Shown here: in pieces, positions 1 through 64,000 of the stretch
How the letters are laid out: each line of letters opens with the position of its first letter
How positions within the stretch are numbered: position 1 is the first letter of the stretch
DNA from: Methylobacterium sp. J-026
GTDB lineage: Bacteria; Pseudomonadota; Alphaproteobacteria; Rhizobiales; Beijerinckiaceae
DNA length: 64,000 bases
NCBI RefSeq assembly: GCF_022829585.1
Contig: NZ_JAKSYC010000054.1
Span: 1 to 64,000 of the forward strand
Direction: 5' to 3'
The notes under the pieces: generated by a model
The model's input: the letters and a program-made list of their open reading frames with translations, nothing else
Database searches by the model: none
What the model was told of the DNA's origin: nothing
Position numbers and translations under genes: made by a program

Positions 1-525
1 ACGATCAATTCGATCAAGCAGGCCGGCGAGTTCGGCATCACCGAGGGCGGGCAGGCTCTGGCCGGCCTCCTGGTGTTCTCCTCCGACGTGCACTCGCTCG
101 GCACCAAGGTCGCGCAGGGGCTGGTGCTCACCGAGCCGTTCTACTGGGACCTGAACGACCGTACCCGCGCCTTCTCCGACCGCTTCGCCAAGCAGATGAA
201 GGGCGGCTCGAAGCCCACCGCCAACCATGCCGGCGTCTACTCGGACGTGCTCCATTACCTGAAGGCGGTGGCCGAGCTGAAGTCGACCGCCGACGGCGCC
301 GCCACGGTCGCCAAGATGAAGGCGATGCCCACCGACGATCCGCTGTTCGGCAAGGGCATCGTCCGGGCGGACGGGCGCAAGATCCACGACATGTACCTGT
401 TCGAGGTCAAGAAGCCCGCCGAGTCCAAGGGCGAGTGGGACCTCTACAAGACGCTCGAGACCATCCCCGGCGATCAGGTCTTCCGCCCGCTCAACGAGGG
501 CAACTGCCCCCTCGTGAAGGGTTGA
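1..525 (+). CDS. ABC transporter substrate-binding protein, branched-chain amino acid type (5' end outside window)
   Basis: The reading frame is open from the first base, so only the C-terminal 174 residues are visible. It resembles Leu/Ile/Val-type periplasmic binding proteins (Peripla_BP_6): the end of the second lobe carries the AGVYSDVLHYLKAV helix and the KMKAMPTDDPLFGKG stretch typical of the alphaproteobacterial members. The protein would capture a ligand in the periplasm and deliver it to the LivH/LivM permease encoded next, 28 bases downstream. Ligands in this family include amino acids, amides, urea and aromatic acids, so the true substrate cannot be read from sequence. The signal peptide lies outside the window. 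Confidence 0.9.
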   Translation, partial: TINSIKQAGEFGITEGGQALAGLLVFSSDVHSLGTKVAQGLVLTEPFYWDLNDRTRAFSDRFAKQMKGGSKPTANHAGVYSDVLHYLKAVAELKSTADGAATVAKMKAMPTDDPLFGKGIVRADGRKIHDMYLFEVKKPAESKGEWDLYKTLETIPGDQVFRPLNEGNCPLVKG

Positions 526-553
526 GGCACGGTCGCGGCGCGGAGGGGAGCCC

Positions 554-1441
554 ATGACCACGATCTTCGGCGTTCCAATGCAGGCCCTGTTCGGGCAATT
601 GCTCCTCGGCCTGATCAACGGCTCGTTCTACGCGATCCTGTCGCTGGGGCTGGCGATCATCTTCGGGCTCCTGAACATCATCAACTTCGCCCACGGCGCG
701 CTCTACATGATGGGCGCGTTCGTGGCCTGGATGCTGCTCACCTACGTGGGCTTGGGCTACTGGTGGGCGCTGGGGTTGGCGCCTCTGGTGGTGGGTGCCT
801 TCGGCATCGTTCTGGAGCGCGTGCTGATCGCCCGGCTCTACAAGCTCGACCACCTCTACGGCCTGCTCCTGACCTTCGGCCTCGCGCTGATCATCCAGGG
901 CCTGTTCCGCAACCAGTACGGCGTCTCGGGCCTCCCCTACGCGATACCGCCCGAACTCTCGGGCGGCCAGCGCCTGCCGTTCATGTTCCTGCCGAACTAC
1001 CGGGCCTGGGTGGTTGTCGCCTCGCTCACCGTCTGCATCGCCACCTGGCTCGTCATCGAGAAGACCAAGCTCGGCGCCTATCTCCGCGCCGCCACCGAGA
1101 ACCCGACCCTGGTCCAGGCCTTCGGGGTGAACGTGCCGCTGTTCCTGACCCTGACCTACGGGTTCGGCGTCGCCCTTGCCGGTTTCGCCGGAGTGCTCGC
1201 GGCACCGATCTACTCGGTCAATCCGAACATGGGCGCCGACATCATCATCGTGGTCTTCGCCGTGGTGGTGATCGGCGGCATGGGCTCGATCATCGGCTCG
1301 GTGATCACCGGCTTCGCCCTCGGTCTGGTCGAGGGGCTGACCAAGGTCTTCTATCCGGAGGCGTCGGCCACCGTGATCTTCGTGATCATGGTGCTGGTGC
1401 TGCTCGTCAAACCCGCCGGCCTGTTCGGGCGCACGGCCTGA
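554..1441 (+). CDS. livH: Branched-chain amino acid ABC transporter permease, LivH type
   Basis: A 295-residue inner-membrane permease and one half of the channel of a LivHM-type importer. Residues about 20-55 hold the family signature (INGSFYAILSLGLAIIFG, then NFAHGALYMMGAF), followed by about eight hydrophobic segments and the VVIGGMGSIIGSV motif near residue 240, the usual contact region for the ATPase. Length is normal. It lies 28 bases after the binding protein and 21 bases before livM, so the three are almost certainly one transcript. An ATG with GAGGGGAG a few bases upstream sets the start. Confidence 0.94.
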   Translation: MTTIFGVPMQALFGQLLLGLINGSFYAILSLGLAIIFGLLNIINFAHGALYMMGAFVAWMLLTYVGLGYWWALGLAPLVVGAFGIVLERVLIARLYKLDHLYGLLLTFGLALIIQGLFRNQYGVSGLPYAIPPELSGGQRLPFMFLPNYRAWVVVASLTVCIATWLVIEKTKLGAYLRAATENPTLVQAFGVNVPLFLTLTYGFGVALAGFAGVLAAPIYSVNPNMGADIIIVVFAVVVIGGMGSIIGSVITGFALGLVEGLTKVFYPEASATVIFVIMVLVLLVKPAGLFGRTA

Positions 1442-1462
1442 CCGCGAACTGAGGCTCCACCC

Positions 1463-2449
1463 ATGGCCGACACCGCCGCCATCGACGCCCCCCCGATCGC
1501 CGCCGCGCTGCCGGTGCGCCGGGACGACAAGGCGCTCCATCGCCTGATCTTCGTGGGCATCGCCCTGCTGCTGATCGGGGCACCGATGCTGCTGTATCCG
1601 GTCTACCTGATGAAGGTGCTGTGCTTCGCGCTGTTCGCGCTGGCCTTCAACCTGCTGCTCGGCTACGGCGGCCTGCTCTCCTTCGGCCACGCCGCCTATT
1701 TCGGCATGGCGAGCTATCTTTGCGCCTATACGGCCAAGAGCCTCGGCTTCACGCCGGAATTGGCGATCCTGTCGGGCACCGCCACGGCGGCGCTGCTCGG
1801 GCTCGTCTTCGGTTCGCTGGCGATCCGGCGGCAGGGCATCTACTTCTCGATGATCACCCTGGCGCTCGCCCAGATGGCGTTCTTCTTCGCGCTCCAGGCG
1901 AAGTTCACCGGCGGCGAGGACGGCATCCAGGCGGTGCCCCGGGGCAATCTGTTCGGAATGATCAGCCTCGCGGACGACCGGGCGATGTACGGCCTCGTCT
2001 GCGTGATCTTCATGGCCGGGATGCTGCTGATCTACCGCATCGTCCACTCGCCCTTCGGCCAGGTGCTGAAGGCGATCCGCGACAACGAGCCGAGGGCGAT
2101 CTCCCTGGGTTACCGGGCCAGCCAGTACAAGCTCGCGGTGTTCGTGCTCTCGGCGACGCTGGCGGGGCTTGCGGGCTCCACCAAGGCGATCGTCTTCCAG
2201 CTCGCGTCGCTGACTGACATCCACTGGTCGATGTCGGGGGAGGTGGTGCTGATGACCCTGGTGGGCGGCATGGGCACGGTGTTCGGGCCGATCGTCGGCG
2301 CGTTGGTGATCGTCACCATGGAGACCTACCTCGCCCAGTTCGGCGCCTGGGTGACGATCATCCAGGGCTGCGTGTTCGTGCTCTGCGTCCTGCTGTTCCG
2401 GGAGGGGATCGTCGGCCTGATCGCCCGGGTCACGCGCAGGCCGCTCTGA
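1463..2449 (+). CDS. livM: Branched-chain amino acid ABC transporter permease, LivM type
   Basis: A 328-residue inner-membrane permease that pairs with LivH. A short charged N-terminus is followed by about nine hydrophobic segments; residues about 60-85 carry the LivM signature (FNLLLGYGGLLSFGHAAYFG) and the C-terminal half has VVLMTLVGGMGTVFGPIVGA. Length fits the family. No LivG or LivF ATPase gene follows: the next gene is an unknown small protein and then mutL. The two ATP-binding subunits must therefore lie upstream of the window or elsewhere. Confidence 0.94.
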   Translation: MADTAAIDAPPIAAALPVRRDDKALHRLIFVGIALLLIGAPMLLYPVYLMKVLCFALFALAFNLLLGYGGLLSFGHAAYFGMASYLCAYTAKSLGFTPELAILSGTATAALLGLVFGSLAIRRQGIYFSMITLALAQMAFFFALQAKFTGGEDGIQAVPRGNLFGMISLADDRAMYGLVCVIFMAGMLLIYRIVHSPFGQVLKAIRDNEPRAISLGYRASQYKLAVFVLSATLAGLAGSTKAIVFQLASLTDIHWSMSGEVVLMTLVGGMGTVFGPIVGALVIVTMETYLAQFGAWVTIIQGCVFVLCVLLFREGIVGLIARVTRRPL

Positions 2450-2488
2450 CCATGCCCGTGGTGACGGTTCGTTAACCAAGAACGGCAC

Positions 2489-2515
2489 AACCTGCAGTTC
2501 CAAAGCTGTCAGGTT
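2489..2515. repeat. Imperfect inverted repeat between livM and the next gene
   Basis: AACCTGCAG at 2489-2497 pairs with CTGTCAGGTT at 2506-2515, with one bulged base and an eight-base loop. It sits just ahead of the start codon at 2523. It could be a weak stem after livM or an operator for the small gene; no T-run follows. Confidence 0.3.
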
Positions 2516-2522
2516 CGCCATC

Positions 2523-2873
2523 ATGAAGGCCCGCTCCCTGAGCATCGACGATCCGGCGCTCGATTGCCCGATCCCGCCTGAGACGGTCGGACGCCTGATC
2601 AAGGCGGATCCGGACGGCGCCGCCTCCCTCCTCGACGGTATCCCCGAGGCGACCCGGGCCCGTCTGGCGGTCTGGCTCTACGGCCGCAGCCACACGCACG
2701 AGATCGGCGTCCGGGTGGCGGCGACCTGCGACGGGGCGACCCTGCGCCGGGCTGCCGGCATCGTCGGCAACGCCCTCTACGACCTGTCCCGGCGCCCCTA
2801 CGCGGCGCCGAGCCACGGGACGCGGGCCGGCACGGGCCGCATCACCCTGGGCGGGGCGCAAAGGCGCGCCTGA
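2523..2873 (+). CDS. Hypothetical protein, 116 residues
   Basis: I do not recognise this protein. It has no signal peptide or membrane segment. The central part (LDGIPEATRARLAVWLYGRSHTHEIGVRVAATCDGATLRRAAGIVG, given here only as an approximate helical region, residues about 38-83) looks alpha-helical, and the tail is basic and low in complexity. It is separated from livM by 73 bases and from mutL by 88, on the same strand. The ATG follows CAGGTTCGCCATC, a modest ribosome binding site. Codon use matches the neighbours, so it is probably a real lineage-restricted gene, but no function can be assigned. Confidence 0.6.
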   Translation: MKARSLSIDDPALDCPIPPETVGRLIKADPDGAASLLDGIPEATRARLAVWLYGRSHTHEIGVRVAATCDGATLRRAAGIVGNALYDLSRRPYAAPSHGTRAGTGRITLGGAQRRA

Positions 2874-2961
2874 GCGCCGCTGTCGCGGATCGGGGCTGCA
2901 ACGCGTCGAACGTGGGCAGCCGCCTTCCGGGACGATGCGCCAGGGTCTATCCTCGCGGCCG

Positions 2962-4923
<1,962 letters not shown>

Positions 4924-4926
4924 CGC

Positions 4927-5256
4927 TCAACCGCCCGGCGCGGGCGGCTTCCAGATCTGCGCCGCCACCTCCGCGGCCGCGCTCAGGGCGGCGTGGAGAT
5001 CGGGATCGGCATCGCGCGCGCCGGCGCGGATCGCCCGGACCAGGGCCTCGACCGGCACGCCGGAGAGGACGTTTTCGCCGGCCGCGTGCAGGCGGTCGGC
5101 CTCGGCGATCTCGCGGGCCGCGATGCCGATCGCGTTGGCCACCATCAGGGCGACGTAGCGCGGGCGCCCGGTCAGGCCGGGGACCACCTCCTCGGTCAGC
5201 GCCCGGCGGGCGGCGTCGAGGAGGGCCGCGCCGGAGGGATCGTCCCGCATGCTCAT
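4927..5256 (-). CDS. DUF6285 domain protein, LvaB-like partner of the neighbouring phosphotransferase
   Basis: A 109-residue, mostly helical, soluble protein of the DUF6285 type (conserved RPRYVALMVANAIGIAARE region at residues about 31-49). Its ATG overlaps the stop of the phosphotransferase gene by four bases, which implies coupled translation. In Pseudomonas putida the corresponding small protein LvaB is needed for activity of the kinase LvaA, which phosphorylates 4-hydroxyacyl-CoA. By position and family I infer the same accessory role here. It is the last gene of the minus-strand run that begins with the acyl-CoA dehydrogenase. ATG 5250 is an alternative start. Confidence 0.75.
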   Translation of the reverse strand: MSMRDDPSGAALLDAARRALTEEVVPGLTGRPRYVALMVANAIGIAAREIAEADRLHAAGENVLSGVPVEALVRAIRAGARDADPDLHAALSAAAEVAAQIWKPPAPGG

Positions 5257-6263
5257 CTCCACGCCCCGGGGGCCGTCGCCCGCAGGATCGCCCGTTCGAG
5301 ATCCGGCACCATCCGGCCGGTCAGCGCCAGTTCCAGGGAGAATTCCCGGCCGGAGACGTGCCGCGCGCCCTGCTCCAGGGCGATCACCGCCCAGCGCAGA
5401 TGCGCCATCACCTCCCAGTAGGCGACGCGCGCCGGATCGATGGCGCGCCCCCCGGCCTCCGCGTAGCCCCGGTAGAAGGCCGCGCGGGATCCGATGCCGC
5501 CGGCCTCCAGATCGGGGCGACCGAATCGCCAGCAGGCGGCGCAGAACCAGCCGAGATCCTGGGCCGGATCGCCCCAGCCGGCGAATTCCCAGTCCAGCAC
5601 CGCGGTGAGCCCGGCGGCGTCGACCATGTAGTTGCCGGTGCGGAAGTCCCGGTGCACCAGGGTCGAGGCGGCGCAGTCCGGCGCGCAAACCTCGCCCCAG
5701 CGCAGGCCCCACTCGATCGCCGGCCTCGAGGCCCCGATCCCGTCGAGGCTGGCCCGCAGCCGCGCGATCTCGGCCCGTGCCGGGTCCGGTTCGGGCGCGC
5801 CCAGGAAGGCCAGCGCGGCGGGGGGCGCCCGCGGGTCGAGGGCCGCGTGGATCCGGGCGAGTTCCCCGCCCAGGGTCTCGGTGAGGCGTTCGCGGTCGCC
5901 GCCCAGGGTCAGGTCCTTGGCGATGCGCGGCCCCAGCCCGATCCCCTCGACCAGTCCCATCAGCGCGAACGGCGCGCCGATCACCCCGGGATCGTCGCAG
6001 ACGCCGACCGGCTCGGGAACCTTCACCCCGGCGGCCCAGACCGCCTCCAGGATGTGGAACTCCTCGGCGCGGGACCGGCTCGACGCGATCGTCGCGGGGG
6101 CGTCCATGCGCAGCACGAAGGCCCGCGTCCCGCCGTCGAGCCGGCAGCGGACCAGGCGGTTCTCCTGGATCGAACCGCCGCCGAGGGGGCGGATGTCCTC
6201 GATCACCAGGTCCGGGCAGCCGAGATGCCCGGCGATCCAGGCGCGCAGCCGATCCTGATCCAT
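5253..6263 (-). CDS. APH-family phosphotransferase, LvaA-like (acyl-CoA dehydrogenase associated)
   Basis: A 336-residue aminoglycoside-phosphotransferase-fold kinase. The Brenner motif HRDFRTGN is at residues 204-211 (catalytic Asp206, metal-binding Asn211), the second metal Asp is in VLDWEFAGWGDP (Asp224), and RPLGGGSIQENRL near residue 25 forms the ATP loop. Kinases of this subgroup sit beside, or are fused to, ACAD10/11-type acyl-CoA dehydrogenases; in P. putida LvaA phosphorylates 4-hydroxyvaleryl-CoA. I infer that this enzyme activates a hydroxyacyl-CoA and is not an antibiotic resistance determinant. It starts 3 bases after the SDR gene and overlaps the DUF6285 gene by four bases. Confidence 0.88.
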   Translation of the reverse strand: MDQDRLRAWIAGHLGCPDLVIEDIRPLGGGSIQENRLVRCRLDGGTRAFVLRMDAPATIASSRSRAEEFHILEAVWAAGVKVPEPVGVCDDPGVIGAPFALMGLVEGIGLGPRIAKDLTLGGDRERLTETLGGELARIHAALDPRAPPAALAFLGAPEPDPARAEIARLRASLDGIGASRPAIEWGLRWGEVCAPDCAASTLVHRDFRTGNYMVDAAGLTAVLDWEFAGWGDPAQDLGWFCAACWRFGRPDLEAGGIGSRAAFYRGYAEAGGRAIDPARVAYWEVMAHLRWAVIALEQGARHVSGREFSLELALTGRMVPDLERAILRATAPGAWR

Positions 6264-6266
6264 CGG

Positions 6267-7034
6267 CTACAGGCCCGAGACGAGGTGGCCGCCGTCGACC
6301 GCGACGACGCTGCCGGTCATGTAGGCGCCGGCCTCGGAGGCGAGGAGCAGAAGCGGGCCGTCGAGCTCGGCCGCCTCGCCGAGCCGGCGCTGCGGCACGC
6401 GTTTGATCAGCGCCTTCCCGGCGTCGGACTCGAAGAACGCGTCGTTCAGCTCGGTCTTGATGTAGCCGGGCGCCAGGGCGTTCACCCGAATCCCGTGGCG
6501 CGCCCATTCCAGCGCCAGGCTCTTGGTGAGCTGCACCACCCCGGCCTTCGAGGCCGCGTAGGGCGTGAGACCGCCGGTGACGCGCAGGCCAAGGATCGAG
6601 GCGATGTTGACGATGCTCCCGCCGGTGCCGTGCATAACCATGCGCCGGCCCGTCGCCTGCGCGACCAGCCAGACGCCCTTCAGGTTCGTGTCGAGCACGG
6701 CGTCCCAATCGGCCTCGTCGAGGTCGAGGGCGGGCTTGGTCGCGGTGATCCCGGCATTGTTGACGAGCACCCGGACCGGGCCGAACCGTGCCTCGGCAAC
6801 GTCCAGCGCCCGCTCGATGCTGCCGGCGTCGGTCACGTCCATGACGACGGCGTGGGCCTGACCGCCCGCGGCGGCGACCCGCGCGACGGTGTCGGCGAGG
6901 GCCTCCGCCCGCCGGGCGCAGAGGGTCAGCTGCGCCCCGGCGCGCGCGAGCGTCCCGGCGAAATGGCGGCCGAGGCCGCTGGAGGCGCCGGTGACCAGGA
7001 CGTGCCGGCCGGCGAGATCGAAAAGGTTCGACAT
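6267..7034 (-). CDS. SDR family NAD(P)-dependent oxidoreductase
   Basis: A 255-residue classical short-chain dehydrogenase. The cofactor loop TGASSGLG is at residues 15-22, NNAG at 93-96, and the catalytic set is Ser147, Tyr160 and Lys164 (YAASK). It ends with the usual VAVDGGHLVSGL. In this operon it could reduce a 4-oxoacyl-CoA to the 4-hydroxyacyl-CoA (the LvaD step) or oxidise a 3-hydroxyacyl-CoA. It is only one base away from the thiolase gene upstream and three bases from the phosphotransferase downstream, so it is co-transcribed. Confidence 0.9.
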   Translation of the reverse strand: MSNLFDLAGRHVLVTGASSGLGRHFAGTLARAGAQLTLCARRAEALADTVARVAAAGGQAHAVVMDVTDAGSIERALDVAEARFGPVRVLVNNAGITATKPALDLDEADWDAVLDTNLKGVWLVAQATGRRMVMHGTGGSIVNIASILGLRVTGGLTPYAASKAGVVQLTKSLALEWARHGIRVNALAPGYIKTELNDAFFESDAGKALIKRVPQRRLGEAAELDGPLLLLASEAGAYMTGSVVAVDGGHLVSGL

Positions 7035-7035
7035 C

Positions 7036-8214
7036 TCAGTGCATCCGTTCGAGGGCGAGGGCGATGCCCTGGCCGCCGCCGATGCACATGGTCACGAGCC
7101 CGTAGCGGCCGCCCGTGCGGGCCAGCTCGTAGAGGGCCTTCACCGTGATGATCGCGCCCGAGGCGCCGATCGGGTGGCCCAGCGCGATGGCGCCGCCGTT
7201 CGGATTGACCTTGGCGGGGTCGAGATCGAGGGCGCGGGCGACCGCGCAGGCCTGGGCCGCAAAGGCCTCGTTCGACTCGATCACGTCGAAATCGGCGGCG
7301 CGCAGGCCGGTCCGGTCCAGAAGGCGCCGCACCGCGGGGACCGGGCCCATGCCCATCTCGGACGGGTCCACCCCCGCATGGGCATAGCCGACGATCCGGG
7401 CGAGCGGCGTCGCGCCCGTGCGCTCGGCCTGCGCGGCGCTCGACAGGACCAGGGCGGCGGCGCCATCGTTCAGGCCCGAGGCGTTGCCGGCGGTGACGCT
7501 GCCGGTCTTGGAGAAGGCCGGGCGCAGCTTGGCGAGGTCCTCGACGCCGGTGAGCTTCGGGTGCTCATCGGTGTCGAACGCCACGGTCTCGCGCTTGCGT
7601 TGGACCGGGACCGGCAGGATCTGCTCGCGGAACCGGCCCTCGCGGATCGCCCGGGCGGCCCGGGCCTGGCTCTCCGCGGCGAAGGCGTCTTGCTCGCCCC
7701 GGGAGACCGCGTAGCGCTCGGCCACGTTCTCAGCGGTGACGCCCATATGGCCGTGGCCGAACGGGTCGCTCAGCACACCGACCATGTAGTCGACGAGGCT
7801 GACATCGCCCATCCGCTGGCCGATGCGGCCGGAAGTCAGGAGATGCGGCGACCGGCTCATGCTCTCGGCGCCGCCGGCCAAGGCCGTGTCGGCGTCGCCC
7901 AGCAGGATGGATTGCGCGGCCGAAACGATCGCCTGCAGACCGCTGCCGCAGAGGCGGTTGACGGTGAGGGCCGGCACTTCCTTCGGTACCCCGCCCTCGA
8001 TGGCGGCGACGCGGGCGATGTAGGCGTCCCGCGGCTCGGTGGGGATGACGTTGCCGAACACCACATGTCCGACGGTCTCCGGCGCCGTACCGGACCGCTT
8101 CAACGCCTCCGCCACGCAGAGCGCCGCCAGCTTGGAGGTTGGCGTGCCCGCGAGGCTACCCCCGAAGGTGCCGATCGCGGTCCGCACCGCGCCTGTGATC
8201 ACGACATCGGTCAT
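7036..8214 (-). CDS. Acetyl-CoA C-acyltransferase (thiolase)
   Basis: A 392-residue biosynthetic/degradative thiolase. The acyl-accepting Cys89 lies in NRLCGSGLQ, His347 in [11 protein letters not shown], and Cys377 in CIGGGQG, so the active site is complete. It cleaves 3-ketoacyl-CoA with CoA, or condenses acetyl-CoA units in the reverse reaction. Surrounded by acyl-CoA ligase, dehydrogenase, SDR and kinase genes, it would supply the last step, giving acetyl-CoA plus a shortened acyl-CoA. A relation to PhaA/BktB is possible and fits the nearby phasin. The frame runs further upstream, but homology starts at the ATG at 8214, 16 bases after the dehydrogenase stop. Confidence 0.92.
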
Positions 8215-8230
8215 CGTTTCGCTTTCCGGC

Positions 8231-9436
8231 TCACGCCTCGACCGCCCAGCTCCAGAAGGCATCGCCTTCGGCTTCCAGGCTGCGGTTGAGCACCATTTTG
8301 TGGACCTCGTCAGCCCCGTCCACCAGCCGGGCCTGCCTGGCGTAGCGGTAGATCCATTCCAGCGGCGTGTCGGTGGAATAGCCCCGGGCGCCGTTGATCT
8401 GAATCGCGACATCGGCGGCCGCGTGCAGGAGGTTTGCCACGTGCACCTTGGCCATCGAGACCTCCTTGCGGGCGAAGCTCCCCTGATCCAGCGCCCAGGC
8501 GGCCTTCATCACCAGCAGGCGGCCGATCTCGATCTTCATGGCGAGGTCGCCGAGCATCAGCTGGATGCTCTCGCGGTCGGCGAGCCGGATCCCAAACCCG
8601 TGGCGCTCGGCGGCGTAGGCCCGGGCAACCTCGACGCAGCGCTTCGACAGGCCGAGCCAGCGCATGCAGTGGGTCAGCCGCGCCGGGCCCAGGCGGATCT
8701 GCGTCAGCTTCAGCCCGTCGCCCTCGTTCATCAAAACGTTCTGGGCCGGGATCTCGATCCCGTCGAAGAGCAATTCACAATGGCCGCCATGCTCCTCCGG
8801 GCCCATGATCGGGATGCGGCGCAGGATCTCCCAGCCGGGCTGGTCCCGGTGGAACAAGAAGGCGGTCAGGCCCTTGCGCGCGTCGTCCGAGGTCCGGGCC
8901 ATCAGGATGAAGTGCGCCGCTTCCTCGGCGCCGGTGATGTACCATTTGCGGCCGGTGACCACGTAGGTGTCGCCCCGCCGCTCGGCCCGGGTCTGGATCA
9001 TGCCCGGGTCGGAGCCGCCGCCGGGATGCGGCTCGGTCATGGCGAAGGCCGAGCGGACGGCGCCGCGCACGATCGGGGCGAGCCAGCGCTCTTTCTGGGC
9101 GGGCGTGGCGACCTTCTCCAGCACCATCATGTTGCCGTCGTCCGGCGCCGCCGAATTGAACACCACCGGCCCGAAGATCGAGCGGTTCATGGCCTCGTAG
9201 CAGACCGCCATGCCGACCTTGTCCAGGCCGGCGCCCCCGGTCTCCGGCCTGAGCTGGAGGCACCAGAGCCCCTCGGCCTGCGCCAGGCCGCGCAGCCGGG
9301 CGAGGTCCGGCAGGCCGATATTGCCGTGGCCGTCATAGGCGGAGGGGTCGGATTCCAGCGGCAGGATGTGGGTGTCCACGAAGGCCGCGATCCGGGCGCG
9401 GTAATCCTCCACGCGGGGGGAGATGGTGAAATCCAT
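8231..9436 (-). CDS. Acyl-CoA dehydrogenase family protein, ACAD10/11-like
   Basis: A 401-residue FAD enzyme with the three-part dehydrogenase fold: helical N-terminus, beta middle domain with FAMTEPHPGGGSDP (flavin contact), and helical C-terminus. The tail reads RYARQARLVDGADEVHKM, the variant seen in ACAD10/11-type enzymes, in place of the common GTxEI ending. It is thus probably the LvaC-like enzyme that acts on a phosphorylated 4-hydroxyacyl-CoA, giving the enoyl-CoA. It is the first gene of the five-gene minus-strand run. The frame extends far upstream, but homology starts at the ATG at 9436. Confidence 0.9.
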   Translation of the reverse strand: MDFTISPRVEDYRARIAAFVDTHILPLESDPSAYDGHGNIGLPDLARLRGLAQAEGLWCLQLRPETGGAGLDKVGMAVCYEAMNRSIFGPVVFNSAAPDDGNMMVLEKVATPAQKERWLAPIVRGAVRSAFAMTEPHPGGGSDPGMIQTRAERRGDTYVVTGRKWYITGAEEAAHFILMARTSDDARKGLTAFLFHRDQPGWEILRRIPIMGPEEHGGHCELLFDGIEIPAQNVLMNEGDGLKLTQIRLGPARLTHCMRWLGLSKRCVEVARAYAAERHGFGIRLADRESIQLMLGDLAMKIEIGRLLVMKAAWALDQGSFARKEVSMAKVHVANLLHAAADVAIQINGARGYSTDTPLEWIYRYARQARLVDGADEVHKMVLNRSLEAEGDAFWSWAVEA

Positions 9437-9780
9437 GTCGGGTCGCGGCCTCCGGCCGATGCCTCTAGCGCCGTGCGGACCGGTATTCTTACAGGATCGG
9501 CCGCCGTTATCTGCACCGCGACGAACACGAACCGGGTCGGTGAAACGTATCCCTTCGACGCGGCTCCCGCGCGGTTCATCCAGGACCCGGCCGGCTCGGT
9601 TCGGTCGCGGATCGATCCTGCGGGCTGGCGGCCGGGGTCGCGCCGGGAGAGTTGTCGGTCCAGCCGGTCGACATGTCGAGGCCGCAGCGGAGCGGCGGTC
9701 TGCGCTCATGACAACCCCGGTACGCCCGGGTGGCAGGCGGGACATCGACGGCATCCGACGCGGCGACGTTGCGGCTCCGG
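9437..9780. other. 344-base gene-free stretch between the synthetase and dehydrogenase genes
   Basis: This gap separates the acyl-CoA synthetase stop from the dehydrogenase start, both on the minus strand. Open frames cross it but have no recognisable content and overlap real genes antisense. It most likely holds the promoter of the five-gene run. The part nearest the dehydrogenase start is a little richer in A and T (ATAACGG and GTAAGAATACC on the minus strand). I find no convincing -35/-10 pair, terminator or operator. Confidence 0.4.
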
Positions 9781-11433
9781 TCAGAAATCCCGCGCCCGGT
9801 CCCGGAGGACGAATTTCTGGATCTTCCCGGTCAAGGTCTTGGGCAGGGGACCGAAAACCACGGTCTTGGGCACCTTGAACCGCGCCATCCGCCCGCGGCA
9901 GAAGACGATCACGTCCTGCGCGCTCGGCGCTTCCGTGCCGGGCTTCACCTCCAGGAACGCGCAGGGGCTCTCGCCCCAGGTCGGGTCCGGCCGTGCCACC
10001 ACGGCCGCCAGCATCACCGCGGGATGGCGCATCAGCACCTCCTCCACCTCCAGGCTGGAGATGTTCTCGCCCCCGGAGATGATGATGTCCTTCGCCCGGT
10101 CCTTGATCTCCACGGATCCGTCCGGATGCCAGACCGCGAGGTCGCCGGTCCGGTACCACCCGCCGGCGAGCGCCTGCGCGGTGGCATCGGGATTGCCGAG
10201 ATAGCCCTTCATGATGGTGTTGCCGCGCAGACAGATCTCGCCCACCGCCGTTCCGTCCCGCTGCACCGGCCGGTCAGTGGCCGGGTCGATGACGGTCACG
10301 TCTTCGAGGGTCGCGAGCGGCACGCCCTGGCGCGCCATGCGGGCGTAGCGGTCGTCCTCGGACAGGTCCGCCCAGTCCGGCTGCGCCAGGCAGACGGTCG
10401 CCGGTCCGTAGCTCTCGGTCGCGCCGTAGAGATGCAGCACCTCGAAGCCCAGTTCCTCCATGGTGCGGATGATCGTCGAGGAGGGCGCCGCCCCGCCGAC
10501 GGCGCACCGGACCCGCTGCGGGAAGGCGCGCCGGTCCGCGGCCGGGGCGTGCGCGATCATCGAGAGGACGATCGGGGCGCCGCAGAGATGCGTCACCCCG
10601 TGTTCGGCGATCAGGCGGAAGATCGCGGCCGGCTCGACCTTGCGCAGACAGATCTGGGTCGCGCAGGCGGCGACGCTGGCCCAGGGATAGGACCAGCCGC
10701 TGCAATGGAACATCGGCAGCGTCCAGAGATAGACGCTGTCGGCGGTCAACCCGAAGGTGACGGCGTTGCCAAGCGCCTGAAGATAGGCGCCGCGGTGGCT
10801 GTAGACCGCGCCCTTCGGATCCCCGGTCGTGCCGGAGGTGTAGAGCAGGCAGAGGGACTGCCATTCGTCGGCGGGTCCGGTCCAGGCGTGGTCCGGATCG
10901 CCGGCCGCGAGCAGCGCTTCGTAGGGGATCGCACCGGGTATGCCGGTCTCGCCGATCGCCACCACCAGGATCGGCTCGGGACAGGCGCTCAGGGCCTGGG
11001 CGGCCAGCGGGGCGCAGTCGGCCTCGACGAGCAGCACCCGGGCGCCACCATGGGCCAGCGAGAAGGCGATCGTCGCTGGATCGAGGCGGGTGTTCAGCGG
11101 GTTCAGCACGGCGCCGAGCATCGGCACGGCGAAATGGGCCTCGATCATCTCGGGGACGTTCGGGGCGAGGATCGCCACGGTGTCGAGGCGCCCGATCCCG
11201 TGCCCGGCCAGGCCCGAGGCCAGGCGGCGGCAGCGCGCGTAGAGTTCGGCATAGGTCAGGCGCCGGGCGCCGTCGATCACCGCAATCCGCCCGCCCGCCG
11301 CCGCCGCGGCGCGCGCCAGGAGGCTCACCGGGGTCAGGGGGACGTGATTGGCTGGAGTCCGGTCGAGGTCGGTCTCGAACGGGTGACGGCCGGCGGCGCC
11401 GGACCGTGCGGGGCGCGGATGGGACTCCGTCAT
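9781..11433 (-). CDS. AMP-dependent acyl-CoA synthetase (LvaE-like position)
   Basis: A 550-residue ANL-superfamily ligase that makes acyl-CoA from a carboxylic acid, ATP and CoA. The adenylation P-loop YTSGTTGDPKGAVYSHRG is present, followed by LYGATESYGP, GWYRTGDLAVWHPDG and the hinge/core motif KDIIISGGENISSLEVEE; the C-terminal catalytic lysine is in LPKTLTGKIQKF. Similarity is to medium/long-chain fatty acid ligases. It lies 344 bases upstream of the dehydrogenase on the same strand, so it would activate the substrate of that pathway. It diverges from the phasin gene across a 221-base region. Confidence 0.92.
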   Translation of the reverse strand: MTESHPRPARSGAAGRHPFETDLDRTPANHVPLTPVSLLARAAAAAGGRIAVIDGARRLTYAELYARCRRLASGLAGHGIGRLDTVAILAPNVPEMIEAHFAVPMLGAVLNPLNTRLDPATIAFSLAHGGARVLLVEADCAPLAAQALSACPEPILVVAIGETGIPGAIPYEALLAAGDPDHAWTGPADEWQSLCLLYTSGTTGDPKGAVYSHRGAYLQALGNAVTFGLTADSVYLWTLPMFHCSGWSYPWASVAACATQICLRKVEPAAIFRLIAEHGVTHLCGAPIVLSMIAHAPAADRRAFPQRVRCAVGGAAPSSTIIRTMEELGFEVLHLYGATESYGPATVCLAQPDWADLSEDDRYARMARQGVPLATLEDVTVIDPATDRPVQRDGTAVGEICLRGNTIMKGYLGNPDATAQALAGGWYRTGDLAVWHPDGSVEIKDRAKDIIISGGENISSLEVEEVLMRHPAVMLAAVVARPDPTWGESPCAFLEVKPGTEAPSAQDVIVFCRGRMARFKVPKTVVFGPLPKTLTGKIQKFVLRDRARDF

Positions 11434-11654
11434 CGTTGTGCCTTCTGGTCGGGCGCGAAATCGTTGTGGCGCGTGGCGTTCGCTCCGACGGAGGATGATT
11501 TCCCGCCCGACCCGGCTGTCAATCGCCGCCGCGTCCCGGGCCGGTGCCCCCGTCCGGTTCTGTCACCCCGCATGGTTGACGGCGGGGCGACCCTGGCCGA
11601 TGCCCGTAACCTGGGGTCGGGCCGATCCGGGCCGGCGATGGAGGGAAGGCGACC

Positions 11655-12194
11655 GTGGGGAACGACAACGGGCCGATGGTCTCCACGCAGGCGGGACGGG
11701 CCATGGCCGAGGGCGGCGTGGCGCGGGCGCGCGAAGCCTACGAGCGCTTTGCCGAGGCCGGCGAGATGGCGTTGAACGCCTTCGAGGCCTCGATGGCCCA
11801 GACCTTCGAGGGGTGGCGCTCGGTGATGGGCTCCAGCCGCGAGACCGCCAACCACCTCAGCGAGAGCAACGCGGCGGGCGCCCGGCGGATGCGCGAGCAG
11901 TGGGAGGCCGCTGGTGCGCGCCTCTACAACGCCTTCGAGGACAACACCGTGCACACGCTGGCGGCGATGCGCGAGATCGGGCATCGCGTGCTCGTCGCCT
12001 CGGACACGAACGTCCGCGCCACCCTGGACTATGCCGAGCGCGTCGCGCAGGCGGCCGATGCCCGGGAGGCGGCGGCCCTGAACGCGGCCTTCCTGCAGGA
12101 GCAGGCGCGCCGGCTGACGGACCAGATGGTCGACATCCACCAGACCACCGGCCGGCTCGCCCGCGAGGCCGCGGCGCGCACGGAAAAACCGTGA
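11655..12194 (+). CDS. Phasin family protein
   Basis: A 179-residue amphipathic helical protein of the phasin type: long Ala/Glu-rich helices, no signal peptide, and the AYERFAEAGEMALNAFEASMAQ pattern near residues 29-50 (quoted in part: YERFAEAGEMALNAF). Phasins coat polyhydroxyalkanoate granules and control their size. It begins with GTG after a strong GAGGGAAGG ribosome binding site at 11641. Its stop overlaps the GTG start of the following hydrolase by four bases, so the two are translationally coupled. Phasin-fold proteins are weakly conserved, so granule binding is probable and unproven. Confidence 0.82.
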   Translation: MGNDNGPMVSTQAGRAMAEGGVARAREAYERFAEAGEMALNAFEASMAQTFEGWRSVMGSSRETANHLSESNAAGARRMREQWEAAGARLYNAFEDNTVHTLAAMREIGHRVLVASDTNVRATLDYAERVAQAADAREAAALNAAFLQEQARRLTDQMVDIHQTTGRLAREAAARTEKP

Positions 12195-13129
12195 CGGCCG
12201 ACCCGGCGGCGCGCGCGCTTCCGGTGACGGCGATGCCGCGGCTCGACGATCTCAGCCAGGCCGACGTTCCGTTCCGGACCGGCGATTTCCTCGCCTACGC
12301 GCCCCACGATTTCCACCGCATCGCCTATGTCGAGTGGGGCGACCCGGACAGCGCGCGCGTGGTCGTGTGCGTCCACGGACTGAGCCGCCAGGGCCGGGAT
12401 TTCGATCCCCTCGGCTACAGGCTGGCGAAGATGGGCTACCGGGTCGTCTGCCCCGACCTGCCGGGGCGCGGGCTCAGCGGCTGGCTCAGGGATCCGGAAC
12501 TCTACGGCCTGCCGCAATACGCCGCCGACATGGCGGCGCTCATCGCGCATCTGCGGATCCGCGGACCGATCGACTGGGTCGGCACGTCCCTCGGCGGCCT
12601 GACCGGCATGGTCCTGGCCGCGTCGGCCAACACGCCGATCCGCCGCATGGTGATCAACGATATCGGTCCGTTCCTGCCCTGGGCGCCGATCCGCCACATC
12701 GGCTCGCGCCTGCGCGACGCGCCGCGGCTGCACCACAACCTCGCCTCGGGCGAGTCGCGCCTGCGCACCGTCCTCGGATCCTTCGGGCCGCTGACCGACG
12801 AGCAGTGGCGCCACATCGCCAAATACAGCTTCTTCCGGGAGCCGAACGGAGGCTGGCGGCCCCATTACGATCCGGGCATCGGCGACGCGTTCAGGCCCGG
12901 ACGGGTCTACAGCGTCAGCATGTGGCGCGACTGGGACGCGATCACCTGTCCGGTCCTGCTGTTGCGCGGGGCGCAATCGGAACTCCTCCTCGCCGCCACC
13001 GCCGACGAGATGACCCGGCGGGGGCCGCCGACGGAGCGCGTCGAGATTCCGGATTGCGGCCATGCCCCCGCCCTCCTGGACGATCGCCAACTCGCGATCG
13101 TGACGGATTGGCTCGGGCCGGCATCCTAG
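12191..13129 (+). CDS. Alpha/beta hydrolase
   Basis: A 312-residue alpha/beta hydrolase. The oxyanion strand CVHGLSRQGRD is at residues 60-70, the nucleophile elbow GTSLGG puts Ser133 at the centre, and the catalytic His291 lies in PDCGHAPALL. No signal peptide is seen, so it is cytoplasmic. The GTG at 12191 overlaps the phasin stop as GTGA; an internal ATG at 12233 is an alternative. Coupling with a phasin suggests an esterase or intracellular PHA oligomer hydrolase, but the substrate is unknown and haloalkane dehalogenase or lactonase relatives are equally possible on motifs alone. Confidence 0.85.
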   Translation: MTADPAARALPVTAMPRLDDLSQADVPFRTGDFLAYAPHDFHRIAYVEWGDPDSARVVVCVHGLSRQGRDFDPLGYRLAKMGYRVVCPDLPGRGLSGWLRDPELYGLPQYAADMAALIAHLRIRGPIDWVGTSLGGLTGMVLAASANTPIRRMVINDIGPFLPWAPIRHIGSRLRDAPRLHHNLASGESRLRTVLGSFGPLTDEQWRHIAKYSFFREPNGGWRPHYDPGIGDAFRPGRVYSVSMWRDWDAITCPVLLLRGAQSELLLAATADEMTRRGPPTERVEIPDCGHAPALLDDRQLAIVTDWLGPAS

Positions 13130-13520
13130 CCCTGCGACGACGGCGGGCATGATGCGGCGGGGCTGCGCCCAGCGGAATCGCGTCAGTCGAACTCTTGGGC
13201 GATGCCGGCGCGAATGTGCATCTCCGTCGCCGCTTCAAATATTCATCCGCCGATCCCTGCGTAGTTTAATCGGTGCACAATAAGTTCAATACAATGCGCG
13301 CGCCGAGGCGCGGACGGGCATTGCACAGATCGCGCAACCATCTTCGATATCTCAGATGTCGCCGCCGCGACCTTTCGTTGCGTGCTGGGCTTGGCTGTGG
13401 CATCTACTGATCGCAGGCCAGATTCCCGGCCGCACGATATGGCAGCTGTGTGTTGTGGTCGGCGGTTCGGGGTGCGGTTGTGCATGCCCGCCAACAGAGA
13501 CGACGTTCGGACCCCGACCC
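13130..13520. other. 391-base intergenic region upstream of the XRE regulator
   Basis: This region is richer in A and T than its surroundings around 13240-13290 and includes TTTAATCGGTGCACAATAAG. A possible sigma-70 pair is TTGCAC at 13321 and CGATAT at 13345 with an 18-base spacer. The regulator frame stays open back to 13356 and would encode a hydrophobic, Trp-rich leader, which I do not believe is translated. No RNA gene or repeat is recognised. Confidence 0.35.
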
Positions 13521-13967
13521 ATGGCCAAGTCCAGTCCAAAGCCGAAGCAGACGACGGCGATCGATCATGGCGTCGGCAGCCGCATCGCGTTCCTGCGCGC
13601 GGCGAACGGGCTGAGCCAGTCCGCCTTGGCCAGCGCGCTCGGGGTGAGCTTCCAGCAGGTCCAGAAATACGAGACGGGCAAGAACCGGGTCGGGGCTGGC
13701 CGCCTGCAGGCGATCGCCGAGCGGCTCGGCGTCCCGGTATCGAGCTTCTTCGAGCCGGAGGCCGAGAACGCGGCGGATAACGGTCCGGCCTTGCTGCGCG
13801 TGTCCGGGGCCGTGGAACTCCTGCGCGCCTACAATCAGATCGCCGACGATCAGATGCGCCGCGATGTTCTGAGCCTCGTGAAATCCGCGGCGCGGATCGG
13901 CCACCAGCGGGCCATCGAGGCCGCCGCCGCGGACAATGCCTCCCACAGTGCGGCTCCGGGCGCCTGA
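13521..13967 (+). CDS. XRE family helix-turn-helix transcriptional regulator
   Basis: A 148-residue DNA-binding protein. Residues about 17-73 form a Cro/C1-type HTH: RIAFLRAANGLSQSALASAL, then VSFQQVQKYETGKNRVGAGRL. The C-terminal half is helical (VELLRAYNQIADDQMRRDVLSLV). This architecture is common among rhizobial regulators in which the HTH is followed by a short helical tail. The ATG at 13521 fits the family start although its ribosome binding site is poor. It stands alone between the hydrolase and the convergent rsmD gene, so its target cannot be inferred; phasin control is one possibility. Confidence 0.88.
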   Translation: MAKSSPKPKQTTAIDHGVGSRIAFLRAANGLSQSALASALGVSFQQVQKYETGKNRVGAGRLQAIAERLGVPVSSFFEPEAENAADNGPALLRVSGAVELLRAYNQIADDQMRRDVLSLVKSAARIGHQRAIEAAAADNASHSAAPGA

Positions 13968-14195
13968 GGTCGACCGGCGCGCTCGGCCGAGACGGGCCCC
14001 GCAGACGCGATGGGACCCGGGTAGGGTCGTCGCGAAGCCTCACCATCGGCCGCTGTCGGGAAGGGTGCCTCGAAGCGACCGGTCCGTCGACCGTCCGGCT
14101 CCCGCATCGTCTGCTCCGAAAGCCGGAGGGTCACCCCGCGGGACGGTGTTGGCCCGATCCGGCGGGTGAGCTGACCGACGGCGCAGTTCGCGCGG

Positions 14196-14753
14196 TCAGG
14201 CGGCGAACCGCGCCAGGGCGACGGCGGTCTCGCCGTAGGCGCGCCGCTCCAGTTCGGCGAACCCGTCCGGCCAGTCGAAGCGCACGGTCTCGGCCTCCTC
14301 GACCACCACGAGGGCGCCCGGCGTGAGCCACCCACCCGCGGCTGCGCTCGCCAGAGCCCGGGGCGCGAGATCGCGATGATAGGGCGGATCGCAGAACAGG
14401 AGCGAGAACTGACCCGCCGTCCCGGCCGCGCCGAGCCGGGTCGCGTCGCGCCGGAACAGGCGCGTCACGCCCTCGGCGCCGAGGGCCTCGATGTTGGCGC
14501 GGATCACCGCCCGGGCCTCGGTCCCGTCATCGACTAGGAGCGCGTAGGCCGCACCCCGCGAGAGCGCCTCGAAGCCGAGCGCCCCGGTGCCGGCGAACAG
14601 GTCGAGCACCCGGGCTCCCGCGAAGGCGTCGTCGTAGGCGTGGGCCAGCACGTTGAACAGCGACTCCCGGAGGCGATCCGAGGTCGGCCGGATGGCGGAG
14701 GTGCGCGGCGCCGCGAGCCTGCGGCCGCGCCAGGCACCTCCGACAATCCTCAT
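14196..14753 (-). CDS. rsmD: 16S rRNA (guanine(966)-N(2))-methyltransferase RsmD
   Basis: A 185-residue SAM-dependent methyltransferase that modifies G966 of 16S rRNA in the small subunit. It starts with MRIVGGAWRGRRL and has RPTSDRLRESLFN at residues about 22-34. The SAM loop is LDLFAGTGALGFEALSRGA and the catalytic motif is FCDPPYH. Length is typical. The ATG overlaps the rluB stop by four bases, so the two rRNA-modifying enzymes are coupled. The tadA/rluB/rsmD neighbourhood is common in alphaproteobacteria. Confidence 0.95.
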   Translation of the reverse strand: MRIVGGAWRGRRLAAPRTSAIRPTSDRLRESLFNVLAHAYDDAFAGARVLDLFAGTGALGFEALSRGAAYALLVDDGTEARAVIRANIEALGAEGVTRLFRRDATRLGAAGTAGQFSLLFCDPPYHRDLAPRALASAAAGGWLTPGALVVVEEAETVRFDWPDGFAELERRAYGETAVALARFAA

Positions 14754-16663
14754 CGCGTCCCGCGCGGCGGCCGCCCACCGCCGGGCTTGCTGCCGAACCC
14801 GCCGGGCTTGCCGCCGCCCGGTCGTCCGCCGGGTCTTGCACCCCCGCCGGACCCGCCCCGGCCGGGAGCCTTTCCGGCGAACCCGCCGGGCTTGCCACCG
14901 AACCCGCCGGGCTTGCCACCGAAGCCGCCCGGTTTGCCGCCGAACCCGCCCGGCTTGCCCCCGGGCCGGGCACCACCCGGTTTCGGGCCGCCGAAGGCCG
15001 GCTTGCCGCCGTCCTGACCCCGCTTCTGGGTCCGAAAACCGCCCTTGCCGGCACCCGCGCCTTCCGCCGAGCCGGCGTTGAAGGGGCGCTCGCGCCGCTC
15101 ATCCGTCCTGGGTCCCCGCCGGTCATCCGGCCTGGCATCGCCCCATGGGCGCTCGGCGGCGCGTGCCGGTGGCCGGTTCGGCCGCTCGCCGCCGCCGCGC
15201 TCGCCGCGGGATGCCGGGGCCCGCTCGCCATACGGTGCGGGGCCGCGCGCGCCCCCGGATCCACCCGCACGACCGGAACGCCCGCCGGCGTCCCGCTGCG
15301 GCCGCTCGGACGGGCCGTCATCGGCGTAGCGGCGACGCGGTTTCTCCTGGGGCGCAGGCTCGACCGGGGTCGCGGCGAGGCGCTCCACGACGACGCGGCG
15401 GTCCCCGGCCCGGATCGAGCCGACGCGTTCGCGTCCGCGTTCTGCGGCGGCGGCCTGCGCGGCCCGTGGATCGGCGCCGCGGCGGGGGATGCGCGTCCCG
15501 CGCGGCTTGGAATCGTCGTCGTCGCGCCAAGCGGCGTTGCGCGGTCCGGACCCGGATCCACCCGTCGAAACGCGCGGTGCGGGGGCGGGGCGCGCGGCGT
15601 TGCGCCGGCTCGCGGCGCCCCCCTGGGCGGTCTTCGCACCGCCATCCTCGGCCTTGGATCCGCCGAACGGCACGATCGGCTCGCGCACCGGGCTGTCGAA
15701 ATCGACGCCGGCCTGCTCGGCGAGCGACTTGCCGAGCTGATCCTTGAGGACCCGGGTGCGGATCTCCTCGACGAGGCCGACCTCCAGATCGCCGAGCTGG
15801 AACGGCCCGAAGGACAGGCGGATCAGCCGGTTCACCGAGAGGCCGAGATGCTCGAGGATCCGCTTGACCTCGCGATTCTTGCCCTCGCGCAATCCCAGCG
15901 TCAGCCAGACATTGTCACCCTGCACGCGGTCGAGCATGGCCTCGATCGGGCCGTACTCCATCCCGTCGATCGTCACGCCCTTGGCGAGCTTGTCGAGCTG
16001 GGCCTGATCGGTATCGCCATGGGCGCGGACCCGGTAGCGGCGCAGCCAGCCGGTGTCGGGATGGGCGATCACCTTGGCGAGGCCGCCGTCGTTGGTGAGG
16101 AGCAGCAGCCCCTCGGTGTTGATGTCGAGGCGTCCCACCGCGACGACCCGGGGCAGATCCTCGGGGAGGACATCGAAGACGGTCTGCCGGCCCTCCGGAT
16201 CGCGCGCGGTGGTCACGAGGCCCCTGGGCTTGTGGAAGATCCACAGGCGGCTGCGCTCCCGCAACGGCATCGGCTCGCCGTCGATCAGGATGCGATCGTC
16301 CTCGGTGACGTTGCGTGCCGGCGAACTCAACGTCTCGCCGTTGACGCTCACCCGGCCGGCGAGGATCATCGCCTCGGCATCGCGCCGCGACGCGATCCCG
16401 GCGCGCGCCATCGCCTTGGCGATCCGTTCCCCGGGGGGCGTCGGCGCCTCGGCGGGATCGGCCGACGGGTCCTCGGCCGCCGGCTCGGACGGGGGGCGCA
16501 CGGGGCGTCGCTTTTCCGGACGCGGCTTGGCGGCGGATTCGGCAGGCGCCGGCTCGGCTGCGCTGCCGGCGTCGGTCGGCGGCGTCCAGCGCCCCACCCG
16601 CGCGGTCTCCGGGTCCGGACGGGCGGGACCCTCCGGCGTGTCGTCTTTCGGCATGTCGCTCAT
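14750..16663 (-). CDS. rluB: Pseudouridine synthase, RluB/RsuA family, with long low-complexity tail
   Basis: A 637-residue protein, far longer than the usual 250-300. After a disordered acidic/proline-rich N-terminus, an S4 RNA-binding domain lies at residues about 78-125 (GERIAKAMARAGIASRRDAE) and the catalytic domain at about 140-310, with GRLDINTEGLLLLTND placing the catalytic Asp180. The enzyme makes pseudouridine in large-subunit rRNA. From about residue 330 on, the chain is Arg/Gly/Pro/Lys-rich and ends with tandem GGKPGGF repeats; it is probably disordered and RNA-binding. Such tails occur in other alphaproteobacterial homologues, though this one is extreme. Confidence 0.92.
   Translation of the reverse strand: MSDMPKDDTPEGPARPDPETARVGRWTPPTDAGSAAEPAPAESAAKPRPEKRRPVRPPSEPAAEDPSADPAEAPTPPGERIAKAMARAGIASRRDAEAMILAGRVSVNGETLSSPARNVTEDDRILIDGEPMPLRERSRLWIFHKPRGLVTTARDPEGRQTVFDVLPEDLPRVVAVGRLDINTEGLLLLTNDGGLAKVIAHPDTGWLRRYRVRAHGDTDQAQLDKLAKGVTIDGMEYGPIEAMLDRVQGDNVWLTLGLREGKNREVKRILEHLGLSVNRLIRLSFGPFQLGDLEVGLVEEIRTRVLKDQLGKSLAEQAGVDFDSPVREPIVPFGGSKAEDGGAKTAQGGAASRRNAARPAPAPRVSTGGSGSGPRNAAWRDDDDSKPRGTRIPRRGADPRAAQAAAAERGRERVGSIRAGDRRVVVERLAATPVEPAPQEKPRRRYADDGPSERPQRDAGGRSGRAGGSGGARGPAPYGERAPASRGERGGGERPNRPPARAAERPWGDARPDDRRGPRTDERRERPFNAGSAEGAGAGKGGFRTQKRGQDGGKPAFGGPKPGGARPGGKPGGFGGKPGGFGGKPGGFGGKPGGFAGKAPGRGGSGGGARPGGRPGGGKPGGFGSKPGGGRPPRGTR
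14880..14963 (-). repeat. Four tandem 21-base repeats inside rluB
   Basis: Four near-identical 21-base units (14880-14900, 14901-14921, 14922-14942, 14943-14963) encode GGKPGGF repeated in frame on the minus strand. Units 1 and 2 are identical; units 3 and 4 differ at a few third positions. Because each unit is a multiple of three, gain or loss of copies would change tail length without a frameshift. Confidence 0.85.
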
Positions 16664-16741
16664 GCCCGGGCCTTAGCAGAGCCGATACCGACAGGCGAGA
16701 CGGGTCTTTGAGTCTGGAACGCCGTCGGGTTCCCACACGAA

Positions 16742-16767
16742 AGGGCCGCTCCCTGGGGAACGGCCCT
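16742..16767 (-). terminator. Hairpin terminator downstream of the DUF1328 gene
   Basis: AGGGCCG at 16742-16748 pairs with CGGCCCT at 16761-16767. Read on the minus strand, the stem is followed by TTTCG. It lies about 100 bases after the DUF1328 stop and 78 bases before the rluB start, so it probably insulates the stress genes from rluB. Confidence 0.6.
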
Positions 16768-16867
16768 GAAATTCATCGCTGGCGCTCCGCGGAAGCGGAC
16801 CCGGTGGCCGATACGGAACGGCACCGTTCCCGGGCGCCACCACCCTGATCGGGGACCGATACGCCGG

Positions 16868-17044
16868 TCAGAGCCTGGGAGAGCGGCCCCGCATCACGCC
16901 GAACACCGCGGAGATGAGGAATAGCGCGATCGCCACGAAGAAGATCACCTTGGCTGCTTCCATGGCCGTCCCGGCGATGCCGCCGAACCCGAGCAGTGCC
17001 GCGACGAGCGCGACGACGAGAAACGTGACAGCCCAACCGATCAT
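16868..17044 (-). CDS. DUF1328 family small membrane protein
   Basis: A 58-residue protein, too short for many gene callers. It is [20 protein letters not shown], then [33 protein letters not shown] in two pieces: two transmembrane helices split by the conserved GGIAGTA turn, which identifies DUF1328 (YtjA-like). These inner-membrane proteins are usually stress-induced and of unknown function. It follows csbD on the same strand, and an EcfG-like promoter sequence lies about 40 bases upstream of its ATG, so joint induction in the general stress response is likely. Confidence 0.88.
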
Positions 17045-17077
17045 GGCATCCTCGCGTTGTTCGAGCCGGTCCCTGGT

Positions 17078-17101
17078 GGGAACCCGCCCGTGGCGGGTCC
17101 C
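17078..17101 (-). terminator. Hairpin just downstream of csbD
   Basis: ACCCGCC at 17082-17088 and GGCGGGT at 17092-17098 form a strong stem with a three-base loop, extended by GGG/CCC with one bulge. It begins 22 bases after the csbD stop on the minus strand. It overlaps the EcfG-like promoter elements for the DUF1328 gene, so the same bases may serve both purposes. No T-run follows. Confidence 0.5.
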
Positions 17102-17106
17102 GTTCC
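17081..17106 (-). promoter_or_regulatory. Possible EcfG-type promoter of the DUF1328 gene
   Basis: On the minus strand GGAAC (17106-17102) is followed after 17 bases by GGTT (17084-17081), close to the alphaproteobacterial EcfG consensus GGAAC-N16/17-CGTT. The spacing equals that of the csbD site. The -10 element lies about 37 bases before the ATG. It overlaps a hairpin, so part of the match could be coincidental. Confidence 0.5.
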
Positions 17107-17122
17107 GATCGTCCCGTGGCGA

Positions 17123-17314
17123 TCAGAGCTTGTCGGTCGCCGACTTCACCGTGTCCTTCGCGTCGCCGACAGTGCTCTGGGTCTTGCCCTTGAGCTCCTG
17201 AGCCGCACCCTCGGTCTTGAGCTTGTCGTTGCCGGTCGCGTCGCCGATGCCCTGCTTGGCCTTGCCGAGAGCCTCGTTGGCGACGCCCTTGATCTTGTCG
17301 GTGGTGCTGCTCAT
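17123..17314 (-). CDS. CsbD family stress protein
   Basis: A 63-residue, highly charged, hydrophilic protein. The opening [20 protein letters not shown] and the repeated DK/GKxK pattern identify the CsbD family. These proteins accumulate strongly in stationary phase and under osmotic or oxidative stress; their molecular role is unknown. No signal peptide or membrane segment is present. Its upstream region carries a clear EcfG-type promoter, which places it in the PhyR-EcfG general stress regulon. The DUF1328 gene follows on the same strand. Confidence 0.92.
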
Positions 17315-17363
17315 GGCGTTACCCTTCCTGTATTCCTGCGGCGGCGCCGCACGAGATGCTTAG

Positions 17364-17389
17364 AACGGACACGGTCGCGCGTATGTTCC
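17364..17389 (-). promoter_or_regulatory. EcfG (general stress sigma factor) promoter of csbD
   Basis: On the minus strand GGAAC (17389-17385) and CGTT (17367-17364) are separated by exactly 17 bases. This is an exact match to the EcfG consensus GGAAC-N16/17-CGTT known from Methylobacterium and rhizobia. The -10 lies about 50 bases ahead of the csbD ATG. No other gene on that strand could use it. Confidence 0.75.
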
Positions 17390-17464
17390 AGGCCTTAACA
17401 TTGCTCTGGATCAATCCGCCGGGCCGCGGGCCCGCCCCATCCCGGGTGATGGAACGGCGGCACC

Positions 17465-17944
17465 ATGGCGGATGATTCCCCCGGCCGCGCCGCGGCGCCG
17501 GCCGCGCGCGCGTTCGATCAGGCTTTCGCTGCGGCGCGGCGGGCGGAGGCGGCCGGCGAGGTTCCGGTGGGAGCCGTCGTGGTCCGGGACGGGGCCGTGC
17601 TGGCCGTCGCCCACAACCTGCCGCGAACGCTGCACGATCCGACCGCGCATGCGGAGATCCTGGCCATCCGGGCGGCCTGCGCGGCGATCGGCGACGAACG
17701 GCTCACCGGCTGCGACCTCTACGTGACGCTCGAACCCTGCCCGATGTGCGCGGGGGCGATTTCCTTCGCGCGGATCCGGCGGCTCTACTACGGGGCATCG
17801 GATCCGAAGGGCGGCGGCGTCGAAAACGGGCCGCGGGTCTTCAACCAGCCGACCTGCCATCACGCGCCGGAGGTCTATGGCGGCTTCCGAGAACGCGAGG
17901 CGGCGGCGCTCCTGCGGGACTTCTTCGCGTCGAAGCGCGGCTGA
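17465..17944 (+). CDS. tadA: tRNA-specific adenosine deaminase
   Basis: A 159-residue zinc deaminase that converts A34 to inosine in the anticodon of tRNA-Arg(ACG). The zinc and proton-shuttle motif AHAEI is at residues 61-65 (His62, Glu64) and PCPMC at 91-95 (Cys92, Cys95). The GAVVVRDGAVLAVAHN strand is typical. It is divergent from csbD and convergent with the beta-barrel gene. In many relatives tadA sits directly beside the pseudouridine synthase gene; here the two small stress genes lie between them. Confidence 0.94.
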   Translation: MADDSPGRAAAPAARAFDQAFAAARRAEAAGEVPVGAVVVRDGAVLAVAHNLPRTLHDPTAHAEILAIRAACAAIGDERLTGCDLYVTLEPCPMCAGAISFARIRRLYYGASDPKGGGVENGPRVFNQPTCHHAPEVYGGFREREAAALLRDFFASKRG

Positions 17945-18014
17945 CCACGGATACGCATGGACGCGCAATACCGGGCGGGGCCTGCGCCACCGGACGGCGC
18001 CGTTCCGGCCCGAT

Positions 18015-19856
18015 CTACGGATTGACCCGCAAGCCGACCAGGAAGGTGTTGTCCTGGAAGCTCGCCCCGGTCACCGTGCTGTTGATCTGCTGGTAGATGT
18101 AGGTGCCCCGCAGGGTCAGCCACCGGGTCAGGTGATAGTCGAGCCGCGCGGTCGCCGAGACCCCGTTCTCCCGGATCGTGCTGCCCTGATAGTCGTTCCG
18201 CAGGAGCGAGCCGCCGATCACGATCGACAGGTTGCGCAGCAGGTCGTGCTGGATTTCGAGGGTGGCGACGTCGGTGAGGATGCCGCTCGACCCGACGATG
18301 GTCGTCTCGGTGACGCCCGTGGCCGCGGTGAGGCGAACGGTGGTGAGCGGGCTCATCGACCAGACCAGGGCCGCGTTGACAAGGGGGGCGTCGATGGCGC
18401 GCAGGGTCGGATCGACGTAGGTGCGGTGCTGGATGCCCGCCGAGATCTCGCCGGTGAGCGTGCGCAGCAGGCCGAAGCTGGCCCCGACCATCAGGGCAAT
18501 CCCGTCCGAATCGCGTCGGATGCCGTTCTGGTCCTGCCGCAGGTCGTAGACGCGCGTATCGGCCAGGATGTCCACGAAGGGGCTGAAGTCCGGATTGACC
18601 TCGTAGGCGGTGCGCAACTGGAGACTGTATTGGTTCAGGTTCCGGTCGGCCTGATTGATGATCGTGCCGTCGGACAGCCGGGCGTTGTCGAATTCCGAGC
18701 GATCGATCGAGCCGCGCAGCGTCACCGACAGGCGGTTGAAGGTCTCGGTCGCGCCGAGGGACGCCCCATAGACGGCCAGCAGCGGCCGGCTCGTGGTCGC
18801 GGCGGCCTGGAGCCCGAGATTCGCGGCCTGGAGATTGGGGTTCGACGTGCGCTGCGTGTCGACGAGGAAGCGGCCTTCGGCGTCGATGTGCAGATCGCGG
18901 TCCGCATCGATGCGCAGGCGCACGACGCCGTCGGCGGCGGGCCGGCTCGCGGGTTCGTTCTGCGGCGTCTCCAGATAGGCGCCGCGCAGGGAGCCCTGGA
19001 GCGAACTCGACGACCAGTTGCTCTGGAAATCGACCGCCGCATCTGTGCGCAGGGCCACGGAGCCCTTGGCGAGCTGCCGGCTGGTCTGATCGGGGTTGGA
19101 ATCGTATCCGAGGCTCTGCGCGAAGCTCGGCAGCACCGTGAACGATCCGACCTGATAGCCGAGAGGCGCGTAGGCGGGATCCATGGGGATCGGCCGGGCG
19201 AGATCGGTACCCAGGATGAAGCCCGGGGTCAGGAGGCCGAGGGCGGCTGAGCCCGGGATGAGCGGCAGGATCGGCCGAAGCTGCGTCGGCGCCTGCGGCA
19301 GCGGCACCCCGACCACCGGCTGCTGGATGATCGGCGTGAGCTTCAGCGCCGGGCTCGGAACCTGAGTAATGTCCTGGGTATACCTACGGGTCGCGGTGCC
19401 GAGCCGGCGCGGGGGCGCGGCGCGCGATCTGAGCAGGGCCGAGGGCGCCAGATTGGCCGGTGCCGTCGAACTGCCGCCGGTGCGCTGACCGCCTCCGGTC
19501 GCGCGGGTATCGAGCTGGGACTGGCCCGGCTGGACCTGCCCCTGCGTCGGGAGCGCGGGTGAGAGCGGCGAGCGCAGGCTGTCGCCGCCGATCTGGTCGC
19601 CCCCCGTCGTATCCCCGCTCGGCGAGCCGCGGCCGTCATCGCGCGACAGCCCGTCCGGGAGGCGCCGCCTCAGGGAGGGGAGGCCGTTCGGGGCCGTGTC
19701 CAGTCCGGTTCCGGGATTGTCGGGCTGCCCGGTGACGGGGCTGATCGCATCGAAGCGCTGCGCAGAGGTCGGCGACGCCGCGAGCGCGAGCGTCAGGGCT
19801 GCATACGCGAGCCGAATCTCGTGCCGGTCCCGCCGGTCAGACCGTGCCGTACGCAC
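18015..19856 (-). CDS. Outer membrane beta-barrel protein
   Basis: A 613-residue exported protein. A GTG start is followed by a basic stretch and a signal sequence (LAYAALTLALAASPTSAQ, cleaved near residue 33). Residues about 40-190 are low-complexity Pro/Gly/Gln/Ser. From about residue 215 on, alternating amphipathic strands separated by turns make up the rest, ending TFLVGLRVNP, the terminal strand expected of a barrel. It resembles the putative beta-barrel porin 2 family found in Hyphomicrobiales. The Pro-rich segment is likely periplasmic. The substrate is unknown. The divergent neighbour is the MucR gene, across 282 AT-rich bases. Confidence 0.85.
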   Translation of the reverse strand: MRTARSDRRDRHEIRLAYAALTLALAASPTSAQRFDAISPVTGQPDNPGTGLDTAPNGLPSLRRRLPDGLSRDDGRGSPSGDTTGGDQIGGDSLRSPLSPALPTQGQVQPGQSQLDTRATGGGQRTGGSSTAPANLAPSALLRSRAAPPRRLGTATRRYTQDITQVPSPALKLTPIIQQPVVGVPLPQAPTQLRPILPLIPGSAALGLLTPGFILGTDLARPIPMDPAYAPLGYQVGSFTVLPSFAQSLGYDSNPDQTSRQLAKGSVALRTDAAVDFQSNWSSSSLQGSLRGAYLETPQNEPASRPAADGVVRLRIDADRDLHIDAEGRFLVDTQRTSNPNLQAANLGLQAAATTSRPLLAVYGASLGATETFNRLSVTLRGSIDRSEFDNARLSDGTIINQADRNLNQYSLQLRTAYEVNPDFSPFVDILADTRVYDLRQDQNGIRRDSDGIALMVGASFGLLRTLTGEISAGIQHRTYVDPTLRAIDAPLVNAALVWSMSPLTTVRLTAATGVTETTIVGSSGILTDVATLEIQHDLLRNLSIVIGGSLLRNDYQGSTIRENGVSATARLDYHLTRWLTLRGTYIYQQINSTVTGASFQDNTFLVGLRVNP

Positions 19857-20069
19857 TTGATCTCGGTCTCCACCAATATCCCGAGTCCTGAACGCCGGGA
19901 TTCACCGTCCACGCCGCGACCAAACGGGTCATCGGTATGGTTAATTGAGGCTAGCTCTACGTGGTTAATGTCGCGTCAACGGCGGGTTCGGCCAGCATTT
20001 CGAAATCGCGACGGCCTGTTTCCGTCTCGATTCCGATCCGATTGAGATTTGCGTGGAAATCCGTTAGGA

Positions 20070-20138
20070 TCAGAAAGTTTTCGATCGCATCCGATATGGA
20101 TTGGTCGATCCGGATATTTTGAATAACGGGGGTCGATC
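20070..20138 (+). promoter_or_regulatory. AT-rich control region upstream of mucR
   Basis: The bases ahead of the MucR ATG are unusually AT-rich for this genome and hold ATCCGATATGGAT and ATCCGGATATTTTG, short overlapping palindromes built on ATCC/GGAT. MucR/Ros proteins bind AT-rich sites and commonly repress their own genes, so an autoregulatory site is plausible. Exact promoter elements cannot be fixed. Confidence 0.4.
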
Positions 20139-20642
20139 ATGAACGAGAGCATAGCGAGCGAGCAGTCGGAGCGCATCGAACTGGCTGTCGATATCGTCGC
20201 GGCTTATGTGTCGAACAATTCGGTGCCTTCGACCGATCTTCCGGGCTTGATCGACATCGTTCACGGCGCTTTGAGCCATCTCGCGACTGCGGGCGAGGGC
20301 TCGACTGGGCCAACCGAAAAGTTGACGCCGGCGCAGATCCGAAAGTCGATTACGACTGATCACATCGTCAGCTTCGAGGACGGGAAGCCCTACAAGACTC
20401 TCCGCCGGCATCTGACGCTGCGCGGGCTGTCGCCTGAGGCGTACCGGGCGAAATGGGGGCTGCCGGTGGACTATCCCATGACCGCGGCGAGCTACTCCGC
20501 CCAGCGATCCGAGCTGGCGCGGGCCCTCGGGTTGGGGCAGCAACGCCGCAAGTATAACGGCCCCGTCCAGCCGATCGTGACGGAGGCGCCGGCCGCGGCG
20601 TCGCCGAAGCCGCGCAGCCGGAAGAACGCCCCGGCGGAGTGA
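20139..20642 (+). CDS. MucR family transcriptional regulator lacking canonical zinc ligands
   Basis: A 167-residue Ros/MucR-type regulator. The N-terminal oligomerisation region is at residues about 10-50 and the DNA-binding domain at about 65-130: DHIVSFEDGKPYKTLRRHL, then GLSPEAYRAKWGLPVDYPM and SELARALGLGQ. In zinc-binding members a Cys stands where Ser78 is here, and a second His follows the RHL helix; in this protein that segment is TLRG. It therefore appears to fold without zinc, like the Ml proteins of Mesorhizobium. MucR proteins are H-NS-like repressors of envelope, motility and symbiosis genes. Confidence 0.92.
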   Translation: MNESIASEQSERIELAVDIVAAYVSNNSVPSTDLPGLIDIVHGALSHLATAGEGSTGPTEKLTPAQIRKSITTDHIVSFEDGKPYKTLRRHLTLRGLSPEAYRAKWGLPVDYPMTAASYSAQRSELARALGLGQQRRKYNGPVQPIVTEAPAAASPKPRSRKNAPAE

Positions 20643-20929
20643 TCCGCTCGGCCGTTCCCGTCGCACGGTGAGGCGCGCGCGGACCGCGGAAGCGTGGGAA
20701 CCCGGCAGCCGTCGATCGGCTACCGACCGGCATCGCCGGGCGATCCGGACCCGCGGTGCAGGCCGCGAGGCCTGGTGCGATGAGCGCGTGAACTCGGGCC
20801 GGACGGCGCGCTTGCGCGCCGCGCAACCGTGCGCCGCGCGTCCGCGGCTAGGCAGGCCGCGCGCCGCTGCCATCTTGCGCATGTTGCTTCGCACAAACGA
20901 GCGAACACCCCGCGCCGGAGAGCCCCGCC

Positions 20930-22105
20930 GTGCCGCCATTGCCGATACTTGCCCTCGCCGTCGCCTCCTTCGGGATCGGCACCACCGAATTCGTGATCAT
21001 GGGCCTGCTCCCGGAGGTGGCCCAGAGCTTCGGCGTCACGATCCCGCAGGCGGGCTATCTCGTGTCCGGGTACGCCATGGGCGTGGTCGTGGGCGCGCCG
21101 GTCGTGGCCATCGCCACGGCGCGCATGCCGCGCAAGGCGGCCCTGCTCGCCCTGATGGGCGTGTTCCTGGCCGGTAACCTCGGTTGCGCGATGGCGCCGA
21201 GCTACACGCTGCTGATGGCCGCGCGGATCCTGACGGCCTTCGCGCACGGGGCCTTCTTCGGAATCGGCGCCGTGGTGGCGCGGGATCTGGTGCCGCGGGA
21301 GAAGCGGACCCAGGCCGTCGCCCTGATGTTCACCGGATTGACGCTGGCCAACGTCCTCGGCGTGCCCCTCGGCACCGCCCTCGGGCAGGTCGCGGGATGG
21401 CGTTCGACCTTCTGGGCGGTGGTGGGGATCGGCCTCGCGGCAGGCTTGGCGATCCAGCTCTGCGTGCCCACGGGGCTGCCCGGCACGCGCGGGCGCCTGA
21501 TCAGCGAGTTCCGGGCGCTGGGCCGCTGGCCGGTGCTGCGGCCGATGCTGATCTCGACCCTGTCGTCGGTGAGCTTCTTCACGGTGTTCACCTACATCAC
21601 GCCGTTCCTGACCGGGGTGACCAGGTTCTCGCCGCAGGGTGTGACCGGCGTGCTCTTCGCCGCCGGAACCGGACTGACCGTCGGCAATCTCGCGGGCGGA
21701 CACTTCGCTGACCGGGGCCAGATGGCGACGATCGTCGGCAGCTTCCTCGGCATCGTGGTGTCTCTGCTGCTCCTGGCCGTCGTGGCACACCATCCGGCGA
21801 TGACGGTCGCGGTTCTGGTCCTGTGGTCGGGGCTGGTCTTCGCCCTGGTCTCGCCGCTGCAGATCTGGGTGGTGGAGGCCGCCAGCGACGCGCCGAACCT
21901 CGCCTCGACGCTCAACCAGGGCGCCTTCAACCTCGGCAATGCCACGGGGGCCTGGATCGGCGGCGCCGCCCTGACGCTCGGCGTCGGCTACGGAGAGTTG
22001 CCGCTGATCGCGGCGGCGGTGTCGCTCGTCGGCCTCCTCCTCACCCTGACGGCCGTCAGCCGCGCGATGCGGCGGGTGTTTTCTCCCTCAGCGCCGGGGG
22101 CCTGA
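20930..22105 (+). CDS. MFS transporter, AraJ/YdhP-like drug/sugar efflux subgroup
   Basis: A 391-residue, 12-helix major facilitator. It opens with LALAVASFGIGTTEFVIMGL, the signature of the sugar/drug efflux (DHA1, AraJ/YdhP) subgroup, and has the motif-A-like loop RMPRKAALLALMG after helix 2. The start is a GTG preceded by GGAGAG at 20917. It is convergent with gdh and has no adjacent regulator. A short inverted repeat (TTCGC/GCGAA) lies about 30 bases upstream. Export of a small organic compound is likely; the substrate is not predictable. Confidence 0.9.
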   Translation: MPPLPILALAVASFGIGTTEFVIMGLLPEVAQSFGVTIPQAGYLVSGYAMGVVVGAPVVAIATARMPRKAALLALMGVFLAGNLGCAMAPSYTLLMAARILTAFAHGAFFGIGAVVARDLVPREKRTQAVALMFTGLTLANVLGVPLGTALGQVAGWRSTFWAVVGIGLAAGLAIQLCVPTGLPGTRGRLISEFRALGRWPVLRPMLISTLSSVSFFTVFTYITPFLTGVTRFSPQGVTGVLFAAGTGLTVGNLAGGHFADRGQMATIVGSFLGIVVSLLLLAVVAHHPAMTVAVLVLWSGLVFALVSPLQIWVVEAASDAPNLASTLNQGAFNLGNATGAWIGGAALTLGVGYGELPLIAAAVSLVGLLLTLTAVSRAMRRVFSPSAPGA

Positions 22106-22176
22106 GCGCACGTCGCCGTCGCCGGCAGCATTCTCCCGGTTCCGGTGGCTCAGCCGATGCGCCCGGTGCCGGATTC

Positions 22177-25100
22177 TCAGCCCCCGCGCACGAGATCGCC
22201 GAGCAGGCTCGCCGCCACGGTCGCCTTGGAGACCGTCAGACCGGACGCGCGGATCGCGTCGACCGCATCGCGGATCCGGGCGAGCGACGGCCCCCGGGCC
22301 TTCGCCCAGGCCTCGACGGCCCCGGGCCCGGCGCCCAGATCGGACACGATCTCGGCGGTCAGCTTGCGATGGGCGGCGGCGATGCCGGCCACCGCGCGCT
22401 CCAGGGCGACGCGATCGAACGTGTCGGCGACCGGGACGGTGCGCGCGGCCGCGGCGAGTTCGTCGAGGCGGAAGGCGTGCTCCAGGGCGAAATGCGTAGC
22501 GGCCACTTCCTCCACCGGCCGACCGCCCGCTTCGGCGACCCGGACGATGTCGGGGGCGGAGACCAGGGCGGTGAGGGAGGCGAGCCGCCGGGCCTGCGCC
22601 GGTTCCATGCCGAGCTCTTCGAGCTCGGTCGCGCGTGCGTCGATCGCCGCCCGGGCCGCCGCGTCGAGCACCTTGGGCAGCGCCGCCTCCACCGCCGCGA
22701 TGCCGTCCCGGTAGCGTCCCACAATCGGGGCGAGGCCGCCGGTCAGGTCGAGGTTGCGGATGAACCAGACGATGCGGTTCATCAGCAGATCCTGGACCTC
22801 GGCGTAGAGGCCGAGTTGATCCGCGCCGGTGATCCGGCCGGCGAGGCCGTCGATGGCGAGGTTGAGTTCCATCAGGCCGAAGGCGTCCCGGGTCGCCGCA
22901 TAGGCCTTGGCGATGGTGGCCGCGTCGGCGCCGGTCCCGTCGACCAGGCGCGTGGTCAGGGACGGGCCGCCCCGGTTGACGATGATGTTGGCCAGCGCCG
23001 TGGCGATGATCTCGCGACGCAGCCGGTGTCCCTTCACGGCATCCGGGAACTGCTCGCGCAGGGCCTTCGGGAAGTAGCGCTGCAATTCGCGGTCGAAATA
23101 CGGGTCGTTCGGTACGGCGCTGTCCAGGATCGCGTCGTGCAGCGATAGCTTCGCGTAGGCGAGCAGCACCGCGTATTCCGGCCGGGTCAGCCCCTCGTTC
23201 CGGCGCAGGCGCTCGGTGAGCGCGGCATCATCGGGCAGGAACTCCACCGCCCGGTCGAGGCGCCCCTCGGCCTCCAGCGCCTGCATGGTCCGCATGGCGA
23301 AGCCGGTCTCGCCGAGGCCGCCGCGCTGGGCGAGGGACAGGGCGAGCGTCTGCAATTCGTTGTTGCGCAGGACGAGGTGGCCGACCTCCTCGGTCATGGT
23401 GGCGAGCAGGGCGTTGCGGGCCTCGTAGCTCAGCCGCCCGTCACGCTCCGGCGTCATCAGGGCGATCTTGATGTTGACCTCGACGTCGGAGGTGTTCACG
23501 CCGGCCGAATTGTCGATGGCGTCGGTGTTGAGGCGGATGCCGGCGCGCGCGGCCTCGATGCGCCCGCGCTGGGTCAGGCCGAGATTGGCGCCCTCGGCGA
23601 CGACCTTGGCCCGCAATTCCGGGCCGGTGATGCGCACGGCGTCGTTGGCGCGGTCGCCGGCATCGTCGTCGGTCTCGGTCGTGGCGCGGATATAGGTGCC
23701 GATGCCGCCGAACCACAGCAGGTCGGCCGGCGCTTTCAGGATCGCCTGCATCAGCTCCGTGGGCGTGGCCTCCGCGCGGTCGAAGCCCAGGGCCGCCCGC
23801 ACCGGTTCAGAGAGCGGCACCGTCTTCAGGCTGCGGGAGAACACGCCACCGCCCGCCGAGATCAGGCTCCGGTCGTAATCCGCCCAGGACGAGCGCCCGA
23901 GATCGAACAGGCGGCGGCGCTCGGCGAAGCTCGCCGCCGCGTCCGGGTTCGGGTCGAGGAAGATGTCCCGGTGGTCGAAGGCCGCGCGCAGCCGGATGCT
24001 CTGCGACAGCAGCATGCCGTTGCCGAACACGTCGCCCGACATGTCGCCGACGCCGACCACAGTGATCGGATCGGTCTGGACGTCGATGTCGATCTCGCGG
24101 AAGTGGCGGCGCACCGCCTCCCAGGCGCCCCGGGCGGTGATGCCCATGCCCTTGTGGTCGTAGCCCTGGCTGCCGCCGGACGCGAAGGCATCGCCCAGCC
24201 AATGGCCCTTCTCCAGCGAGAGCGCGTTGGCGATGTCCGAGAAGGTGGCGGTGCCCTTGTCGGCGGCGACCACGAGATAGGCGTCGTCGGGATCGTGCCG
24301 GACCGTGTCGGGCGGGGGCACGATCGCGTCGCCGACGATGTTGTCGGTGAGTTCGAGCAGGGTGCGGATGAAGAGCTGGTAGCTCTCGGTACCCTCCCGC
24401 ATCCAGGCGGCGCGGTCGGAAGCCGGCGGCAGGCGCTTGGGGAAGAATCCGCCCTTGGCGCCCACCGGCACGATAACGGCATTCTTGACCTGCTGGGCCT
24501 TCACCAGCCCGAGGATCTCCGTGCGGAAATCCTCCGGCCGGTCGGACCAGCGCAGGCCGCCCCGGGCGACATAGCCGAAGCGCAGGTGCACGCCCTCGAC
24601 CCGGGGGGCGTAGACGAAGATCTCGAACAGCGGCCGGGGCAGGGGCATCGCCGCCACCTTCGCGCAGGCGAACTTGAAGCTGATCGTCTCCCGCGGCTTC
24701 CCGTCGGCCCCCGTCTGGAAGAAGTTGGTCCGCACCGCCGCCTCGACGAGGTTGACGAACCGGCGCAGGATCCGGTCGTCGTCGAGGCTGGTGACGTCGG
24801 CCAGCGCGTCCTCGATTCCGGCCCGGACATCCGCGGTCCCGGCGGCCCGGTCGCCCTCGGTGGCGGGCTCGAACCGGACGCGGAACAAGCTCACGATCGC
24901 CCGCGCGATCCCGGGATGCCGGCTCAGGGTCCCGGCGATGTAATCCTGACCGTAGCGGATGCGCAGCTGGCGCAGGTAGCGCCCGAGCGCCCGGAGCAGC
25001 GCCGCCTCGCGCCAGGCGAGGCCGGCCTCCAGCACCAAGCGGTTGTAGCCGTCCGATTCCGCCGTGCCCTCCGCGATGGCGAGCATCGCGTCTTCGAGGG

Positions 25101-27021
25101 GCTGCTCCAGATCCGTAAGTTCGATCGCGGCCCCGCTGGCGCGTTCGAGCAGCATGTCGTGCAGCCAGACCCGGTCCGCCTCGGCGGCACCCGCCGGCAC
25201 GATCCGGTAGGTGCGCTCGTTGATGACGCGGAAGCCGAGATTCTCCAGGGCCGGCACGCGATCGGACAGCGCGATCGCGGTCATCCGTGAGAACACCTTC
25301 AGGCGGACCTGCGCAGCCGAATCCGACCCGCGGCGGCCGAGATGCACGGCTCGCGGCTGTTCCGCGCTGAGGCTGTCCAGGATCGCGACATCGCCGACGG
25401 CGACCTCCGGCTGGAAATTGTCCCGGTAGGCGGCCGAGAACGCGTCGGCGTACCGGGCGGCGAGCCGGCGTGCCCGGTCGCCGCCATGGCTCTCCGCGAG
25501 GGCCGCCCGCAGGGCGTCGCCCCAGGTCCGGACCAGGGCGGCGATGCCGGATTCGAGGCCGGTCGGATCGATCTCGGGGGCGCCCTGGTCGGGAAGGCCG
25601 ACGATGTAGTGGGTGCGGGCGAGCGGCCCCTCGGGGTAGTCCGGGTAGGCGGCGCTGAGCCGCCCGCCATAGGCGTCGGCGAGGTAGGCGCCGATCCGCG
25701 CCCGGATGGTCGAATCGTAGCGCTCCTTCGGGACGTAGACGAGGAGCGAGACGAAGCGGCCGAAGCGGTCCGGCCGCGACAGGACGCGGATCCGCGGCCG
25801 GTCGGCGAGGTTGGCGATGGCCAGGGTGAATCGGTAGAGCCGCTCGACGTCGATCTGGAAAAGCTCGTCGCGCGGATAGCTCTCCAGCACCGCTAGGAGG
25901 CTGCGTCCGGCATGGCTGGTCGGGTCGAGGCCGGCGCGGGCGACGACGGCCTCGACCTTGCGGCGCAGGACTGGAACGTCGCGGGCCGGGCTGGTATAGG
26001 CGGTGGCGGTGAACAGGCCGACGATCCGCACCTCGCCCGAGAGCTTGCCGAGGCCGGAGAACAGCTTGACCCCGACATAGTCCAGGTAGGCGGACCGGTG
26101 GACGCGGGACTTCACGCTCGCCTTGGTGATGATCAGCGCCTGGGGTTCCTCCAGGAAGGTCAGGATCTCAGGGGTGTAGTCCACCGGCGTCCGGCCCCGG
26201 CGCAGCGGCGTGGCGCCGGGATCGCGCAGCACGCCGAGGCTCGACCCATCGACCAGGGGATGCGCCTCGCCGTCGATGCCGTGCTGCTGCATCCCTACGA
26301 GGAGGAACTGCCCGTCCGTCAGCCAGTCCAGGAAGGCCCGCGCCTCGGCGATCTCGCTCTCCGGCATGGGGGTCGGTGCCCGGCCCAGATTCTCCGCGAG
26401 ATCGGTGAGCCGCGCCAGCATCGCGTCGTGATCGTCGGCCGCCAGGGCGACGTCCCGGTAGACGGCCGCCAGCGCCTCCCGCAGCCGCTCACCGGCCTCC
26501 GCGGCGAGGCGATCGAGATGGATGTGGATGAAGCTCTCGCGCGCCAGGCTGCCCTGGGCGTCGGCGGTCGTCTCGCCGACCACGCGGATCAGCGCCCCCC
26601 CGGCATCCCGCTCGACGCCCAGGATCGGGTGGGCGACGAGGTCCGGCGACAAGCCCTGCTCGGTGAGTTCGGCCAGCGTCGAATCCAGCAGGAACGGGCG
26701 GTTGTCGTTGATGACTTCGAGGATCGTCATCTCGCGGCGGCGGCCGTCGCGGACCAGATCGACATCGCTCAAACGCATCCGGGCCGGATCGCCGGGCCGA
26801 CGCGGGTCGGCCAGGAACGCCCGGGCCCGGGCGGCGAGATCGGCCAGGGCATCGGCCTGGTAGGAGGCCAGATCCTCCGGGGTCACCCGCCCGAGCAGGT
26901 CGCGCACGAAACCGCCCGGGCCGCCCTGCTCGGTCACGAGGTCGGCGGCCGCTTCGATCAGCCCGGCACGGGCCGTCTTCTGCTCGGAGGAGGACAACGC
27001 CGTCGCGGTCTCGAGTGTCAT
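22177..27021 (-). CDS. gdhB: NAD-specific glutamate dehydrogenase, large (180 kDa) class
   Basis: A 1,614-residue protein with the size of the L-GDH180 class. The N-terminal half (about 1-720) is the regulatory ACT/PAS-like region; the catalytic part follows, with the substrate-binding lysine region VGAKGGFFPKRLP, the ADKGTATFSDIAN segment and the nucleotide-binding GVGDMSGDVFGNGM. A helical C-terminal domain completes it. It converts glutamate and NAD to 2-oxoglutarate, NADH and ammonium, mainly in amino-acid catabolism. It is monocistronic, convergent with the MFS gene and divergent from marR. I see no frameshift. Confidence 0.96.
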   Translation of the reverse strand: MTLETATALSSSEQKTARAGLIEAAADLVTEQGGPGGFVRDLLGRVTPEDLASYQADALADLAARARAFLADPRRPGDPARMRLSDVDLVRDGRRREMTILEVINDNRPFLLDSTLAELTEQGLSPDLVAHPILGVERDAGGALIRVVGETTADAQGSLARESFIHIHLDRLAAEAGERLREALAAVYRDVALAADDHDAMLARLTDLAENLGRAPTPMPESEIAEARAFLDWLTDGQFLLVGMQQHGIDGEAHPLVDGSSLGVLRDPGATPLRRGRTPVDYTPEILTFLEEPQALIITKASVKSRVHRSAYLDYVGVKLFSGLGKLSGEVRIVGLFTATAYTSPARDVPVLRRKVEAVVARAGLDPTSHAGRSLLAVLESYPRDELFQIDVERLYRFTLAIANLADRPRIRVLSRPDRFGRFVSLLVYVPKERYDSTIRARIGAYLADAYGGRLSAAYPDYPEGPLARTHYIVGLPDQGAPEIDPTGLESGIAALVRTWGDALRAALAESHGGDRARRLAARYADAFSAAYRDNFQPEVAVGDVAILDSLSAEQPRAVHLGRRGSDSAAQVRLKVFSRMTAIALSDRVPALENLGFRVINERTYRIVPAGAAEADRVWLHDMLLERASGAAIELTDLEQPLEDAMLAIAEGTAESDGYNRLVLEAGLAWREAALLRALGRYLRQLRIRYGQDYIAGTLSRHPGIARAIVSLFRVRFEPATEGDRAAGTADVRAGIEDALADVTSLDDDRILRRFVNLVEAAVRTNFFQTGADGKPRETISFKFACAKVAAMPLPRPLFEIFVYAPRVEGVHLRFGYVARGGLRWSDRPEDFRTEILGLVKAQQVKNAVIVPVGAKGGFFPKRLPPASDRAAWMREGTESYQLFIRTLLELTDNIVGDAIVPPPDTVRHDPDDAYLVVAADKGTATFSDIANALSLEKGHWLGDAFASGGSQGYDHKGMGITARGAWEAVRRHFREIDIDVQTDPITVVGVGDMSGDVFGNGMLLSQSIRLRAAFDHRDIFLDPNPDAAASFAERRRLFDLGRSSWADYDRSLISAGGGVFSRSLKTVPLSEPVRAALGFDRAEATPTELMQAILKAPADLLWFGGIGTYIRATTETDDDAGDRANDAVRITGPELRAKVVAEGANLGLTQRGRIEAARAGIRLNTDAIDNSAGVNTSDVEVNIKIALMTPERDGRLSYEARNALLATMTEEVGHLVLRNNELQTLALSLAQRGGLGETGFAMRTMQALEAEGRLDRAVEFLPDDAALTERLRRNEGLTRPEYAVLLAYAKLSLHDAILDSAVPNDPYFDRELQRYFPKALREQFPDAVKGHRLRREIIATALANIIVNRGGPSLTTRLVDGTGADAATIAKAYAATRDAFGLMELNLAIDGLAGRITGADQLGLYAEVQDLLMNRIVWFIRNLDLTGGLAPIVGRYRDGIAAVEAALPKVLDAAARAAIDARATELEELGMEPAQARRLASLTALVSAPDIVRVAEAGGRPVEEVAATHFALEHAFRLDELAAAARTVPVADTFDRVALERAVAGIAAAHRKLTAEIVSDLGAGPGAVEAWAKARGPSLARIRDAVDAIRASGLTVSKATVAASLLGDLVRGG

Positions 27022-27261
27022 CGCGCTTCTCCCGAACCGGGTTGCCGACCTTGAGCAGATCCCGATCCGGCAGTCGTCGGGAGCGGCGCGGCCTTCATCG
27101 TGATGCGCCCTCGTCCGCCGGAACCGGTGTCTCCTCCGGCGGCGCGCGTCCTAGGGATAGCAGCGTGGCCTGCCGTGTCGATGACACGCCCCGGCGGTTT
27201 GGGCACCGGTGCATGTCGAACGGTGCGAACCGTCAGGATCCGCTTGAGCACGCGCGGAAAT

Positions 27262-27273
27262 GTGCATATACAC
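27262..27273. promoter_or_regulatory. Candidate MarR operator overlapping the marR ribosome-binding region
   Basis: GTGCATATACAC is a near-perfect 12-base palindrome with one mismatched pair. It sits eight bases ahead of the marR ATG. MarR proteins typically repress their own operon by binding such AT-centred palindromes, so this is a likely autoregulatory site for marR and the MFS gene behind it. Confidence 0.45.
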
Positions 27274-27281
27274 GCATAGTG

Positions 27282-27698
27282 ATGGATCACCCTTCGACCG
27301 AGCCCTGCACCTGCTCCGCCCTGCGCCGCGCCACGCGCGCCGTCACCACGGCCTATGACGCGGCCCTGCGGCCCTCCGGGCTGCGGGTGACGCAATTCGC
27401 GATCCTGCGCCTTCTGGACCGCCTGGGACCGACCCCGGTGACGCGGCTGGCCGCCGAGGCGGCGCTGGAGCGGACCACGATGGCGCGCAACCTCGACCCG
27501 CTGGAACGGCGGGGCCTCGTGCGGATCGCCGCCGGCGAGGCGGATGCGCGCGAGCGGGTGGTGGTGCTGACCGAGCCCGGCCGGGCCGCCATCGCGGCCG
27601 CGATGCCCCATTGGCGCGCGGCGCAGGCCCGCATCGCCGCCCGGGTCGAGCCCGGAGCCGTCGCCGCCCTGGCCGAAGCCCTGATCGCCGCCTCCTGA
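27282..27698 (+). CDS. MarR family transcriptional regulator
   Basis: A 138-residue winged-helix repressor. It begins MDHPSTEPCTCSALRRATRA; residues about 25-95 form the DNA-binding domain, with VTQFAILRLLDRLGPTPVTR, the recognition helix ALERTTMARNLDPLERRGLV and the wing GEADARERVVVLTEPG. The CTCSALR N-terminus, with two cysteines, is shared by a MarR subgroup in alphaproteobacteria. The frame is open further upstream, but homology starts at this ATG. The MFS gene begins 29 bases downstream, so efflux under MarR control is expected. Confidence 0.92.
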   Translation: MDHPSTEPCTCSALRRATRAVTTAYDAALRPSGLRVTQFAILRLLDRLGPTPVTRLAAEAALERTTMARNLDPLERRGLVRIAAGEADARERVVVLTEPGRAAIAAAMPHWRAAQARIAARVEPGAVAALAEALIAAS

Positions 27699-27727
27699 CC
27701 GACCCGCCTTCGCCCCGGAGCCCGACC

Positions 27728-29014
27728 ATGCCATCCCTCGCCGAGACGCGTCCCGCGCCGCGCCTGCACTACGCCTGGATCGTCGCCGCGGTGACCTTCT
27801 TGGTCCTGCTCGTCGGCGCGGGCGTGCGCGCCACGCCCAGCGTGCTGATCGTGCCCTGGGAGCGGGAATTCGGGTGGACCGCGTCCATGATCGGGGTCGG
27901 GATCGCGCTCAACATCTTCCTGTACGGGATGATCGGCCCCTTCGCGGTGGCGGTCATCGAGCGGTTCGGCCTGCGCCGCTCCGTCTGCACGGCGCTCCTC
28001 ATCCTGGCGATCGGCACGGCCGCGACCAGCCTCATGACCGCGCCCTGGCAAATGGTGCTGCTCTGGGGCGTCGTGGTCGGCTCCGGCTCCGGCATGGTCG
28101 CCAACGTACTCGGGGCCACCGTGGCCGGGCGCTGGTTCGGCAAGCGTCGCGGGCTGGTGCTGGGAATGCTCACCGCGAGCAGCGCCACCGGACAACTCGT
28201 CTTCCTGCCGGTGCTGGCCTCCCTGGCCGTGGGGCAGGGCTGGCGCTCGGTCTCGCTGGTGGTCGCGGCCGCGACCCTCGCGCTCATCCCGCTGGCCGCC
28301 CTGCTGCTGCGCGACCGCCCGGCGGATCTCGGCCTGCCGCGCTACGGCGAGACCACGGTGACGCCGACGCCGGTCCTCACCGAGAACCCGGCGATGCGCG
28401 CCCTGCGCGGCCTGCGGGTGGGCCTGCGCTCCCGGGATTTCTGGCTGCTCGCCGGCACGTTCTTCATCTGCGGCGCCTCGACCAACGGGCTGGTCGGCAC
28501 GCATCTGATCCCCGCCTGCATCGACCACGGCATCGCCGAGGTGACGGCGGCGGGGCTGCTCGCGCTGATGGGGATCTGCGACCTGATCGGCACCACAGCC
28601 TCGGGCTGGCTCACGGACCGGTTCGATTCGCGCAAGCTCCTGGCCTGGTATTACGGCCTGCGCGGCCTGTCCCTGATCTTCCTGCCCTATTCCTTCGACC
28701 TCAGCTTCTACGGCCTCTCGCTGTTCGCCGTGTTCTACGGGCTCGACTGGATCGCCACGGTGCCGCCCACCGTGCAGCTCGCGGGGAAATCCTTCGGCGA
28801 GGAGAACGCCGCGCTGATGTTCGGCTGGATCGCGGCCGCCCACCAGATCGGCGCCGCCTCGGCGGCTTGGCTCGCCGGCCTAGTCCGGACCGATACCGGC
28901 ACCTATTTAGGCGCCTTCGTGTCGGCGGGGCTGCTCTGCCTCGTCGCGGCGCTGATGGCCGGCTTCGTCGGGCGCAGGCCCGCCGAACCGGCCCTGCACC
29001 CGCTGCCGGCCTGA
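27728..29014 (+). CDS. MFS transporter under the adjacent MarR regulator
   Basis: A 428-residue, 12-helix major facilitator of the MFS_1 type. The first helix begins HYAWIVAAVTFLVLLVGAG and the loop after helix 2 has IERFGLRRSVCTALL; WFGKRRGLVLGMLTASSATG lies before helix 5. These features resemble monocarboxylate/oxalate-formate-type transporters. It starts 29 bases after marR and ends 87 bases before the next transporter gene. A role in uptake or export of an organic acid or aromatic compound is inferred from the family only. Confidence 0.9.
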   Translation: MPSLAETRPAPRLHYAWIVAAVTFLVLLVGAGVRATPSVLIVPWEREFGWTASMIGVGIALNIFLYGMIGPFAVAVIERFGLRRSVCTALLILAIGTAATSLMTAPWQMVLLWGVVVGSGSGMVANVLGATVAGRWFGKRRGLVLGMLTASSATGQLVFLPVLASLAVGQGWRSVSLVVAAATLALIPLAALLLRDRPADLGLPRYGETTVTPTPVLTENPAMRALRGLRVGLRSRDFWLLAGTFFICGASTNGLVGTHLIPACIDHGIAEVTAAGLLALMGICDLIGTTASGWLTDRFDSRKLLAWYYGLRGLSLIFLPYSFDLSFYGLSLFAVFYGLDWIATVPPTVQLAGKSFGEENAALMFGWIAAAHQIGAASAAWLAGLVRTDTGTYLGAFVSAGLLCLVAALMAGFVGRRPAEPALHPLPA

Positions 29015-29101
29015 GCTGCGCCGGGCGGGCGGGATCGTCATAAGTGTGCCGCGATGGGCGAGCCCTGATCGGCCCGTCCCCGCGCATCCCGTGAGCCCGC
29101 C

Positions 29102-30373
29102 TTGACAGTCGTGATCCGGCCCGTGCCGCCGGTCCAGGAGACCCGCGCCCCACGCCCCTGGTCGGGCCCGGGCTTCGTCGAGTTCGTCGCCATCATCGCG
29201 CTGATGATGGCGGTGACCGCGATCTCGATCGACAACCTGCTGCCGGCCTTCCCGGCGATCGAGGCGCGCTTCGCCGTGCCGGATCCCAACCGGCTGCAAC
29301 TCCTCGTCTACGTCTACATGATCGGCTTCGGTTTCGCGCAGATCGTCTACGGGCCGGTCTCCGACGCCGTCGGGCGCCGGCCCGTCCTGCTGGTCAGCCT
29401 CGCGATCTACGTGGTCGGCTGTGGGCTCGCCATGATCGCCCCCAGCTTTGGCTGGCTGCTCGCGGCCCGAATCATCCAGGGCATCGGCGCGGCCGGCGGG
29501 CGCGTCCTCTCGGTGGCGATCGTGCGCGACCGCTTCTCGGGGCGCGAGATGGCAAGCGTGATGTCGCTCACCATGATGGTGTTTCTCATCGTCCCGATGG
29601 TCGCGCCGGCGATCGGCGGCATGATGCTGGCGCTGGGCTCCTGGGTCTACGTCTTCGTCTCGATGCTGGTGCTGGCCTTCTGGCTGACGCTCTGGTTCTC
29701 GATGCGCATGCCCGAGACGCTGCACCCGGAATACCGCCGGCCGCTCTCGCCGGCCTCCACCTGGGAGGCGATCCGCCTGACGCTCCGGACCCGCGTCGCC
29801 GTCGGCTACGCCACCGCCCTCGGGCTGATGACCGGCTGCATCATGGGCTATGTCGGCTCGGCCCAGCAGGTGTTCGATACCGGTCTGTACCATCTCGGCC
29901 CGCTGTTTCCCCTGGCCTTCGGGCTGGTGGCGGGCGCCATGGGGACGGCGACGCTGATCAACGCCCGGGTCGTCCGGCGGCTCGGGATGCGGGCGCTGTC
30001 CCATGGCGGCGTCATCGCCTTCACGGCGGTCGGCCTGCTCCAGGTCGGCGTCGGGCTCGCCTATCACGGCCAGCCGCCGCTGGCCCTGTTCCTCTCGATC
30101 CTGGCGCTGAACCAGTTCCTGATCAGCTTTGCCATGCCGAACTTCAACGCGCTCGCCCTGGAGCCGCTGGGTGCGATCGCCGGCACCGCCTCCTCGTTCC
30201 TCGGTTTCTACACCACCCTCCTCGGCGCCCTCTGCGGCTTCCTGATCGGGCAGTCCTTCGACGGGACGGTGGTGCCGGTGGGCCTCGGCTATGCCGGCCT
30301 CGGCGGGCTGGCGCTGGCCGTCGTCGCCTGGACCGAGCGCGGGCGCCTGTTCCGCGGCGGCGTCTCCGGCTGA
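29102..30373 (+). CDS. Bcr/CflA family multidrug efflux MFS transporter
   Basis: A 423-residue, 12-helix drug:proton antiporter of the DHA1 Bcr/CflA type. Helix 1 has FVAIIALMMAVTAISIDNLLPAF (quoted in part: ALMMAVTAISIDNLLPAF); the motif-A loop is GPVSDAVGRRPVLLVSL and motif C includes RIIQGIGAAGGRVLSVAIVR. The start is uncertain: the long frame opens with TTG at 29102, and GTG at 29111 is a close alternative; neither has a strong ribosome binding site. It follows the MarR-linked transporter by 87 bases and may share its transcript. Confidence 0.9.
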   Translation: MTVVIRPVPPVQETRAPRPWSGPGFVEFVAIIALMMAVTAISIDNLLPAFPAIEARFAVPDPNRLQLLVYVYMIGFGFAQIVYGPVSDAVGRRPVLLVSLAIYVVGCGLAMIAPSFGWLLAARIIQGIGAAGGRVLSVAIVRDRFSGREMASVMSLTMMVFLIVPMVAPAIGGMMLALGSWVYVFVSMLVLAFWLTLWFSMRMPETLHPEYRRPLSPASTWEAIRLTLRTRVAVGYATALGLMTGCIMGYVGSAQQVFDTGLYHLGPLFPLAFGLVAGAMGTATLINARVVRRLGMRALSHGGVIAFTAVGLLQVGVGLAYHGQPPLALFLSILALNQFLISFAMPNFNALALEPLGAIAGTASSFLGFYTTLLGALCGFLIGQSFDGTVVPVGLGYAGLGGLALAVVAWTERGRLFRGGVSG

Positions 30374-30386
30374 GGCGGCGGCTTAA

Positions 30387-30407
30387 CCCGGTCTTCAGCG
30401 GACCGGG
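30387..30407 (+). terminator. Hairpin between the Bcr-type transporter and the DoxX gene
   Basis: CCCGGTC at 30387-30393 pairs perfectly with GACCGGG at 30401-30407 across a seven-base loop. It starts 14 bases after the transporter stop. There is no T-run after it, so it may be a Rho-aided or weak terminator. Confidence 0.45.
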
Positions 30408-30445
30408 CCAAGCTCCGGTCAGCTTCGCCGCCGACCGGACCTCCC

Positions 30446-30961
30446 ATGATCGCCCGCGCCCAGGACGGAACGCTTCTCGCCGCGCGGCTGCTCCTGGCCG
30501 CCGCGCTCCTGCCCACCGGGATCGCCCGGGCCCTCAACGTCTCGGGCTTCGCGCTGACGCTCGCCGGCTCCGGCATGCCGTTCCCGAATGCCGTCGCCAC
30601 GGCCGCGGTGGTCGTGCAGGTCTTCGGGCCGCTCGCGCTGATCCTGGGCGTGCTGCCGCGGCTCACGGGGCTGGCGCTCGCCGTCTTCGCGGCCCTGACC
30701 GCCTTCGTGCTCCACGCCTTCTGGCATTACATCGGCCCGGCGGCCGTCGCCGAGCGCACGCTCCTCCTGGCCGATCTCGGCCTCGCCGGCGGATTCCTGA
30801 TGTACGCCCTGACGGGCCCCGGCGCCTGGAGCTGGCAGGGCTGGCGTTCCGGTGCGGCGCCGAAGGGCGCGAAGCCAACCGGGAAGACCGCCGGCAAGGC
30901 CCCCGCGGCCAGGGGCGCCAAGCGGCCGCCCGGCCGTTCCCCCGCCCGCGCGGCGGCCTGA
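30446..30961 (+). CDS. DoxX family membrane protein
   Basis: A 171-residue inner-membrane protein with four transmembrane helices over residues about 8-125: AARLLLAAALLPTGIARAL, VVQVFGPLALILGVLPRLTG and TAFVLHAFWHY are typical of DoxX. The last 40 residues are a Lys/Arg/Pro/Ala-rich cytoplasmic tail (KGAKPTGKTAGKAPAARGAK), which is unusual for the family. DoxX-like proteins are linked to quinone or thiol redox chemistry, but their biochemistry is poorly defined. It converges with the DHA2-type transporter gene eight bases away. Confidence 0.88.
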   Translation: MIARAQDGTLLAARLLLAAALLPTGIARALNVSGFALTLAGSGMPFPNAVATAAVVVQVFGPLALILGVLPRLTGLALAVFAALTAFVLHAFWHYIGPAAVAERTLLLADLGLAGGFLMYALTGPGAWSWQGWRSGAAPKGAKPTGKTAGKAPAARGAKRPPGRSPARAAA

Positions 30962-30968
30962 GCGGCAT

Positions 30969-32429
30969 CTAGCCGTGCCGCGGCCGCATCTCGGCGGCGG
31001 TGGCGGCCGGAGGGGGAGCGGCGGCGGCGATCGCGTGGCGTCCCGAGATTTCCGACCCGGCATCCGGCGTCAGGCGGCGGAAGGCCAGCGCCGAGACCGC
31101 CGAGATCACCGCCACGGCGAAGAAGGCCGGCCCGAAATCGGCCGCCTCGATCTGGGTCCGGCCGTGGAGGCCCGCGGTCCCCTCCAGCGCCAGGGCGCCG
31201 AGGGTGACGCCGAGGCTCAATGACAGCTGCTGGCAGACGCTGGCAAAACTCGTGGCCGCGCTCATCTCGCGGGATTCGAGATCGGCATACGCGATGGCGT
31301 TGACGCAGGTGAACTGGATCGAGCGCGCGCAGCCGCCGACGAACAGCAGCGTCACCATGATCCAATGGGACGTCTGCGCGGTGTAGAGCCCGTTCACCGC
31401 CAGGAAGACGGAGGCGAGCAGCGCGTTCCACGTCATCAGGGTCCGGAAGCCGGTGCGGCGCAGGATCTTCGGCGCGAGGGTCTTCACGAACATCGCGCCG
31501 GCCGCTGCCGCGAAGGTGATCAGGCCGGAATGCAGGGCGTCGAGCCCGAACCCGACCTGCAGCATCAGCGGCAGCAAAAACGGGATCGCCCCGGTGCCGA
31601 TCCGGAACAGGCTGCCGCCGAGCACCGCGACCCGGAAGGTCGAGCGGCGCATCAGGTCGAGCCGGACGATCGGGTGGGCGACCCGCCTCGCATGGGCCCA
31701 GTAGAGCGGAAGCAGCACCGCGCCGCCGGCGAGGCAGCCCCAGGAGACGGCGGGCGGCAGCAGGTGGCGTCCCATCGAGGCGAGGCCCAGCATCAGCGCG
31801 GCGAGCCCCGTCCCGAGCAGCAGGAAACCCAGGATGTCGAGGGGCGGCCGTTCGGGCTCGCGGACATCCTCGAAGAACAGGGTCGCCAGCACGATCCCGG
31901 CGCAGCCGATCGGCAGATTGATGAAGAAGATCCAACGCCAGTCGAACCAAGTGGTGATCAGGCCCCCGACCGGCGGGCCGAGCACCGGTCCGACGAGGGC
32001 CGGGAAGGTCAGGTAGGCCAGCGCCGTGACGAGCTGCGATTTCGGCACGCTGCGCAGCACGACCAGCCGTCCGACCGGGACCATCATGGCCCCGCCCATG
32101 CCCTGGAGGAACCGCGCCGCGACGAACCACGCCAGCCCGTTGGCGGCCGCGCAGGCGAGGGAGCCGGCCATGAACACCACGAGCGCCGCGCGGAAGACGG
32201 TGCGCGAGCCATAGCGGTCGGCCATCCAGCCACTCACCGGGATGAAGATCGCCAAGCTGACCAGATAGGAGGTCAGGGCGAGCTTCAGCGCGATCGGGTC
32301 CTCGCTGAGGCTCGCGGCGATGCTCGGAAGCGCCGTGGCGATCACCGTCGAATCGGTGTTCTCCATGAACAACGCGGTGGCGACCGTCAGGGGGACGATC
32401 CAGAGCGGTCTTTGGGTGGCGGAGGGCAT
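30969..32429 (-). CDS. MFS transporter, DHA2 (14-helix) family
   Basis: A 486-residue drug:proton antiporter. The opening FMENTDSTVIATALPSIAAS is the motif D1 region of DHA2 exporters; GWMADRYGSRTVFRAAL is motif A and RFLQGMGGAMMVPVGRLVVLR is motif C (part quoted). About 13-14 hydrophobic segments are visible, and the tail is Ala/Pro-rich. The frame continues upstream to 33710 but homology begins at the ATG at 32429. It stands alone on its strand, convergent with the DoxX gene and divergent from the lipoprotein gene. Confidence 0.9.
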   Translation of the reverse strand: MPSATQRPLWIVPLTVATALFMENTDSTVIATALPSIAASLSEDPIALKLALTSYLVSLAIFIPVSGWMADRYGSRTVFRAALVVFMAGSLACAAANGLAWFVAARFLQGMGGAMMVPVGRLVVLRSVPKSQLVTALAYLTFPALVGPVLGPPVGGLITTWFDWRWIFFINLPIGCAGIVLATLFFEDVREPERPPLDILGFLLLGTGLAALMLGLASMGRHLLPPAVSWGCLAGGAVLLPLYWAHARRVAHPIVRLDLMRRSTFRVAVLGGSLFRIGTGAIPFLLPLMLQVGFGLDALHSGLITFAAAAGAMFVKTLAPKILRRTGFRTLMTWNALLASVFLAVNGLYTAQTSHWIMVTLLFVGGCARSIQFTCVNAIAYADLESREMSAATSFASVCQQLSLSLGVTLGALALEGTAGLHGRTQIEAADFGPAFFAVAVISAVSALAFRRLTPDAGSEISGRHAIAAAAPPPAATAAEMRPRHG

Positions 32430-32636
32430 CGGGGGGCAGACGCGCGGCACGCCGCGCCGGTTGCACGGCAGGGCGGCCACCTCGCATCCTCGTGTTTCGC
32501 TTATGTATCCATCCTGCAACAGATGTTGCGCAGCGGGCGCCGTTACCTGTTTTGCGCGAAGCTCGATCGCTATGTCTCGATCACGCGGCCGTGATGTCGG
32601 CGCAATTCGGCACGGCGCCGGGTCACGAGGAGTTCG

Positions 32637-33524
32637 ATGCAGCCCAGCCCCAGCCCGGCCCGCACCCTGCCGCGGATCGCCGCCGGCGTCGCCCTTCTCT
32701 CGATGGTGGCGGCCTGCGGCACCGTCCTCCTCAACGATCGCGGCTCGCTGACCCGCTACGATCGCCTCAAGGCGAGCGATCAGGTCGCGTCCGCCGCCCG
32801 GATCTACGTGGACCGGCCGGCGCTGGCCAAAGCCCGCACCGTGCGCATCATCCCGACGGCGTTCCACGCCGATGTGGCGGGTGCCGTGCCGCTGACCGCA
32901 GCCGAGCGCCGCCTGATCGCCAACGCCGCCGACCGGGCGCTCTGCTACGACCTGTCGCTGAGATACGATGTCGTGACCGGGCGCAACGCGGACCTGACCG
33001 TGCGGGCCCAGGTCACCCGCGTCGATCCAACGGACCTCCTTGGCGCCGGCGCGACCATCGCGGGTTCGGCCGGGGTCACGGTCGCTTCCCAGTTCGGGCT
33101 CAGCGCCGCCGAGGGCATCGGGCGCGTGCCGATCCCGCGGGTGCCGATCGGGCTGGGCAGCCTCACCGTGGAGGCCGAGGCTTTGGACCGGAGGCGCGAG
33201 CAGCGCGCCGCCATGGTCTGGGGCGGGGCCGCGAACTCCTTCACCAGCCAGCCGCGCTTCTCCCGGGCGAGCGACGCCTACGACCTCGCCGGGGATTTCG
33301 GCCAGGATTTCGGCTACCTGCTGGCGACCGGCACGGACCCGTTCACGGCTCCCAACACCCTGCCGACCTGGGACCGTATCCGCGTCACCACCCTGGGCGA
33401 GGCGCCCCTGGACCCGGATTGCGAGGCCTATGGCCGGGCCCCGGGGATCGACGGCATCCTGGGCGACTATATCGGCCTGCCGCCCGAATACACCGATCAG
33501 GGACCCGCGAAGGCGAGGCGCTGA
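32637..33524 (+). CDS. DUF3313-type lipoprotein
   Basis: A 295-residue predicted lipoprotein. The signal sequence (IAAGVALLSMVAAC) puts the lipidated Cys at residue 27 within VAAC. The rest resembles DUF3313 proteins: YDRLKASDQVASAARIYVDR, then IIPTAFHADVAG and a Gly/Ala-rich central loop. It carries no retention signal that I can judge, so inner versus outer membrane is open. The function is unknown. It is divergent from the DHA2 exporter and lies 164 bases before guaB on the same strand. Confidence 0.85.
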   Translation: MQPSPSPARTLPRIAAGVALLSMVAACGTVLLNDRGSLTRYDRLKASDQVASAARIYVDRPALAKARTVRIIPTAFHADVAGAVPLTAAERRLIANAADRALCYDLSLRYDVVTGRNADLTVRAQVTRVDPTDLLGAGATIAGSAGVTVASQFGLSAAEGIGRVPIPRVPIGLGSLTVEAEALDRRREQRAAMVWGGAANSFTSQPRFSRASDAYDLAGDFGQDFGYLLATGTDPFTAPNTLPTWDRIRVTTLGEAPLDPDCEAYGRAPGIDGILGDYIGLPPEYTDQGPAKARR

Positions 33525-33595
33525 CCGCGCCGATCGGAGTGCGAAAAAGCGGGGGAGCCATGCGTGTTTTCCCGCTGCGGCGCGGCGACGGCGCA

Positions 33596-35182
<1,587 letters not shown>

Positions 35183-35194
35183 CAGGGAGGTTCC

Positions 35195-35437
35195 ATGACC
35201 GATCCACATTGGTCAACGCTCGCAAGGCACCGGCCTGTCTTCGATGTGCCGCACGACGATGCCGGCGGCCGTGCGGAAGGCGGCCGGCGTCATCGAAACG
35301 AGGATGGCCTGAAGGACAGTAACGACCTTCAGGCTATCGAAGCCCTTGCTCTCGTTCGCAGGATCAGGGCTCAAGCCCTTCGTGGGCCGCTCCCCGACAG
35401 CACGCCGTTGATCAGGGCGGACCGCGAAGGACGATGA
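35195..35437 (+). CDS. Putative antitoxin partner of the downstream PIN toxin
   Basis: An 80-residue, highly charged protein with no DNA-binding domain that I recognise. The N-terminal half is His/Asp/Gly/Arg-rich and looks disordered. The C-terminal half has a helix (DLQAIEALALVRRIRAQAL) followed by DSTPLIRADREGR, which resembles the toxin-wrapping tail of VapB-type antitoxins. GGGAGG precedes the ATG, and its stop overlaps the PIN toxin ATG by four bases (ATGA). That arrangement is the basis for the call. It starts only 12 bases after guaB. Confidence 0.55.
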   Translation: MTDPHWSTLARHRPVFDVPHDDAGGRAEGGRRHRNEDGLKDSNDLQAIEALALVRRIRAQALRGPLPDSTPLIRADREGR

Positions 35438-35811
35438 GCGTCATTGATGCCTGCGTAGCCGTGAAGTGGTTTCTGCCGGAGTCGCAGAGCGATTTGGCAG
35501 AGACGGTGCTGCGCGAGGACGATGTCCGGATCGCTCCCGAGCACCTCTTGGTCGAGGTCGGGAATACGCTCCTGCGAGCCCATCGCGCCGATGCCATTAC
35601 GCTCGATCAGGCACGCGCGTCGGTCTCGGCCCTAGGCACGCTGATCCAGCTCCGTCCCATTCATGAGATCGCAGACGCTGCACTCCAGATCGCCAGCATC
35701 GTCGGTTGCACGCACTACGATGCACTCTACGTGGTCGCGGCTGAACGCTGGGATGCCGCGCTCGTGACCGCGGATGCCAGGTTGGTTCGGCAGCTTCAAA
35801 CCGCCCAGTAG
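35434..35811 (+). CDS. PIN domain ribonuclease, VapC family toxin
   Basis: A 125-residue PIN-fold protein. The acidic residues of the metal site are visible: Asp4 in SVIDACVAVKWFL, Glu in EHLLVEVGNTLLRA, and Asp in THYDALYVVAAERW, followed by a last Asp in VTADARLVRQL. These proteins cleave RNA, often tRNA, when the antitoxin is lost. The ATG overlaps the stop of the small upstream gene by four bases. The pair sits between guaB and panE, in what looks like an otherwise conserved metabolic neighbourhood. Confidence 0.9.
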   Translation: MSVIDACVAVKWFLPESQSDLAETVLREDDVRIAPEHLLVEVGNTLLRAHRADAITLDQARASVSALGTLIQLRPIHEIADAALQIASIVGCTHYDALYVVAAERWDAALVTADARLVRQLQTAQ

Positions 35812-35904
35812 ACAGGCGGTCTCCGTCTTCTCGGGTCTTGATTTGATTCCGGCCGGCGCTCACGAAACTGGATACCGACACTCGTCCCGGTACGGAGAGA
35901 GCAG

Positions 35905-36849
35905 ATGCGCACGCTGATCGTCGGGGCCGGAGCGACCGGCGGCTATTACGGGGCGCGCCTCGCCGAGTCCGGCGCCGACGTGACCTTCCTGGTCCGGCCG
36001 GCCCGGGCGGAGAAGCTCGCCGCGAACGGCCTCGTCCTGCACTCGCCGCTCGGGGATTTGCACATCCCGAATCCGCCGACCGTCACCGCCGACCGGCTGG
36101 CGGAGGCGGGCGCGTTCGACCTGATCGTCCTGTCCTGCAAGGCCTACGACCTCGCCAGCGCGCTGGCGGATCTCGCCCCGGCGGTGGGGGCGGAGACGGC
36201 GATCCTGCCCCTGCTGAACGGCCTGTCGCATCTCGATGCCCTCGACGCCCGCTTCGGCGCGGAGCGCGTGCTCGGCGGCTCCTGCGCCATCGCCGCGACC
36301 CTCGCGCCGGACGGCGCGATCCGCCACATGAGCGAATTGTGCAGCATCACCTACGGCGAGCGGGACGGAGCGCGCACGGCCCGGATCGAGGCGGTCGACA
36401 CCCTCATGCGCGGCCTGAAGTTCCAGCCGCGCCTGAGCGACGCGATCCTGCTGGAGATGTGGGAGAAGTGGGTGTTCCTCGCGACGCTGGCCGGGGCGAC
36501 GACCCTGATGCGCGCCGCCGTCGGCGACATCGTGGCGGCGCCCGGCGGCGCCGATTTTATGGCGGCGCTGCACGGGGAATGCACGGTCGTGGCCGCGGCG
36601 AGCGGCTTCCCGCCGCGGACCGTGGTGGCCGAGCGGGCGCGGGGGCAGCTCACCGCCGCGGGCTCGACCTTCACGGCCTCGATGCTGCGCGACATCGAGA
36701 ATGGCGGGCGGATCGAGGCGGATCACGTGATCGGCGACCTGATCGCCCGCGGCCGGCGGCTTGCCCCGGCGGCGGCCTTCCCGCTGCTCACGCAGGTCTA
36801 TACGGGGCTGAAGGCCTACGAGGCGCGGAAGGGGCGGGAGGCGGCCTGA
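35905..36849 (+). CDS. panE: 2-dehydropantoate 2-reductase
   Basis: A 314-residue ketopantoate reductase-fold enzyme. The NADPH loop is LIVGAGATGGYYGARLAESG at residues 4-23, followed by VTFLVRPAR; LSCKAYDL (near residue 80) holds the conserved lysine. The C-terminal helical domain has KFQPRLSDAILLEMWEKWVFL, in which the second conserved Lys lies, and ends with the EADHVIGDLIARGR motif. The reaction makes pantoate for coenzyme A synthesis. Paralogues of this fold act on other 2-keto acids, so the pathway assignment is probable, not certain. Confidence 0.88.
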   Translation: MRTLIVGAGATGGYYGARLAESGADVTFLVRPARAEKLAANGLVLHSPLGDLHIPNPPTVTADRLAEAGAFDLIVLSCKAYDLASALADLAPAVGAETAILPLLNGLSHLDALDARFGAERVLGGSCAIAATLAPDGAIRHMSELCSITYGERDGARTARIEAVDTLMRGLKFQPRLSDAILLEMWEKWVFLATLAGATTLMRAAVGDIVAAPGGADFMAALHGECTVVAAASGFPPRTVVAERARGQLTAAGSTFTASMLRDIENGGRIEADHVIGDLIARGRRLAPAAAFPLLTQVYTGLKAYEARKGREAA

Positions 36850-36861
36850 GCCGCCGCCAAC

Positions 36862-37035
36862 TCAGTAGCGGCCGGGCGGGGGCGCCGGCGGCGCGCCGTA
36901 TTCGAGCTGCGTCTTGGCGTCGACCGGCCGGCGCGGCGGCGGCGTCAGATCCGGCTGGGCGGCCGGTGCGCTCGCGCAGGCGGCGAGGGAGGCGGCTACC
37001 AGGGCCGCGAGGGCGATGCGAACGGCTGACGACAT
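36862..37035 (-). CDS. Small proline-rich lipoprotein
   Basis: A 57-residue predicted lipoprotein. The signal SSAVRIALAALVAASLAAC puts the lipidated Cys at residue 20 in SLAAC. The mature part is only 37 residues, Pro/Ala-rich, with RRPVDAKTQLEYGAPPAPPP. The frame is open further upstream, but only the ATG at 37035 gives a proper signal peptide. It resembles short entericidin-like or envelope lipoproteins found widely in Hyphomicrobiales. The function is unknown. Confidence 0.75.
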   Translation of the reverse strand: MSSAVRIALAALVAASLAACASAPAAQPDLTPPPRRPVDAKTQLEYGAPPAPPPGRY

Positions 37036-37246
37036 GCGCTGAGAGACTCCCGGTGTCCGCCCGGTCTCGGACCGCCCTGGTCCGCGACGGGTGGATGCCA
37101 TACGACACGCGGCGATCCGCGCGGCGGACCACCCGGACGCGTTCTGAGCCGCGATCGTGCTCGAAGCTCGGCCGTATCGTGGCGGCATCGTGGGACAAGC
37201 GTGGCCGTTTCGCGCCTTGTTCGACTCATTCTGAAGGAACAGACCC

Positions 37247-38548
37247 CTGACGCCCGCCGCCCGCTGCTCCGCCGCCATCGAGGTGCTCACCGACATCGTA
37301 GACCGGCGCCGGCCGGCGGCCGATGCGCTGAAGGATTGGGGCCTCGCCCACCGTTTCGCCGGCTCCGGCGACCGGGCCGGTATCGCCAGCCTGGTCTACG
37401 ACGCCCTGCGCCGACGGTCGTCCGCGGCCTGGATCATGGGCTCGGATACCCCGCGCGCGGTCCTGATCGGCGCGCTGCGGCTCCAGCAAGGCCTGGCCGC
37501 GGCCTCGGTGGCCGCCCTGTTCTCCGGGGACCGCTTCGCGCCGCCGCCGCTGACCGCCGAGGAGCAAGCCCGCCTCGACAGCGGCACGCTGAACGACGCC
37601 CCGCCCGAGGTGGCGGGGGACGCCCCGGCCTTCGTGCTGCCGGACCTCGCGGCGGCTCTGGGCGACGACCTCATCCCGGAACTGAAGGCCCTGGCCCGGC
37701 GCGCGCCCCTCGACATCCGGGTCAACGCCCTGCGCGGCCGCCGCGCGGACGTGCTGCCGGCGCTCGCCGCCTTCGACGCGGCCCCGACGCCGCACGCCCC
37801 CCAGGGCCTGCGCGTGCCGATCGGTGCGGACGGGCGCGGCCCGGCGCTCCATGTCGAGGCCGAGTTCCTCGACGGCTGGTACGAGATCCAGGACGAGGGT
37901 TCCCAGCTCGCGGCGCTCCTGGCCGATCCGCGGACCGGCGAGACCATCGTCGATCTCTGCGCCGGCGGCGGTGGTAAGACCCTGGCGCTCGCGGCCGAGA
38001 CCGGAAACGGGGCCCGCCTGATCGCCACCGACGGCGACCCGCGCCGGCTCGCGCCGATCCACGAGCGTTTGCGCCGGTCCGGGGCCGTGGCGGAGATCCG
38101 GACGCCGCGGGGCGGCAAGGCGCGGGCCGACGTGCTGGAGGATCTGGACGGTACGGTCGACCGGGTTCTGGTCGATGCGCCCTGCACCGGCTCAGGCACC
38201 TGGCGGCGCAATCCGGACGCCAAGTGGCGCCTGCGCCCCGGCAGCCTCGCCCTGCGGACCGCCGAGCAGGCCCAGGTCCTCGACCGGGCGGCGCGGCTGG
38301 TCAGGCCGGGCGGCCGCATCGTCTATGTGACCTGCTCGCTGCTGGCCGCGGAGAACGACGCTGCCGTGGACGGGTTGCTGTCGCGCTGGCGCGGGCGCTT
38401 CGACGTGGTCGCGGCCGCCGATGTGCTCGCAGCAGGCCCGGCCTCGCTGCCGGCGGCGGTGCGGACCACGCTCCACGGCATCCAGATGACCCCGCATCGC
38501 ACCGGCACCGACGGGTTCTACGTCGCGGTGATCGCACGGCGCGGCTGA
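37247..38548 (+). CDS. rsmB: RsmB/NOP family 16S rRNA (cytosine-5) methyltransferase
   Basis: A SAM-dependent RNA m5C methyltransferase. The N-terminal NusB-like region (residues about 1-140) has DALKDWGLAHRFAGSGDRAG; the Rossmann domain has DLCAGGGGKTLALA, DAPCTGSGTWRRNPDAKW (motif IV Cys near residue 313) and VTCSLLAAEND (motif VI Cys). I place the start at a CTG (37247), because AAGGA lies eight bases before it, the resulting TPAARCSAAIEVL matches the usual start of this family, and a stop codon at 37232 excludes anything further upstream. The first standard start is GTG 37283, which has no ribosome binding site and gives 421 residues. Confidence 0.88.
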   Translation: MTPAARCSAAIEVLTDIVDRRRPAADALKDWGLAHRFAGSGDRAGIASLVYDALRRRSSAAWIMGSDTPRAVLIGALRLQQGLAAASVAALFSGDRFAPPPLTAEEQARLDSGTLNDAPPEVAGDAPAFVLPDLAAALGDDLIPELKALARRAPLDIRVNALRGRRADVLPALAAFDAAPTPHAPQGLRVPIGADGRGPALHVEAEFLDGWYEIQDEGSQLAALLADPRTGETIVDLCAGGGGKTLALAAETGNGARLIATDGDPRRLAPIHERLRRSGAVAEIRTPRGGKARADVLEDLDGTVDRVLVDAPCTGSGTWRRNPDAKWRLRPGSLALRTAEQAQVLDRAARLVRPGGRIVYVTCSLLAAENDAAVDGLLSRWRGRFDVVAAADVLAAGPASLPAAVRTTLHGIQMTPHRTGTDGFYVAVIARRG

Positions 38549-38652
38549 GGTCCGGGACCCCCGGGGCCCTCCGCGGCGTTGGACCGGCGCGCCTTCGGGA
38601 GCCGGCCGCACCACGAGCCGGTCCCGACCTATTGCTTTTCCGGGAGACGCCC

Positions 38653-39660
38653 TTGCGCCTGGACCGCCGCCTGCTGCTCGCCGGATTCGGGACTGCCTTC
38701 GGCCTGCGCTCGGCGCGGGCCGCCAGCGACGGGCCGCCGGAACCGGCCTCGCACGAATCGATCCGGGCGCTGCCGCGCTCCCTGCCGGGGGCGGACCTGC
38801 AGGTGATCGATCTCTGGCCGGGCGAGGCGCCAGGCGGCGGCAGCGGGCCCGACGCGGACGGCTACCGCTACGTCGAGGGTGTCGTCGGCGACATCACCCG
38901 GGTGGCGCGGCCCTGCCTGCTGGTCATGCGGCCGGCCAATGCCAACGGTGCCGCGATGATCGTCGCGGCCGGGGGCGGCTACGAGTTCATCGCCCTCGGC
39001 AACGAGGGCGTCCCGGTGGGGCGGGTCCTGAATGCGGCCGGCATCACGGTCTTCCTGCTGGTCTATCGCTTGCCGGCGGAGGGCTGGGGCTCGGGCCCCG
39101 ACGCGCCGCGCCAGGACGCCCAGCGCGCCGTCCGGCTGGTCCGGGCCCGGGGGACGGAGTTCGGCATCGACCCGGCTCGGGTCGGCGTGCTCGGCTTCTC
39201 GGCCGGCGGCCACCTGATGGGCGAGACCGCGGTCGGCAGCGCCCTGGATCTCTACGCCGCGGTGGATTCCGTCGACGCGCAGCCCGTGCGGCCGGCGCTG
39301 GCCGGATTGATCTATCCGGTCATCACGATGCGAAAGCCCTTCGACCGGACCCATACACGCCGGATCCTCGTGGGCGACGACGTGACCCCGGCCGAGATGA
39401 AGACCTATTCGGTCGACCTGCAGGTCGGCCCGGACACGCCGCCGACCTTCCTGGCCCAGGCGATCGACGACCCCGTGGCGGTGGCCGATCATCCGCTGCT
39501 GATGTTCTCGGCCCTGCGCAAGGCGCGGGTGCCGGCCGAACTGCACCTGTTCGAGCGCGGCGGCCACGGCTTCGGCCTCGGTGCCCCCGGCACGCCGGCG
39601 GCGGCCTGGCCCGGGCTGTTCCTGGCCTGGATCCGCCTCCACGGCTTCCAGCGGCGCTGA
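38653..39660 (+). CDS. Exported alpha/beta hydrolase (acetyl-esterase-like)
   Basis: A 335-residue hydrolase. It begins with TTG preceded by GGGAGA. The N-terminus LDRRLLLAGFGTAFGLRSARA looks like a Tat or Sec signal with a twin-arginine, cleaved near residue 24. The nucleophile elbow is GVLGFSAGGH, and the catalytic His lies in FERGGHGFGLG. This is the BD-FAE/xylan acetylesterase-like subgroup (AGGGYEFIALGNEG near the oxyanion hole). It is probably periplasmic. The substrate is unknown; acetylated sugars or short-chain esters are the usual ones. Confidence 0.85.
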   Translation: MRLDRRLLLAGFGTAFGLRSARAASDGPPEPASHESIRALPRSLPGADLQVIDLWPGEAPGGGSGPDADGYRYVEGVVGDITRVARPCLLVMRPANANGAAMIVAAGGGYEFIALGNEGVPVGRVLNAAGITVFLLVYRLPAEGWGSGPDAPRQDAQRAVRLVRARGTEFGIDPARVGVLGFSAGGHLMGETAVGSALDLYAAVDSVDAQPVRPALAGLIYPVITMRKPFDRTHTRRILVGDDVTPAEMKTYSVDLQVGPDTPPTFLAQAIDDPVAVADHPLLMFSALRKARVPAELHLFERGGHGFGLGAPGTPAAAWPGLFLAWIRLHGFQRR

Positions 39661-39663
39661 CCC

Positions 39664-40902
39664 TTAGCCCTGGCCGGCGATCACGCGGTGCAGCTTGGCG
39701 ACCTTCGGCCGATTGGTGCGGAACTGGCCCCGCTCCACGGACACGAACACCACGGTCGCGATGGCGAGCGTCGTCAGCCACCAGATCGCCGTCAGCCCGA
39801 CGCCCAGGCAGGCCACCGTGAAGGCCGCCGCGAAGCACCCCATCGCCCCGGGAACCAGGGCGGGACCTTCGCGCCCGGCCCGGCGGATCGAGGCGTAGAG
39901 CGCGAAGGCTGCGGCGAGGGCCCCGACGATTCCGAGCTCGTACCAGAACTCGAACAGAGCGGTCGTGGGCGCATTCAGCGGCAGCAGCCCGACCAGGCGG
40001 CCGCGCAGGGCCGTCTCGAAACCGTGGCCGGTGATCAGCCGCACCGGATCGGTGGTCACCACCTTCTGCCAGCTCTTCAGCGACAGCACCGCCGGTGCCA
40101 ATGGACCGAGTACGGCGGCGCCCACGGGCCGCGCCAGGAACGGCAGCAGCGGCGCCACGGCGAGCAGGACGGCGGACAGGGTGGCGGTGAGCGTCACGCC
40201 GAGCTTCGGCCGGTAGCTCGTCACAGCGAAGGCCACGGAACCGACCGCCAGGGCGGCGATCTGGGTCGCGTCCGGCTGAACGGTGAGCGCCAGGGCGACC
40301 AGCAGGGCGACCCCCAGGGCTTCGCGGTCGCGGCGCCGGGACCGGAGCCATGCCAGCGCCGGCCAGACCAGCAGGATGAGCAGCACGAGGCCGCGATCGA
40401 GCGCGCCATCATCCTCGGTCCCGGCCGGCGCCATATGGGCGCCGAACAGCCCGAGCATGATCGCCACGATCGCGCCCGCGACGATTCCGAGGGGCAGCAG
40501 GTAGAGGTTCGCGGACCGCATCCGGTCGGGCAGGGCGAGATAGCCGAGCAGGGCCAGCCCGATCGTGGCCGCGAGGTTGACGAGGCGCTCCAGGGCCGGC
40601 CCGAGGAACGGCGTCCAGGTCAGGGACAGCGCCGACCAGAGCACCACGAGCATCCCCGCCAGGAAGGCCGGCGCCGTCAGCAGCCGGTAGGCGGAGGGGC
40701 GCACCGGCCGCTGCCGCCGGTCGATCACGCTGGCGATGATCAGCAGGATGACGGCGATCGGCGCGAGGATCACCGAGGCGCGGCGGGCGACCTGCGCCAG
40801 GACGGGGAGCACCACGAACAGGCCGAAGAAGCCGATGCGCCGCAGGAGTGCGGCGGCGTCGAGCGCCGGGTCAGCGGTGGTGGGAGTCGACGCGCGGGGC
40901 AT
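39664..40902 (-). CDS. O-antigen ligase-like polytopic membrane protein
   Basis: A 412-residue protein with about 11-12 hydrophobic helices. A large loop toward the C-terminal half has ITGHGFETALRGRLVGLLPL, then NAPTTALFEFWYELGIVGAL. The GHGF and the H/N-x(n)-ELG pattern is typical of the WaaL/Wzy-C superfamily, although here the usual His of the loop is replaced by Asn in LNAPTTA. Such proteins join glycans to lipid A core or polymerise them in the inner membrane. No other surface polysaccharide genes are close by, so the substrate is open. Confidence 0.75.
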   Translation of the reverse strand: MPRASTPTTADPALDAAALLRRIGFFGLFVVLPVLAQVARRASVILAPIAVILLIIASVIDRRQRPVRPSAYRLLTAPAFLAGMLVVLWSALSLTWTPFLGPALERLVNLAATIGLALLGYLALPDRMRSANLYLLPLGIVAGAIVAIMLGLFGAHMAPAGTEDDGALDRGLVLLILLVWPALAWLRSRRRDREALGVALLVALALTVQPDATQIAALAVGSVAFAVTSYRPKLGVTLTATLSAVLLAVAPLLPFLARPVGAAVLGPLAPAVLSLKSWQKVVTTDPVRLITGHGFETALRGRLVGLLPLNAPTTALFEFWYELGIVGALAAAFALYASIRRAGREGPALVPGAMGCFAAAFTVACLGVGLTAIWWLTTLAIATVVFVSVERGQFRTNRPKVAKLHRVIAGQG

Positions 40903-41007
40903 CAGGCGCCTTCTTCCGGACCGGAACGGCCGGATCCCTGCTCGATACGCAAGCCTCGCGCAAGCCGCTGTAGACGCAGCGCCACACCTTCCGCCGCGCG
41001 CATCGCC

Positions 41008-41532
41008 TCAGGCCACGGTGGCGGGCTCGCGCGGGCGCCGCCGCACCGCGCGCCGGCCGAGATCCGACACCACCCGCCAGCCGCCCCAAGCGGCGAAGAA
41101 GCCGATCAGTCCGGCGGCCAGGCCGTCGGCGCTGGTTGGGATCGCCGGGCTGAAGTCGCGATAGGCGGCTGCGGCGACCGGCATGTCGGGATCGCGCAGC
41201 ATCGCGACGACGCGGCCGAGCGGGCTCGTGGCCGAGGCCAGGGCCTGCTGCTGCGCGCTCAGCCGGGCGAGCCGGGCGATGTCCGCCTGCGCGGCCGCAC
41301 CGCGCCGGGCCACAAGCTCGTCAGGGTTGCTGCGCAGCCGGTCGACCGCGCCCTCGCGGGTGGTGCCGGAGGCTTGGGCGTCCGATTCGAGCACCGCCAC
41401 CTGCCGCCGCAATTCATCCGCGGCGCCGCCGATGCGCTGCGCGTATTGCTGCGCGAATTCGGGGGCCTGCGCGGCCACCGCGCCGCCGAGGAGACCGAGG
41501 GCGATGCCGAGGGTGCGGAGCACGCGGAACAT
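41008..41532 (-). CDS. DUF2937 family protein
   Basis: A 174-residue protein with an N-terminal membrane segment (RTLGIALGLLGGAVAAQ), a long helical periplasmic part rich in Gln/Arg/Ala (EFAQQYAQRIGGAADELRRQ), and a second membrane helix near the C-terminus (AAGLIGFFAAWGGWRVV) with a basic tail. This layout fits DUF2937. The ATG at 41532 was chosen over an upstream one at 41568 because the signal begins directly after it. The function is unknown. Confidence 0.8.
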   Translation of the reverse strand: MFRVLRTLGIALGLLGGAVAAQAPEFAQQYAQRIGGAADELRRQVAVLESDAQASGTTREGAVDRLRSNPDELVARRGAAAQADIARLARLSAQQQALASATSPLGRVVAMLRDPDMPVAAAAYRDFSPAIPTSADGLAAGLIGFFAAWGGWRVVSDLGRRAVRRRPREPATVA

Positions 41533-41583
41533 GTCAGGCCTCCGGCGCGGGGAATCGCGCATCGACACAGAGCATGCCGGGCC

Positions 41584-42597
41584 TCACGCTGGAAGCGTCA
41601 GCAGGCCGGCCTGCCCATCGCCGCAGCCGAACAGCAAACGGCTCCCGCGCCCGTCCCAGGCGAGCGCGGTCACGCCGCTGCCCGCGACGGACGGCCGCAC
41701 CAGGAGTTCCGCGGCGTCGGTGAACCGGACCAGCAGGATGCAGCCGTCCTCGTAGCCGACGGCCAGGACCGGCGCCTTGGGGTGGAACGACACGCGCGAC
41801 ACCCGGGCGGGACGGACCCCGCATTCGCGGGGGGCCTTCCCGGTCGGGCCCTCCTTCGAGTCGAACGGCCACACGATCGCGGCCTCGGCGCCGCTGGTGG
41901 CGAGCCAGTGCCCGTCCGACGACCACGCCACCGAGCGGACCTTGCCGGGATAACCCGACATCCGCATGTGGCCGCGATCCGGCTGGAGCCGCCACCCGTG
42001 CAGGGCATTCTCCTGCATGGTCGTCACCACGAAACGGCCGTCCGGCGACCAGGTCACGTCGATGTGGGAGCCCTTCCAGTCGATCACCTCCGCCGGGGTT
42101 TCGAGGTTCGGGTACCAGAGGCTGACGCCGTTGTAGTGGGCGATCCCGAGACGGTAGCCCTTCGGGGCGAAGACGAGGCCACGGCCGGTCGAGGGGGCCT
42201 GGAAGCTGCGCTCGCGGCCCTTGGCGTCCCGGGCCACGACATTGCGCCCGGCCGACCAAGCCACGGCGCCGTCCGGATGGAGCGCCAGGGCGTCGATCCA
42301 GGCGCCGCCCTTGGCGGATCCCACCTGTTCCACGGTGCCGTCCGCCCGGACCTCGACCACCCGGCCGTCGTCGCCGCCGGTGAGCAGGCGTGCGCCGATC
42401 CCGGCCGCCACCAGGATCCCGCCCTCGGGATGGGCGACGAGCCGCGTCAGGCCCGCCGCCTGCGCCAGCGCGACGGTGCCGTCGCTGAGCGCCAGGGCCG
42501 GCACGTCCTTCAGGAAATGGGCCGCGACCACGTGCGCGCCGGGCTCCAGCGCGGCGACGTGACTGGTGAGGGTGAGATTGCTGACGGGACTGCTCAT
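41584..42597 (-). CDS. WD40 repeat protein
   Basis: A 337-residue protein built of about seven WD40-like blades, for example VDWxG-type ends such as SHIDVTWSPDGRFVV, VRSVAWSSDGHWLA and VTALAWDGRGSRLLFG. No signal peptide is seen, so it is cytoplasmic and probably a protein-binding scaffold. In alphaproteobacteria relatives often lie beside CobW-type zinc GTPases; here the partner is a YoaK-type membrane protein, whose stop overlaps this ATG by four bases (ATGA). Coupled translation suggests a functional link. Confidence 0.88.
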   Translation of the reverse strand: MSSPVSNLTLTSHVAALEPGAHVVAAHFLKDVPALALSDGTVALAQAAGLTRLVAHPEGGILVAAGIGARLLTGGDDGRVVEVRADGTVEQVGSAKGGAWIDALALHPDGAVAWSAGRNVVARDAKGRERSFQAPSTGRGLVFAPKGYRLGIAHYNGVSLWYPNLETPAEVIDWKGSHIDVTWSPDGRFVVTTMQENALHGWRLQPDRGHMRMSGYPGKVRSVAWSSDGHWLATSGAEAAIVWPFDSKEGPTGKAPRECGVRPARVSRVSFHPKAPVLAVGYEDGCILLVRFTDAAELLVRPSVAGSGVTALAWDGRGSRLLFGCGDGQAGLLTLPA

Positions 42598-43268
42598 GGT
42601 GCGGGGACCTTCGCGGCAGGCGGTGCCGTGCGCAAGACCAGGATCGCCGTCAGCAGCGCCAGGCCGCCCGAGAGGGCCGCGGGTGCGACCAACGCGTAGA
42701 GGGCGAAATGCCCGTAGGCCTGCGCACCGAGATACGCGCCGAACAACAGGGACAGCCAGACCAGGCCGTCGCCGATCCAGCCCAGCGGATCGCCGGTCCG
42801 GGTCAGCGCCTGGGCAATCTTCTGTCCCAGGCTGAAGAGGGCGCCGGTGACGAAGGTCGTGCCGGCGCGGAAGCCCTTCACCTGCGCCAGGACCGCGTTC
42901 TGCGAGCCCATCGCCACGGCGACGAAGAAGGCGGCGAGGCCGAGTTCCGGTGATTCGAGGCCCAGCCCGAGGCCGCCGAGGATCAGGAGGGACTCGTAGG
43001 CGAGGACCACCGGCGTGGTCCAACGGGCCGGGACCAGGATCGCGAGGCCGCTGCCGAGCACCGAGCCGATCAGGAAGGCGAGGATGAGCGTCGCGGGCAG
43101 CACCAGCCGGTGGAGGTCGGCGGCCGCGCCGAAGACAGCGAGCTGCGTGGTGTTGCCGCTCATGAACGAGGTGTAGAGCCCGCCCAGGCGCACGAAGCCC
43201 AGGGCATCCACGTATCCGGCCAGACCCGTGAGGAGCAGGCCGAGGCCGAGCTGCAGGAGCCGGCTCAC
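42594..43268 (-). CDS. YoaK/DUF1275 family membrane protein
   Basis: A 224-residue inner-membrane protein with about six helices. The family motif GYVDALGFVRLGGLYTSFMS, followed by GNTTQLA, lies at residues 18-44, and AMGSQNAVLAQVKGFRAGTT at about 138-158. The start is GTG. DUF1275 proteins are widespread and of unknown function. The gene is divergent from the response regulator across 207 bases and is the first of a two-gene unit with the WD40 protein. Confidence 0.9.
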   Translation of the reverse strand: MSRLLQLGLGLLLTGLAGYVDALGFVRLGGLYTSFMSGNTTQLAVFGAAADLHRLVLPATLILAFLIGSVLGSGLAILVPARWTTPVVLAYESLLILGGLGLGLESPELGLAAFFVAVAMGSQNAVLAQVKGFRAGTTFVTGALFSLGQKIAQALTRTGDPLGWIGDGLVWLSLLFGAYLGAQAYGHFALYALVAPAALSGGLALLTAILVLRTAPPAAKVPAP

Positions 43269-43475
43269 GCGTCGGCCCCCCGGTATGGCCCCGGTAACCT
43301 TCCGTTAACCACTTGGATCGCTTCGTTCACCGGCGTGAGAGGTCGGTTAAGACGGCGCTCACCAAACGCGTGCAATTCGATGGAAACAGGGTGAACGCCG
43401 TGTCGAGAGGGGCCGTTGCCCCAGCGATCCGACCGGGGGACACCGAGCCCCCGCCGGGTGAGTGGGAGTTGCGTC

Positions 43476-43907
43476 ATGGTTCCGTTCGCTGCCGCTTTCG
43501 TCTGCCCGTCCATGCCCGTTCTGGACTCGGCCACCGCCACGATCCTCGTGGTCGAGGATGAGCCGAGCGTCTGCGAACTGGCTGCCGAAACGCTCCTCGA
43601 CGCGGGCTATCGGGTGCTCACCGCCGCGGATGCCTGGCAGGCCGAGGCGATCCTCGCCAGCCAGAGCGTGGACATGCTCTTCACCGATATCGATCTCGCT
43701 CGCAACACGAACGGCCTCGCGCTGGCCCGCCGGGCCCGGGGCCTCTGCCCGGACCTCCCGATCGTCTACACCTCCGGTGGCCGCGCCGACGTGTCGGCCC
43801 GCGACGCCGTCTCCGGCTCGGTCTTCGTGCCGAAACCCTATCGCCCAAGCCAGCTCGTGGCGCTGACCCGCGACGTGCTGAACGCCGCGCTCCCCCATCA
43901 CGCCTGA
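43476..43907 (+). CDS. Single-domain response regulator
   Basis: A receiver domain with almost nothing else. Residues about 19-140 carry ILVVEDEPSVCELAAETLLD (acidic pair), the phospho-acceptor Asp in VDMLFTDIDL, the Thr/Ser switch in IVYTSGG and the Lys in VFVPKPYRP. It is the CheY-like group common in Methylobacterium and rhizobia. GGGAG nine bases ahead of the ATG at 43476 decides the start; an internal ATG at 43512 would fit the domain boundary but lacks a ribosome binding site. No histidine kinase is nearby. Confidence 0.9.
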   Translation: MVPFAAAFVCPSMPVLDSATATILVVEDEPSVCELAAETLLDAGYRVLTAADAWQAEAILASQSVDMLFTDIDLARNTNGLALARRARGLCPDLPIVYTSGGRADVSARDAVSGSVFVPKPYRPSQLVALTRDVLNAALPHHA

Positions 43908-43931
43908 CCCGGACCTCCGAGGACACACGCC

Positions 43932-44291
43932 ATGTGGCGCTCCCTTTCCGCACTCGGCCTCGCCCTGGCGCTGTCGGCCACGCCGGCGAACGCCGCCTGC
44001 GACGTGACCGGCGCGAAGATCGAGGAAGCGATCGCCGCCAAGGGCGAATTGCGCGCGGATGCCAATGCTCAGCTGGTGCGCGACCTGCGGACCCTGCGCG
44101 ACGCCGCCATCGTGCTGGACACGTACAAGTTTCCCGGTGAGTGCGAGGTTCTGCTTGGGATCGCCAAGTCGTTGCTGTCCAACCCCGGCAAGACCATCGA
44201 GCAGGGCGGCGACACCGACGAGGACAAGGCCGAGAGCCTGATTGAGGCCCGCGAGCCCAAGGATGCCGCCGGCACGCCGAAGGCGAAGTGA
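43932..44291 (+). CDS. Small secreted protein, unknown function
   Basis: A 119-residue protein with a clear Sec signal (LSALGLALALSATPANAA, cleavage near residue 22) and a small helical domain containing two cysteines (ACDVTGAKIEEAI and FPGECEVLLG), which could form a disulfide. The tail is acidic and disordered. It begins 24 bases after the response regulator and is probably co-transcribed. I do not recognise a family. Confidence 0.75.
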   Translation: MWRSLSALGLALALSATPANAACDVTGAKIEEAIAAKGELRADANAQLVRDLRTLRDAAIVLDTYKFPGECEVLLGIAKSLLSNPGKTIEQGGDTDEDKAESLIEAREPKDAAGTPKAK

Positions 44292-44405
44292 CCTCCGGGC
44301 ACGGCGGGACGCGCAGCCTGCCTTGACCGGGCTTCCGAACGTCCGGTCCGCTCCGCCGTCTTCCGAACGGCGCCGACCGCCGCTCGGGACGCCGCCCCGC
44401 TCGGT

Positions 44406-45035
44406 TTAGGGCTCCTGCCCGCCGGTCGCCCCGATCTTCGCCCGGGCCATTGCCCGGCCGAGCTTCGCGGCGATCTGGTCGCGCAGCATGTCGGCCATCT
44501 CGATGTCGACCAGGCGCCAGGTCAGACCGCGCAGCCGCAACCGGATGCGGGTGCGCGCGCCGCGGGGCGCCTCGGGCGGGATCGGGATCACCACCGCGCG
44601 GAAGCCCCGCATTTCGAGGGCCGTATAATAGGGCAGGAGACGCCCGACGCTGCGGATCGCGAGGCCTTCGGGTCGCGTGTCGGACGGCCGTTCGAGATCG
44701 AGCTTGTCGGGCCAGCCATTGGCGAGCAGGTCGATCACCGTCTCCGGGGTGACCATCGACTCGGACAGGGCCAGGGCCAGCCCGTAGGCGGCATCGCCGA
44801 GGCGCTGGCGATCACGGGCCTCCAGGTCCGAATCGGCCTCCGCGGCAACCCGCATCGCCGCCGTGATCTGACGCACCAGGGAGAGGCGGAGCGTCCGGAA
44901 GTTCACGTGGCTCTCGATATAGGCCGCGTCGTGCCGGCGCACCGCCTGCGAGAGATCGTAGAGCGACCAGAGCGGGCTCATCGTGAACGCGACCCAGGCG
45001 AGGGCCAGGCCGAGCGGGACCATGAGCCAGCGCAC
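44406..45035 (-). CDS. DUF2939 family protein
   Basis: A 209-residue protein. A GTG start is followed by a membrane anchor (LMVPLGLALAWVAFTMSPLW), then the DUF2939 signature SLYDLSQAVRRHDAAYIESHVNF at residues about 25-46 (part quoted) and a C-terminal beta region ending RIRLRLRGLTWRLVDIEM. The bulk would lie in the periplasm. It follows rppH by 24 bases on the same strand and is likely the last gene of the block. Its function is unknown. Confidence 0.85.
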   Translation of the reverse strand: MRWLMVPLGLALAWVAFTMSPLWSLYDLSQAVRRHDAAYIESHVNFRTLRLSLVRQITAAMRVAAEADSDLEARDRQRLGDAAYGLALALSESMVTPETVIDLLANGWPDKLDLERPSDTRPEGLAIRSVGRLLPYYTALEMRGFRAVVIPIPPEAPRGARTRIRLRLRGLTWRLVDIEMADMLRDQIAAKLGRAMARAKIGATGGQEP

Positions 45036-45059
45036 GGTCTCAGACCCCCGGCCGCAGCG

Positions 45060-45602
45060 TCACGAAGCGTCCGCCCAGCGATCGAGACCCGAGAAGGCCG
45101 CCACCACGCGCTCGTAGACCGGGCGTTTGAACGGCACGATCAGGTCCGGCAGCTCGGCGAAACCGGCCCAGCGCCACGCGTCGAACTCGGCCTTGTGGGC
45201 GCCGCCCCCCGGACGCAGCACGTCGATCGACGACTCGTCGCCCAGGAAGCCGTAGGCGAACCATCTCTGGGTCTGCCCCCGGTAGCGCCCCTGCCACGCC
45301 TGCTTCATCACGTCGGGCGGCAGGTTGTAGGCGAGCCAGTCCGGGATCTCGGCGAGCAAGCGGAGCGCCTCCGGCGGGACGTTGGTCTCCTCGTAGAGTT
45401 CGCGGCGCGCGGCCGCCTCGGGATCCTCGCCCGGATCGACGCCGCCCTGCGGCATCTGCCACATGTACGGGCCTGAGACGTGCTCGGGCCCCGCATCCTT
45501 GGTCCGGCGTCCGACGAAGACGCCGCCTCCGGGCGCGATCAGCGCGACGCCCACGCAGGGGCGGTAGGGCAGGGCGCTGCCGGGATCCGAATCCGTCGTC
45601 AT
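45060..45602 (-). CDS. rppH: RNA pyrophosphohydrolase (Nudix)
   Basis: A 180-residue Nudix hydrolase that removes pyrophosphate from 5' triphosphate mRNA ends and so starts decay. The Nudix box runs [20 protein letters not shown] and then TNV, with all metal-binding Glu present; [11 protein letters not shown] and WQMPQGG fit RppH. Length is typical. ATG 45602 is preferred; an ATG four codons upstream (45614) is possible. It lies 107 bases after the polysaccharide deacetylase gene in the conserved minus-strand block. Confidence 0.94.
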
Positions 45603-45709
45603 CGGCCGGACCATAGGTCAGGCCCGCGGGGCGCGGCAACGCCGATCGGGGACGCGGCCCTCCCGTTGCGCCCGGAGACTATCGGTGCGGGAGCGTTTCG
45701 CGAACTCAC

Positions 45710-46945
45710 TCAATCGGCCGTAGTAACCCGCTTCTCACGGGCGCCGCGCAGGGCGACGCTGGCCGGGACGAGCCGCAGCCCCCGGGCATCGAGATCCCGC
45801 GCCCAGCGGGCGATTCGGTCGACACTGAGGGCCGCACCGCTCGCCGAGACCAGGGCGAAGCCGTTGGCCCGGGCCCGGGCCTCGGCCTGTGTCAGGGCGG
45901 CGTCGATGGCGTCGGCGCGCGGTGTGGCGTCGAGGACGATCTCGGCACGGGCGATCGGCGTGCAAGCCTTGTTGGCCGGCGCGGCCGGGGGTTTCGGATT
46001 CGTGCCGTCGTCGAGGAAGCCGAGGCCGCGGGCGCCGATCTCGCGCAGGATCGGCTCGAAGGCGGAATCCGCCATCAGCTTGGAGCCCATGTAGTTCACG
46101 ACGCCGACATAGCCCGGGAAGCGCGCGAGCGCCCAGGCGAGGCGGTCGACATTCTCGGGGCCCTTCAGGGCGGTGAGCAGGCCCTGGGGGCCCGGGTCGC
46201 TGTCGGGATAGTCGAACGGCTCCATGGGCAGCTGGAGGAAGACCTCGTGGCCGGCATCGCGCGCCCGGGCGGCGGCGCGCTCGACCTCGCCGCCATAGGG
46301 CAGGAAGGCGAGGCTGACGGCTGCCGGCAGGCGCGCGGTGGCACCCGCGGTGGCGGCCTGGCCGACACCGAGCCCGGTCACCACGATGGCGATGCGCGGA
46401 CCGGTTCCGGGCTCCTCGGGCCGGGCGTAGACGTCGAGGGCGCGTACGCGGCCCTCGCCGAGCTTCGGGATCAGGCCGTGCCGGCCGGTCTCGCTGATGC
46501 GCGGGTCCGGCGCGGGGGCGAGTCGCGGCGCGTTGGGGGGCGGGACCCGGATCACCACGGCATCGGTCGGCGCCGAGCCGAGGGGACGCACCACCGTGAC
46601 GCCGGATGCGGACTCGATCTCCTCCGCGCTGCGCTGGAGCTGGGTCGGTCCGGGGGTGGTCATGGCGACCGGCGGCTCGGCCACCGGCACTGGGACGGCC
46701 GGCCGCGCCGCGGGCTCGCGGAACGCGATCATCGCCTCGGCGCGGGGCTCCCCGCCCTGGGGATCGCCGAGGGCGACGACGAGGCCGACCGACAGGGCGA
46801 GCGCGGCCGCGATGGCCCCCGCCGCGACCCTCGGCCGACGCAGGACCGCGAGGTGCCGTCCGAACCGCCCGCTGGGCTGCTCCGGCACCTGCGCCTCCGG
46901 CACGCCGAGGGGGCGCGTGAGGATATCGTCCGTGGACTCGGTCAA
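45710..46945 (-). CDS. Divergent polysaccharide deacetylase family protein
   Basis: A 411-residue envelope protein. After a cytoplasmic N-terminus (TDDILTRPLGVP), a membrane segment (VAAGAIAAALALSVGLVVAL) is followed by a Pro-rich linker and the deacetylase-like domain from about residue 180: RIAIVVTGLGVGQ, EVFLQLPMEPFDYPDSDPGP, YVGVVNYMGSKLM and FLDDGT. The family (PF04748, YibQ-like) lacks the classical metal triad, so its activity is uncertain. I chose TTG 46945 because it gives the usual start; GTG 46990 would add 15 residues. The gene lies behind ctpA, as in most Hyphomicrobiales. Confidence 0.88.
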   Translation of the reverse strand: MTESTDDILTRPLGVPEAQVPEQPSGRFGRHLAVLRRPRVAAGAIAAALALSVGLVVALGDPQGGEPRAEAMIAFREPAARPAVPVPVAEPPVAMTTPGPTQLQRSAEEIESASGVTVVRPLGSAPTDAVVIRVPPPNAPRLAPAPDPRISETGRHGLIPKLGEGRVRALDVYARPEEPGTGPRIAIVVTGLGVGQAATAGATARLPAAVSLAFLPYGGEVERAAARARDAGHEVFLQLPMEPFDYPDSDPGPQGLLTALKGPENVDRLAWALARFPGYVGVVNYMGSKLMADSAFEPILREIGARGLGFLDDGTNPKPPAAPANKACTPIARAEIVLDATPRADAIDAALTQAEARARANGFALVSASGAALSVDRIARWARDLDARGLRLVPASVALRGAREKRVTTAD

Positions 46946-47058
46946 GCGGCTCTCGACACGGAATCGGTCCCGCCGCGCCGGACGCGGCACGGATCCCGGA
47001 CGCCATTGCCGACCGGTATGGTTAACGATCCCCTAAGGACCGGCCTGGGATACGAAAA

Positions 47059-47086
47059 TCCCGCCCGGCAGGTCGGCCGGGCGGGA
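47059..47086 (-). terminator. Intrinsic terminator after ctpA
   Basis: TCCCGCCCGGC (47059-47069) and GCCGGGCGGGA (47076-47086) form a perfect 11-base-pair stem with a six-base loop. On the minus strand it is followed by TTTTCG. It lies 30 bases after the ctpA stop and would end that transcript, so the deacetylase gene probably has its own promoter. Confidence 0.8.
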
Positions 47087-47115
47087 GCGGATAGCGCCGT
47101 TCGTGGTCTGGGCGA

Positions 47116-48456
47116 TCAGTTCGGGAGGCTGGGCTTCTGCTGCTGGGCGTTCGGCGTGCCGTTGGCCGCGCCCTTCTGGATGCCGTGCAGGAAGTCGACT
47201 GCCGCGATCAGCTGCTTGTCCTTGGCCGGGTCCGACGGCATGTAGGCGGAGGAGCCGCCGCGCTCGTCGGTGTCCTTCTGCTTCAGGTGGCCCTTCAGCC
47301 CGGCCTCGCCCTTGGTCTCGTCCTTGCCCTTCAGCTCGTCCGGCACGTCCTGCAGGACCTCGACATCGGGCTCGATGCCCTTCGCCTGGATCGAGCGGCC
47401 CGACGGCGTGTAGTAGCGCGCCGTGGTCAGCCGCAGGGCGCCGGATCCGCCGAGCGGGATGATCGACTGCACCGAGCCCTTGCCGAAGGAGCGCGTGCCC
47501 ATGATGGTCGCGCGCTTGTGATCCTGCAGGGCGCCGGCCACGATCTCCGAGGCCGAGGCGGAGCCGCCGTTCACGAGGACCACCACGGGCTTGCCCTTGG
47601 TCAGGTCGCCGGACTTTGCGGAGAAGCGCTGCGTCTCGTCGGGGTTGCGGCCGCGGGTCGAGACGATCTCGCCGCGGTCCAGGAAGGCGTCCGAGACCAT
47701 CACCGCCTGGTCGAGCAGGCCGCCCGGGTTGTTGCGCAGGTCGATGACGTAGCCCTTGATCTTGTCAGGCCCGATGTCGCTCGACAGCTTGTCGATCGCG
47801 GCGCGCATGCCGTCGAAGGTCTGCTCGTTGAACTGCGTCAGGCGGATATAGGCGACGTCGCCGCCCTCGACCTTGGAGCGGACCGGTTTGATCTTGATCA
47901 CGTCGCGGGTCAGCGTGACGTCGATCGGGTCCTTCGACTCCTTGCGGCTGATCTTGAGCTTCACGCTCGAATTGACCGGGCCGCGCATCTTGTCGACCGC
48001 CTGGTTCAGGGTGAGGCCCTGGACCTGATCGTCGTCGATCTGGGTGATGACGTCGTTGGCGAGCAGGCCCGCCTTGGCGGCGGGGGTGTCGTCGATCGGG
48101 GTGACGACCTTGATCAGGCCGTCCTCCATGGTGACCTCGATGCCCAGCCCGCCGAACTCGCCGCGGGTGGTGGTCTGCATGTCGCGGAACGCCTTGGCGT
48201 CCATGTAGCTCGAATGCGGGTCGAGCGAGGCCAGCATGCCGTTGACGGCCGACTCGATCATCTTCGACTCGTCCGGCTTCTCGACGTAGTCGGTCCGGAC
48301 CTTCTCGAACACGTCGCCGAACAGGCTCAGCTGGCGATAGGTTTCGGCCGAGGCGGCCACCGCCCGGGGACCCGACAGGAAGTCGGTCTGGGTGGCCACC
48401 ATGGAGGTGCCGGCACCCAGGAAGGCGCCGAGCATGATCAGAGACGTCTTGCGCAT
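47116..48456 (-). CDS. ctpA: Carboxy-terminal processing protease (S41), CtpA
   Basis: A 446-residue secreted protease. An N-terminal signal/anchor (SLIMLGAFLGAGTSMVATQ) is followed by a helical region, a PDZ domain at about 100-185 (GEFGGLGIEVTMEDG), and the S41 catalytic core. The Ser-Lys dyad is Ser301 (GGSASASE) and Lys326 (SFGKGSVQ), 25 residues apart as in the family. It trims periplasmic or cell-wall proteins, including peptidoglycan hydrolases. Its ATG shares one base with the envC stop (TGATG), so the two genes are coupled. Confidence 0.95.
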   Translation of the reverse strand: MRKTSLIMLGAFLGAGTSMVATQTDFLSGPRAVAASAETYRQLSLFGDVFEKVRTDYVEKPDESKMIESAVNGMLASLDPHSSYMDAKAFRDMQTTTRGEFGGLGIEVTMEDGLIKVVTPIDDTPAAKAGLLANDVITQIDDDQVQGLTLNQAVDKMRGPVNSSVKLKISRKESKDPIDVTLTRDVIKIKPVRSKVEGGDVAYIRLTQFNEQTFDGMRAAIDKLSSDIGPDKIKGYVIDLRNNPGGLLDQAVMVSDAFLDRGEIVSTRGRNPDETQRFSAKSGDLTKGKPVVVLVNGGSASASEIVAGALQDHKRATIMGTRSFGKGSVQSIIPLGGSGALRLTTARYYTPSGRSIQAKGIEPDVEVLQDVPDELKGKDETKGEAGLKGHLKQKDTDERGGSSAYMPSDPAKDKQLIAAVDFLHGIQKGAANGTPNAQQQKPSLPN

Positions 48457-49853
48457 CAGCCGCGAACCTTCTCGCCAAGTACCGTATTAGCCGGGCTTCT
48501 CGCCCACCACGGCTCCGGATCGATGGAGCCGCCGTCCTTCTTGAACTCGACGTACAGGGTGGGATCGCCGTCGGACCCAGTCGGGCCCGGGCCTTTCTCG
48601 CCCATGCTGCCGACCGGTTCGCCCGCGAGCACGAACTGGCCGACCTCGACGCTGATCTGTTCCATCCCCGCGAGCAGGAGATAGTAGCCGTCGCCCGCGT
48701 TGATGATCAAGAGTTGCCCGTAGGACCGGAACGGCCCGGCGAACTGCACCCAACCGTCGGCCGGGGATGAGACCGTCGCCTTCGGACGCGTCGCGAAGGA
48801 TACGCCACGGCTGGTTCCACCGTTGCCGTCGGGCTGGTTGAAGCCCCGCGCCAGCCGACCGCTGACAGGCCGCGGCACTTCGCCCCGCGCCTCCGAAAAA
48901 TGCACTTTCGGTGCCAGCCGCGCGGGATCGCGGAAGCCGGCCGCGGCAAATCGTTCCTGCGTCACGCGGATCTCGCGTTCGGCCGCCGCCTTCGCCTCCT
49001 CGGCGGAGCGTTTGGCCGCCACGGCCTCGGCTTCGGTCCGGTCCAGGAGATCCTTCAGGGTCTTCGCCTGGGCACCGAGCTCGGCAGCCCGGCGGCGCTC
49101 GGCAGTGAGACCGCTCTCGACCTCCGCCTGGCGGGCACGGCGGGCCGCCACCAGGGCCTCGAGGCGCTGGCGCTCCCGCGCCCACCCGGTCAGGTCGCTG
49201 GTGAGGCCTTCCTTGTCCTGTGCGATCAAGCCGCGCAGGCGGATCATTTCCGCGAGATCGGCCGCCAGGGTGTCGACCTCCCCGCGCAACTCCGGCACCA
49301 CGGCACCGAGCAGCATCGAGGTGCGGATGGCCGCGAGCACGTCCTCCGGGCTTACAAGCACCGCCGGTGGCGGGCGACGTCCCATCCGCTGGAGCGCGGC
49401 CAGGATCTCGGCGACCACGCCCCGGCGGGCCTGGAGCGAGCGCCGGATCGCGGCCTCGCTCTCGCTCATCGCCTTCAGCCGCTCCTCCAGGCGGCTCAGC
49501 CGGTCCTCGGTCGCCTGCGCCTGACGGCCGGCGTCGAGGAGGGCGGAGTCGAGCTTGGACCGGTCCGTACCGATGGCGGCGATCTCGGCCTCGAACTGCG
49601 CCCGCTGGCCGTTGCTGGCGGCCAGGGCATCCTGCACGCGCTTGATGTTCTCGGCGCGACGGTCGCGCTCCGCATTGTCCCGCTGCGCCGCCTCGGAGTC
49701 CGGGGGCGCCGGGGTCTCGGCATGCGCGGGCCACGCGACATGAGCCGCGGCCAGCAGGACCAGAGCGGTCAGGAGGCGGCGGGAGGCGCGACCGGACGAC
49801 GACGGGCCGATGGGGGTATCGGCCCGCGCCCGGACGGCATCGATTTCGGCCAT
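48456..49853 (-). CDS. envC: EnvC-like murein hydrolase activator (degenerate LytM/M23 domain)
   Basis: A 465-residue periplasmic protein. A signal peptide (LLTALVLLAAAHVAWPAHA) is followed by a long coiled coil at about 50-310, rich in Glu/Arg/Ala/Leu, and a C-terminal LytM domain. The M23 metal ligands are missing: the expected HxxxD and HxH motifs are replaced (ATVSSPADGWVQFAG and YYLLLAGMEQ), so it should bind and activate an amidase and not cut peptidoglycan itself. An upstream GTG (49859) is an alternative start. It lies between rlmH and ctpA, the usual order. Confidence 0.92.
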   Translation of the reverse strand: MAEIDAVRARADTPIGPSSSGRASRRLLTALVLLAAAHVAWPAHAETPAPPDSEAAQRDNAERDRRAENIKRVQDALAASNGQRAQFEAEIAAIGTDRSKLDSALLDAGRQAQATEDRLSRLEERLKAMSESEAAIRRSLQARRGVVAEILAALQRMGRRPPPAVLVSPEDVLAAIRTSMLLGAVVPELRGEVDTLAADLAEMIRLRGLIAQDKEGLTSDLTGWARERQRLEALVAARRARQAEVESGLTAERRRAAELGAQAKTLKDLLDRTEAEAVAAKRSAEEAKAAAEREIRVTQERFAAAGFRDPARLAPKVHFSEARGEVPRPVSGRLARGFNQPDGNGGTSRGVSFATRPKATVSSPADGWVQFAGPFRSYGQLLIINAGDGYYLLLAGMEQISVEVGQFVLAGEPVGSMGEKGPGPTGSDGDPTLYVEFKKDGGSIDPEPWWARSPANTVLGEKVRG

Positions 49854-49865
49854 GGCCACCGCCGG

Positions 49866-50360
49866 TCAGCCCGCCTCGCCCCGATGATAGGGATGGCCGG
49901 CCAGGATGGTCAGGCTGCGGTAGATCTGTTCCAGGGCGAGCACGCGCACGAGTCCGTGGGGCAAGGTGGCCGCCCCGAAGGACAGGATCAGCTCCGCCTT
50001 CGTCCGAATTGAGGCGTCCAGACCATCTGGCCCGCCGATGACGACGGTCAGCGCCGGCCGCCCGACATCACGCCAGCCGGCCAACCGCTCGGCCAGGGCC
50101 TCGCTCGGGATATCGGCACGGCCGCGCTCGTCATACGCCACCAGGACACCGCCGGGCGGCAGATGGGCGGCGAGCAGGGCCGCCTCCTCGGTGCAGCGGT
50201 CTAGGGCGCGTCGTGCGCGCGCTTCCGGGATCTCCACGCTGTCGCAGGCCGAAAAGCCGAGCCCGCGCCCCAATTGGGCGGCGCGGTCGCGATATCGTGA
50301 CGCGAGGTCCCGCTCCGGACCGGCCTTCAACCGTCCGATCGCCGCCAGGACGAGTCGCAA
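49866..50360 (-). CDS. rlmH: 23S rRNA (pseudouridine(1915)-N(3))-methyltransferase RlmH
   Basis: A 164-residue SPOUT-class methyltransferase acting on pseudouridine 1915 of 23S rRNA in assembled ribosomes. The start is TTG, giving LRLVLAAIGRLKAGPERDLA, which matches the family N-terminus. The SAM-binding knot holds VVIGGPDGLD, and the C-terminus has the diagnostic RVLALEQIYRSLTILAGHPY. The longer open frame upstream overlaps rsfS and is not real. It sits 14 bases downstream of rsfS, the conserved gene order. Confidence 0.93.
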   Translation of the reverse strand: MRLVLAAIGRLKAGPERDLASRYRDRAAQLGRGLGFSACDSVEIPEARARRALDRCTEEAALLAAHLPPGGVLVAYDERGRADIPSEALAERLAGWRDVGRPALTVVIGGPDGLDASIRTKAELILSFGAATLPHGLVRVLALEQIYRSLTILAGHPYHRGEAG

Positions 50361-50374
50361 GCGGTCGGTCCGGC

Positions 50375-50824
50375 CTAGCCGAGGGCGAGCCCGACCGGAC
50401 GATCGGCGCCCCACATCTTCTCGAGATTGTAGAAGCCGCGCACTTCCGGACGGAAGATGTGCACGAGCACGTCGCCGGCGTCGATCAGAACCCAGTCGCA
50501 GGCGGGCAGGCCCTCGACCCGGGCGTTGCCGAAGCCGCGGTTCTTCATCTCCTGGATGATCTTGTCGGCGATCGAGCCCACGTGCCGCTGCGAGCGACCC
50601 GACGTGATGATCATCGTGTCGGCCAGCGACGTCTTCCCGGCGAGGTCGATGGCGATCGTCTCCTCGGCCTTCATCTCGTCGAGGCAGTCGAGGGCGAGGG
50701 CTTTGAGATCGTCCGAGCGCGCCTGGCCGGGCTCGTCCGGGGCGAGAACGGCGGTGCGGATCGTCTCCGTATGAATGGTTTCGGGCAGAGTCCTGGTTCC
50801 TCGTGGTGCCGCGGGCGGCGTCAC
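50375..50824 (-). CDS. rsfS: Ribosomal silencing factor RsfS
   Basis: A 149-residue Iojap-family protein that binds ribosomal protein L14 and blocks joining of the subunits when nutrients are scarce. The conserved core is KALALDCLDEMKAEETIAID, then TSLADTMIITSGRSQRHV, and DWVLIDAGDVLVHIFRPEVR. The N-terminus is about 35 residues longer than the minimum. The start is a GTG that overlaps the nadD stop by four bases (GTGA); a shorter start inside the frame cannot be excluded. Confidence 0.94.
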   Translation of the reverse strand: MTPPAAPRGTRTLPETIHTETIRTAVLAPDEPGQARSDDLKALALDCLDEMKAEETIAIDLAGKTSLADTMIITSGRSQRHVGSIADKIIQEMKNRGFGNARVEGLPACDWVLIDAGDVLVHIFRPEVRGFYNLEKMWGADRPVGLALG

Positions 50825-51495
50825 CCCTCGCGGGGTGCCATGAAATTGGCGGTATCGGGCGGCGATTGCAACCGCGCCGTCTCCGAACCCCCGCCACGTC
50901 TCGGCATACCGTTACGGATCTCCGTCGAGGACAGGCTCGACCGCGGCCCGTGGAGGAAGGTCCAGGCCGGCGGCCGGCGCAGCGCGAGCGTCGAGGCCGC
51001 GGCTTCGGGGATGCGCGCCTGCGCCAGCCGCTGGGCGGCGCGGGCGCTCAGCGGGGTCATGGTCCAGCCGGGCCGGTCGATGACCGCGATCGGCACGAGT
51101 CGCGCGATCTCGGCGGAGCCTTTCCAGCGGTGGAAGGTGCCGAGCGAATCAGCGCCCATGATCCAGACGAAATGGACGCCGGGGCAGCGACGCGTGAGGA
51201 AGCACAGGGTCTGCACGGTGAAGCGGACGCCGAGGGCCGCCTCGACGCCGGTCACGGCGATGCGCGGATGCCGGGCGACCCGGTGCGCCTGGGCGCACCG
51301 CTCCGCGACGGTCGGGAGCGTTTTGCGGCTCTTCAGGGGGTTGCCGGGGCTGACCAGCCACCAGACGCGGTCCAGCCCCAGCCGACGCATCGCCAGCACG
51401 GAGACGTGGCGATGGCCGAGATGCGCGGGGTTGAAGGATCCGCCGTAGAGGCCGATCCGCATGCCGGGCGCGCTCGGCGGCAAACTCAGCCGCAC
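50821..51495 (-). CDS. nadD: Nicotinate-nucleotide adenylyltransferase
   Basis: A 224-residue nucleotidyltransferase that makes deamido-NAD from nicotinate mononucleotide and ATP. MRIGLYGGSFNPAHLGHRH contains the GSFNPxHxGH signature, and SSTEIRNG is the ISSTxIR motif at the end. I chose GTG 51495 because GAGGGT lies six bases ahead of it and VRLSLPPSAPG matches relatives; ATG 51462, directly before the signature, is an alternative. It is 19 bases after proA, within the conserved block. Confidence 0.94.
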   Translation of the reverse strand: MRLSLPPSAPGMRIGLYGGSFNPAHLGHRHVSVLAMRRLGLDRVWWLVSPGNPLKSRKTLPTVAERCAQAHRVARHPRIAVTGVEAALGVRFTVQTLCFLTRRCPGVHFVWIMGADSLGTFHRWKGSAEIARLVPIAVIDRPGWTMTPLSARAAQRLAQARIPEAAASTLALRRPPAWTFLHGPRSSLSSTEIRNGMPRRGGGSETARLQSPPDTANFMAPREG

Positions 51496-51514
51496 GCCGG
51501 ACCCTCGGCCGATG

Positions 51515-52813
51515 TCACGCACGGATCTGGCCGCTGCCGTGGACGCGATACTTGAAGGTCGTGAGCTGCTCGACGCCCACCGGGCCGCGGGCATGCATCC
51601 GCCCGGTGGCGATCCCGATCTCGGCGCCGAACCCGAACTCGCCGCCATCGGCGAACTGCGTCGAGGCGTTGTGGGTCACGATCGCCGAATCGACCTCCGC
51701 TAGGAATCGGGCCGCCTCGGCCTCATCCTCGGTGATGATCGCGTCGGTGTGGTGCGAGCCGTAGGTCTCGATATGCTCGATCGCCGCGGCGATCCCGTCG
51801 ACCACCCGGACCGCGATGACCGCGTCGAGGTACTCGGTGTGCCAATCCTGCTCCGCGGCGGCGGTCACCCGGGGATCGACCGCCCGCGTCTCGGCGTCGC
51901 CGCGGACGGCGCAGCCGGCATCGAGCAGGGCGCCGACCAGGGGGGCGAGATGCGTCGCCGCGCAGGCACGGTCGACCAGGAGGGTCTCGGCGGCGCCGCA
52001 GACGCTGGTCCGGCGCATCTTGCTGTTGAGCAGCACGGTGCGGGCCATGGCGAGATCGGCCGCGGCGGCCACGTAGACGTGATTGATGCCGTCGAGATGG
52101 GCGAAGACCGGCACCCGCGCCTCGGCCTGAACGCGGGTGACGAGACCGCGCCCGCCCCGGGGCACGATCACGTCGACGCAGCCGTCGAGGCCGGCGAGCA
52201 TCAAGCCCACCGCCGTGCGGTCGCGGGTCGGTACCAGCTGGATCGCGTCTTCCGGCAGGCCGGCATCGGCCAGCCCCCGGCTCATCGCCCGGGCGATGGC
52301 CATGGCGCTGCGGTGGCTGTCCGAGCCCGCCCGCAGGATCGCGGCGTTGCCGGCCTTCAGGCACAGCGCACCGGCATCCGCGGTGACGTTGGGGCGGCTC
52401 TCGAAGATCACCCCGATCACCCCGAGCGGCACCGCGATGCGCTCGATCAGCAGGCCGTTCGGCCGCTCGATGGCGGCGAGCTGGCGGCCCACCGGGTCGG
52501 CCAGCAATCCGATCTTCTCGACGGCGTCCGCCATCGCCGCCAGGCGTCCGGGATCGAGGGTGAGCCGGTCGATCAGGGCGGCGGTCTGACCGGCGCTGCG
52601 CGCGGCAGCCACGTCGCGGGCGTTCTCCGCCAGGATCTCGTCGCGGTTCGCCCGCAGGCGCTCGGCGATCGCCTTCAGAGCGAGATCCTTGGTCTGCGCC
52701 GAGGCCAGCGCCATCCGCCGGGCGGCCGCACGGGCGCGCCGGCCGATCGCCGCCATCTGCTCCGGCAGGGCGTCGGCCTCAGCGAAGTCCGATCTCAGAT
52801 TCAGGACGGGCAC
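51515..52813 (-). CDS. proA: Glutamate-5-semialdehyde dehydrogenase
   Basis: A 432-residue enzyme for the second step of proline synthesis, the NADPH-dependent reduction of gamma-glutamyl phosphate. It shows [45 protein letters not shown] and the catalytic Cys region [17 protein letters not shown]. The start is GTG 52813, with GAGGA seven bases ahead; an ATG at 52879 is in frame but precedes non-conserved residues. proB lies 159 bases upstream on the same strand. Confidence 0.95.
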
Positions 52814-52972
52814 GCTGGCGTCCTCAGTTCGCGACGGCCGTTCACCGGCTCGACGGGGAAGGGCGCTGTCTTCGCACATCGTGCGGCGCACCGACAAGTG
52901 TGCTGTGTCACAGTCGCCAACAATACTTAATCAGACGCGTTCGACATCAATGCTGCTCCGTCACGGCATTCT

Positions 52973-54088
52973 TCAGAACAGGGCCAAGTCATCGCGATGC
53001 ACCATCCAGGCGCGGCCGGGATAGTTGAGCAAATCCGGGATCCGTGCGCTGGGATGCCCGATGATCAGTGCGGCCTCGGCATCGTCGTAGGCGACGAGGC
53101 CGCGCCCCAGCGCCCGGCCCTCGGGATCGCGGATCTCCACGGCATCGCCGCGGGAGAAGCTGCCGTCGATCGCCCGGACACCCACGGGCAACAGGCTGGC
53201 GCCGCCCCGGAGGGCCTGCACGGCACCGGAATCGATCGTGAGCGACCCCCTGGGTTCGAGGGACCCCGCGATCCAGGTCTTCCGCGCCGCGGTCGGCGTG
53301 GAGCCGGACAGGAACCACGAGCAGCGCGCACCCTCCCGCAGCGCCTTCAGCGGGTTCTTCCCGCGCCCGTCCGCGATCACCAGATGGGTGCCCCCGGATA
53401 CGGCGATCTTGGCCGCCTCGACCTTGGTGCGCATGCCGCCCCGCGACAGCTCGGAGGCCGGCCCGCCCGCCATCGCCTCGATCTCCGGGGTGATGCGTTC
53501 GATGACCGCCAGGTGGCGCGCGTCCGGGTCGCTGTTCGGCGGTGCGGTGTAGAGGCCGTCGATATCCGAGAACAGCACCAGCACGTCGGCATCGATCATC
53601 GTGGCGACCCGCGCGGCGAGGCGGTCGTTGTCGCCGTAGCGGATCTCCGAGGTCGCCACCGTATCGTTCTCGTTGACGACCGGCACGGCGCGCATCTCGA
53701 GGAGCTTCAGCACGGTTGCCCGGGCGTTAAGGTAGCGGCGCCGCTCCTCTGTGTCCTGCGGCGTCACCAGGATCTGGCCGGCCACGATGCCGTGATGGCC
53801 CAGCGCCTCGGCCCAGTGCCGGGCGAGGGTGATCTGCCCCACCGAGGCCGCCCCCTGGCTCTCCTCCAGCCGCAGGGGCCCCGGCGGCAGGCCCAGCACC
53901 GTCCGGCCCAGGGCGATGCTGCCGGAGGACACGACCAGCACGTCGACCCCGCGCCCGTGCAGCTCGGCGATGTCCTCGGCCAGGGCCGCGAGCCAGGCAT
54001 GTCGGAGGCGGCCGGCATTGCGGTCGACCAGCAAAGCCGACCCGACCTTGATCACGACGCGGCGGAAATCTTCGAGGGCGGGGATCAT
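52973..54088 (-). CDS. proB: Glutamate 5-kinase
   Basis: A 371-residue kinase that phosphorylates glutamate at the gamma position, the first and feedback-inhibited step of proline synthesis. The amino-acid kinase domain has [28 protein letters not shown] and [19 protein letters not shown], and a C-terminal PUA domain starts near residue 275 ([20 protein letters not shown]). All expected motifs are intact. Its usual neighbour obgE is separated from it by a vapBC pair. Confidence 0.96.
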
Positions 54089-54192
54089 GATTCTTCGCGG
54101 ACGGGCGGTACGGGGCGGTTTGGACGACGGCTGCGGTCTTGGACAGCCTTATGCGAAGGCTGAAGGGGCGGATCGGAACCGGGGTGGCGCGC

Positions 54193-54597
54193 TCAAGCTG
54201 CCGGGCTGTAGGCGGGCACCAAATCGGTATGGATGAAATCGTTGCCTTTGAAGAGGAGCGGTACGGCGTGGACCTTGGCGACGGCATAAGACAGGCAGTC
54301 GCCGAAGTTCAGGCAGGCGGCATGACCTTGACCCTTGCCGTAGTGGCCGAAGGCGTGAGCAGCAGCTCGGTAGGCTTCCAAGTCAAAATCGACGGTCCGG
54401 ATGCTGGGCGTGGCGATCAGGCGATCGAGAAACGCATCGGCGAAGGTTGGCATCAGAGAGCCGAGCACCATTCGTGTTTCGAGGAGGGTCGGCGGTCCCA
54501 CGAGCGCGCGATGACGAACGATGATCTCGTCAAAGATCTGCCCCTCGGGTTCGCCGAGCGCGATCGTGACGAGAGCGGAACTGTCCAGTGCGATCAC
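54193..54597 (-). CDS. vapC: PIN domain ribonuclease, VapC family toxin
   Basis: A 134-residue PIN protein. Metal-binding acids are visible as Asp in VIALDSSALVTIAL, Glu in PPTLLETRMVLG, and Asp in LNFGDCLSYAVAK. The GTG start overlaps the vapB stop by four bases (GTGA), which decides it over an ATG at 54615. The LNFGDCLSYA motif places it with the Rv0624/VapC30-like group that pairs with PSK-type antitoxins. Location between obgE and proB, normally neighbours, indicates insertion. Confidence 0.92.
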   Translation of the reverse strand: MIALDSSALVTIALGEPEGQIFDEIIVRHRALVGPPTLLETRMVLGSLMPTFADAFLDRLIATPSIRTVDFDLEAYRAAAHAFGHYGKGQGHAACLNFGDCLSYAVAKVHAVPLLFKGNDFIHTDLVPAYSPAA

Positions 54598-54860
54598 GCC
54601 GGTAGACCGTTCCAATCGTAGAGCCAGCCGTGATCGTTGAGGGCTCCTGGTACGATGTGCGGGCGCGCTTCGGCCACGAGCGCCCGGATCGCCGCGAGTT
54701 CGGCCTGTTGGCCAGGATCGAACCCGCCCTCGGCGGACGTATTCCGATCCAGGTCCCGAAGGGCCGTCGCGACGGCCTCGTCGAGTGACGTGCCGAGGCG
54801 ACTGGCAAGATTGCGCGCGCGCTGAAAGTCCTCGTCGCGAATCGTCAGCAGCTTGGGCAT
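54594..54860 (-). CDS. vapB: VapB-type (PSK family) antitoxin
   Basis: An 88-residue antitoxin. The N-terminal part (LTIRDEDFQRARNLASRLGT, then SLDEAVATALRDL) is a ribbon-helix-helix-like DNA-binding domain of the PSK transcription factor type. The C-terminus (LAAIRALVAEARPHI, ending DHGWLYDWNGLPA) is the toxin-binding tail typical of Rv0623-like proteins. It is directly ahead of, and overlaps, vapC. Such antitoxins usually repress their own operon. The gene is 47 bases after the obgE stop. Confidence 0.9.
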   Translation of the reverse strand: MPKLLTIRDEDFQRARNLASRLGTSLDEAVATALRDLDRNTSAEGGFDPGQQAELAAIRALVAEARPHIVPGALNDHGWLYDWNGLPA

Positions 54861-54907
54861 CGGGCTGTCTCCGGCGCCAGCTTATCGCGCAGGCGCCGCG
54901 CCGCCAA

Positions 54908-56627
<1,720 letters not shown>

Positions 56628-56682
56628 CGTGCCCTCGCAGGAACGGCGCGCCCGGCCCGGGGAACCGTCTCAAGACGACGAA

Positions 56683-56708
56683 GGGGAGGATGGCGTCCCA
56701 TCCTCCCC
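56683..56708 (-). terminator. Terminator of the rplU-rpmA transcript
   Basis: GGGGAGGATGG (56683-56693) and CCATCCTCCCC (56698-56708) form a perfect 11-base-pair stem with a CGTC loop, about 105 bases after the rpmA stop. On the minus strand it is followed by TTCGTCG, a weak T-run. Confidence 0.7.
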
Positions 56709-56813
56709 GGTGTTCCGTCCGACCCGGCCCGTCAGGGGCCTGGCAACGACGTCTCCGGTCCGGTGTGGGACACCGGGCGGGACGCCAGCTTCGCCACGTG
56801 GGGCGCCCGCCTG

Positions 56814-57080
56814 TTATTCCGCGGCCTCAGCCAGCGGCGTTACCGCTACGAAGTCGCGCCCGCGGCGCGTCTCGAAGCGGACATGGCCCGGGACAAGCGC
56901 GAACAGCGTGTGATCCTTGCCCATGCCGACATTGGTGCCGGGATGCCATTTGGTGCCGCGCTGGCGCACGATGATGTTGCCCGGAATCACGGCTTCCGAG
57001 CCGAACTTCTTGACGCCGAGGCGCCGGCCTGCCGAGTCGCGACCGTTGCGGGACGAGCCGCCTGCCTTCTTGTGTGCCAT
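56814..57080 (-). CDS. rpmA: 50S ribosomal protein L27
   Basis: An 88-residue ribosomal protein. It begins [20 protein letters not shown], the flexible N-terminus that reaches toward the peptidyl transferase centre, and continues with [20 protein letters not shown]. There is no Firmicutes-type N-terminal extension, so no processing is needed. It lies 85 bases downstream of rplU in one transcript. Confidence 0.98.
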
Positions 57081-57165
57081 GGGATGAACTCCGAATTCTG
57101 ATCTGCGGGGGTGCGGTCGCGGATCGGGTCCTGACGGACCACTACGCGCCCTGCGGGGCCGTGCC

Positions 57166-57480
57166 TCAGGCCTGGATGCCGGTGATGCGCACGACCGTAT
57201 GGTCCTGCCTGTGGCCGCGCTTGCGGCGCGAGTTCTGGCGGCGGCGCTTCTTGAAGGCGATCACCTTCTTGTCGCGGCCGTGGCGCACGATCTCGCCCGT
57301 GACGCTGATGCCCGACAGGGTCGGGGCGCCGACCTGAGTCGCGCCCGCGCCGTCGGCGAACAGCAGGACCTCGCCGAAGGTCACGGCCTCGCCGGCCTCG
57401 CCGGCCAGGGTGGCGATGGTGATGGTGTCGTTGGCGGCGACGCGGTACTGCTTACCGCCCGTCTTGATGACTGCGAACAT
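57166..57480 (-). CDS. rplU: 50S ribosomal protein L21
   Basis: A 104-residue ribosomal protein that binds domain I-related 23S rRNA. It starts [20 protein letters not shown] and ends in the basic [16 protein letters not shown] and HTVVRITGI. The frame continues upstream to 57609, but that start would coincide with the transcription start of the promoter at 57616-57644; GAGAG before the ATG at 57480 fits the family start. Confidence 0.97.
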
Positions 57481-57615
57481 CGTTCTCTCGTGTTCTCGAA
57501 CGGCCTCCGGGGCGGCTGCCCCTGGACCGGCTTCTTGTTTGAAGTCATTGCGCGGGCTCGAGCCCGGACAACGCGAAACGCGCGGACCCCTTGAGAGGCC
57601 GCGCGCCATGCGGGC

Positions 57616-57644
57616 TCAGTAGGGGCGAGGCACCGCCGTGTCAA
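57616..57644 (-). promoter_or_regulatory. Sigma-70 promoter of rplU-rpmA
   Basis: On the minus strand a perfect TTGACA (57644-57639) is followed after 17 bases by TACTGA (57621-57616). Transcription would begin near 57609, leaving a leader of about 130 bases that contains the palindrome CGGGCTCGAGCCCG and the hairpin GGGGCAGCCGCCCC. Those may be sites for ribosomal protein feedback. Confidence 0.65.
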
Positions 57645-57660
57645 TCCTCGGCGGACGCGC

Positions 57661-58053
57661 TCACCGGATCGGCGCTCCGGTGGCCAGGATGCCCCTGGCG
57701 ACGCTGCCCTGCGGCCCGAACGCCGCCAGCGCCCCCGCGCACCACGCTTCGCGGCCGTCTGCGGCGAGTTGCTGGCGGACCTGGGAGGCGCGCGTCCGCA
57801 GCTTCTCCTGCAGCACGGTTTCCTGGCCGGCATTGACCCGGGCGCCGAGGCGCAGGGTCGTCAGCTGCCCGGCCTTCACCTGAACCCCGGGACAGGATTG
57901 CTCGGCGATGATCGTCGTGGCCGCCGCCTCGGCATAGCCGTCGAGGGGGGATGCCGGGGCGACGGGCGCGGGGGAGGGCGCTTGCGCGCAGGCCGGTCCG
58001 GCAAGGACCAGGGCCAGGAAGAGAGATGGCCGGCGCAGCGCTCGGACCTCCAC
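57661..58053 (-). CDS. Small secreted protein, unknown function
   Basis: A 130-residue exported protein. The signal RALRRPSLFLALVLAGPACAQ is followed by a short Pro/Ala linker and a helical domain with two cysteines (EQSCPGVQVKAGQL and EAWCAGALAAFG), probably a disulfide pair. GTG 58053 gives a normal signal peptide; ATG 58119 would add a 22-residue charged stretch ahead of it. Similar short periplasmic proteins occur in Methylobacterium. It runs toward rplU and follows the YceI gene on the same strand. Confidence 0.7.
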   Translation of the reverse strand: MEVRALRRPSLFLALVLAGPACAQAPSPAPVAPASPLDGYAEAAATTIIAEQSCPGVQVKAGQLTTLRLGARVNAGQETVLQEKLRTRASQVRQQLAADGREAWCAGALAAFGPQGSVARGILATGAPIR

Positions 58054-58211
58054 GAGGCCGTCTCGGCCGTCCCGCCGGGTCTGGCTGGTCCGGGCCCCGT
58101 CGACAACGCGCTTCGTCATGCTCGGCCACCTCTCCGACGCGGTGCAGCGACGGCGGCTGCCTACACCCGCGCCGGGGCCGGCGTCACCCGGCCCGCCGCA
58201 CGGCAACGTCC

Positions 58212-58844
58212 TCACGGAACCGCCTTGAACTCCCCTTCGATGCGCAGGCTGACCTCGTCGCCGAGGCCCGGGAGGTAGGCGTTGATGCCGAACTCCGAAC
58301 GCTTGACCATGGCCCGCCCGTCGAACCCGACAGTATAGCGCTGGTCGACCGGATGGATCCCGGCCTGGTTGAAGGTCGCGTCGATGGCGAGCGGCCGGAC
58401 CGTGCCGCGCAGGTTGAGGTCGCCGGTGATCCGCGCGGTGGTCGGACTCGTCGGCTCGACCGTGGTGGCCGTGAAGGTCGCCGCCGGGAACTTCGCGGTG
58501 TCGAAGAAGTCCGGCGCCGCGAGGTGCTCGTTCAGGCGGGTGCTGCCGGTGATCACCCCGGCCAGGGGCACGCTCACGGCGAGGCGGCTCTTCTCCGGGG
58601 CCTTCGGATCGAGGGTGAGGGTGCCGGTCAGGCCGGCGAACTGCCCGTAATAGGTCGAGTAGCCGAGGTGCGAGACTGACCACGTGATCTTGCCGTGGTC
58701 GGGATCGAGCACGTACGCGCCCGGCCGCACCTGGGTCGGATCCGCGCTGGGCGCGACCGGAACGGCCGCCGCGGCGGGGTCCTCCGCCGCCCGCGCGGGC
58801 GCCAGGATCAGCAGGCCCAGCAGGGCAAAAAGTGGCGCGCGCAT
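58212..58844 (-). CDS. YceI family protein
   Basis: A 210-residue periplasmic lipid-binding-type protein. The signal APLFALLGLLILAPARAAE is followed by the YceI barrel: GAYVLDPDHGKITWSVSHLG, STYYGQFAGLTGTLTLD, NEHLAAPDFFDTAKFPAATF and LRGTVRPLAIDATF. Members bind isoprenoid or amide-type lipids and are induced by base or osmotic stress. The ATG at 58844 was chosen because the signal follows it directly. It is divergent from ruvA. Confidence 0.93.
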   Translation of the reverse strand: MRAPLFALLGLLILAPARAAEDPAAAAVPVAPSADPTQVRPGAYVLDPDHGKITWSVSHLGYSTYYGQFAGLTGTLTLDPKAPEKSRLAVSVPLAGVITGSTRLNEHLAAPDFFDTAKFPAATFTATTVEPTSPTTARITGDLNLRGTVRPLAIDATFNQAGIHPVDQRYTVGFDGRAMVKRSEFGINAYLPGLGDEVSLRIEGEFKAVP

Positions 58845-58978
58845 GCTCGTCCCCCCATGGCCGGCCAAGCTCGGCCGGCGCGGCGCCCGTGATTTCATGA
58901 AGTCCCGGCGGGCTCAAGCGCGTCTGGCGGACGCGCTTGCGCTTCTGTAGGCATCCCTCGACAGCGGGCGGGCTTGGA

Positions 58979-59596
58979 ATGATCGGGAAACTCAGGGGCG
59001 TGGTGGATTCGTTCGGAGAGGATTTCGTGATCCTCGACGTCTCGGGGGTCGGATACATCGCGCATTGCTCGGCCCGGACCCTTCAGCGCATGCCTAAGGT
59101 CGGCGAGCCCGCGGAGCTCTCCATCGAGACGTATGTCCGCGAGGACATGATCCGCCTCTACGGGTTCCGGTCCGATGCGGAGCGGGAGTGGTTCCGCCTG
59201 CTCCAGACCGTGCAGGGCGTCGGCGCCCGGGTGGCGCTCGGGGTCCTCTCGGTGCTGGAGCCGGAGGCCCTGGCCGGCGCCATCGCGACGGGCGACAAGG
59301 GGGCGATCAGCCGCGCACCCGGCGTGGGACCGCGGCTCGCCGCGAGGCTGGCGGCCGAGCTGAAGGACAAGGCCCCCGCCTTCACCCCCATGGATCCCGC
59401 CCTGGTCGCCCTGGGCGGCGCCGCGGAGACCGGCGCCCCCTCCGGGCCGGTGGCCGATGCCGTGTCGGCCCTCGTCAATCTCGGCTACCCGCAGATCCAG
59501 GCCGCGACCGCCATCGCCGCGGCGCTGAGGGAAGCCGGGCCGGAGGCCGAGGCCAGGGTCCTGATCCGCCTGGGGCTGCGCGAACTCGCGCGTTGA
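58979..59596 (+). CDS. ruvA: Holliday junction branch migration protein RuvA
   Basis: A 205-residue DNA-binding protein that tetramerises on Holliday junctions and recruits the RuvB motor. It has the OB fold ([20 protein letters not shown]), paired helix-hairpin-helix motifs ([18 protein letters not shown] and [21 protein letters not shown]) and the C-terminal RuvB-binding helix bundle ([17 protein letters not shown]). Length is normal. Neither ruvC nor ruvB is next to it, although the three genes are usually clustered. Confidence 0.95.
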
Positions 59597-59653
59597 CGCC
59601 CCGCCGCCGGGTCGGGCGCCCCGGCGCATGGGGGCTTGGCCCGAACATATCGA

Positions 59654-59673
59654 ACCGGGTCTCTTGACCCGGT
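59654..59673. terminator. Perfect hairpin between ruvA and bfd
   Basis: ACCGGGTC (59654-59661) and GACCCGGT (59666-59673) make an eight-base-pair perfect stem with a TCTT loop, 58 bases after the ruvA stop. No T-run follows on the plus strand. It probably ends or stabilises the ruvA transcript. Confidence 0.5.
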
Positions 59674-59711
59674 CAAAGTCGGATGCCATTTCCGAAAAAG
59701 ACCGGTAAGAT

Positions 59712-59741
59712 GTTGAAACTTCGCTAGTTTTCAACTTTTCT
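59712..59741 (+). promoter_or_regulatory. Promoter/operator of bfd-bfr
   Basis: The perfect inverted repeat GTTGAAA (59712-59718) and TTTCAAC (59729-59735) has a 10-base spacer. It overlaps a -35-like TTGAAA (59713-59718), and 17 bases further comes TTTTCT (59736-59741). The segment is AT-rich within a GC-rich genome. An iron regulator such as Irr or RirA is the likely binder, given the genes behind it, but the sequence does not match a textbook site. Confidence 0.5.
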
Positions 59742-59814
59742 AATCTGGCGGAGTGCAGGAGTTCGGCCCGGAACCCTCGGGCCGCACTGGAAGAAGGCGG
59801 GATCTGCGGCACGC

Positions 59815-60087
59815 ATGATCGTCTGTTCTTGCAACGTCCTTTCCGACGGCGCCGTTCGCTCCTGCCTGGCCCCCGGACCGGGATGCCCCCGGACACCGGC
59901 CCAGGTCTATGCCTGCCTCGGATGCAGCCCGAAATGCGGGCGCTGCGCCCGAACCATCCGTGCCATCATGCGGAGCGCGCTCGGTCAGGACGAGCCATCG
60001 GAGGGCAGCCATGCCTGCTCGACAGCTTGCGCTCAGGCTTGCAGTTTGGTTTTGCTCCAAACTGCGGATGAGGGAGTCGCCGCCTGA
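59815..60087 (+). CDS. bfd: Bacterioferritin-associated ferredoxin (Bfd) with extended Cys-rich tail
   Basis: A 90-residue [2Fe-2S] protein. The cluster ligands are the two Cys of IVCSCNVLSD and the two in CSPKCGRC; they match Bfd, which passes electrons to Bfr to release stored iron. The domain ends near residue 58. A further 30 residues include CSTACAQAC, a CxxxCxxxC not present in E. coli Bfd. The bfr gene follows after 44 bases on the same strand. Confidence 0.9.
   Translation: MIVCSCNVLSDGAVRSCLAPGPGCPRTPAQVYACLGCSPKCGRCARTIRAIMRSALGQDEPSEGSHACSTACAQACSLVLLQTADEGVAA
60041..60065. repeat. Perfect hairpin in the 3' end of bfd
   Basis: GCAGTTTGG (60041-60049) and CCAAACTGC (60057-60065) form nine perfect base pairs with the loop TTTTGCT. 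The structure lies in the last codons of bfd, 67 bases before the bfr ATG. It may mark an mRNA processing or stability site that uncouples bfd and bfr levels. Confidence 0.5.
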
Positions 60088-60131
60088 CGTGACTGCCCCC
60101 GCCAGAAAAGATTGCAAGGAGTCCGGGGGCT

Positions 60132-60629
60132 ATGAAGGGCGACACCAAGGTCATCGAGTATCTGAACCGCGGCCTGCGCAGCGAGCTGACCGCCGTCAGC
60201 CAATACTGGCTGCATTTCCGCATGCTCAACAACTGGGGCTATATCGATCTGGCCAAGTTCTGGCGCAAGGAATCGATCGAGGAGATGAACCACGCCGACC
60301 GGTTCATCGACCGGATCCTGTTCCTGGAAGGGTTCCCGAATCTCCAGGAACTCGAGCCGCTCCGGATCGGCCAGAACGTCCAGGAGGTCATCGAGTGCGA
60401 CCTCGCCGCCGAGCACGGCGCGCGGAACCTCTACCTCGAAGCCGCGCAGTACTGCGACTCGATCAACGACCGCGTGTCCATGCGCCTGTTCGAGGAGCTG
60501 GCGGAGGACGAGGAGGGCCATATCGACTTTCTCGAGACGCAGCTCGACCTCATCAAGCAGATCGGCCTGCCGCTCTACGCGCAGCGGCACATCGGCGGAC
60601 TTGAGCCGATCGCGCCCGAGAAGGATTAA
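60132..60629 (+). CDS. bfr: Bacterioferritin
   Basis: A 165-residue haem-containing ferritin that forms 24-mers and stores iron as a ferric mineral. The ferroxidase ligands are all present: Glu18, Glu51, His54, Glu94, Glu127 and His130. Met52, the haem ligand shared between subunits, lies in [15 protein letters not shown] precedes the ATG. It is downstream of bfd in one unit and is followed by a strong hairpin. Confidence 0.97.
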
Positions 60630-60637
60630 TCGGCTCC

Positions 60638-60663
60638 GGGCCCCCGCGGCGATGCGGGGGCCC
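60638..60663 (+). terminator. Terminator after bfr
   Basis: GGGCCCCCGC (60638-60647) and GCGGGGGCCC (60654-60663) form a perfect ten-base-pair GC stem with a six-base loop, nine bases after the bfr stop. No T-run follows, so termination may rely on the stem strength or Rho. Confidence 0.6.
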
Positions 60664-60725
60664 ACGAAGGATGGCGCAGCTGGCTTGGACGGCCCGCGCC
60701 ACGAGGCACGGGAACGGGAATCGGG

Positions 60726-61523
60726 ATGCGGCTCGTTGTGGTCGGCGCCGACGGGCGCATGGGGCGGATGCTGGTGCGCGCGGTCGCCGAAGCGGAGGGC
60801 TGCGCGCTCTCCGCGGCGATCGAGCGGGCGGGCTCGCCGGCGCTCGGGCAGGATGCGGGCACGCTCGCCGGCCTCCCGTCCCTCGGCGTCCCCGTCACCG
60901 ACGATCCGCTCACGGCCTTCGCCGCCGCCGACGGCGTGCTCGATTTCACAACCCCGGCGGCCACGATCCACTTCGCCGAACTCGCCGCTCAGGCCCGCAT
61001 CGTCCACGTGGTCGGCACCACCGGCCTGTCGGACGACGATCTGACCAAGCTCGAGGCGGCCTCCTATCACGCGCGGATCGTCCAATCGGGGAACATGTCG
61101 CTCGGCATCAACCTGATGGCCGAGCTCGTCCGGCGGGTCGCCAAGGCGCTCGGGGACGAGTTCGACATCGAGATCTGCGAGATGCACCACCGCATGAAGG
61201 TCGATGCCCCTTCGGGAACGGCGCTGTTGCTCGGCGAGGCCGCCGCCGAGGGCCGCGATGTCGAGTTGAAGGCTGTCCGCGTCTCGACCCGGGACGGGCA
61301 TACCGGGGCGCGCCGGCCGGGCGATATCGGCTTCGCGACCCTTCGGGGCGGCACGGTGGTCGGGGATCACAGCGTGATCTTCGCCGGCCCGGGCGAGAGC
61401 CTGACGATCAGCCACCACGCCGCCGACCGCGGGCTGTTCGCCGCCGGGGCGGTCAAGGCGGCCCTCTGGGCGCATCCCAAGCCGCCGGGGCTCTACGCCA
61501 TGGCGGACGTGCTCGGCCTGTGA
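60726..61523 (+). CDS. dapB: 4-hydroxy-tetrahydrodipicolinate reductase
   Basis: A 265-residue NAD(P)H enzyme of the lysine/diaminopimelate pathway. The cofactor loop is [17 protein letters not shown] at residues 4-20, [11 protein letters not shown] follows near residue 95, and the substrate site is [39 protein letters not shown] is the C-terminal signature. All motifs are intact. It is the first gene of a compact run with gpmA and alkB. Confidence 0.96.
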
Positions 61524-61540
61524 CGGGGACCGCACCGCCG

Positions 61541-62176
61541 ATGGAACGCATCCTGGTCCTGGCCCGCCACGGCCAGAGCGAATTCAACCGGCTCAACCTG
61601 TTCACGGGCTGGCGCGATCCCGACCTCACCGAGCGCGGCATCGCCGAAGCCCGGGCCGCGGGACAAGCGCTGAAGCGGGCGGGCCACGCCTTCGACGTCG
61701 CGTTCACCTCCGGGCTGGTGCGGGCGCAGCACACCTGCGCGCTCATGCTCGAAGAGATGGGATTGGCGGCCATCCCGGTGCTGCGGGACGGCGCGCTCAA
61801 TGAGCGCGATTACGGCGACCTGTCGGGCCTCAACAAGGACGAGGCCCGCGGCCGCTGGGGCGACGCGCAGGTCCACCAGTGGCGTCGCTCCTACGACGTG
61901 CGGCCGCCCGGCGGCGAGAGCCTCAAGGACACGGCGGCGCGGGTGCTGCCCTTCTATATCGAGGCGATCCTGCCCCGGGTGATGCGCGGCGAGCGGGTGC
62001 TGGTGGCGGCCCACGGCAATTCGCTGCGGGCCCTGGTCATGGTCCTCGATCAGCTCGACAGCGAGACGGTCGCGGCGCTGGAGATCCGGACCGGCGAGCC
62101 CCTGATCTACCGTCTCCACGCGGACACCACCGTCGCGGCCAGGTCGGTCCTCGAACGGGACGCGGCGGCCGCCTGA
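61541..62176 (+). CDS. gpmA: 2,3-bisphosphoglycerate-dependent phosphoglycerate mutase
   Basis: A 211-residue histidine phosphatase-fold enzyme that interconverts 3- and 2-phosphoglycerate in glycolysis. [20 protein letters not shown] holds the phosphorylated His; [40 protein letters not shown] and [11 protein letters not shown] complete the site. It is shorter than the E. coli protein, as usual in alphaproteobacteria. An in-frame GTG at 61520 overlaps the dapB stop by four bases and would add seven residues; ATG 61541 fits homologues better. Confidence 0.94.
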
Positions 62177-62821
62177 GTGGCGCGGGAACTCGCACCCGGC
62201 CTGATCCACCACCCGGGCTTCCTCGATCCGGCGGCGCGCCTCCGCCTGGCCGACGAGGTTGCCGCGGTGCTCGACGACGCGCCGGCCATCACGCCACGGA
62301 TGCCGCGCACCGGCACGCCCTTCTCCGTGCGGATGTCCAATGCCGGGCCGCTCGGGTGGGTCTCGGACATCCGGGGCTACCGCTATCAGGCGGCGCATCC
62401 CGAGACGGGACGGCCCTGGCCGGCGATTCCGCACACGGCCCTGGCGGCCTGGGACCGGCTCGCCTGCTACCCAGCCCCGCCGGAGGCCTGCCTGATCAAC
62501 CTCTACGACCCGGGCGCCCGCATGGGGCTCCACCAGGACCGGGACGAGGCGGACCTGTCCGCCCCGGTCGTCTCCCTGTCCCTCGGGGCACCCGCTCTGT
62601 TCCGCTACGGCGGTCTGCGGCGCAAAGATCCGACGCGCTCGGTCCGGCTGCTCGCGGGCGACGCCCTCGTCATCGGCGGCGCCGCGCGGCTGATCCATCA
62701 CGGGATCGACCGGCTCTATCCGTCGGGCGTTCTGCTCGACGCGGATCCACGCGCCGGTTTTCTGCCGACCGGGGGCCGCTGCAACCTGACGCTGCGCCGG
62801 GTCACCGCGCCCGCCGGCTGA
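62177..62821 (+). CDS. alkB: Alpha-ketoglutarate-dependent dioxygenase AlkB
   Basis: A 214-residue Fe(II)/2-oxoglutarate enzyme that removes alkyl groups from DNA bases such as 1-methyladenine. Iron ligands are in GLHQDRDEAD (His, Asp) and LIHHGIDR (His); the 2-oxoglutarate arginine is in RCNLTLRRV. LINLYDPGARMGLHQD and VSLSLGAPALF fit AlkB. The GTG start directly follows the gpmA stop with no gap, so expression is coupled to a glycolytic gene and not to ada. Confidence 0.94.
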   Translation: MARELAPGLIHHPGFLDPAARLRLADEVAAVLDDAPAITPRMPRTGTPFSVRMSNAGPLGWVSDIRGYRYQAAHPETGRPWPAIPHTALAAWDRLACYPAPPEACLINLYDPGARMGLHQDRDEADLSAPVVSLSLGAPALFRYGGLRRKDPTRSVRLLAGDALVIGGAARLIHHGIDRLYPSGVLLDADPRAGFLPTGGRCNLTLRRVTAPAG

Positions 62822-62931
62822 TCGGGCCTCCCAATATCCTGATCTTCCAGCCGCTTGACAGCGGCGGCGCGCCGTCGGACGCATCGCGCAAGGCGCGGCC
62901 CACCGGGCCCGCCGGGGAGACACGAAGGCCG

Positions 62932-63915
62932 ATGCTGGTGCGTAACCTGACGCTGCGTCGCGGGCGGAACCTCGTCCGCGCGACCCTCGTGCTCGCGACC
63001 CTGGCATTCGGACCCGGCGCCCCGGCCCGGGCCGGGGACGCCATCTTCCCGCCGGGCTCGCGCTTCGGCTTCGAGCCCCCGGCCGACATGACGCTGTCGC
63101 GGCGTTTTTCGGGCTTCGAGCGCAAGGAGGGAGGGGCCACCGTCTCGGTGGTGGAACTGCCGCCGAACGCCTTCGCGGAACTCGTCAGCGGCTTCACCGA
63201 TGCCAACCTCCTGAGCCAGGGGTTCGCGGTCGAGAAGCGCGAAGAGATCAAGATCGGCGACAACGAGGGCATGCTCTACACCGGCGAGCAGCCCGCCGAC
63301 CCGAACGCCTCCGCGCCGGCGATCCGGAAATGGATCCTGGTCGTCGGCGCGCCCAGCGTGACAGGCCTGGTCATCGCCCAGGCGCTGCCCGACGCCGAGA
63401 CCGAGGACTCGATGCGGCGGATGGTGACCGGGGTGAGCCTGCGTCCGGCGCTGACGCTGGACCAGCAGGTCGACGCGCTGCCCTTCCGCATCGCCGACCT
63501 GGCGGGCTTCCGTCCCGTCCGGGTGCTCGCCGGAAACTCCGTCCTGCTGACCCAAGGCCCCAAGGACCAGATGCAGAATCTGGAGCAGCCGATCCTGGTG
63601 CTGGCGCAGGCGGTGCAACAGCCGCCGACCGCCGAGCAGCGCGACGGCTTCGCCCGCGCGGCGCTGGCCTCGAACCAGACCCTGAAGGATTTCGTGATCG
63701 AGCGGGCGCAGAGCTACCGCTCGAACGGCGTCGACTGGCACGAGATCGTGGCCCGCGCCGTCGACCAGCCGACCAACATGCCGGTGGTGGTCTCGCAGAC
63801 CATCCGGTTCAACCCGGACGGCTATCTGCGCGCCCTCGGCGTCGTCCGTGAGGACCAGCGGACCGGGGTGCTCGCGAAGTTCCGCGAGCTGGTCGACAGC
63901 GTCCAGCTGAAGTAG
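62932..63915 (+). CDS. Secreted protein, unknown function
   Basis: A 327-residue exported protein. A basic start and hydrophobic stretch (LVRATLVLATLAFGPGAPARA) form a Sec signal with cleavage near residue 36. The mature part is a mixed alpha/beta domain: GSRFGFEPPADMTLSRRFSG, GATVSVVELPPNAFAEL, and a second half with DQQVDALPFRIADLAGFRPV. Proteins of this type are annotated only as hypothetical exported proteins in Hyphomicrobiales. It lies 110 bases after alkB on the same strand. The longer upstream frame is not homologous. Confidence 0.75.
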   Translation: MLVRNLTLRRGRNLVRATLVLATLAFGPGAPARAGDAIFPPGSRFGFEPPADMTLSRRFSGFERKEGGATVSVVELPPNAFAELVSGFTDANLLSQGFAVEKREEIKIGDNEGMLYTGEQPADPNASAPAIRKWILVVGAPSVTGLVIAQALPDAETEDSMRRMVTGVSLRPALTLDQQVDALPFRIADLAGFRPVRVLAGNSVLLTQGPKDQMQNLEQPILVLAQAVQQPPTAEQRDGFARAALASNQTLKDFVIERAQSYRSNGVDWHEIVARAVDQPTNMPVVVSQTIRFNPDGYLRALGVVREDQRTGVLAKFRELVDSVQLK

Positions 63916-63919
63916 CGCC

Positions 63920-64000
63920 TCACCAGACCGCGGCCTGCCCGTCCCGGCGCGGATCGCTCGCCGCCACGTAGCCCTCGACCGCCGGGTCGCCCATCCGCCA
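63920..64000 (-). CDS. Gamma-glutamyltransferase family protein, C-terminal end only
   Basis: Only the last 26 residues are in the window. They read WRMGDPAVEGYVAASDPRRD, then GQAAVW and stop. The GxxxAASDPRRDGxAxxW ending is typical of gamma-glutamyltransferase/transpeptidase family proteins in alphaproteobacteria. The active-site Thr and the rest lie beyond base 64,000. It is convergent with the secreted protein gene, four bases away. Confidence 0.7.
   Translation of the reverse strand, partial: WRMGDPAVEGYVAASDPRRDGQAAVW

Follow-up and report, generated by a model that had tools for sequence, protein, structure and literature searches.

A probable phosphorylation-dependent module for 4-oxo and 4-hydroxy acids in Methylobacterium sp. 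J-026

Six neighbouring genes in Methylobacterium sp. J-026 raise the question of whether this organism carries the levulinate pathway of pseudomonads or a relative of it acting on other acids. The window analysed is a stretch of 64,000 nucleotides from contig NZ_JAKSYC010000054.1, in which a first-pass annotation had recognized a complete, lva-like gene set with a built-in thiolase. The lva operon itself, lvaABCDE, was described in Pseudomonas putida KT2440 (Rand et al., 2017, as summarized in PMC6692424, PMC9399607 and PMC11342911). The clusters of P. putida 31753 (L071) and of the P. aeruginosa plasmid p12939-PER (L038) were used as Lva references, standing in for KT2440.

Layout and conservation of the locus

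All six open reading frames lie on the minus strand, as first annotated: an AMP-forming acyl-CoA ligase (9781-11433) and, beyond a gap of 344 bases (9437-9780), an acyl-CoA dehydrogenase-family enzyme (8231-9436), a beta-ketothiolase of the BktB subfamily (7036-8214), an SDR oxidoreductase (6267-7034), an APH-fold kinase (5253-6263; Pfam PF01636) and a DUF6285 protein of 109 residues (4927-5256). The spacing of the last five genes was likewise as reported, with gaps of 16, 1 and 3 bases and an overlap of 4 bases between kinase and DUF6285 genes. Pfam supports the family of every gene, DUF6285 included, and each is matched by close homologues within the genus, so that none is a chance open reading frame. 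With dN/dS values of 0.08-0.35 (against two relatives), the six genes are real, intact and under purifying selection. One promoter-like match was found upstream of the ligase gene, no terminator-like site was found in the gap at 9437-9780, and an Rfam search of positions 2500-14000 at gathering thresholds gave no match. The ligase gene is syntenic and does not clearly share the transcript of the five-gene block.

The five-gene set is whole in 10 of 12 genus loci, and the thiolase gene follows the dehydrogenase gene in all 12. In genome G002 the dehydrogenase, thiolase, kinase and DUF6285 genes stand together at locus L046, and the SDR and ligase genes are at the mutL locus, outside the block. 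The idea that the SDR is optional, suggested by this SDR-less block, was dropped in view of the orthologue at the mutL locus, which is 88% identical. Genome G016 (locus L050) retains the dehydrogenase and thiolase, with no kinase match and no SDR closer than 40%. Eight genus genomes lack such a dehydrogenase (E 1e-60), and none of the eight has a kinase match (E 1e-10).

The block (4924-9475) is opposite in orientation in all five mutL-syntenic relatives that hold it whole (L040, L041, L042, L044 and L045; blastn with window positions 4000-12500). The right inversion breakpoint lies in the ligase/dehydrogenase gap, and positions 9476-9780 align to none of the five. Of the 8 genus loci that hold both ligase and block, 7 have them on opposite strands, and their same-strand layout in the window genome is derived. 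Long inverted repeats at the inversion ends, which would indicate a transposition-like cause, were looked for and not found; the apparent inversion may be a misassembly of the contig.

The first-pass annotation had also seen no lva-type regulator or transporter next to the genes, and this stands: neither an LvaR sigma-54-type regulator nor an LvaFG-like transporter is alongside, and a tblastn search (E 1e-10) with the three corresponding L038 proteins matched neither the window nor any of 12 genus loci (L040-L051). Branched-chain-type ABC genes are not far off (73-2449), comprising the end of a binding-protein gene (73-525) and permeases (554-2449) in front of mutL; the placement of the permeases before mutL is kept in relatives.

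Dehydrogenase lineage and phosphate-site residues

The dehydrogenase is 42% identical to LvaC of P. putida 31753 and 36% identical to mouse ACAD11, its top PDB match (8v3u, E 2.4e-68). It belongs to a separate clade beside LvaC and ACAD11 (support 100/99), and the LvaC group is intact in 100% of 200 bootstrap trees with the window enzyme outside it. By both identity and tree position, the window dehydrogenase is therefore not an LvaC orthologue. The identities to LvaC given in PMC11342911 for ACAD10 and ACAD11 (62% and 56%) were not reproduced, since P. putida 31753 LvaC and mouse ACAD11 are 33% identical in our hands.

Equivalents of ACAD11 R626, R631, H634, R637 and D753 are all present in the window dehydrogenase. 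The same five residues occur in 59 of 59 aligned family members, compared with none of five ordinary acyl-CoA dehydrogenases. In ACAD11, R626, H634 and R637 are described as phosphate contacts and D753 as catalytic, with R631 also tied to the chemistry (PMC12440821). The expected activity of the window enzyme would be phosphate elimination from a 4-phosphoacyl-CoA.

Across 289 alphaproteobacterial genomes we found 37 dehydrogenases of this lineage; 18 adjoin an LvaA-type kinase, 4 adjoin an ACAD11-type kinase, and 15 have no kinase within 3.5 kb, among the kinases listed. We found no literature report of a tested member of the lineage. Its neighbours in other bacteria include TRAP and branched-chain ABC transporters, TetR regulators and a histidine phosphatase.

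The kinase and its DUF6285 partner

The kinase is 51% identical to LvaA of P. putida 31753, falls inside the LvaA-type clade (support 100/100) and has both the catalytic D and the catalytic N; it is expected to act as a 4-hydroxyacyl-CoA kinase. Its predicted model (mean pLDDT 91) confirms the APH fold and nothing more specific. In PDB searches, the A3 profile gave ACAD11 (8v3v) as the best match, and the single sequence gave 9o56 as best with 8v3v third. The kinase piece of mouse ACAD11 is 26% identical to the window kinase, against 30-60% to 13 ACAD11-type kinases.

The DUF6285 protein (PF19802, 38.8 bits; cut-off 28.1) is 37% identical to LvaB of P. putida 31753 and, like LvaB, is encoded directly downstream of the kinase. 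This arrangement is general in the 289 alphaproteobacterial genomes, where each of the 71 DUF6285 copies found either follows an LvaA-type kinase immediately or is joined to it (in one open frame at 13 of the 71 places). No DUF6285 was found near ACAD11-type kinases, among the 150 listed. NCBIfam assigned no family to the window protein or to three homologues tested. The predicted model has four helices (mean pLDDT 81, pTM 0.56), and neither a PDB profile search nor a fold search with this model gave a credible relative. A C-terminal SNPK-like motif, present in most other DUF6285 sequences aligned, is missing from the genus form.

ACAD11 R176 was considered as a marker of kinase class and dropped, because it is present in both classes. 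The arginine at alignment position 84 is taken as the published ACAD11 R86 (alpha-C), because it stands beside the alpha-C glutamate. We tentatively propose, as something possible rather than probable, that DUF6285 is an obligate second subunit, separate or fused, of LvaA-type kinases, which have Glu or Gln beside the alpha-C glutamate, and that it serves in binding or activation of the CoA substrate, whereas ACAD11-type kinases, with an arginine there and a modelled CoA contact, would be partner-free. Two exchangeable kinase classes may then serve one superfamily of phosphate-eliminating dehydrogenases, the window enzyme belonging to a third lineage.

Proposed pathway and candidate substrates

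The SDR is LvaD-like, being 56-57% identical to LvaD, with the next-best SDR of the same genome at 42%. The comparison with LvaA-E suggested at first pass bears out the likeness for the kinase, the DUF6285 protein and the SDR, and not for the dehydrogenase. The thiolase scores 646.7 bits against PRK09051 (cut-off 565) and lies under the NCBIfam BktB equivalog cut-off (612.7 against 725 bits). BktB prefers short chains. The ligase belongs to PRK08162 (780.7 bits; cut-off 677). It was weighed as an argument for levulinate and set aside as such, since it shares 53-54% identity with LvaE and more, 58%, with a paralogue encoded by the same genome.

From the gene families, lineages, conservation, phosphate-site residues and kinase-DUF6285 coupling seen in the sequences, we infer the catalytic steps, their order and the kind of substrate. 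A CoA ester would be formed by the neighbouring or another acyl-CoA ligase. The SDR would reduce 4-oxoacyl-CoA to 4-hydroxyacyl-CoA, and the kinase with its DUF6285 subunit would phosphorylate the 4-hydroxyl. The dehydrogenase would use its flavin transiently and eliminate phosphate, yielding 2-enoyl-CoA. A hydratase and a 3-hydroxyacyl-CoA dehydrogenase would be supplied from elsewhere in the genome, and the BktB-type thiolase would cleave a short 3-ketoacyl-CoA. The six-gene set contains neither an enoyl-CoA hydratase nor a 3-hydroxyacyl-CoA dehydrogenase; it is therefore incomplete, contrary to the first-pass reading, and although the thiolase does belong with the set, these genes by themselves do not allow it to complete the route.

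We consider it probable (about 0.8) that the block serves the phosphorylation-dependent catabolism of 4-oxo or 4-hydroxy acids, as a module working like Lva and ACAD10/11. The predicted reaction type, from 4-hydroxyacyl-CoA through 4-phosphoacyl-CoA to enoyl-CoA, is well supported; the same route had been proposed at first pass and is upheld by a kinase and partner of the LvaA and LvaB types, an SDR resembling LvaD and the phosphate-site residues of the dehydrogenase. Weighing against a module are the two missing beta-oxidation steps, the 15 of 37 lineage members without a listed kinase, genome G016, the low dehydrogenase identities, the absent DUF6285 motif and the structure matches of the kinase described below.

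The block most likely represents a variant of the Lva/ACAD10-11 pathway with a separate dehydrogenase lineage and an added thiolase. It shares with lva the kinase followed by DUF6285, the SDR, a nearby PRK08162 ligase and identical phosphate-site residues, but its order is dehydrogenase-thiolase-SDR-kinase-DUF6285, with the thiolase embedded and the ligase separate. The mammalian ACAD10 and ACAD11 likewise combine a kinase with a phosphate-eliminating dehydrogenase, but as fusions, whereas the window proteins are separate, and the window kinase belongs to the other class and has a DUF6285 partner. A plasmid locus of Massilia putida (L067) has a single run of genes for a dehydrogenase, an SDR, a kinase, a DUF6285 protein and a thiolase (65% identical to that of the window), and a ligase-family gene beyond it; its dehydrogenase, however, is of LvaC lineage, its thiolase follows DUF6285, and its ligase is only 26% identical to that of the window.

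The thiolase type makes a short-chain substrate most likely. A 4-oxo or 4-hydroxy acid other than levulinate, such as 4-hydroxybutyrate, a C6-C10 4-hydroxy acid derived from a gamma-lactone or an oxidized lipid fragment, is in our estimate slightly short of an even chance. ACAD10 and ACAD11 are described as accepting 4-hydroxyacyl-CoAs of several lengths (PMC12440821; PMC11342911), and the neighbours of the lineage vary in other bacteria, but the thiolase is the sole gene of the set that hints at chain length.

A levulinate operon proper, with the substrate and steps of lvaABCDE in another gene order, is somewhat less likely than not. LvaA-, LvaB-, LvaD- and LvaE-like proteins co-occur, and G002, whose block lost the SDR, has kept an orthologue elsewhere. 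In addition, 3-ketovaleryl-CoA would be a fitting substrate for a BktB-type thiolase. Levulinate as the substrate is nonetheless not well supported: the dehydrogenase belongs to a lineage other than that of LvaC, the ligase match is unspecific, LvaR and LvaFG homologues are absent from the window and the 12 genus loci, and engineered Methylorubrum extorquens AM1, which may or may not have the module, is described as leaving levulinate unconsumed (PMC8714952).

We regard as very improbable an alternative in which the dehydrogenase is an ordinary one and the kinase takes another alcohol as its substrate, like the 25-hydroxy steroid kinase from the anaerobic degradation of cholesterol, an APH-fold enzyme of ATP-dependent alcohol dehydration whose substrate is a steroid (PMC8449060). 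In Foldseek the best matches of the kinase model were 3dxp and this steroid kinase (9fsg, rank 2), with ACAD11 absent among the best 50, but the sequence profile places ACAD11 (E 6.6e-26) above 9fsg (E 4.7e-15), and the neighbouring dehydrogenase keeps the 4-phosphoacyl-CoA residues. A fortuitous grouping of beta-oxidation genes with an unrelated gene resembling aminoglycoside phosphotransferases, imaginable because both the APH and the dehydrogenase family have many members and occur widely, is contradicted by the counts: the operon is conserved in the genus, the association recurs in other families, and kinase and dehydrogenase are jointly absent from eight genus genomes.

If the main reading is true, a young pathway, known for levulinate in Pseudomonas and through ACAD10 and ACAD11 in mammals, would gain a third dehydrogenase lineage. 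The reading predicts that the organism uses 4-hydroxy or 4-oxo acids, which bears on the valorization of levulinate and gamma-lactones. A domain of unknown function also gains a strong genomic rule, DUF6285 with LvaA-type and not ACAD11-type kinases, which opens the function of LvaB to direct testing and allows annotators to separate the two kinase classes.

Composition of the gene set and affinities of its proteins

All six open reading frames of the set are intact on the minus strand of the window, itself the stretch 1-64000 of a contig 109,769 bases long. They encode an AMP-forming ligase (9781-11433), an acyl-CoA dehydrogenase (8231-9436), a thiolase (7036-8214), an SDR (6267-7034), an APH-type kinase (5253-6263) and a DUF6285 protein (4927-5256), each matching its Pfam family above the cut-off. 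The coordinates and spacing in the first-pass annotation are borne out, with the five genes after the ligase tightly packed and the ligase 344 bases off. Values of dN/dS are 0.08-0.35 for all six genes (against the relatives L041 and L045), and the genes are therefore maintained. A phasin gene (11655-12194, plus strand) lies divergently beside the ligase, a place kept in relatives; the set may be linked to polyhydroxyalkanoate storage.

Compared with P. putida 31753 and its lva-type cluster (L071), the kinase is 51% identical, the SDR 56%, the ligase 53% and the DUF6285 protein 37%; the values are similar for the cluster that P. aeruginosa carries on plasmid p12939-PER, where the DUF6285 gene is annotated lvaB. 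By sequence, the SDR is a convincing relative of LvaD, because the next SDR of the same genome stands at 42%. The ligase had been taken as a pointer to levulinate, but it is not diagnostic, because the genome encodes a paralogue with 58% identity to it. Searched singly, the kinase places the solved chains 9o56 and 3dxp ahead of ACAD11, and a profile of 25 kinases has ACAD11 as its first match.

Among solved structures, the window dehydrogenase matches mouse ACAD11 best by sequence (8v3u, E 2.4e-68), at 36% identity. According to the available text of PMC12440821, R626, H634 and R637 of ACAD11 contact the 4-phosphate, R631 assists substrate positioning and D753 is the catalytic base. Equivalents of these five residues are present in 59/59 aligned family members (window and mouse rows counted) and complete in none of five ordinary acyl-CoA dehydrogenases from the same fetched records, controls whose alignment is poor and whose branches are long. 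In a maximum-likelihood tree the family forms three groups, with 12 rows in the ACAD11 type, 19 in the LvaC type and 28 in the window lineage, and every one of 200 bootstrap trees recovers each of them intact. The separate group and an identity of 42% to LvaC (L071) indicate that the window dehydrogenase is no LvaC orthologue, yet its predicted phosphate site is complete. A second system of the same genome (L027, G000:C199:1-8476) is of ACAD11 type, with a dehydrogenase 39% identical to that of the window followed by an ACAD11-type kinase, and with branched-chain-type ABC permeases in front; the single DUF6285 match of the genome lies in the window, not at L027.

DUF6285 and the two kinase classes

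DUF6285 is present in 66 of 289 alphaproteobacterial genomes. An LvaA-type kinase lies directly upstream on the same strand in all 71 places, and DUF6285 adjoins 71 of the 79 LvaA-type kinases in these genomes and, among the matches listed, none of 150 ACAD11-type kinases. Likewise, among LvaC-type loci of named genomes (80 in all), it adjoins the kinase in 45/45 showing an LvaA-type kinase. The two classes separate in the kinase tree with 100/100 support, and the kinase piece of mouse ACAD11 is 30-60% identical to 13 ACAD11-type and 21-27% to 26 LvaA-type kinases. At 13 of the 71 places a single frame without stops runs through both kinase and DUF6285; with start codons chosen by us, both Pfam families occur in one ORF in all 13 and in a fourteenth (L059), the fused ORF of L148 scoring 26.9 for DUF6285, just below the cut-off of 28.1. 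A single 748-residue open frame at L154:194-2437 (minus strand) comprises kinase, DUF6285 and SDR domains, possibly a natural triple fusion of pathway parts.

The pairing agrees with the reported binding of LvaB to LvaA in pulldown and the loss of growth on levulinate upon lvaB deletion (Rand et al., 2017, as cited in the portion of PMC6692424 consulted). In the accessible portions of the open-access papers searched, we found neither the word DUF6285 nor a description of the strict pairing or fusion. The alpha-C arginine, modelled in ACAD11 for CoA, is present in 12/12 ACAD11-type kinases with residues there, and its position is Glu or Gln in 25/26 LvaA-type kinases (L059 being the exception); that DUF6285 replaces this arginine is a guess. 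The 12 aligned DUF6285 proteins of the genus have a WK-containing tail where most others have an SNPK-like motif.

The 289 genomes hold 37 dehydrogenases of the window lineage. An LvaA-type kinase lies within 3.5 kb of 18 and an ACAD11-type kinase within 3.5 kb of four, with neither class, among the matches listed, that close to the other 15. Plasmids carry both combinations, with the ACAD11-type kinase in Chelatococcus, Sulfitobacter and Pseudosulfitobacter and the LvaA-type kinase in Azospirillum and Paroceanicella. This exchange beside one dehydrogenase lineage argues that both kinase classes would yield products of one kind.

Where a Pseudomonas lva cluster includes a histidine phosphatase gene, DUF6285 (LvaB) is encoded between the kinase and this phosphatase, as seen in 17/17 such loci (for example L089 5882-6253, L093 5886-6257, L097 5884-6255 and L099 1291-1662). 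A cluster of that kind in P. citronellolis LA18T was reported without lvaB in the text available to us (PMC6692424), and the gene may have been overlooked. In Azospirillum, Thermus and Stutzerimonas, DUF6285 has a gene of the histidine phosphatase family next to it (L037 11647-12360, L039 9475-10128, L066 8243-9004); perhaps the phosphatase clears stalled phosphoacyl-CoA.

Arrangement and distribution in the genus

The first-pass annotation placed all six genes on one strand, which is true in the window but represents a derived state. Five relatives have the complete block next to mutL (L040, L041, L042, L044, L045), and in all of them mutL, dehydrogenase, thiolase, SDR, kinase and DUF6285 lie on one strand and the ligase then faces them. 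Relative to these, the five-gene block of the window (~4924 to 9475) is inverted and the ligase keeps the ancestral orientation; the SDR that G002 retains at mutL is also non-inverted. No long inverted repeat was found at the ends of the block, and 9476-9780 has no alignable counterpart in any of the five relatives.

Window-lineage dehydrogenases occur in 16 of 25 genus genomes, own included; eight genus genomes lack any dehydrogenase-family member at E 1e-60 as well as any kinase match at E 1e-10. In four genus loci (L052-L055) the dehydrogenase is nearly identical to one on a Methylobacterium aquaticum plasmid (L062), which makes Methylobacterium the very likely genus. The closer subgroup (L040-L051) has the thiolase after the dehydrogenase in 12/12 loci, with 20 to 268 bases between matched stretches, and the full five-gene set in ten. 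At L050 (G016) only the dehydrogenase and the thiolase remain, and the G016 genome has no kinase match and no SDR closer than 40%. L046 (G002) lacks the SDR, and an orthologue 88% identical lies with the ligase at mutL in the same genome (L163), so that dehydrogenase, thiolase, kinase and DUF6285 at one locus and SDR and ligase at the other together make the whole set. Perhaps this split followed a duplication like that in G007, where a second five-gene copy (L043, 8457-13934) has no mutL in the same 19-kb stretch. A GntR/FCD-type regulator gene lies directly in front of the L043 dehydrogenase.

Outside the genus, inspection found a thiolase within 3 kb of the window-lineage dehydrogenase in 0/17 genomes with an E 1e-130 match; in G262 one lies ~6 kb away. 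Thiolases 65-66% identical adjoin the module in Massilia (L067) and Sulfitobacter (L060), and the link therefore arose more than once or was rarely kept. In the window genus as well as in Massilia and Sulfitobacter, BktB-like thiolases are found next to the kinase and dehydrogenase of the module, and the dehydrogenases concerned belong to two different lineages.

Proposed pathway and its relation to known systems

Most likely, the SDR would reduce a 4-oxoacyl-CoA, the kinase with DUF6285 would phosphorylate the 4-hydroxyl, and the dehydrogenase would eliminate the phosphate, with transient flavin redox, to give a 2-enoyl-CoA. After hydration and oxidation by enzymes encoded elsewhere, the thiolase would release acetyl-CoA and a shortened acyl-CoA. 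The earlier proposal of levulinate or another 4-oxo or 4-hydroxy acid as substrate stands for the reaction type, to which residues and partners point; levulinate may be the substrate, but the analysis does not prefer it to other such acids. Because G002 has kept its SDR, a 4-oxo substrate gains somewhat in likelihood.

The chemistry of the set is already known from Lva and ACAD10/11. What is new is the third dehydrogenase lineage together with the built-in thiolase, by which the set differs from these systems as a variant. The most useful general result is the strict pairing, partly fusion, of DUF6285 with one kinase class.
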